Below, in pieces: positions 1 to 25,151 of a DNA stretch of 25,151 nucleotides. Source of the DNA: Pseudomonadota bacterium. GTDB taxonomy: Bacteria > CALINM01. Position 1 is the first letter of the stretch; each line of letters begins with the position of its first letter. The stretch spans positions 1-25,151 of the forward strand of contig JAOAGA010000014.1 of NCBI GenBank assembly GCA_026415985.1, given 5' to 3'. The notes below the pieces were generated by a model. It was not told the origin of the DNA. It saw nothing but the letters and a program-made list of their open reading frames with translations, and did not search any database. Position numbers and translations under genes: made by a program.

Positions 1-222
1 TATTATCACACCCCGTTCTATATATGCAATCTTAAGAGTCTCAAAGAGCTTTTGTTCAGCAAGCCTTTGGGAATAATATCTTGGCGATTTGAACTTAAAA
101 TCGGGATTTTCCCCTACAGGAGAGACCACTTCAAAATCAATGCCGATACCTGTAAGTAACTCCTGTCTGCGTGGTGACGTGGAAAAAAGATATATCGGTA
201 AATCACCATTTTTATATATCAT
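1..222 (-). CDS. maf: Maf-family nucleotide pyrophosphatase, N-terminal part (cut by window edge)
   Basis: Maf proteins hydrolyse non-canonical or modified nucleoside triphosphates in the cytoplasm and have been linked to septum formation. The 74 visible codons run from an ATG at 222 to the window edge without a stop. They contain the family signature STSPRRQELL (residues 14-23), followed by GIDFEVVSP and the LAEQK motif of Maf N-termini. The start overlaps the end of the upstream kinase gene by 11 bases, so the two are probably translationally coupled and co-transcribed. The first motif reads FSTSPRR rather than the usual LASxSPRR, a mild variation. The C-terminal half, including the catalytic aspartate region, is not visible, so the subfamily (dTTP/UTP versus m7GTP type) cannot be given. 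Confidence 0.85.
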   Translation of the reverse strand, partial: MIYKNGDLPIYLFSTSPRRQELLTGIGIDFEVVSPVGENPDFKFKSPRYYSQRLAEQKLFETLKIAYIERGVII

Positions 223-1762
223 AAAGCCTTTTTAATCCCTTAACTATATCGGCAAGATTTTGTTCCGTATTTATATTCATTACCCTGAAAGAAGGGAGAT
301 TGTCCGGTTGATAGCTAAATCTTAATTGTTTCTCCAATATCTCTAAATGGGCATCAGAAATATCAGAGTCTTCTTCCATTCTTTTTTTCACCCGTTTCCT
401 GAGTGTCTCTTCACTGGCAAAAAAATTTATAAAAAGAGGGTTAAAACCTTCACGTAAGAGAGAACTCAATGTATTTAACCTCCCTTCCGGATTAATAAAA
501 GTTGCATCAAGAATGACCCTTTTGCCTTTCTTCCCTTCTTTTATTGCCCTTTTTATCATTTCATTATAGGTCCTTTCTGAAACTTCCTTTGAATAGATCC
601 CCTCACCATAGGGAACATATTGGTGTTCATCTTTTTTAATACCCGCTATCTCCTTTCTAATCTCATCGCTTCTCAGGATAACAAAATCATCTTTAAAATT
701 ATTGGCAATGGTACTCTTTCCCGAACCGGAAACTCCCATAAATATCAAAGGGTTAAAATTAAATGTTCCTTTATCAGCGTAAAACCTTGCTAATTCGAAA
801 TAATCCTTGGCTTTCTTTATAATCTTTTCTTTCAAACTGCTGTCAGTAACGCTTTCCGATATGAAGCCTTCTATCTTACCTCTGACATAGGCTCTGTAGA
901 TTTTATAAAAATTAAGAAGTTCTTCATCATAGGCGCTCTGATACTGGTTAAAATAATGATTTTTCAACTCTTTTGAAAGATCATACCTGCCTTTATACTC
1001 CAAATCCATTAAAAGAAAGGCTAAATCCTCCAAAATATCGGAAATTCTAAAACGATTATTAAACTCAATACAATCAAAGATGACAATATCCTTTTCCATA
1101 CAAATATGCTGAGAATGAAGATCGCCGTGAACTTCCCGGACAAAACCGTTATCCTTCCTTAATTTAAAAAGATCCTTATTATATTTAATAAATTTTTCCG
1201 TATAATCCTTTATAAGACCGAATGTCTCTTGGTCAATGGTTTTTCCGATGTAAGGGCTAACTTGTTCAAAATTTTCCTGAGTATTGAAGGATACGGAATG
1301 AACTCCTCCAAAATCTCTTCCATGATAAACTGGGACAGAGATATGAAAATTATATAGAGTTTGAGCGAGTTTATCTATATTGCTGACAAGCTTCCCCTTT
1401 AGTATCTGATTATAGAGTATCTTTTCTTCATTAATTTTTCTCATATATACCGCATATTCACATACCTTAGCCCCTTTTTCTTTTTTAAAAGAGAAGCCTT
1501 TACCGTCAGAGTATATCTTTTTTACCCCTAAATACAAATCTTTAGCTAATCTTCTGTTTAACTGAACCTCTCTGTTACAATAGTATTGTCTCCTTTTTAA
1601 GGTCGTGAAGTTTAAGAAACCAAAATCAACGGGCTTTTTAATCTTATAGACATATTCATCACCTACAAAAACCTGTGAGATATGGGTCTCAAAATATTTT
1701 ATTTCCTTTGGTCTTTCAGGGTAGTTTTTTGGATTGAGCATAAAATCTTTCAACGATATCAT
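212..1762 (-). CDS. Fused phosphotransferase-like / P-loop kinase protein (COG2187 + COG0645 type)
   Basis: This 516-residue cytoplasmic protein joins two kinase-like domains. Residues about 20-330 resemble the aminoglycoside phosphotransferase fold. HGDLH (212-216) matches the catalytic Brenner motif, and IFDCIEFN (228-235) supplies the metal-binding aspartate. Residues about 338-516 form a P-loop kinase with Walker A GVSGSGKST at 343-351 and the later motif VILDATF. The arrangement matches the widespread 'bifunctional aminoglycoside phosphotransferase/ATP-binding protein' family, whose substrate is not established to my knowledge. Nothing here shows antibiotic resistance. The residue five after HGDL is His (HGDLHSQHI), where phosphotransferases normally carry a metal-binding Asn. 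The gene overlaps the cyclo-ligase start region by 4 bases upstream and maf by 11 bases downstream, placing it in a housekeeping operon. Confidence 0.85.
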   Translation of the reverse strand: MISLKDFMLNPKNYPERPKEIKYFETHISQVFVGDEYVYKIKKPVDFGFLNFTTLKRRQYYCNREVQLNRRLAKDLYLGVKKIYSDGKGFSFKKEKGAKVCEYAVYMRKINEEKILYNQILKGKLVSNIDKLAQTLYNFHISVPVYHGRDFGGVHSVSFNTQENFEQVSPYIGKTIDQETFGLIKDYTEKFIKYNKDLFKLRKDNGFVREVHGDLHSQHICMEKDIVIFDCIEFNNRFRISDILEDLAFLLMDLEYKGRYDLSKELKNHYFNQYQSAYDEELLNFYKIYRAYVRGKIEGFISESVTDSSLKEKIIKKAKDYFELARFYADKGTFNFNPLIFMGVSGSGKSTIANNFKDDFVILRSDEIRKEIAGIKKDEHQYVPYGEGIYSKEVSERTYNEMIKRAIKEGKKGKRVILDATFINPEGRLNTLSSLLREGFNPLFINFFASEETLRKRVKKRMEEDSDISDAHLEILEKQLRFSYQPDNLPSFRVMNINTEQNLADIVKGLKRLYDI

Positions 1763-2343
1763 TTACCTATCCTTATTATCCTTTTTTCTGTTACGATTAT
1801 ATCCATTCTTTTATCATAGTAACCCATGGGAACCTTCTCTATAACCTGAAAATCAAATGCTAAGGCAATCTTAGGCACATCTGCCCTTAACTTAGGTATA
1901 ACTCTGTCATAAAATCCTCCACCATAACCGACTCTACCGCCGGAAACATCAAAAACACTTCCCGGAATAACCGCTATATCTATATCCGCTAAGTTAGCCC
2001 TCTCTGATATGCTAATATCTGGTTCCAAAATACCGTAGGTCCCTTCCTTTAACTCCGAAAGGCTTTTAATATAACACAAAATAAGCTGTTTGTTTTTTGC
2101 ATCGGTATAGGGAACAACAACCCTTTTTCCATCCTTAATCAGTTTTTCAATAATTGGAGTTGTTTTTACCTCCGACTTAAAATTTACAAAAATAAAAAAG
2201 GTTTTACCGGATTTGACCTCATCAAGTGAAAAAAAACTTTCCATAATTACAGAACTATAGAGATTTAGATCATTCTCTGATAATTTATCACGCAGAGAAA
2301 GAATTTTTTTTCTGATTTCTCTTTTTTCAACCCTTATATCCAT
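1759..2343 (-). CDS. fau: 5-formyltetrahydrofolate cyclo-ligase
   Basis: The enzyme (MTHFS, YgfA/Fau) converts 5-formyltetrahydrofolate to 5,10-methenyltetrahydrofolate using ATP, returning the folate to the one-carbon pool in the cytoplasm. The protein has 194 residues, the usual family length. It shows the N-terminal KREIRKKILSLRD helix that contributes the ATP-binding basic patch, and the family signature GYGGGFYDR at residues 139-147, preceded by PGSVFDVSGGRV. The ATG at 2343 is the first possible start and has an AGGT ribosome-binding remnant upstream. Its 3' end overlaps the kinase-fusion start by 4 bases (ATGA), typical of coupled genes. It lies 18 bases downstream of the DUF3332 lipoprotein gene, so the three probably share a transcript. 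Confidence 0.93.
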   Translation of the reverse strand: MDIRVEKREIRKKILSLRDKLSENDLNLYSSVIMESFFSLDEVKSGKTFFIFVNFKSEVKTTPIIEKLIKDGKRVVVPYTDAKNKQLILCYIKSLSELKEGTYGILEPDISISERANLADIDIAVIPGSVFDVSGGRVGYGGGFYDRVIPKLRADVPKIALAFDFQVIEKVPMGYYDKRMDIIVTEKRIIRIGK

Positions 2344-2361
2344 TTATTGAGACCTGTTATA

Positions 2362-2847
2362 TTAATTTATTAAATGTTCTTCCTTTTTTAAACCGTCTTG
2401 ATCGGCCATATAAAGAACAGTCTCTTTATTATTTTTGAAAAGCCCTTTTGATGTTCCATCAGCCAAATTCCAGTTAATTTCAAGGGTATCGCACAAAACA
2501 TCTCCTCTGTAGTGCCTTATTTTATATACGACCTCATCGTTTTTTGTCTTTTTTGCCTTTATGTAAAACAAATCATCTTTATAGGCATAAAAAAACTCTT
2601 TTTCTTTTTCAGCGATAGGATTTTTACCAGTCCAGAACTCAATGGTATTAAAGAGGACAAAATCCAAAAGGGCAGATATTCCATAGACAGGAATAATGAT
2701 AAAGGCCCAGGTCACCGCGCTTCTTAAAAATTTATCACTAACCTTGCTATTAATGTCATAGACCTTTCTTGTCAGATTAAATTTTCCAAAACATCCATAC
2801 ACATTTGTAAGGCAGATTAACAACAAAAAGGCGATAAATCTTTTCAT
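2362..2847 (-). CDS. DUF3332-like small membrane/lipoprotein
   Basis: This 161-residue exported protein is of unknown function. It begins with a hydrophobic signal sequence whose Cys19 (NVYGC) could be a lipobox, though the residue at -3 is Val and the call is soft. After it come FGKFNLTRKVYD, a hydrophobic segment at about 43-66, and the signature NTIEFWTGKNP (67-77), all features I associate with DUF3332. The polar C-terminal half has alternating short strands and may face the periplasm. The ATG at 2847 follows a GGAGGAGGAG ribosome-binding site. It is the first gene of the operon leading to the cyclo-ligase, kinase fusion and maf, and it diverges from the thioesterase gene. No role can be assigned. 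Confidence 0.7.
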   Translation of the reverse strand: MKRFIAFLLLICLTNVYGCFGKFNLTRKVYDINSKVSDKFLRSAVTWAFIIIPVYGISALLDFVLFNTIEFWTGKNPIAEKEKEFFYAYKDDLFYIKAKKTKNDEVVYKIRHYRGDVLCDTLEINWNLADGTSKGLFKNNKETVLYMADQDGLKKEEHLIN

Positions 2848-2883
2848 AACTCCTCCTCCCTGATTTAATTTTTTTATGGTTAA

Positions 2884-2889
2884 ATTATA
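2884..2889 (-). promoter_or_regulatory. Candidate -10 box (TATAAT) for the DUF3332-fau-kinase-maf operon
   Basis: Read on the minus strand, a perfect TATAAT lies 37 bases before the DUF3332 start codon. No good TTGACA box is found 16-18 bases further upstream, so the -35 element is weak or absent. A second, plus-strand -10-like hexamer (TATCAT, 2888-2893) for the divergent thioesterase gene overlaps it by two bases. Confidence 0.4.
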
Positions 2890-2929
2890 TCATAGAGCAT
2901 TAAAATGAGATTAAAAAAATATCATCCTC

Positions 2930-2946
2930 AGGAGGCATTATTTATG
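2930..2946 (+). promoter_or_regulatory. Ribosome-binding site and start codon that fix the thioesterase start
   Basis: A perfect AGGAGG at 2930-2935 stands 8 bases before the ATG at 2944-2946. An in-frame ATG at 2905 has no such site and would add 13 lysine-rich residues not seen in thioesterases, so 2944 is chosen. Confidence 0.85.
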
Positions 2947-3432
2947 AAAAAACTCAAACCATCAGATAGTTCCGTAGTTATTGCACAGGTTATGAATCCT
3001 CAGGATGCCAATCCCGCAGGAAACGTTCACGGCGGAGTAATTATGAAACTCATAGATACTTCTGCAGGAGTTGTCGCGACAAGGCATTCCCGCAGTAATG
3101 TTGTAACCGCATCTATAGACAGGTTAGACTTTCATCACCCTGTTTATGTGGGAGACCTGGTCTTTTTTAAAGCAAGCATAAATTACGTAGGCAAAACCTC
3201 AATGGAGATTGGAGTAAGGGTTGAATCAGAAAACTTAAAAACAGGCGAGGTTAGACATACCGCATCTGCCTATCTTACCTTTGTTGCCTTAGATGAGAAG
3301 GGCAGACCTAAGGAAGTGCCGGGATTAATTCTAAAAACATCTGAGGAAAAGAGAAGATTCGAACAGGGAAAGCTAAGAAGAGAAGTAAGGCTAAAAGAAA
3401 AACAGGATAAAGTTGATTATTTTAAAAAATAA
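2944..3432 (+). CDS. Hotdog-fold acyl-CoA thioesterase (COG1607 type)
   Basis: The gene encodes a 162-residue single-hotdog enzyme that probably hydrolyses acyl-CoA to free acid and CoA in the cytoplasm. NPAGNVHGGVIMKLID (23-38) is the characteristic loop and central helix of YciA/ACOT-like thioesterases, with Asn23 and Asp38 at the positions used for catalysis in the family. VTASIDRLDF and GKTSMEIGVRVE are further family strands, and VALDEKGRPKEVP is the usual C-terminal signature. A basic tail of about 30 residues follows. The preferred chain length is not readable from the sequence. The gene is transcribed away from the DUF3332 operon and is followed after 79 bases by the tRNA genes, which appear to have their own promoter. 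Confidence 0.92.
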   Translation: MKKLKPSDSSVVIAQVMNPQDANPAGNVHGGVIMKLIDTSAGVVATRHSRSNVVTASIDRLDFHHPVYVGDLVFFKASINYVGKTSMEIGVRVESENLKTGEVRHTASAYLTFVALDEKGRPKEVPGLILKTSEEKRRFEQGKLRREVRLKEKQDKVDYFKK

Positions 3433-3453
3433 ATAGATCAATTTGGTGCATAA

Positions 3454-3476
3454 TTTTTCAAAATTTTCTTGAAAAA
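3454..3476 (+). repeat. AT-rich inverted repeat after the thioesterase gene
   Basis: TTTTTCAA (3454-3461) and TTGAAAAA (3469-3476) are perfect 8-base arms around a 7-base loop, 21 bases after the thioesterase stop. The stem has only two G/C pairs, so it would be a weak terminator. The right arm contains the -35 box of the tRNA promoter. Confidence 0.4.
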
Positions 3477-3497
3477 AGTGAAAGCACTATTTAAAAT
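3469..3497 (+). promoter_or_regulatory. Sigma-70-like promoter of the tRNA-Gln/tRNA-Glu pair
   Basis: TTGAAA (3469-3474), a 17-base spacer and TAAAAT (3492-3497) each differ from consensus at one position. The expected transcription start falls near 3503-3505, about 8 bases before the mature 5' end of tRNA-Gln. Confidence 0.65.
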
Positions 3498-3511
3498 AGT
3501 AAGTCCTAAGA

Positions 3512-3582
3512 TGGGAGATCGTCTAACGGCAGGACAGCGGACTCTGACTCCGCGAATCTAGGTTCAAATCCTAGTCTCCCAG
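3512..3582 (+). tRNA. tRNA-Gln(CTG)
   Basis: A complete cloverleaf folds. The acceptor stem pairs TGGGAGA (3512-3518) with TCTCCCA (3575-3581), and the D-arm with loop AACGGC follows. The anticodon stem GCGGA/TCCGC encloses the loop CTCTGAC, giving anticodon CTG (reads CAG). The T-arm is CTAGG-TTCAAAT-CCTAG. G3582 is the discriminator. The 3' CCA is not encoded (GTTT follows), so it must be added by CCA-adding enzyme. Confidence 0.96.
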
Positions 3583-3590
3583 TTTTAAAT

Positions 3591-3666
3591 GGTCCTATCG
3601 TCTAGCGGCCCAGGACGCTGCCCTCTCACGGCAGAAACGGGGGTTCGAGTCCCCCTAGGATCACCA
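3591..3666 (+). tRNA. tRNA-Glu(CTC), CCA encoded
   Basis: The acceptor stem pairs GGTCCTA (3591-3597) with TAGGATC (3656-3662), including one G-T wobble. The anticodon stem CTGCC/GGCAG encloses the loop CTCTCAC, giving anticodon CTC (reads GAG). The T-arm is GGGGG-TTCGAGT-CCCCC. A3663 is the discriminator and CCA is encoded at 3664-3666. The gene lies 8 bases after tRNA-Gln and 7 bases before the convergent nadE stop codon. No stem-loop terminator is visible after it. Confidence 0.96.
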
Positions 3667-3673
3667 ATATCAG

Positions 3674-5398
3674 TTACTCCTGAAATCTGTTAGTTATCGG
3701 CATTCTCCTGTCTTTACCAAAAGCCCTTTCCGTGATCTTAACGCCCGGCGGAGATTGCCTTCTTTTATACTCGTTAATATCTATCATCCTTATGGTCTTT
3801 AAAACAATCTCTTCAGGAATCCCCATCCTGATAATCTCGTCCTTGCTTTTATCTTCCTCTACATAGGCAGTAATTATCTTATCTAAAATATCATAAGGAG
3901 GTAGTGTATCCTGATCTTTCTGATTTTCTCTTAATTCTGCGGTAGGAGCTTTTGTAAATATCCTTTCAGGAATTATATCCCCTTTGTTAAGTTCATTATA
4001 ATATCTGCCTATCTTATAAACCAGTGTCTTCGGAACATCCTTGAGTAAAGCAAACCCACCCGCCATATCACCATAAAGAGTTGCATAACCGCAACTCATC
4101 TCACTCTTGTTGCCTGTTGTGATTACAAGCCAGCCAAACTTATTTGAAAGAGCCATAAGGATATTTCCTCTGATTCTTGCCTGAATATTTTCCTCTGCTG
4201 AATTAAAAGGTAACCCCTCAAAAAGAGGTTTTAACTCCTTTATATAGGCATTGTAAATACCGGTTATTGGGACGTCTATTATTCTGATGCCTAAATTTTC
4301 AGCCAATTTTCTTGCATCTTCATAACTCTCTCTTGATGTGAACATAGATGGCATAAAAACACCAACCACATTATCCTTACCCAAAGCAGATACTGCTATC
4401 CCTGCAACAAGGGAGGAATCAATACCACCACTGAGACCTATAACCCCTTTCTTAAAATTATTTTTATAAAAATAATCTTTAAGAGCTGTTTTTAATGCAA
4501 GAAATACTTCTTCTTCTACTGAAGGCATGTGATACTCTTTGGTTATTATCACACCTGAATTGTTTTTGAAATTCGTGTCTATATGGTATTCCTTAACATT
4601 AAAGGGGGTCTCCATAAGATCTCTTTTTTTCCATCGGGGATCTTTAAGCCTCTTCTCCCTGATAGCAGAAATGTCGACATCCTTTATTAACAGATCCTCT
4701 TCAAAGAGTTTGCCCCTGCCTATTGTTTTTCCATCCTCGTCAATCAGAAAACTATGTCCGTCAAAGACCACCTCGTCCTGCCCGCCCACCAGGTTACAAT
4801 AAACAATAGAAGTAATGTAATCCTTTGCCCTTGTTGACAGCATATTTTCTCTCTCAGACCATTTTCTTATATGATAGGGTGATGCGTTTATGTTTATTAT
4901 CAGTTCCGCTCCTGCAAGAGCTAATGCAAAGGCAGGCCCTTCCGGATACCAGATGTCTTCACAGATTGTAACACCAAAGGAAAAATCTTTTGTTTTGAAA
5001 ATTATGGGATCTTTACCTTTGGTAAAATGTCTTTCTTCATCAAACACGCCGTAATTCGGGAGAAATATCTTATTGTATATCCCCTCTATTTTACCATTAT
5101 AAATAATACCCGCAGAGTTAAATATATCGTTTTCAAAATGGGCAAAACCAACAATTAAGATGATATCTTTCACCTCTTCAGTTATTTTTCTGATATATTC
5201 TTCATTCTGCTTCAAAAAGGTCTTTTTAAAGACAAGATCTTCGGGAGGATAGCCACAAAGTGCAAGTTCAGGAAATACTGCAATATGACATCCCTTCTCT
5301 TTTGCAGTATTTGCATAATTGATTATCTTTTGATAGTTACCTCTGATATCACCTACAACTGAGTTTATCTGACAGATACCAACCCTTACTATATCCAT
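3674..5398 (-). CDS. nadE: Glutamine-dependent NAD+ synthetase
   Basis: The enzyme catalyses the last step of NAD biosynthesis, amidating deamido-NAD with ATP and ammonia released from glutamine. The N-terminal nitrilase-type glutaminase domain (about 1-270) shows the catalytic triad Glu44 (VFPE), Lys110 (GIYNK) and Cys146 (VTICEDIW). The C-terminal synthetase domain has the PP-loop SGGIDSS at 323-329, TGNKSE for substrate binding, and the C-terminal PPGVKITERAFGKDRR that is usual for the family. At 574 residues it matches the two-domain bacterial form. An AAAGGAG site precedes the ATG. It is separated from holC upstream by a terminator hairpin, so it probably has its own promoter or depends on read-through. 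Its 3' end converges on tRNA-Glu. Confidence 0.97.
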   Translation of the reverse strand: MDIVRVGICQINSVVGDIRGNYQKIINYANTAKEKGCHIAVFPELALCGYPPEDLVFKKTFLKQNEEYIRKITEEVKDIILIVGFAHFENDIFNSAGIIYNGKIEGIYNKIFLPNYGVFDEERHFTKGKDPIIFKTKDFSFGVTICEDIWYPEGPAFALALAGAELIININASPYHIRKWSERENMLSTRAKDYITSIVYCNLVGGQDEVVFDGHSFLIDEDGKTIGRGKLFEEDLLIKDVDISAIREKRLKDPRWKKRDLMETPFNVKEYHIDTNFKNNSGVIITKEYHMPSVEEEVFLALKTALKDYFYKNNFKKGVIGLSGGIDSSLVAGIAVSALGKDNVVGVFMPSMFTSRESYEDARKLAENLGIRIIDVPITGIYNAYIKELKPLFEGLPFNSAEENIQARIRGNILMALSNKFGWLVITTGNKSEMSCGYATLYGDMAGGFALLKDVPKTLVYKIGRYYNELNKGDIIPERIFTKAPTAELRENQKDQDTLPPYDILDKIITAYVEEDKSKDEIIRMGIPEEIVLKTIRMIDINEYKRRQSPPGVKITERAFGKDRRMPITNRFQE

Positions 5399-5432
5399 CG
5401 ATGTTCTCCTTTAGTCAAAACCTTCTTAGGTT

Positions 5433-5479
5433 AAAACAAAGCAATGGAACTATCAAAAATTTTTTAATTTTTCCACTGC
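5433..5479 (-). terminator. Stem-loop terminator after holC
   Basis: On the minus strand GCAGTGGAA (5479-5471) pairs with TTCCATTGC (5449-5441) through nine pairs including one G-T. The loop is A/T-rich and could fold further. TTTGTTTT follows. It lies 33 bases after the holC stop and would end the galU-to-holC operon. Confidence 0.65.
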
Positions 5480-5511
5480 CAGTTAATTACCCTAAGATCT
5501 GACTTATTAAT

Positions 5512-5928
5512 CTATTCTTCATAATGCATCAAAAAGCCCTTTTCTTTATAAAACTTATATCTTTTTCTACTTTCAAGTATATCATCTCTGTTTTGTTCAA
5601 CAAACTCATAGATTCTTTCAAAGTTAACGGCAAAGTTTAAATTACATTTGTCATATACAATTAACACCTTAGCAGTTATCGGATTTAGTTCTTCATATAC
5701 AACCGCTATTTTCTCCGGAGCGTCTTCTTCTGAATATTTAAAAATCTTGTGAGGTATAAATGACTCCTGCTTGTAAACCCATATAAACCTGTCTAATTCA
5801 TTTGCCCTGTCTTCATCAGAGGTAAAAATAACTATCTTTTCACCTTCATAATAAAACCTTTCGACAAGTTCAAATAGTAACTTGTTTTTATCTTTTTCTT
5901 TTACGTTTAAAAAGGTCGCACTTTTCAT
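5512..5928 (-). CDS. holC: DNA polymerase III chi-subunit-like protein
   Basis: The chi subunit belongs to the clamp-loader complex and links it to single-stranded DNA-binding protein. This 138-residue protein has the family landmarks in order: RFYYEG (24-29) in the first helix, a strand IVIFTS, LDRFIW (45-50) and FIPH (57-60). A second Rossmann-like half contains KVLIVYDKC. The length fits HolC. The gene overlaps the radical SAM gene by 4 bases (ATGA) and is the last of a seven-gene operon, followed by a terminator. No psi subunit (HolD) gene is visible in the window. The identity rests on motifs only, and sequence conservation in this family is low. Confidence 0.8.
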   Translation of the reverse strand: MKSATFLNVKEKDKNKLLFELVERFYYEGEKIVIFTSDEDRANELDRFIWVYKQESFIPHKIFKYSEEDAPEKIAVVYEELNPITAKVLIVYDKCNLNFAVNFERIYEFVEQNRDDILESRKRYKFYKEKGFLMHYEE

Positions 5929-7505
5929 AAATCAAAAATTATCCTTTTATGGCTTTTAAAACCTTTGATAAATCTATTTTTAGACTTTTTAAAAAATAAT
6001 TCAATTAAATCTTTCTCTACAGGCTCTTCAATTAACATATTTGTATGGGTATCAATAAAGAAAAATTTTTTTTCTTTATATAAAAGTTCCAGTAAATACT
6101 TATATTCTTCGGATATATCTGAAAGTTCTGAAAGATTATTCATATGGGGGTTTCTGTCAATATTTTTTTTAACAAAGTTGATAAATCTTGAAACCAAAAG
6201 GAAGGTATAAATCTTTTTTCTGGTAAAATCTCCGGATATCTCAAACATATAGCTTGATCTAAGGGCTCTTAAATCAATCTCTTCTTTCTTCTGATAATCA
6301 TTATATATTTTACTCCCCGGTGCAAGATAAAAAATACTTGGAGCAGGAAGACATCTGTGTTCCATCAGAAAAATCAATGTATCTAAAACATCTTCTTCTT
6401 TCTGGGAAGGAAGTCCTATAATAAAATGAACTTCTGTCATAAACTCGGAGTTTTCTAAAAGCTTTATAAGACCGGTAAGGTTCATTTTGAATCTGTTCTG
6501 ATTTTTTATGACCTTTTCTGATATATCAACGAGTGATATATTAAGTCTTCTGAAGCCCGCCCGGTACATCTTGTCCAAAATATCTTTATCAAGATTTTCC
6601 GGATATATCCCGTTCATTGCAGAAATGGTAAAATTATAATCAGCAGAAATTTCAAGCACCTTTTTAAAATTTGTCTTATCAAATGTAAGCATATCATCTT
6701 CAAAGTCTATGTGAGTAACCCCTGAACTATGACAATTCTCCATGTCTTTTTCGATGATTTTAAGATCTATCTTTCTAAAAGGAAGATCAGGTCTCCCGCA
6801 GAAATTGCACCTTTTAGGACAGCCTCTCGTTGTAATCATAAAGGCGTATTTACTTTTTCCTATTCTGTATCTTGAACTATCAAGAAGCGTCCTTTCAGGT
6901 AATATATTAATATCCTCTTCAATATTGGGAGGAGATAAAATGAGTTTGTCATCCTTTTTGTAACACAATCCTTTTATTTCATCAAAACCGTTCTTATTTC
7001 TGATTGCTTTGATTAATTGGTTAAGAGGGGTTTCTCCTTCGCCTCTTATGACAAAGTCAATCTCTTTATACCTTAAAACTTTTTCCGGAAAAATTGTTGG
7101 ATGGTTCCCTCCTGATACTACTATGATGTCTTTGTTAATTTTTTTAACTTCTTTTGCAATGTCAATAACATCATAAAAATAGGTTGAAAAAAGAGAAGAG
7201 ATACATACCATATCTGGTTTGAACTCAGCAATCTTTTTTGAGATTAAACTTTTATCAATACCGAAATAGTAGTATCTTGAAAAAAAGGTAAAAGGTGAGA
7301 GCCTGTTATCTCTATAGAATTCTTTAAGTTCACTAAAGAATATATCCTCTATGATCTTGGGTTTATAGCCTGTTCTTAAATCGAGTAGTTTTACTTCTGC
7401 TATATCTTTTATCCTGGACCCTAAATATAAAAGTCCTAACGGATATGTTCTGATTTTAGTGTCATAAAAATCGCTTATCGGTGGCTGAATTAAAAGAACC
7501 CTCAA
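5925..7505 (-). CDS. B12-binding-domain radical SAM protein
   Basis: Residues about 1-190 look like the cobalamin-binding-like Rossmann domain of this superfamily (RVLLIQPP, SGGNHPTIFPE, RGEGE). The radical SAM core follows with the iron-sulfur motif CPKRCNFC; Cys229, Cys233 and Cys236 would bind a 4Fe-4S cluster that cleaves S-adenosylmethionine. HFIIGLPSQ is a later barrel strand. The cobalamin motif DxHxxG is not evident, so cobalamin may bind base-on or not at all. The start chosen is TTG at 7505, 13 bases after the preceding stop and behind AGGTGA, giving 526 residues; a TTG at 7574 in frame has no ribosome-binding site. It lies between the dGTPase-like gene and holC, overlapping the latter by 4 bases. 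Its substrate is unknown. Confidence 0.85.
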   Translation of the reverse strand: MRVLLIQPPISDFYDTKIRTYPLGLLYLGSRIKDIAEVKLLDLRTGYKPKIIEDIFFSELKEFYRDNRLSPFTFFSRYYYFGIDKSLISKKIAEFKPDMVCISSLFSTYFYDVIDIAKEVKKINKDIIVVSGGNHPTIFPEKVLRYKEIDFVIRGEGETPLNQLIKAIRNKNGFDEIKGLCYKKDDKLILSPPNIEEDINILPERTLLDSSRYRIGKSKYAFMITTRGCPKRCNFCGRPDLPFRKIDLKIIEKDMENCHSSGVTHIDFEDDMLTFDKTNFKKVLEISADYNFTISAMNGIYPENLDKDILDKMYRAGFRRLNISLVDISEKVIKNQNRFKMNLTGLIKLLENSEFMTEVHFIIGLPSQKEEDVLDTLIFLMEHRCLPAPSIFYLAPGSKIYNDYQKKEEIDLRALRSSYMFEISGDFTRKKIYTFLLVSRFINFVKKNIDRNPHMNNLSELSDISEEYKYLLELLYKEKKFFFIDTHTNMLIEEPVEKDLIELFFKKSKNRFIKGFKSHKRIIFDL

Positions 7506-7515
7506 TTTTTCACCT
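7503..7515 (-). promoter_or_regulatory. Ribosome-binding site and TTG start for the radical SAM gene
   Basis: Minus-strand AGGTGA (7515-7510) followed by AAAA and TTG (7505-7503) begins the conserved LRVLLIQPP strand almost at once, as in related proteins. This supports the shorter gene model. Confidence 0.6.
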
Positions 7516-7518
7516 GAT

Positions 7519-8685
7519 TTAGGAAAAATATCTTGGTAATGGCAGGGCAACGAATTTTTCTTTAAATATATCAATGAAATATCTGTCTGTCATTGATGCT
7601 ATGTAATCAAGGGCAATTTGAGGCGGGCTATTTTTCTCTATATAGTTTTCATCCATCTCAACGATAAAATCTCTGAAAATTGGGGAATCTTTTTTTCTCT
7701 TCTCAATATCTTTCAAAGTCTCTTCAAAAAGAAACTCCATCATCTTTTTTATTTTATCATGTTCTCTTTTTATCTTCTTGTTTTTATAAACCCTTTCTCT
7801 GTTAAAATTTTTCAGTTCAAATAAAGCATTAGCGGTATCTTCTGACATTGAAATATAAGGTTTATTCAGGCTATTTTCTATAATGTCGATTACAAGGTTA
7901 AAGACAATCTTTCCCGCTGTATTACCAAGTTTTTTTACAACCATTTCCGGAATATCTTCTCTTTTTATAAGTTTTAGTGTTATAGCATCTTCTAAATCTC
8001 TTCCCACATAACTAATGGTATCACATATCTTGACAAGACATCCTTCGAGAGTTGACGGAGAATAATCGGTCTGACCCCTTTCAATCTTTGCGATGGTTTC
8101 ATCAATCTTATCTCTACCCGTTTTTCTGTCAGGCTCAGTTTTAATATAATCCTCTTCACCATTGTGGCATAATATACCATCAATGGTATGGAATGTAAGA
8201 TTTAACCCCTTTCCACCCTTTTCTAAATACTCAAGAACCCTTATACTATTCACATTATGATAAAATTTTTTACCTAAAAATCTTTCACTCAGCGCAGATA
8301 GCATCTCTTCCCCGTCGTGGCCAAAAGGCGGATGCCCTATATCATGTCCTAAAGATACTGCCTCTATTAAATCCAAATTAAGCCCAAGCAGTGAGCCAAT
8401 CGTTCTTGATATCTTGGAAAGAAACTGAACGTGAAGGGCTCTGTGAGTAATGTGATCATTCGGAACAAGAGAAAAAACCTGAGTTTTGTCTATATATCTT
8501 GCATAGGCCTTTGAGTATAAAATCCTGTCTGCATCAATGGCAAAGGGCAGGCGATGATCAGTTTTTTCTGTTTTATCTTCCTTGAATCTGAAGGCCTTTT
8601 CTGAGAAAACCCCATAGGGCGATAACCCTTCCTTTTCCTTTTGAAGGGCCTTCTTTTTCAATAGCTGAAAGAAATTCCTTTTCAT
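7519..8685 (-). CDS. dgt: dGTPase-like HD-domain deoxynucleotide triphosphohydrolase
   Basis: Members of this family remove the triphosphate from dGTP or other dNTPs and so control nucleotide pools. The protein has 388 residues. DADRILYSKAYARYIDKTQV (51-70) is the conserved N-terminal segment. HRALHVQFLSKISRTIG (81 onward) supplies the first metal-binding histidine, and LGHDIGHPPFGHDGE (112-126) contains the HD pair His114-Asp115. A further EGCLVKICDTISYVGRDLED segment supplies the last metal-binding aspartate. The ATG overlaps the aminotransferase stop by 4 bases. The N-terminal match to Dgt is clear, but the exact dNTP specificity is uncertain, and many such proteins act on several dNTPs. 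Confidence 0.9.
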   Translation of the reverse strand: MKRNFFQLLKKKALQKEKEGLSPYGVFSEKAFRFKEDKTEKTDHRLPFAIDADRILYSKAYARYIDKTQVFSLVPNDHITHRALHVQFLSKISRTIGSLLGLNLDLIEAVSLGHDIGHPPFGHDGEEMLSALSERFLGKKFYHNVNSIRVLEYLEKGGKGLNLTFHTIDGILCHNGEEDYIKTEPDRKTGRDKIDETIAKIERGQTDYSPSTLEGCLVKICDTISYVGRDLEDAITLKLIKREDIPEMVVKKLGNTAGKIVFNLVIDIIENSLNKPYISMSEDTANALFELKNFNRERVYKNKKIKREHDKIKKMMEFLFEETLKDIEKRKKDSPIFRDFIVEMDENYIEKNSPPQIALDYIASMTDRYFIDIFKEKFVALPLPRYFS

Positions 8686-9824
8686 CCATTAATCTCTTTA
8701 ACCCTGCCAAGTATCTTTAATGCATTTTCTATATTCTCTAAAGAGGTGGCGTAAGACAGTCTTACATAACCTTCCGCATTTGTTCCGAAATCTATACCCG
8801 GGGTCACCGCCAAACTATATTTTTCCAAAAGCATTAATGATATCTCCAGAGAGCTTTTTTTCAAAAATTTCATATCTACGAGGACATAAAAGGCTCCACT
8901 TGGATTCCCCCAGTAGCTGAAGCCCAGTTTTTTCAGACCATCTAACAAGAATTTCCTTCTTGCATTCATGATCTCTTTTGCCTTTTTAACTATCTCTCTG
9001 TGATGCTTTAAAGCAGAAATTCCTGCCCATTGAACAAAATTAGGTGCACAAATAATAAAGTTTTGATGCAAACTTCTCACAACCCTTATAAGTTTTTTAG
9101 GAACTACGGCATAGCCCAATCTAAACCCGGTCATAGAAAAGGCCTTTGAAAAACCATTTATAACAAAGGCTTCATCTCTATAGGATAATATTGTCTCTTC
9201 GTCTCCTTCATAAGTAAGCCCGTGATAAATCTCATCGGAAACTATATTTATAGGAAGTTTTGCAATATGTTCAATCTCTTTTCTCGATAAAACCTCACCT
9301 GTAGGGTTTGACGGCGAGTTTATAATTATACCGGAGACATCCTTACCTGTTAATTTTTCTATTCCATCAAAGTTCAGTCTTTTATTGTTCAGTTTAAAGT
9401 ATGAGACTTTTCCTTCAAGAAAACTTACATAATTTGGATAACAGGCATAGGAAGGATTAGGAAGAATAAACTCCTTTCCCCTTTCAAGAATTAAGCTGAA
9501 AATCAGAAGCATTAAAGGGGATGTCCCGCTTGAAACCACTATCTGCTCAGGAGAGACCGATACACCATATTTTTCATGATAATACTCAGAAATTGCTTCT
9601 CTTAACTCAATAATGCCCAAGCTATGGGTATAACTTGATTTACCTTCTTTGACCGCTCTGATTAAAGATTCTTCTATGGCTGGATGAGGAGGAATATCCG
9701 GCTCCCCTACACACATATAAAGAACCTTTTTCCCTTCTCTTTCAAGAGTCTGAGCCCTTTCAAGCACTTCCATTGCAAGAAAGGGCTTTATATCTCTACA
9801 TCTTTTGGGCAGGGATTTTTGCAT
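8682..9824 (-). CDS. PLP-dependent class I/II aminotransferase
   Basis: The gene encodes a 380-residue fold-type I aminotransferase of the aspartate-aminotransferase superfamily, acting in amino-acid metabolism in the cytoplasm. Recognisable sites are the substrate-loop motif GEPDIPPH (40-47), SYTHSLG (64-70), NSPSNPTG (169-176), the PLP-contacting SDEIYHG (196-202), the Schiff-base lysine Lys227 in [10 protein letters not shown], and Arg235 for the phosphate. The family does not give the substrate with certainty; aspartate, alanine or aromatic amino acids are all possible. The start lies 29 bases inside the end of lon, so translation is probably coupled. The gene end overlaps the dGTPase start by 4 bases. 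Confidence 0.92.
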
Positions 9825-12210
9825 TAGAAGTTCTTATTAAAGCCTTCCTTTTCTTTTCTTCTTTCTCGAAGGCTATCTTTAAAATCTCATCGGCATTCTT
9901 CACAAAGATAAAATTCATCTGTTTTTTTACATAGCCGGGAAGGTCTTCTATGTCTTTATTATTTTCATAAGGCAGGATGACAGTTTTAATGCCGTTAGCA
10001 AGGGCAGCAAGGGTCTTTTCTCTTATACCCCCGACGGGCAAAACCCTTCCTCTTAAGGTAATCTCGCCGGTCATTGCTATATCTGTTCTAACAGGTATTT
10101 TTGCAAGAGCAGATATCATTGCGGTTAACATAGTAACACCTGCAGAAGGACCATCCTTTGGGATTGCCCCTTCAGGAACATGAATATGTATATCATTTTT
10201 TGAATAAAAATCATCTTCTATATTGAATTCAGGTGCTTTCAGCCTTGAATAGGTAAACGCTGCCTGAGCTGATTCTTTCATAACATCGCCTAACTGACCT
10301 GTAATAATTAAATTACCTTTTCCTTTAACAACCGATACCTCTACATAAAGAATATCGCCTCCATAAGGTGTCCATGCAAGACCCGTTGCTATACCTACCT
10401 GCCCTCTTTCTCTTCCTACCTCGGGGAGAAATATCGGAGCCCTTAAATACTTACTAACATCTTCGCCTTTTATCATAACTGCTTTTTTATAACCTTCAGC
10501 CTTTTTTCTTGCAACCTTTCTGCAGACATTGGCGATCTGTCTCTCCAAGTTTCTCAATCCTGATTCCTTTGTATACTGATTTATAATAACCCTGATTGCT
10601 TCATCGGTAAATTTAATGTCCTTTTCTTTAAGACCGTTCTCCCTTATCTGTCTCGGGATTAAATATTTTTTTGCAATCTCAACCTTCTCTTCTTCGGTAT
10701 AACCTGAGAGGGCAATTACCTCCATTCTGTCCCTTAATGCAGGCGGAATGGTATCAAGTTGATTGGCTGTTGTAATAAACATGACATTTGAGAGATCAAA
10801 GGGAACATTAAGGTAATGATCCTGGAAGCTGTTATTTTGCTCCGGATCCAAGACCTCAAGTAATGCCGATGAAGGATCTCCTCTGAAGTCTGTGCCTACC
10901 TTATCTATTTCGTCGAGCATAAAAACAGGGTTTCTTGTGCCAGCCTGTTTTATCCCCTGAATTATCTTGCCGGGCAGTGCTCCTATGTAGGTTCTTCTGT
11001 GACCTCTTATCTCAGCCTCGTCTCTTAACCCACCTAAAGACATCCTCACAAACTTTCTGTTTAAAGCCCTTGCAATAGATCTGCCCAACGATGTCTTACC
11101 AACCCCCGGTGGCCCCACAAAACAAAGAATAGGACCTTTTAACTTTTCATTTAATTTTCTGACAGCAAGAAATTCGAGAATCCTTTCTTTGATCCTTTCA
11201 AGATCATAATGGTCTTCATCAAGTATTTTGGCTGCCTTTTTTATATCAATACTATCCTTTGTTGCCTTTGACCATGGCAACTCCACCATCCAGTCAAGAT
11301 ATGTCCTTATTACGCTTGCTTCTGCAGAGTCAGGATGCATCATTTCAAGTCTTTTGAGATTTTTCATTGCTTCCTTCTCAACTTCCTTAGGCATTTTTGC
11401 CTTTACTATTTTCTTCCTGTATTCTTCTATTTCCTGTAGTCTGTCGTCCGTTTCTCCTAATTCCTGCTGTATTGCCCTTAACTGCTCTCTTAAAAAGTAC
11501 TCCTTCTGGCTCTTAGATATTTCTTCCTTTGCCTGATTCTGTATCCTCGCCTGAACCTCAAGAAGCTGGATCTCCCTTGTTAAAAGCTCATTTACCTTTT
11601 TGATACGCTCTACGGGATCCGCCAGTTCTAATATTTTCTGGTTATCTTCCAGCTTAAAACCTATGTTTGATGCAACCAAATCGGCCAGTTTGCCTAAGTC
11701 ATCAACATTTTCTATGATAACCATTACATCCGGAGAGATTGGTTTACCTAAAGATATTATTTTTTCAACCTGTTCCTTCACAGTTCTAACGAGAGCTTCT
11801 GTTTCCAGACTTGATGGTTGCTGAACCTCTTCAATCTTTTTAATTCTTACTTTATAACAGGGCCTTTTTTCAAGATACTCGGTAATCTCAGCCCTTGAAA
11901 GCCCCTGAACTAAAATTTTTATTCTGCCGTCGGGCAGTTTAAGCATCCTCATTATTAAAGATGCTGTTCCAATCTTATTTATGCTTTCTGGCTCAGGCTC
12001 TTCCTCACCTGCATCTTTCTGGGCCGAAAGCATTATTATTCTATCCTTACTCAAAGCTTCCTCAACTGCCTTAATAGATATCTCCCTGCCTACAAAAAGA
12101 GGAATTATCATATAGGGGAAAATAACTATATCTCTCACCGGCAAGAGAGGTAGCTCCTCTGGAATGGTTGGTCCTTTATCAAAATTTTTGTCTTCTCTTT
12201 GTTCTTCCAC
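9796..12210 (-). CDS. lon: ATP-dependent protease Lon (LonA type)
   Basis: Lon unfolds and degrades misfolded and regulatory proteins in the cytoplasm. The 804-residue protein has the complete LonA layout: an N-terminal substrate-binding domain ([14 protein letters not shown] from 21), a coiled-coil linker, an AAA+ module with Walker A GPPGVGKT (366-373) and Walker B MLDEID (431-436), and a C-terminal protease domain. The catalytic Ser689 lies in KDGPSAG and Lys732 in [10 protein letters not shown]. Translation starts at a GTG behind AGGAGG, and that site overlaps the TAG stop of hsp20, so coupling is likely. Its neighbour hsp20 suggests joint control of protein quality. The last 20 or so residues after KRKA overlap the aminotransferase start. 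Confidence 0.98.
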
Positions 12211-12218
12211 TACTCCTC

Positions 12219-12650
12219 CTATTCAACAGGAATTTTAACCTTTTTCTGTCGTTTTTCTATAAGCTTAGGTAATATAATCACTAATAGGCCATTGTCAAGT
12301 TTGGCCTTTACTTCTTTTGTGTTGAAAGGCTTAGGTATATGATACCTCCTTTTAAATCTCCCGTATGATCTACCCATACAGTAATATTTGATGGAACAAC
12401 TCTTGCCCTCCTGCTCCCTTTTCTTGACACCCTGAACAGAAACGGTGTTTTCTATAACTTCTACCTCAATATCTTCTTTCGGTATACCCGGCAAATCTAT
12501 CTGTATAATAAAGGCATCATCTTTCTCCACTATGTCGGTATGCGGTGAGAAAGAACAACCATTCTCTATGTCAGTTGGATCAATTGTAAAAACATCGTCA
12601 ATTATAAAATCTGTATAAAGATTAACTCTTTTTTTTACATTTTCTGCCAT
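12219..12650 (-). CDS. Small heat-shock protein (Hsp20/alpha-crystallin family)
   Basis: Small heat-shock proteins are ATP-independent holdases that keep unfolding proteins soluble. The 143 residues contain an alpha-crystallin domain starting at about [20 protein letters not shown], with [14 protein letters not shown] and the near-C-terminal strand [14 protein letters not shown]-terminal IPV tail motif (140-142 region) matches the I-x-I/V oligomerisation motif. The N-terminal arm is about 38 residues, and it carries extra cysteines (SCSIKYYC) in the region before the [11 protein letters not shown] strand. It starts one base after the galU stop and ends 8 bases before lon, placing chaperone and protease together. 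No heat-shock element such as CIRCE was found upstream. Confidence 0.93.
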
Positions 12651-12651
12651 A

Positions 12652-13509
12652 TTAACACTTTATTATTTTTTTAATTTTATCTCCTATATCCCTTCTCTTC
12701 AACCCAAACATAATATTGGCATGTAAGTAACCAAACTTATCTCCTGCGTCATATCTTGTCCCCTCAAAGATATAACCTAAGATCCTCTTTTTCTTTGCAT
12801 AATCTCTTAATGCATCGGTCAGCTGTATCTCACCATTTTTACCCGGTTTAACCTTTTTTATATACGAAAAAATCTCTGCAGGCAATATATATCTGCCTAT
12901 AATTGCCAAATTTGATGGCGCATCTTCCACCTTTGGTTTCTCAATCATATCATTGAGTTCGTAAACCCTTTCCTCAATCTCCTTACCTTTAATTATACCA
13001 TATTTATTTACCATTGTTTTATCAACTTCCATAAGAGATATGACTGGTGCCTTATACTTTTTTACTATCTCAACCATCTGCTTAAGCACTGGAACCTTAG
13101 CATCAATAATATCGTCCGATAACACCACACCAAAATACTCATCGGAAGAAATTAAATTTTCAGCACAAAGTATAGCATGTCCGAGCCCTAAGGGTTTTTT
13201 CTGCCTAACATATGCCACATCAACCTCTTTAGGAAGCTTGGTTATTTCTTCCAAATTTCCGTTGTCCTCCCTTTGAGATAAAATATACTCAAGCTCAAAG
13301 GAGTAATCAAAATAGTCCTCTATAGCATTTTTACCTCTTCCGGTAACAATGATAACATCTTTAAAACCTGCAGAGAGTGCCTCTTCCACTCCGTACTGAA
13401 TTAAAGGCTTATCCACAATTGGCAACATCTCTTTTGGAATACACTTAGTTACAGGCAAAAACCTTGTCCCTAAACCTGCTGCCGGAAAAACTACCTTCTT
13501 TAAAATCAT
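12652..13509 (-). CDS. galU: UTP-glucose-1-phosphate uridylyltransferase
   Basis: The enzyme makes UDP-glucose from glucose-1-phosphate and UTP, feeding polysaccharide and lipopolysaccharide synthesis. The 285 residues begin with the nucleotide-binding motif FPAAGLGTRFLPVTK followed by CIPKEMLPIVDKP. Further conserved parts are IVTGRGKNAIEDYFD, VRQKKPLGLGHA with the UTP-contacting lysine region, GVVLSDDI with the metal-binding aspartates, and GEIQLTDAL near the C-terminus. The length is typical. The ATG at 13509 follows a GGGGGAG sequence only a few bases away. As the first gene of the operon, it is preceded by a 214-base intergenic region with inverted repeats and by the terminator of the upstream cluster. 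Confidence 0.96.
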   Translation of the reverse strand: MILKKVVFPAAGLGTRFLPVTKCIPKEMLPIVDKPLIQYGVEEALSAGFKDVIIVTGRGKNAIEDYFDYSFELEYILSQREDNGNLEEITKLPKEVDVAYVRQKKPLGLGHAILCAENLISSDEYFGVVLSDDIIDAKVPVLKQMVEIVKKYKAPVISLMEVDKTMVNKYGIIKGKEIEERVYELNDMIEKPKVEDAPSNLAIIGRYILPAEIFSYIKKVKPGKNGEIQLTDALRDYAKKKRILGYIFEGTRYDAGDKFGYLHANIMFGLKRRDIGDKIKKIIKC

Positions 13510-13517
13510 ACACTCCC

Positions 13518-13527
13518 CCGGATCCGG
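13518..13527. repeat. 10-base GC-rich palindrome before galU
   Basis: CCGGATCCGG is a perfect palindrome in otherwise very AT-rich DNA. It overlaps the G-run that serves as the galU ribosome-binding site and might affect access to it. No regulator is recognised. Confidence 0.4.
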
Positions 13528-13572
13528 TATTTTTGTGAAATTTTAACATAAAATTTTTTAACTTAACAGAAG

Positions 13573-13608
13573 TTTCCTATGTTTAAAGTTTTCTAACTTT
13601 AAAGGAAA
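13573..13608. repeat. Long inverted repeat upstream of galU
   Basis: TTTAAAGTT (13582-13590) and AACTTTAAA (13595-13603) form perfect 9-base arms around TTCT. TTTCC (13573-13577) and GGAAA (13604-13608) extend the pairing on the outside past a 4-base bulge. It lies 64-99 bases before the galU start. It could be an operator or a leader hairpin; no T-run follows on the minus strand, so a terminator is unlikely. It matches neither CIRCE nor HAIR consensus. Confidence 0.55.
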
Positions 13609-13655
13609 AACAGGGTTGAAAAATATTGTCGTTGACTTATTAGGAATTAATAGTT

Positions 13656-13685
13656 AAAAAAGGGGGGCTTTAAATTTTGCCCCCC
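13656..13685 (-). terminator. Terminator closing the CsgG/FlgT-like gene cluster
   Basis: On the minus strand GGGGGGC (13685-13679) pairs perfectly with GCCCCCC (13668-13662) around a 10-base loop, followed directly by six T. It starts 39 bases after the stop of the FlgT-N-like gene. This is a classic intrinsic terminator. Confidence 0.9.
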
Positions 13686-13723
13686 ATAAATTACAATGTT
13701 TTCAATTCTCTCTTTAGCTAAAA

Positions 13724-14818
13724 CTATTGTGAAACTCTTACGGTAACAGTAAACTCAGAAAAGTCTTTAATTTTATAATTTGGGTTTTGGGCAATGCTAT
13801 TTGCCAAATACAAAGTGTTTTCCGGATATTCGACTATATACTCACCCATCTTAACTTCCTGCACTGATTTAACCCAAGCCAGGTTTTGAAGTGTTTCTTT
13901 TATTGCTAAGGTTTCTCCTAAGCTTTTTAAGTTCTCAAAAATAACTTTAACCTTTTTAGTAGATCCTTCTAAATACTTACCTAACACAGATATAATCTCC
14001 GGTGTTGCCTTTTTTGCTAATTCTGAAAGGGCCTGATTGCCTGCATCTTTTGCAGAGAAGGCTTTACCTTTAGCCTCCAATGAGCCTGCCTTAATTATCC
14101 TTTTGTCCTGTGCGGTTATTATTCTGTAATTTAATCTTGCTGTTACCTGATTAAAGGGCATCTTAAGTCCATACCCCACCTCTTCACCCTTTGCAGATGA
14201 GACATTCATATCAACTTTGCCAAGTATCAGTAGGTTGGAGAGGGCTTTTAACATTAAAGACCTTGCAAAGATTGTATCGTTATTCTTGATAGCCCTTTCT
14301 ACCTCACCTGCGGTTCCGGGATCTAAATTAGCAATATCCATAACAGTAAAATTTTGTTCCGCTATCTTTTCAATTAAGCCTTCTGTAAAGGTATTTGTCT
14401 CTTCTATCTTACCTTCGGGGAAAAAGGCGGGGATAAGTATCGCTACCGAACTAACCCTCAAAACATTCGAGATTGCCTTTTCAGCCTGTTCCCTTACCAC
14501 CTTTGCCGATATTCTAACCCTGTAAACATCACCATCTCTACCTTCCTGAAGGACTTTATAACTTTCTACATAACCACTGACTGATTTTTGTATCATCTCG
14601 TCAACAAGTGCAAAGTTCTGGACTACACTTTGAGCTTTTACCTTAACGCCTAATACCGCCTCTGCTGCGTTCCACTTAGCTCTCAGAATAGCTTCATTTC
14701 TTGCCTGAGAGAGATCATTATTAACTATGACAGACTCGCCAACCGCTTCTACAAACTGCTGAGAAAAAACATTAGAAGCAAGAAGAAGTAAAAAAATCAT
14801 GGTGAAAAACTTTTTCAT
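13724..14818 (-). CDS. Exported FlgT-N-domain-like protein
   Basis: This 364-residue protein has a cleavable signal peptide (hydrophobic 4-15, likely cut after VFSQ). Residues about 21-110 resemble the FlgT N-terminal domain: a VEAVGESVIVNND strand, the ARNEAILRAKWNAAEAVLG helix, SGYVESYKVL and VYRVRISAKV. FlgT forms part of the outer-membrane H ring of sodium-driven Vibrio flagella. The middle (about 120-285) has alternating strands and helices like a TolB/CsgG-type module. The C-terminal 70 residues form a compact alpha/beta segment I do not recognise. It is the last gene of the cluster, 17 bases after the OmpA-domain gene, and a strong terminator follows. No flagellar genes are nearby, so flagellar function is unproven. 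Confidence 0.65.
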   Translation of the reverse strand: MKKFFTMIFLLLLASNVFSQQFVEAVGESVIVNNDLSQARNEAILRAKWNAAEAVLGVKVKAQSVVQNFALVDEMIQKSVSGYVESYKVLQEGRDGDVYRVRISAKVVREQAEKAISNVLRVSSVAILIPAFFPEGKIEETNTFTEGLIEKIAEQNFTVMDIANLDPGTAGEVERAIKNNDTIFARSLMLKALSNLLILGKVDMNVSSAKGEEVGYGLKMPFNQVTARLNYRIITAQDKRIIKAGSLEAKGKAFSAKDAGNQALSELAKKATPEIISVLGKYLEGSTKKVKVIFENLKSLGETLAIKETLQNLAWVKSVQEVKMGEYIVEYPENTLYLANSIAQNPNYKIKDFSEFTVTVRVSQ

Positions 14819-14835
14819 ATTTAAATCCTCGTTTA

Positions 14836-16053
14836 TTATTTATCCTGTTTATTCATATCGGTTTCCAAAGGTATCAAAATTATCTCTATTCTTCTGTTTT
14901 TTGCCCTACCTTCTTCAGTATCGTTTGATGCCACCGGTTTATATTGGGCATAACCTACCGCACTTAAATATTTAGGGTCTATGCCACCTTTCTCAATTAG
15001 ATATCTAACTACCGTAGTAGCCCGGGCGGTTGATAACTCCCAGTTAGTTGGGAATTTTAATGCTATTTTTGCACCAATTGGTCTGTTATCGGTATGTCCT
15101 TCTATTCTTATCTGTTTGTCCTTTACTTTTTTAAGAATTTCTGCAACTCTGTCTATGACCTTTTTACCGCTTCCTTTAATCTCTGCACTGCCCGAGTCAA
15201 AAAGTATTTTTTCAACCAACTGAAGGGTCAGTTTATCTCTTAACTGGGTTACCTCTATCTCCCCTTTTTTAATCTCGCCACTCAGCTCCGTAACAAGATT
15301 ATCATAGGTCTTTTTTAGCTCTGCAATTGCCTTTTCCTTTTCCTCCAAAACTTTAGCCCTGTCAGTAGAGAGCTCTCTAACTTCCTTTTTAAGCTCGTTT
15401 ATAGCTAACTCTTTTTCTGATAACTCTTTTTTTAATGTTCTTGTTTCATCTTCTCTTTGCTGAAGATTTTTCACTAACTCACTCTTTTCCTTTTCTTTAT
15501 CAGCAATTTTCTGCTCTAAATCGGCAATGACTTCTTTTTTCTTTTTCTCTTCATTTTTTAACAGCTCAATCTGATTATTCTTTAAAGCAATTTCATCCTG
15601 AAGAGTATTTATCTTGGTATCTTTTTCTTTCAACTGGGTCTTAAGCTCCAAAGACTCCTTTGTAAGCTCTTCTTTACTTAATGACAGGCTTTTCTTCAGA
15701 TCTCCGTATTCTTTAATTAGCTTATCGTGGTCTTCAATAAGCTTTTGTCTCTTCTTCTCCTCCTCGCTTTTCTCTTCTTTTAAGGCTTTTATATCATTTT
15801 TTTGCTGTTCTATCTTGTTTTTTAAAGAAACTATCTCATCATCTTTGTTTTTAATATCCCTTTCAAGCTGATCTTTTTCTGACTTTAACTTTGACAATTC
15901 TGACTCTTTACTTGTAAGCCTTTCCTCCAATTTACCTTTATCTCCCTTCAATGCTTCTATCTCTGCCAGCTTGGCCTTATACTCACCGGAAGAAACACAG
16001 GAAAACATAAAAACTGCCAAAAATAATAAAAAATTTTTTTTGATATTTTCCAT
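14836..16053 (-). CDS. Coiled-coil OmpA-domain envelope protein, probable lipoprotein
   Basis: The 405-residue protein starts with a signal sequence ending near Cys19 (MFSC), an imperfect but plausible lipobox. Residues about 22-270 are almost unbroken charged heptad sequence, a long coiled coil that could reach tens of nanometres. Residues 276-395 form an OmpA/MotB-type domain: ILFDSGSAEI, the motif GHTDN with Asp322, and NWELSTARA with Arg344; these two residues hold diaminopimelate in the family. It should tether the outer membrane to peptidoglycan across a wide gap. A GGAGAG site precedes the ATG. A strong hairpin terminator sits only about 20 bases before the start, so its expression may be reduced relative to the upstream genes. 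Confidence 0.85.
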   Translation of the reverse strand: MENIKKNFLLFLAVFMFSCVSSGEYKAKLAEIEALKGDKGKLEERLTSKESELSKLKSEKDQLERDIKNKDDEIVSLKNKIEQQKNDIKALKEEKSEEEKKRQKLIEDHDKLIKEYGDLKKSLSLSKEELTKESLELKTQLKEKDTKINTLQDEIALKNNQIELLKNEEKKKKEVIADLEQKIADKEKEKSELVKNLQQREDETRTLKKELSEKELAINELKKEVRELSTDRAKVLEEKEKAIAELKKTYDNLVTELSGEIKKGEIEVTQLRDKLTLQLVEKILFDSGSAEIKGSGKKVIDRVAEILKKVKDKQIRIEGHTDNRPIGAKIALKFPTNWELSTARATTVVRYLIEKGGIDPKYLSAVGYAQYKPVASNDTEEGRAKNRRIEIILIPLETDMNKQDK

Positions 16054-16072
16054 GGATAACTCTCCTGTTACT

Positions 16073-16116
16073 AAAAAATAAGGGGAATGTAGTATGAAAC
16101 CACTACATCCCCCTTA
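16073..16116 (-). terminator. Strong intrinsic terminator inside the envelope cluster
   Basis: On the minus strand AAGGGGGATGTAGT (16115-16102) pairs with ACTACATTCCCCTT (16093-16080) with one G-T pair, 14 pairs plus an outer A-T, around an 8-base loop. ATTTTTT follows. It lies 14 bases after the LPP20-like gene and just before the OmpA-domain gene, where there is no room for a full promoter downstream of it. Confidence 0.88.
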
Positions 16117-16130
16117 ATATGAAGAAAACT

Positions 16131-17126
16131 CTACCTTAAGACAAATACTACATTAGCAGACTGTAAAAAGCTTGTTTTCTGATTTGCAGAGAAGATTTTT
16201 CCTGCATCATCACCGGTCACTTCAGCGTCTGTGGACTTAACTACTCCCTTAGCTTTAACAATTAAAGGATTTTTAAGATTTCTTTCTGCCAATATTGCCT
16301 TTGCCTTACCTATATCATTAGTATAGTCTCCGCAACCCTTCTTGATAAGTATTTCCTGAGCTATCTTTGCGGGTTCATATACCGCCTCTCCCTTCTCGGT
16401 AACAATTCTGTTTATCAAGGCTGGTTTGAAAGAGTAATCGGTAACATCAATAATAAGACTATCATAGGGCTCTGCAGGAGGAACCATAGCAGGTGCATAC
16501 ATAGGCGCAGGTGGGATAGTAGGAAGAAGGGCGGGAATTAACTGTCCTGCAAGTCCTGCAGTACCAAACATATCAACTTTCAAATATACAATACCCAACT
16601 CACTCATAGGGTCATATTGTTCAGATACTATCTGTGCACCTTTAACAAGGGCTTCTACCTTTGTTTTAATAATATCGGAAGTTACTGCCGCATCTTTAAC
16701 AAGAGTTTCTCCATAGACATTTACACCCTGTAAAAACTCTGCCAAGTTTCTATAGGCAACTACCTGTGCAGCTCTTATTGCCATTATCCTTTTCTGTGCA
16801 GGAGAGAGTGGTCTATCTGCTGGTGCAGCACCTTCACCTTTAACAATAAAATTGCCATTAACAAAGGCCTGAGATGGCGATGCGGTTACAACGGGCATAG
16901 CGGGTTGCATAGGCTGAGCATAAGGCTGACCATACTGTGGCTGGCCATAGGGTTGCTGAGGATAGGGCATCGGTTGGGGTTGAGGCTGACCGTAGGGTTG
17001 TTGATATTGGGGCTGTGGATAAGGTTGACCATAGGGCTGTTGTGGATATGGCTGTCCATAATACTGTGCAAAAGATACTGTAATTATACTAAAAAGAAAA
17101 AATAGTGTTAAAAAGATTCTTTTCAT
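16131..17126 (-). CDS. LPP20-like exported protein with Pro/Gln/Tyr-rich N-terminus
   Basis: This 331-residue protein has a signal peptide cut after SFA (residue 20); there is no lipobox cysteine, unlike classical LPP20 lipoproteins. Residues 21-77 are low-complexity repeats of QPYGQP and QPYPQ type. Residues about 88-188 resemble the LPP20/FlgP domain: FIVKGEGAAP, the helix AQKRIMAIRAAQVVAYRNLAEFLQG, a strand VNVYGETLVKD, and a closing IVYLKVDMFG. A Pro-rich linker (202-220) leads to a second alpha/beta domain (222-331) of unknown type. Its ribosome-binding site uses the TAG stop of the preceding gene (TAGGAGG), so translation is coupled. FlgP builds an outer-membrane ring in Vibrio and a basal disk in Campylobacter; whether this protein assembles similarly is inference. 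Confidence 0.72.
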   Translation of the reverse strand: MKRIFLTLFFLFSIITVSFAQYYGQPYPQQPYGQPYPQPQYQQPYGQPQPQPMPYPQQPYGQPQYGQPYAQPMQPAMPVVTASPSQAFVNGNFIVKGEGAAPADRPLSPAQKRIMAIRAAQVVAYRNLAEFLQGVNVYGETLVKDAAVTSDIIKTKVEALVKGAQIVSEQYDPMSELGIVYLKVDMFGTAGLAGQLIPALLPTIPPAPMYAPAMVPPAEPYDSLIIDVTDYSFKPALINRIVTEKGEAVYEPAKIAQEILIKKGCGDYTNDIGKAKAILAERNLKNPLIVKAKGVVKSTDAEVTGDDAGKIFSANQKTSFLQSANVVFVLR

Positions 17127-17136
17127 TCCTGTCCTC

Positions 17137-18339
17137 CTAATAAATATTTACTCTTTGTTTTAACATTCTTATTGCAAGAAGTGCTTCAGCACCATCTATG
17201 GGATCATTTGGTCTAAACTCACCAGATAACTCAGGCTCCATAAGACCTCTTGTTACCGCATTCATTACCGAATTAAACCAGGGGGCACTCTTTGATACAT
17301 CGGGATAGGGTGATTTCTCCGTTCCGAAATAAGCGGTATAGAGTTTCTCGTCTCCGGTAATCTTAACAAGTATGTCTTCCAAAATAAATGCTAAATCTCT
17401 TCTTAGAACTGGCTCATCTATTTTAAAGAGGTATGCCTTAGTAGTCTGGTCAAAAATAGGCTCTAAACCCCTTACATTAAACTTCATAAGAGTTAAGACC
17501 TCATCTTTGTAAACATGATTTAAAACATCGGCGGGTGTAAACTCTGCCTTCATTGCGTCAAGCTGTGATTTAACGGGAATTCTGCCCGCTAAAATTTTAT
17601 CTAACTTCATCTCAGAGATTAATAATGCTGAAAGGGCACCTCTTGTAATCTTATCTTCCATAGCAAGCTTCTTCCCCATCTCTCCCAGACTCATACCTGC
17701 CACAGCGCGGGCAATCTTATCAACCCTTTTAAAACCTCTGTCCGCAGGTTCATTCCATTTTCCTTCCCTTTTTGCCTCAAGAACCTTTGTGTACATATCT
17801 CTTGCCTTATTAAACTCTCTCGCAGAAAGATAAGCTTCTCCCATAAAATAATGGATAGCCTCTTTACCCTGATAATAATCTAATTTTTGTTCATTTACAT
17901 CGGTTTTTACTCCATCTTTATAAAAGTCTTCAACCTTTTCCAACCAATCTTTACCTTTTATAAGGGTATATACTCTCATACCCGCTATGGCATACTCAAA
18001 CCTATCTTCTTTTGATGTAGCCTTATCTTCGGCCTTCTTCAAGTTTGCCAAAGCCCTCTCTGCCTGAACGCTTGCAAACTTAGGATCCTTTTCTGCAACT
18101 GCCTTATTGGCATATACAATAGCAAGCCCACCGTATGGATTAGAGATTTTATCGAACTCGCAGTATAAGGCTCTGTTAAACTTCTCCTCTGCAACATCAA
18201 TCTTTTTTGCCTCAAGGGCTTTCATCCCCTGTAAATAATGGGTTTTGGCATTATCCTCAATTCCGACACATCTTTTTTCAACCTTTGCACAGGCAAAGAC
18301 TAAAACCGACATCAGCAAGAACGTTATTATTTTTTTCAT
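17137..18339 (-). CDS. Lipoprotein with TPR-like helical repeats and C-terminal SLH-like segment
   Basis: The 400-residue protein has a signal sequence with lipobox VFAC (Cys17). Residues about 30-220 are helical repeats of tetratricopeptide type (AKTHYLQGMKALEAKKIDVA; IHYFMGEAYLSAREFNKARD). Residues about 225-340 are helical with possible degenerate SLH elements (KITRGALSALLISEM; LRRDLAFILEDIL). Residues 343-400 resemble an S-layer-homology repeat: YPDVSKSAPWFNSVMNAVTRGLMEP followed by GEFRPNDPIDGAEALLAI. SLH domains usually bind secondary polymers or peptidoglycan, suggesting a link from the outer-membrane anchor to the wall. An ideal AAAGGAGGT site precedes the ATG. It lies between the CsgG-domain and LPP20-like genes. 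The SLH call is by eye. Confidence 0.72.
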   Translation of the reverse strand: MKKIITFLLMSVLVFACAKVEKRCVGIEDNAKTHYLQGMKALEAKKIDVAEEKFNRALYCEFDKISNPYGGLAIVYANKAVAEKDPKFASVQAERALANLKKAEDKATSKEDRFEYAIAGMRVYTLIKGKDWLEKVEDFYKDGVKTDVNEQKLDYYQGKEAIHYFMGEAYLSAREFNKARDMYTKVLEAKREGKWNEPADRGFKRVDKIARAVAGMSLGEMGKKLAMEDKITRGALSALLISEMKLDKILAGRIPVKSQLDAMKAEFTPADVLNHVYKDEVLTLMKFNVRGLEPIFDQTTKAYLFKIDEPVLRRDLAFILEDILVKITGDEKLYTAYFGTEKSPYPDVSKSAPWFNSVMNAVTRGLMEPELSGEFRPNDPIDGAEALLAIRMLKQRVNIY

Positions 18340-18399
18340 AATAAAACCTCCTTTGTTATGACTCTGAGAAACCGCTATTTAAAAATAAGCTTTCATTGT

Positions 18400-19572
18400 T
18401 TACTTCAGGAACTCAGTTCCTTCTTTTAATTTCTGAAAGGCACCTTTCTCTAAGGCCTTTTCTACGAGCATGCCAAGTTTTAAATAATTTTTCGTCTTTT
18501 CATCGGTAACTGCCCAGGCACTGTTTTCTGTAACCTGATCTGTAACGATTAGTTCAGCAACCTTATATTTACTAAGCTTTTTCTCATTGGTAACAGGGTC
18601 TTCTATAACCTCAAAATTATAGGCATAGAACTTATCTCCCTGTTTAACCCCTTGAGAATGCCCTACATTAAGAAGTGCTGCCTTTTTCCCACCTCTTAAC
18701 TGCTGAATATAGGCTCTGAGCGGAAACATCTTAACAAGCTCAAACTGACTTCTCATTATTGCCTCTTTTAATGCCGCCTGAGCAAGGCCTAAGAAAAACT
18801 CCGGTCTTTTTTCAGCCTTGTTCCCATCAGCAGTTTCCACTGCTGTAAAAGATTTTGAAAACTCAACCTTGCCGGTCTCAACACTAACTATTTTTATTGT
18901 CGTATCTATATCTACTCTCCATCTGGGTGTTGCCTGTTGATTTTTCCCTGTATAGGCTGAAAGTAGTGCGGTTCCTAAAGCCCCACCTGTAGAAATACCA
19001 TACTCCATCTTTACATTATTAACGCTACCTGTTACGATATGTGTTAAGCCTGCCAGCTTACCTAATTTAACCATAGTGTTTTCATCTATCATGCCTGATG
19101 CCTGAAGTTTCTGCTCATCAAAGATTTTTGACAAAGAATCTCTTGAATATACCTTAACACCACCTAAACTAATCAAAACTTCTTCTGATACCTGTGCAGC
19201 AACACCACCTATCTTGGGAACAACTTCTGTCTGAGTAACCGCAAACTCTCCTTCTGTCTTTGATTTGCCAGCTTCAACATAGCCAACACCAACCGCACCG
19301 GGAGTTGCCACAATTCCCGCCGCACCGCCTTTAACATAGCTACTTGTTTTTTGAAAACTGCCAAAGGTTGAATAGGAAGGTCCAATCCCTGTTCTGTTCT
19401 CAAACTCTATTACACCTACATTCCAATCTTTACCGACATAAACATCTTTGGGTAACTTTTCTACCTTTTCTCTATCTTCAGGCATAACCTGAAGAGAATT
19501 CACATCAAGTGTTGGACCTGCACAACCTACAAGAACAAACAAAAAGAACAATAAAGATATATACCTCTTCAT
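18400..19572 (-). CDS. CsgG-family outer-membrane lipoprotein with FlgT-C-like tail
   Basis: The 390-residue protein has a lipobox LVGC (Cys17). Residues about 48-285 match the CsgG fold: VGVIEFENRTG, SEEVLISLGGVKVYSRDSLSKIFDEQ, a LGKLAGLTHIVTGSV motif and a DIDTTIKIVSVETGKVEFSK strand pair. CsgG forms the nonameric outer-membrane pore for curli subunits, and relatives such as LpoB and FlgT-M are non-pore. A Gly/Ala-rich stretch (81-100) falls where CsgG has its membrane-inserting hairpin. Residues about 286-372 (LNVGHSQGVKQGDKFYAY) resemble the C-terminal domain of FlgT. It is the first gene of the cluster, behind a good promoter. No curli subunit genes (csgA/B/E/F) are visible. Confidence 0.8.
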   Translation of the reverse strand: MKRYISLLFFLFVLVGCAGPTLDVNSLQVMPEDREKVEKLPKDVYVGKDWNVGVIEFENRTGIGPSYSTFGSFQKTSSYVKGGAAGIVATPGAVGVGYVEAGKSKTEGEFAVTQTEVVPKIGGVAAQVSEEVLISLGGVKVYSRDSLSKIFDEQKLQASGMIDENTMVKLGKLAGLTHIVTGSVNNVKMEYGISTGGALGTALLSAYTGKNQQATPRWRVDIDTTIKIVSVETGKVEFSKSFTAVETADGNKAEKRPEFFLGLAQAALKEAIMRSQFELVKMFPLRAYIQQLRGGKKAALLNVGHSQGVKQGDKFYAYNFEVIEDPVTNEKKLSKYKVAELIVTDQVTENSAWAVTDEKTKNYLKLGMLVEKALEKGAFQKLKEGTEFLK

Positions 19573-19606
19573 AACTTGGCTCCCTCCTTACTAAATTTAT
19601 ATTTTA

Positions 19607-19635
19607 AATAGAACACAACTTGCAGTATTTGTCAA
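19607..19635 (-). promoter_or_regulatory. Promoter of the CsgG-led envelope operon
   Basis: On the minus strand a perfect TTGACA (19635-19630), a 17-base spacer and TCTATT (19612-19607, four of six matches) precede the gene. Transcription should begin near 19600, leaving a leader of about 28 bases that carries AGGAGGGAG before the ATG at 19572. Confidence 0.7.
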
Positions 19636-19706
19636 TGTCTGAAAAAACTTTTTTAACTCAGCAAAAACAGATAACTAAAGGCTATTATTTTTAAAACAAT
19701 AAATTA

Positions 19707-20282
19707 TTAACGTGACTCTATAATTTCAAAAATAAATGGTGGGGTAATTGTTTTGTCAATCTCGCCGATTTTTTGCAATTGTTTTTCTATATAGTATATT
19801 ATTTCGTTTCTATCTTCATTCTGTTTCTTTGTTAGCCCTAACTCTAAACCAATCCTTTTAGGAACAGTTAAAACATTCCCAACAGGAAACTCTCTAAAAT
19901 TACCGGTACCTTCTGTTCCAATCATCGTCATATTTAGTTTCCTTTTTTCATCAAACGCAATAACAACAAAATATATTCTTAAATAATCTGATAAAATATC
20001 CTTATTCCCGCTAATAAAATCCTGATACTGACGATTACCAATCTTTAGCAGATAACTGCTTATATAATTTATATCACTTGCGTCAAAATCTTTGGCTGAT
20101 TTAATTAATCCTTCCATTATGTAAATCCCATAGCCAATCCCTGCCGATGCAATAACAAAATCTTTTCCTTTAAAGACCTTTCTGTTTTCTCCGGATACCG
20201 GAGTATTATCTGCCCTTACAATATTGCTATCGGCAAAAATTATCCCAAAATCTTCTCTTTTAAATGCAACTATTTGAGACAT
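19707..20282 (-). CDS. HslV/proteasome-beta-like Ntn-hydrolase protein
   Basis: This 191-residue protein has no signal peptide and is probably cytoplasmic. Its N-terminus resembles HslV and proteasome beta subunits. If the initiator Met is removed, Ser1 is the N-terminal residue, Asp17 falls exactly at the conserved position (IIFADS), and Lys34 (NRKVFK) sits one place from the catalytic Lys33. The FVIASAGIG strand-turn matches the conserved IAGFAGG region of HslV. Together these suggest an N-terminal-nucleophile hydrolase with Ser instead of Thr. The C-terminal half (SDYLRIYFVVIAFDEK; MIGTEGTG) also fits alternating strands of that fold. The gene starts 6 bases after the polysaccharide deacetylase stop. 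No HslU-type unfoldase is next to it. Substrate and protease activity are unknown. Confidence 0.6.
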   Translation of the reverse strand: MSQIVAFKREDFGIIFADSNIVRADNTPVSGENRKVFKGKDFVIASAGIGYGIYIMEGLIKSAKDFDASDINYISSYLLKIGNRQYQDFISGNKDILSDYLRIYFVVIAFDEKRKLNMTMIGTEGTGNFREFPVGNVLTVPKRIGLELGLTKKQNEDRNEIIYYIEKQLQKIGEIDKTITPPFIFEIIESR

Positions 20283-20288
20283 TTTGGC

Positions 20289-21320
20289 TTACCTTAACTT
20301 GCTTAACGGGGTTATCTCAACAGTCTTAGATATCTTAGGAAGTTTTTCTTTTAAAACTTTTATGGTCTCTTTGTGAGGATGTCCGATTGCTATGGCAAAA
20401 CCATTTTTGATAGCCATCTCTACTGCTTTATCTATCTGTTCTGCAATCTTAATCTCATCGATTTCATGGTCCAGAAAAATATCTCTTTTAAAACTTTTAA
20501 CACCTATCTCCTTTGCTATCTCGTATCCTTTGCTATCAGGAGATGTCCTGCTATCAAGATAAAAGAGCTTTTTTTTCTTGATCTCTGCCAGAAAAACCCT
20601 CATCTTCTCCTCACTTTCCGTAAATTTCGAACCCATGTGGTTATTTACACCTTTTATATCAGGCAGAGAGTTTATAAAATTCTGTGTTCTGTTAACTATT
20701 TCATCTGATGACATGGAGACTCTCAGAAGATTATCATCTTTACCATATTTATCCATATCCTTAGGCTCCATCGGTATATGAAGCATCAGGTCTTTTCCCT
20801 CTTTTTTACCAAGCTCTAAGAAATACATTGAATAGGGCAGATTAGGCAAGATAGAGTAGGTGAGCCCTTTAATACTGAAAAGTTCCTCACCTGATTCCTT
20901 TGAATTCCCTATATCATCTATTACTATTGCCAATTTCGGAAGTGAGGGTGATTTTTCTTTAGGTATTATAAACTTGACTGTGAAAGTCTCGTTATCCCTT
21001 TTAAACAGAATAAAATCATTTGTTTTAACAGCAACAATTCCTTTTTCCTTAGCAGTTTTTGAACTATTTATGATGTTTTCTATATCTCTGGTATCTGTCT
21101 CAATAAAAGTATCATTACCTTCCCTGACAACTCTGATTATTTGTTTTTCTTCCAACTCTTTCAATATATTATTCACAAGAAGGTTAAGAGAATCATCTTT
21201 TTTATAATCCTTTACCGGACCGACTTGAGGCTGATCTTTTTTAGACTTCTCGGAAACAAAATAAAAAACCCCTGCAATTACTATTGCAAGGGTTATTAAA
21301 GGTATCAATATTTTTTTCAT
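20289..21320 (-). CDS. Divergent polysaccharide deacetylase family protein (COG2861)
   Basis: The 343-residue protein is anchored by an N-terminal membrane helix (4-22), with the rest in the periplasm. A linker and a small N-terminal domain lead to the deacetylase-like barrel from about residue 128. Motifs are AIVIDDIG with Asp135-Asp136, HIPMEP (181-186), NNHMGS (226-231), DSRTS (256-260) and IGHPH (312-316). These are the metal-site and barrel motifs of the divergent polysaccharide deacetylase family. The true substrate of this family is uncertain; a cell-wall or envelope glycan is likely. It begins 2 bases after the S41 protease gene, an arrangement I recall as common in diderm genomes, often with an EnvC-like peptidase upstream, which is absent here. 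Confidence 0.9.
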   Translation of the reverse strand: MKKILIPLITLAIVIAGVFYFVSEKSKKDQPQVGPVKDYKKDDSLNLLVNNILKELEEKQIIRVVREGNDTFIETDTRDIENIINSSKTAKEKGIVAVKTNDFILFKRDNETFTVKFIIPKEKSPSLPKLAIVIDDIGNSKESGEELFSIKGLTYSILPNLPYSMYFLELGKKEGKDLMLHIPMEPKDMDKYGKDDNLLRVSMSSDEIVNRTQNFINSLPDIKGVNNHMGSKFTESEEKMRVFLAEIKKKKLFYLDSRTSPDSKGYEIAKEIGVKSFKRDIFLDHEIDEIKIAEQIDKAVEMAIKNGFAIAIGHPHKETIKVLKEKLPKISKTVEITPLSKLR

Positions 21321-21322
21321 TA

Positions 21323-22639
21323 CTATTTTCTGCTTTTAAAGATATCCCAGCTTTTAATAAGTTCCACTGCCTTCTTTACAAGTTCGTCTTCTTCCGGAGA
21401 TTTAGGTGCCTTGAACCCATGGGGATCTCTTTTCTTTTCTTTATCTTTATCTTTATCTTCCTTCTGAGTATCTTTAGCATCATCTTCATCTGTTCCAGCT
21501 AAATGCTTGGGTAGATCCTTTTCTTTTATCATATGAACCGTACCGTCTTTATACTCTATGTCTGGAGTAATACCCTTTGCCTGAATAAGTTTACCACTCG
21601 GGGTATAATATCTTGCAGTAGTCAATCTAAGGGATGAGCCATCTTCAAGCGGGAAAAGTGTCTGCACAGATGCCTTTCCAAAGGTTTGAGAACCCATAAT
21701 AACTGCAATTTTATGATCCTGCAATGCTCCTGCCACAATCTCGGAAGCACTGGCACTGCCACCATTAACAAGACAAATTATCGGATAATTCCCAACTGAT
21801 TTTTCCTTATTGGTTGCCATAAACTTGGCACCTTTACCTGCTCTGTCCTTTGTGTAAACAATAATACCATCTTTAACAAACTCATCGGCTAACTTCACTG
21901 CCTGATCAAGAAGTCCGCCGGGATTATTTCTTAGATCGAGGATCAATCCTTTGATCTCTGCCTTGCCTTTTAGGTCTTCGAGGGCTTTTCTAAAGTCATT
22001 TGTTGTTTGTTCCTGAAACTGAGTAACTCTTATATAGGCGAACTTATCTTCTAAAAGCTGATATTTGACCGTCCTTATCTTTATTATATCTCTTACAAGT
22101 GTAATCTCTTTAGGTTCTTTAAAACCTTCTCTCATTATGTGAATAGTAACAGATGTTTTAGGCTCCCCTCTCAAGAGCTTTACAGCATCCTGAACTGTCA
22201 TCCCTTTTGTAAATTTACCGTTAATCTTAACTATCTGATCGTTGGCAAGTATACCCGCCTTATATGCGGGTGTATCATCTATGGGAGCAACTACTGTTAA
22301 AATACCGTCTTTGACTGTTATCTCTATGCCTATCCCGCCAAACTGTCCTTTAGTCTCGACCTCCATCTCCTTAGTTGCCTCCGGCTCCATAAAACCGGAA
22401 TGGGCATCCAGATTTTCAAGCATGCCTTTTATGGCATTATATATTAATTTTTTCGAGGTGGCCTCTTCTGCTTCTACATAGTTAGATTTAACTATCTGAA
22501 AGGCCTGAGAAAAAATCTTGAAATATTTCAAATCTTCTTCGGGAAAGATATTTACCGCTCTATTAAAGGCATATACCCCATAACCAATAGAAATTGAAAT
22601 AACAACAACAATCGCAAAAATCTTAATACCTTTTTTCAC
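21323..22639 (-). CDS. ctpA: C-terminal processing peptidase (S41 family)
   Basis: This 438-residue periplasmic protease is held by an N-terminal helix (5-25). A PDZ domain occupies about 97-180 (GGIGIEI, PAYKAGILANDQIVKING). The protease core carries DLRNNPGG (235-242), the nucleophile Ser297 in GGSASASEI, and Lys322 with Gln326 in FGKASVQ, the exact spacing of the S41 Ser/Lys/Gln site. A strongly charged segment (384-404) precedes a helical C-terminus. Translation starts at GTG (22639) behind AGGAGG with an 8-base spacer. Family members trim C-termini of exported proteins and regulate peptidoglycan hydrolases. A TATAAT box lies 31 bases upstream and a terminator before that, so it opens a three-gene operon. 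Confidence 0.95.
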   Translation of the reverse strand: MKKGIKIFAIVVVISISIGYGVYAFNRAVNIFPEEDLKYFKIFSQAFQIVKSNYVEAEEATSKKLIYNAIKGMLENLDAHSGFMEPEATKEMEVETKGQFGGIGIEITVKDGILTVVAPIDDTPAYKAGILANDQIVKINGKFTKGMTVQDAVKLLRGEPKTSVTIHIMREGFKEPKEITLVRDIIKIRTVKYQLLEDKFAYIRVTQFQEQTTNDFRKALEDLKGKAEIKGLILDLRNNPGGLLDQAVKLADEFVKDGIIVYTKDRAGKGAKFMATNKEKSVGNYPIICLVNGGSASASEIVAGALQDHKIAVIMGSQTFGKASVQTLFPLEDGSSLRLTTARYYTPSGKLIQAKGITPDIEYKDGTVHMIKEKDLPKHLAGTDEDDAKDTQKEDKDKDKEKKRDPHGFKAPKSPEEDELVKKAVELIKSWDIFKSRK

Positions 22640-22669
22640 TTAAAGACCTCCTCAATTGCTAATATTTAA

Positions 22670-22675
22670 ATTATA
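22670..22675 (-). promoter_or_regulatory. Candidate -10 box (TATAAT) for the ctpA operon
   Basis: A perfect minus-strand TATAAT lies between the upstream terminator and the ctpA ribosome-binding site. The -35 region at 16-18 bases spacing is T-rich (CTTTTA) and matches consensus poorly. Confidence 0.5.
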
Positions 22676-22745
22676 CACCTTTGACTAAAAAATAAAAGAT
22701 AGAAAAAGTTGGATTTTAGATGTCGAACAGATTAGTAAAAAGATG

Positions 22746-22799
22746 AAAAAAAAGAGGTAAGATATCTGGGGTCTTTAAAACCTTTATATCTTACCTCTT
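22746..22799 (-). terminator. Terminator after the DsbC-N-like lipoprotein gene
   Basis: On the minus strand AAGAGGTAAGATAT (22799-22786) pairs perfectly with ATATCTTACCTCTT (22765-22752) over 14 bases around a 20-base loop, followed by at least six more T. It lies 22 bases after the stop codon and separates the surface-protein genes from ctpA. Confidence 0.9.
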
Positions 22800-22820
22800 G
22801 ATTTTGAATTATTTAAACCT

Positions 22821-23174
22821 TTACTTGCGTTTTTTCTGTTGTTGCTCTGGTGCAGATTGTTGAGGCGGTTGAACTGGTTGAGGTGGATTATAGGCATTTT
22901 GAGCCTCTAAAGTTATGTTCTTTTTAGTAGCTGTTTCTACTATACTACCGGAAATTATATACTTAGCCTTTTTATCAACATAAAAAACAATATGTTGTTT
23001 GTCTAATTTAATAACCACTTCGTAAACTCCCGGAATCTCTTTCAGCTCTTTTAAACTTGCTATCTCAAACTCTATGGGTAGTATCTGTTTAATAGACTCT
23101 TTTACCTTATCCTTTGAAGGTCCTCCGCATCCGATTAACAACAATGCAATCAGAAATAAAACGACTTTTCTCAT
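22821..23174 (-). CDS. Small lipoprotein resembling a lone DsbC/DsbG N-terminal domain
   Basis: The 117-residue protein has a clear lipobox LIGC (Cys16). Residues about 22-90 look like the cystatin-like dimerisation domain of DsbC-type disulfide isomerases: a helix KESIKQILP, the strand IASLKELKEIPGVYEVVIKL, FYVDKKAKYIISG, and a closing TATKKNIT, which parallels the usual 'knLT' end. No thioredoxin domain or CxxC follows. Instead the protein ends in a Pro/Gln-rich tail and a basic KKRK. It sits 42 bases after the large repeat protein and before a terminator, so these two genes probably form an operon. It may bind or dimerise with an exported partner; no catalytic activity is expected. Confidence 0.6.
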   Translation of the reverse strand: MRKVVLFLIALLLIGCGGPSKDKVKESIKQILPIEFEIASLKELKEIPGVYEVVIKLDKQHIVFYVDKKAKYIISGSIVETATKKNITLEAQNAYNPPQPVQPPQQSAPEQQQKKRK

Positions 23175-23216
23175 TCCAACACACCTTTCTATTTTAATTT
23201 TTTTAGTTAATGAAAT

Positions 23217-25151
23217 CTAAAGTTTATTGCACCATTTTCTGCTCATAAAAATTGCTAAACCTACTATCAAAAACCCGATTCCTAATTTATCTGCATACTT
23301 AATCCCATAGACAACAGGCGTAAGCATAATCCTTGTCATGGTTCTCAAGACCTCATGTCTACTTATAAAATCAGCGATAGGTGGTGAGTTTCTGTAATAG
23401 AACTCAACAAAGGCCCTACCAGCAGAGTTTGTCAACAAAAACTTATCCCTAAACTCTCTGAGTACCATAACATTTGGATCTAAATAACTACCGTATGCTG
23501 CAGTAGCGATAAAACAGGCACTCTTTGAAGGTTGAACATTAACTGTGGTTCCGGTTGTTGTCCCTGTCCCACCACCTGTTGTCCCTGTCCCGCCACCTGT
23601 ACCTGTTCCGGCCTCTGTCCCATTTAATATACCCCTTCCCGTAAGATTAATAGTGTATGGAGAAAGGCCTTCCTTAAAAGATATTGTTACGGAAGATGTG
23701 TAAACTGTGCTTGCCACCGGGGAAAACCTGATCATAAAGTATAAATCTTCTCCCGGTTTAATAATTTGTGGAGTAAAAGTTGGGATTATAGTGCCTCCTC
23801 CTTGTGTGGCACTTGGTGAACTGCCAAATACCACCTCAAAGGGCGTTGTCGGTCCATCTCTGTTTACTATCTCAAGATCAAAAGTACCTGTGTTTGTTAT
23901 TTTGTATACTTTTGTAGCTGTGCTCCCTACTCTTACACCACTGAAATTTTCAAAGGCAGAGGCGGTTATAATATATTGATAGGGGTTACCATAAGAAGTT
24001 GCCTGCAAGTTAACCGTCTGAGCACCGTTCAAGGCGTCGGAATAAATTTTAAAATTGGCATTATAATTACCCTGCGTAGTTGAGCTGAAATTTACAAATA
24101 TATACTTTGAGGTATTAGGCATTATCTGAATCTTATTAGAAGAAGATGCGGGTTTGCCAACATAATCAATGCTAAACTTATTCCCTGGCTCTGTAATGCT
24201 TGAGATATTTAAAAAGGCATTACCAGTATTTGCTACAGTAATAACCTTGGTAATCTTTTTACCTGCCTGAATATTGCCAAAATCTATAGAAGGAGGAGTT
24301 AACAAGATATAAGGACCTGTTGCAGTGCCTTCTTCAACACCTGTTCCGGTAAATGTAATCTGTGCAGGGTTTAACGGTTCGTGTTCATAGAGGATTTTAA
24401 AGGAAGAAGTAAATGTCCCTTTCTGACTTGGGTTAAACCTTGCCTGTAAAACCAATGTTGAACCAGAGGGTAAGACATAGGGTGTTGATGGAGCATTTAA
24501 AACAGTAAAGGGACCAGTAGGATTATCAAAATTAAGAATCTTAACATCTATCTGACCGGTATTTTGAATTATAAAGCTTTTTGTCTCTGTTGAGTTGACA
24601 CCTATGGAGCTGAACGTAACTGACTGTGAGGCACCGGGTGCGGGAGATACATTAGGATTAGCAGAAATACCCTGCAACTGTATAGAAGGAGTCCCGTTTA
24701 CTGCATCGGAATATACTTTCAGACTATTAGAGAAGGAACCCGAAGTAGTGGGGTTAAACTTTATTGTTATGTTATAGGAACTGCCGGGGAGTAATGCTAC
24801 AGGAAAAGAGGGGGCAAAGACAAAGCTGAAGGCTCCGGAGGGACTGTCAATTCCGGTTACCGTTAATATTGAGTTACCCGTATTTTTAATTGATAGAGCC
24901 ATGGTTTTTGTAGACCCTGTTGCTATGGTTCCAAAATCAAGAGATGACGGATCAGGGATTAATGTTATTTTTGGTGCAGTACCAACACCTTTAAGATTAA
25001 TCGTGGAATTGCCACCATCTGTGGTTATGCTAAGAGTGCCAATATGATTAACATTGTCCTGCGGAGAAAATCTAAGGACTATGTCTTTATAATTTCCTTT
25101 TGTAATTGGAGCCGATACTGAACTGTATATACTAAACCCGTTACCATTGAG
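23217..25151 (-). CDS. Large surface protein with ASH/Hydin-type Ig-like repeats and CFI-box C-terminal domain (5' end cut)
   Basis: The frame is open from the window edge to the TAG at 23217, giving 644 visible residues; a Met at 24902 lies inside a repeat and is not the start. At least four full and one partial domain of about 95-115 residues recur, each with a DFGxIxxGxxxTxxxxxxNTG strand pair and a later RFxPxxxGxF motif, as in ASPM/SPD-2/Hydin ('choice-of-anchor') domains. A Gly/Thr linker (about 513-538) leads to [10 protein letters not shown] at about 546, the CFI-box C-terminal domain. A hydrophobic helix (about 621-637) and RKWCNKL complete the likely sorting and anchoring tail. The protein is probably exported and displayed on the surface. 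No binding partner can be named. Confidence 0.85.
23556..23597. repeat. Two tandem 21-base units in the Gly/Thr linker
   Basis: TGTTGTCCCTGTCCCACCACC occurs at 23556-23576 and again at 23577-23597 with one A-to-G change. Each unit encodes seven linker residues (Gly/Thr), so changes in copy number would keep the reading frame and alter linker length only. Confidence 0.85.

Follow-up and report, generated by a model that had tools for sequence, protein, structure and literature searches.

How flagellar motors acquired their extra rings is an unsettled question. The H ring of Vibrio includes FlgO, FlgP and FlgT, the last of which unites N, middle and C domains in a single polypeptide, and FlgP, a lipoprotein with an LPP20/SHS2-type domain, is also found in the basal disk of Campylobacter. 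FlgP belongs to a broad family in which a β-hairpin insert builds the ring, and ring formation correlates with the insert (2025 study of the C. jejuni motor; PMC12222027). In Tp0624 of Treponema pallidum, an SHS2-like D1 and a D2 are fused to an OmpA-like D3, and its authors noted that D1-D2 recurs as a unit, the function of which is unknown (PMC5104382). Here, we report that a conserved operon unconnected with flagella carries the FlgP-type ring insert alongside FlgT- and FlgO-type partners, and that this operon also places the orphan D1-D2 unit in a genomic setting. All of the building blocks belong to known families, and the gene set itself is apparently undescribed: a search of the open-access literature (subscription journals being outside its coverage) for LPP20, SLH, FlgT and CsgG together, FlgP outside flagella, LPP20 in Geobacter, and LipL46 with FlgT found no description of it.

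The locus lies in a window of 25,151 nucleotides, by which we mean the whole stretch of DNA analyzed, and comprises the following features.

18400..19572, minus strand: P5, predicted outer-membrane lipoprotein with a CsgG/TolB-N-like domain and a FlgT_C/TsaP-like C-terminal domain (Pfam, profile matches, AlphaFold2 model, lipobox)
17137..18339, minus strand: P4, lipoprotein with a TPR-like N-terminal part and an SLH C-terminal part, the anchor gene of the conserved set (Pfam SLH, full-length relatives)
16131..17126, minus strand: P3, exported protein with a ring domain of the LPP20/FlgP type (about 92-200) and, after it, a Tp0624 D2-like domain (218-331) (profile match to FlgP, AlphaFold2 model, Tp0624 fold match)
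16079..16116, minus strand: intrinsic terminator-like hairpin behind P3 (16 pairs, T run)
14836..16053, minus strand: P2, coiled-coil lipoprotein with an OmpA peptidoglycan-binding domain (Pfam OmpA, motif)
13724..14818, minus strand: P1, exported FlgT_N-type protein (Pfam FlgT_N, family members)

All five ORFs were intact and each had a Shine-Dalgarno-like stretch upstream. N-terminal export signals were present in all five products: P5 (LVGC), P4 (VFAC) and P2 (MFSC) carried lipoboxes, and P3 and P1 had plain signal peptides and are, by appearance, substrates of signal peptidase I. The ORFs, families and export signals listed in a first-pass annotation of the window were borne out by the intact frames, by Pfam and by family-level evidence; in Pfam searches of the five proteins, CsgG, SLH and OmpA scored above their cut-offs and LPP20, FlgT_N and FlgT_C below theirs. 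The same annotation had treated the locus as a five-gene cluster. Four of the genes are indeed conserved together, but P2 falls outside this set, and the hairpin between P3 and P2 (16116-16079; T6 after the stem, −26.2 kcal/mol, z −6.7) splits the locus. Because this strong terminator-like structure separates P3 from P2, P5-P4-P3 and P2-P1 are probably two transcription units, barring read-through.

We investigated the distribution of the set by a profile search with P4 in 290 genomes. Full-length relatives were found in 30 of the 290 genomes, representing 20 families, and on 60 or more named contigs; only full-length matches were counted, and many further matches to TPR or SLH fragments were left out. 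Five distantly related P4 proteins, when aligned, shared no stretch conserved enough for a scan, and a closer set was used instead. Neighborhoods of P4 were taken from the genome carriers and 65 named contigs and annotated with family HMMs, and the counts below refer to the 51 P4 loci flanked by a minimum of 5 kb and 4 kb, including two same-genome duplicates (L028/L162 and L076/L135). A P3-type gene adjoined P4 in 46 of these loci, P1 and P5 types were within reach of P4 in 30 and 21, respectively, and all set members occurred together in 19. Unbiased clustering of the proteins neighboring P4 ranked the same families (P3, P1 and P5 types) highest. The conserved set thus defined consists of four genes, encoding the FlgT_N protein (P1), the LPP20 protein (P3), the TPR-SLH lipoprotein (P4) and the CsgG/FlgT_C lipoprotein (P5), with P1 usually upstream of P5-P4-P3 or behind P4 in relatives. 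In a reverse search, a P3-type protein was found in 28 of the 290 genomes at 1e-25, 22 of which also held a full-length P4, against 3 expected (Fisher p about 3e-21, with genomes treated as independent despite their kinship); the spread across 20 families makes this co-occurrence robust to that kinship.

The named hosts belong to Nitrospirota (Thermodesulfovibrionales and Magnetobacteriaceae), Geobacteraceae, Desulfuromonadaceae and Syntrophorhabdaceae, together with one Nitrospinota metagenome-assembled genome. Since Trichlorobacter thiogenes and Geotalea toluenoxydans, both cultivated, are among the carriers, the question can be taken to the bench. P1 and P5 were absent beside P4-P3 in 15 of the 51 loci, many of the named ones being from Geobacteraceae, where frequently P4-P3 alone are left; therefore, the minimal unit may be just P3-P4. 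In four loci (L162, L111, L137 and L155), a gene for a FlgO-domain protein lies behind P3, so that relatives of all three H-ring proteins, FlgO, FlgP and FlgT, are immediate or near neighbors there; this counterpart of the FlgO of the Vibrio H ring accompanies P3 in some relatives only. The genome G002 (92% complete), from the same family as the window organism, was also searched and lacked the P3-P5 set, an observation that counts against the scaffold reading discussed below.

The set is independent of flagella. FliG_C was present in 126-130 of the 290 genomes, and FliG occurred in 12 of the 30 carriers, against 13 expected (p = 0.85), one of the 12 (G243) having only a weak match; the other 18 carriers had no FliG. 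Full-length FlhA matches were found in 11 carriers, and the rod/hook family searched for was absent from 11 carriers at 96-100% completeness, so the set is present in complete non-flagellated genomes. In the closed genome G263, which is flagellated, the set lies at 0.97 Mb and the flagellar genes at 1.35-1.40 Mb, about 380 kb apart. No match to FliG, FlhA or the rod/hook family was found in the draft genome of the window; because this draft is 84% complete and a family mate of the window organism, G001, has flagellar genes, flagella are likely, not certainly, absent from the window's own organism. Omp85 was found in 32 of the 33 genomes searched, and the set therefore accompanies an outer membrane. 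The first-pass annotation had proposed a dedicated envelope assembly drawn from families of the flagellar outer rings, and had itself noted that a cluster lacking relatives, or one always found with basal-body genes, would tell otherwise; the proposal held up on both counts, in that the set recurs across families and shows no tie to flagella.

P3 resembles flagellar FlgP. Its Pfam LPP20 score (5e-4, 20.8 bits) was under the cut-off of 25.9, and we uphold the assignment because the P3 family profile matched FlgP structures, namely those of C. jejuni (9hmf, 2.5e-15) and of the Vibrio type (8z5n, 5.7e-11). A Pfam LPP20 search of the window's own genome was blank and missed even the P3 of the window, and is not evidence of absence. 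The alignment with C. jejuni FlgP ran without gaps over 84 columns and spanned the β-hairpin, so that flagellar FlgP and P3 have in common the ring-interface insert between the SHS2 helix and the second strand. In the AlphaFold2 model of P3 (mean pLDDT 76.6, pTM 0.42), the predicted order is a strand (92-100), a helix (109-131), two short strands (140-152), two further strands (165-172 and 177-185) and a helix (192-200). The first-pass suggestion of an LPP20 ring is accordingly supported at the level of the insert, which forms rings in the FlgP family (PMC12222027); the ring of P3 itself would follow by analogy. The hairpin strands 140-144 and 147-152 were predicted at low pLDDT in this monomer model, and P3, unlike flagellar FlgP, has no lipobox; both observations count against a ring. 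P3 further differs from FlgP in lacking a link to flagella and in its extra C-terminal domain. This domain (218-331) superposed on D2 of Tp0624 (5jir) with Z 13.6 and 2.3 Å rmsd over 110 residues at 22% identity, and Foldseek also matched P3 to Tp0624 (2.4e-7), with the D1-D2 order retained; Tp0624 continues into its D3, whereas P3 stops after D2. Matches of P3 in the PDB to viral histone-like proteins were weak (E 0.02) and were dismissed as chance.

P1 contributes the domain found at the N terminus of Vibrio FlgT. Its Pfam FlgT_N score (2.6e-6, 28.3 bits) was just under the cut-off of 28.8, and the call is upheld because 27 of 30 members of the P1 family carry FlgT_N. The protein is 38-45% identical to most of its cluster relatives. 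The stretch of P3 that bears the insert has a counterpart in the N-terminal domain of P1 (28% over 57 columns, hhalign probability 91.5%). Beyond this domain, some family members gave weak FlgO/CsgG-like signals. LipL46 of Leptospira matched weakly along most of P1 (6e-8, 31.8 bits), with a score far under the equivalog cut-off of 400 bits. P4 had a Pfam SLH match of 6.5e-11, with one repeat above the cut-off, and a weak TPR match; the region 225-320 resembles more degenerate repeats by eye. P4 shares its SLH domain with wall-anchored proteins, so that wall binding may be suspected for it, and the window protein had no firm placement in the P4 tree.

P5 appears to supply the remaining parts of FlgT. 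Pfam CsgG was above its cut-off (2.2e-8) and FlgT_C slightly below (1.6e-5, 25.7 bits, cut-off 27), and the latter call is upheld because FlgT is the best fold match of P5: the AlphaFold2 model (pLDDT 73.3, pTM 0.66) was closest by Foldseek to the middle and C domains of FlgT (3w1e, 4.8e-14), followed by pre-pore CsgG, PelC, LpoB and TolB, and matched the PelC dodecamer with Z 13.6. Hence, domains joined in flagellar FlgT are here divided between P1 and P5, and P5 differs from FlgT in being a non-flagellar lipoprotein. It shares the fold of its N-terminal domain with the CsgG/PelC/LpoB/TolB-N group and, unlike that group, has an added FlgT_C/TsaP-like domain. Domains of the TolB-N/CsgG type also occur in proteins that do not form rings, such as LpoB, and fold or homology does not equate to assembly. 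P5 was the least conserved member of the set and the most often missing, which explains why a scan of the contigs with P5 alone found no relative. Overall, the evidence leans toward P5 being a FlgT/PelC-like ring part.

From these relationships, we infer a ring, its contacts, its position and its function, and give an even chance to the reading that P1-P5-P4-P3 form a flagellum-independent scaffold of the ring type, located in the periplasm at the outer membrane. P3 would oligomerize via its FlgP-type β-hairpin insert, and P1, whose FlgT_N domain bears the same insert, would stack on or join the P3 ring. The lipoprotein P5, with its FlgT middle- and C-like and PelC-like domains, would hold the ring to the outer membrane, whereas the SLH part of P4 would tie it to the cell wall, its TPR part offering a protein-binding surface. 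Such a scaffold may fix the outer membrane to the wall, encircle another trans-envelope machine as a collar, or both. We consider doubtful the broader proposal that the set represents a separate class of trans-envelope ring machines, widespread in diderms, from which flagellar outer-membrane rings of the Vibrio and Campylobacter type (FlgO, FlgP and FlgT) were derived.

Other neighbors of P4 bear on a different account, unlikely in our judgment, in which the set serves outer-membrane or wall homeostasis, with P5 as an LpoB- or PelC-like regulator or export-ring component and the other products as wall sensors or tethers. Besides the resemblance of P5 to these two proteins, this would suit the less frequent recurrent neighbors, namely genes for transglutaminase-core (near 28 loci), FecR-domain (22) and CHASE2 cyclase (8) proteins and MlaE/D/F-like genes (11-12); Crp was also recurrent, the Crp and Mla names coming from reading the sequences and not from profile matches. 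However, none of these neighbors is found at every locus and some are encoded on the opposite strand, and the recurrent neighbors included no recognizable penicillin-binding protein or polysaccharide synthase.

In the P5 family, the C-terminal domain matched TsaP-type chains (3jc8 and 6ve2), which raises the rather improbable alternative that the set is a type IV pilus accessory encircling the pilus secretin with a TsaP-like ring. P5 lacks the LysM domain of TsaP, and wall contact would here come from P4. Strong, full-length PilM matches in about two thirds of the carriers point the same way, although PilM is unspecific as a marker of such pili, with matches in many control genomes. Conversely, two carriers at 98-99% completeness had no PilM match, several more had only weak, partial ones of a sort that control genomes lacking these pili show as well, and no pilus gene was among the recurrent neighbors.

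The first-pass annotation had also suggested a secretion channel; such a channel would be of the CsgG type, with P3 and P1 as its periplasmic adaptor. P5 does share with the curli channel a CsgG domain above the Pfam cut-off and a lipid anchor, but the family profile aligned with CsgG only up to residue 191 of 277, short of the second membrane hairpin, and the nearest folds are FlgT, PelC and the pre-pore form of CsgG. The model is of a monomer, and a pore form lies outside what it can show. No curlin-type family or curli-type substrate gene was found among the neighbors scanned and annotated, and P5, as stated above, is the member absent most frequently. The suggestion is thereby weakened, and we regard it as highly improbable. 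That the locus holds relic or misplaced flagellar H-ring genes, as the FlgT-, FlgP- and FlgO-type domains and the flagellar genes of G001 might suggest, is scarcely tenable and was rejected on the lack of association with FliG, the set being intact and conserved across many non-flagellated genomes, remote from the flagellar genes in G263, and equipped with P4 and a Tp0624-like domain, both lacking in flagellar H rings.

P2 had been assigned in the first-pass annotation to the same assembly, as an OmpA coiled coil reaching to the wall. It has a Pfam OmpA match of 6.8e-22, a coiled coil, and a peptidoglycan-binding motif of the TD..N..LS..RA type (TDNRPIGAKIALKFPTNWELSTARA, at residue 321) with longer spacing than the classical one. 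When the P2 sequence was used to search all loci, no OmpA-domain protein came up near any other P4 gene. Because of this, and of the terminator that precedes it, P2 is outside the conserved set and linked to it in the window only. Compared with the fusion in Tp0624, the OmpA protein of the window is a separate gene and the other loci have none; the fusion of a P3-like two-domain unit to an OmpA-like domain in Tp0624 (PMC5104382) is nevertheless a hint that links P2 to P3.

Just upstream of the gene for the CsgG/FlgT_C lipoprotein (P5), the window encodes a 191-aa protein (19707-20282) that gave no match in a Pfam scan. Also upstream of the envelope cluster, and on its strand, lies one gene pair:

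window 20289-22639, strand of the cluster (minus): divergent polysaccharide deacetylase adjoining a CtpA-type S41 protease

The window further contains a small lipoprotein (22821-23174), made up of a DsbC N-terminal domain and lacking a thioredoxin domain, and a protein with HYDIN/ASH-type Ig repeats (23217-24902), whose C-terminal tail is of a type defined by a 10-residue sequence and has a hydrophobic stretch at its end.

Among the P4 (TPR-SLH lipoprotein) neighbourhoods fetched from other genomes, a second set adjoins the cluster in six loci, comprising a FlgT_N-type gene and, after it, genes for two proteins, one TPR-CsgG and one CsgG-like, with Fn3 domains in one case:

L106 15594-21168: second FlgT_N/CsgG set
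L116 9251-14687: second FlgT_N/CsgG set
L117 3789-9159: second FlgT_N/CsgG set
L118 4364-9833: second FlgT_N/CsgG set
L137 12876-18308: second FlgT_N/CsgG set
L141 3895-9327: second FlgT_N/CsgG set

In two neighbourhoods (L093 5896-7953; L094 11389-13959), an ordinary P3 (LPP20/FlgP-type) gene is adjoined by a much larger protein with P3-type domains. An exported transglutaminase-core protein, encoded in L159 (12274-14034) and 27 further loci, usually lies downstream of the P3 gene on the same strand. Upstream of the cluster in L028 (11170-17378) are genes for a FecR-type protein, a CHASE2 cyclase and a Crp-like regulator, which possibly form an envelope-sensing circuit.
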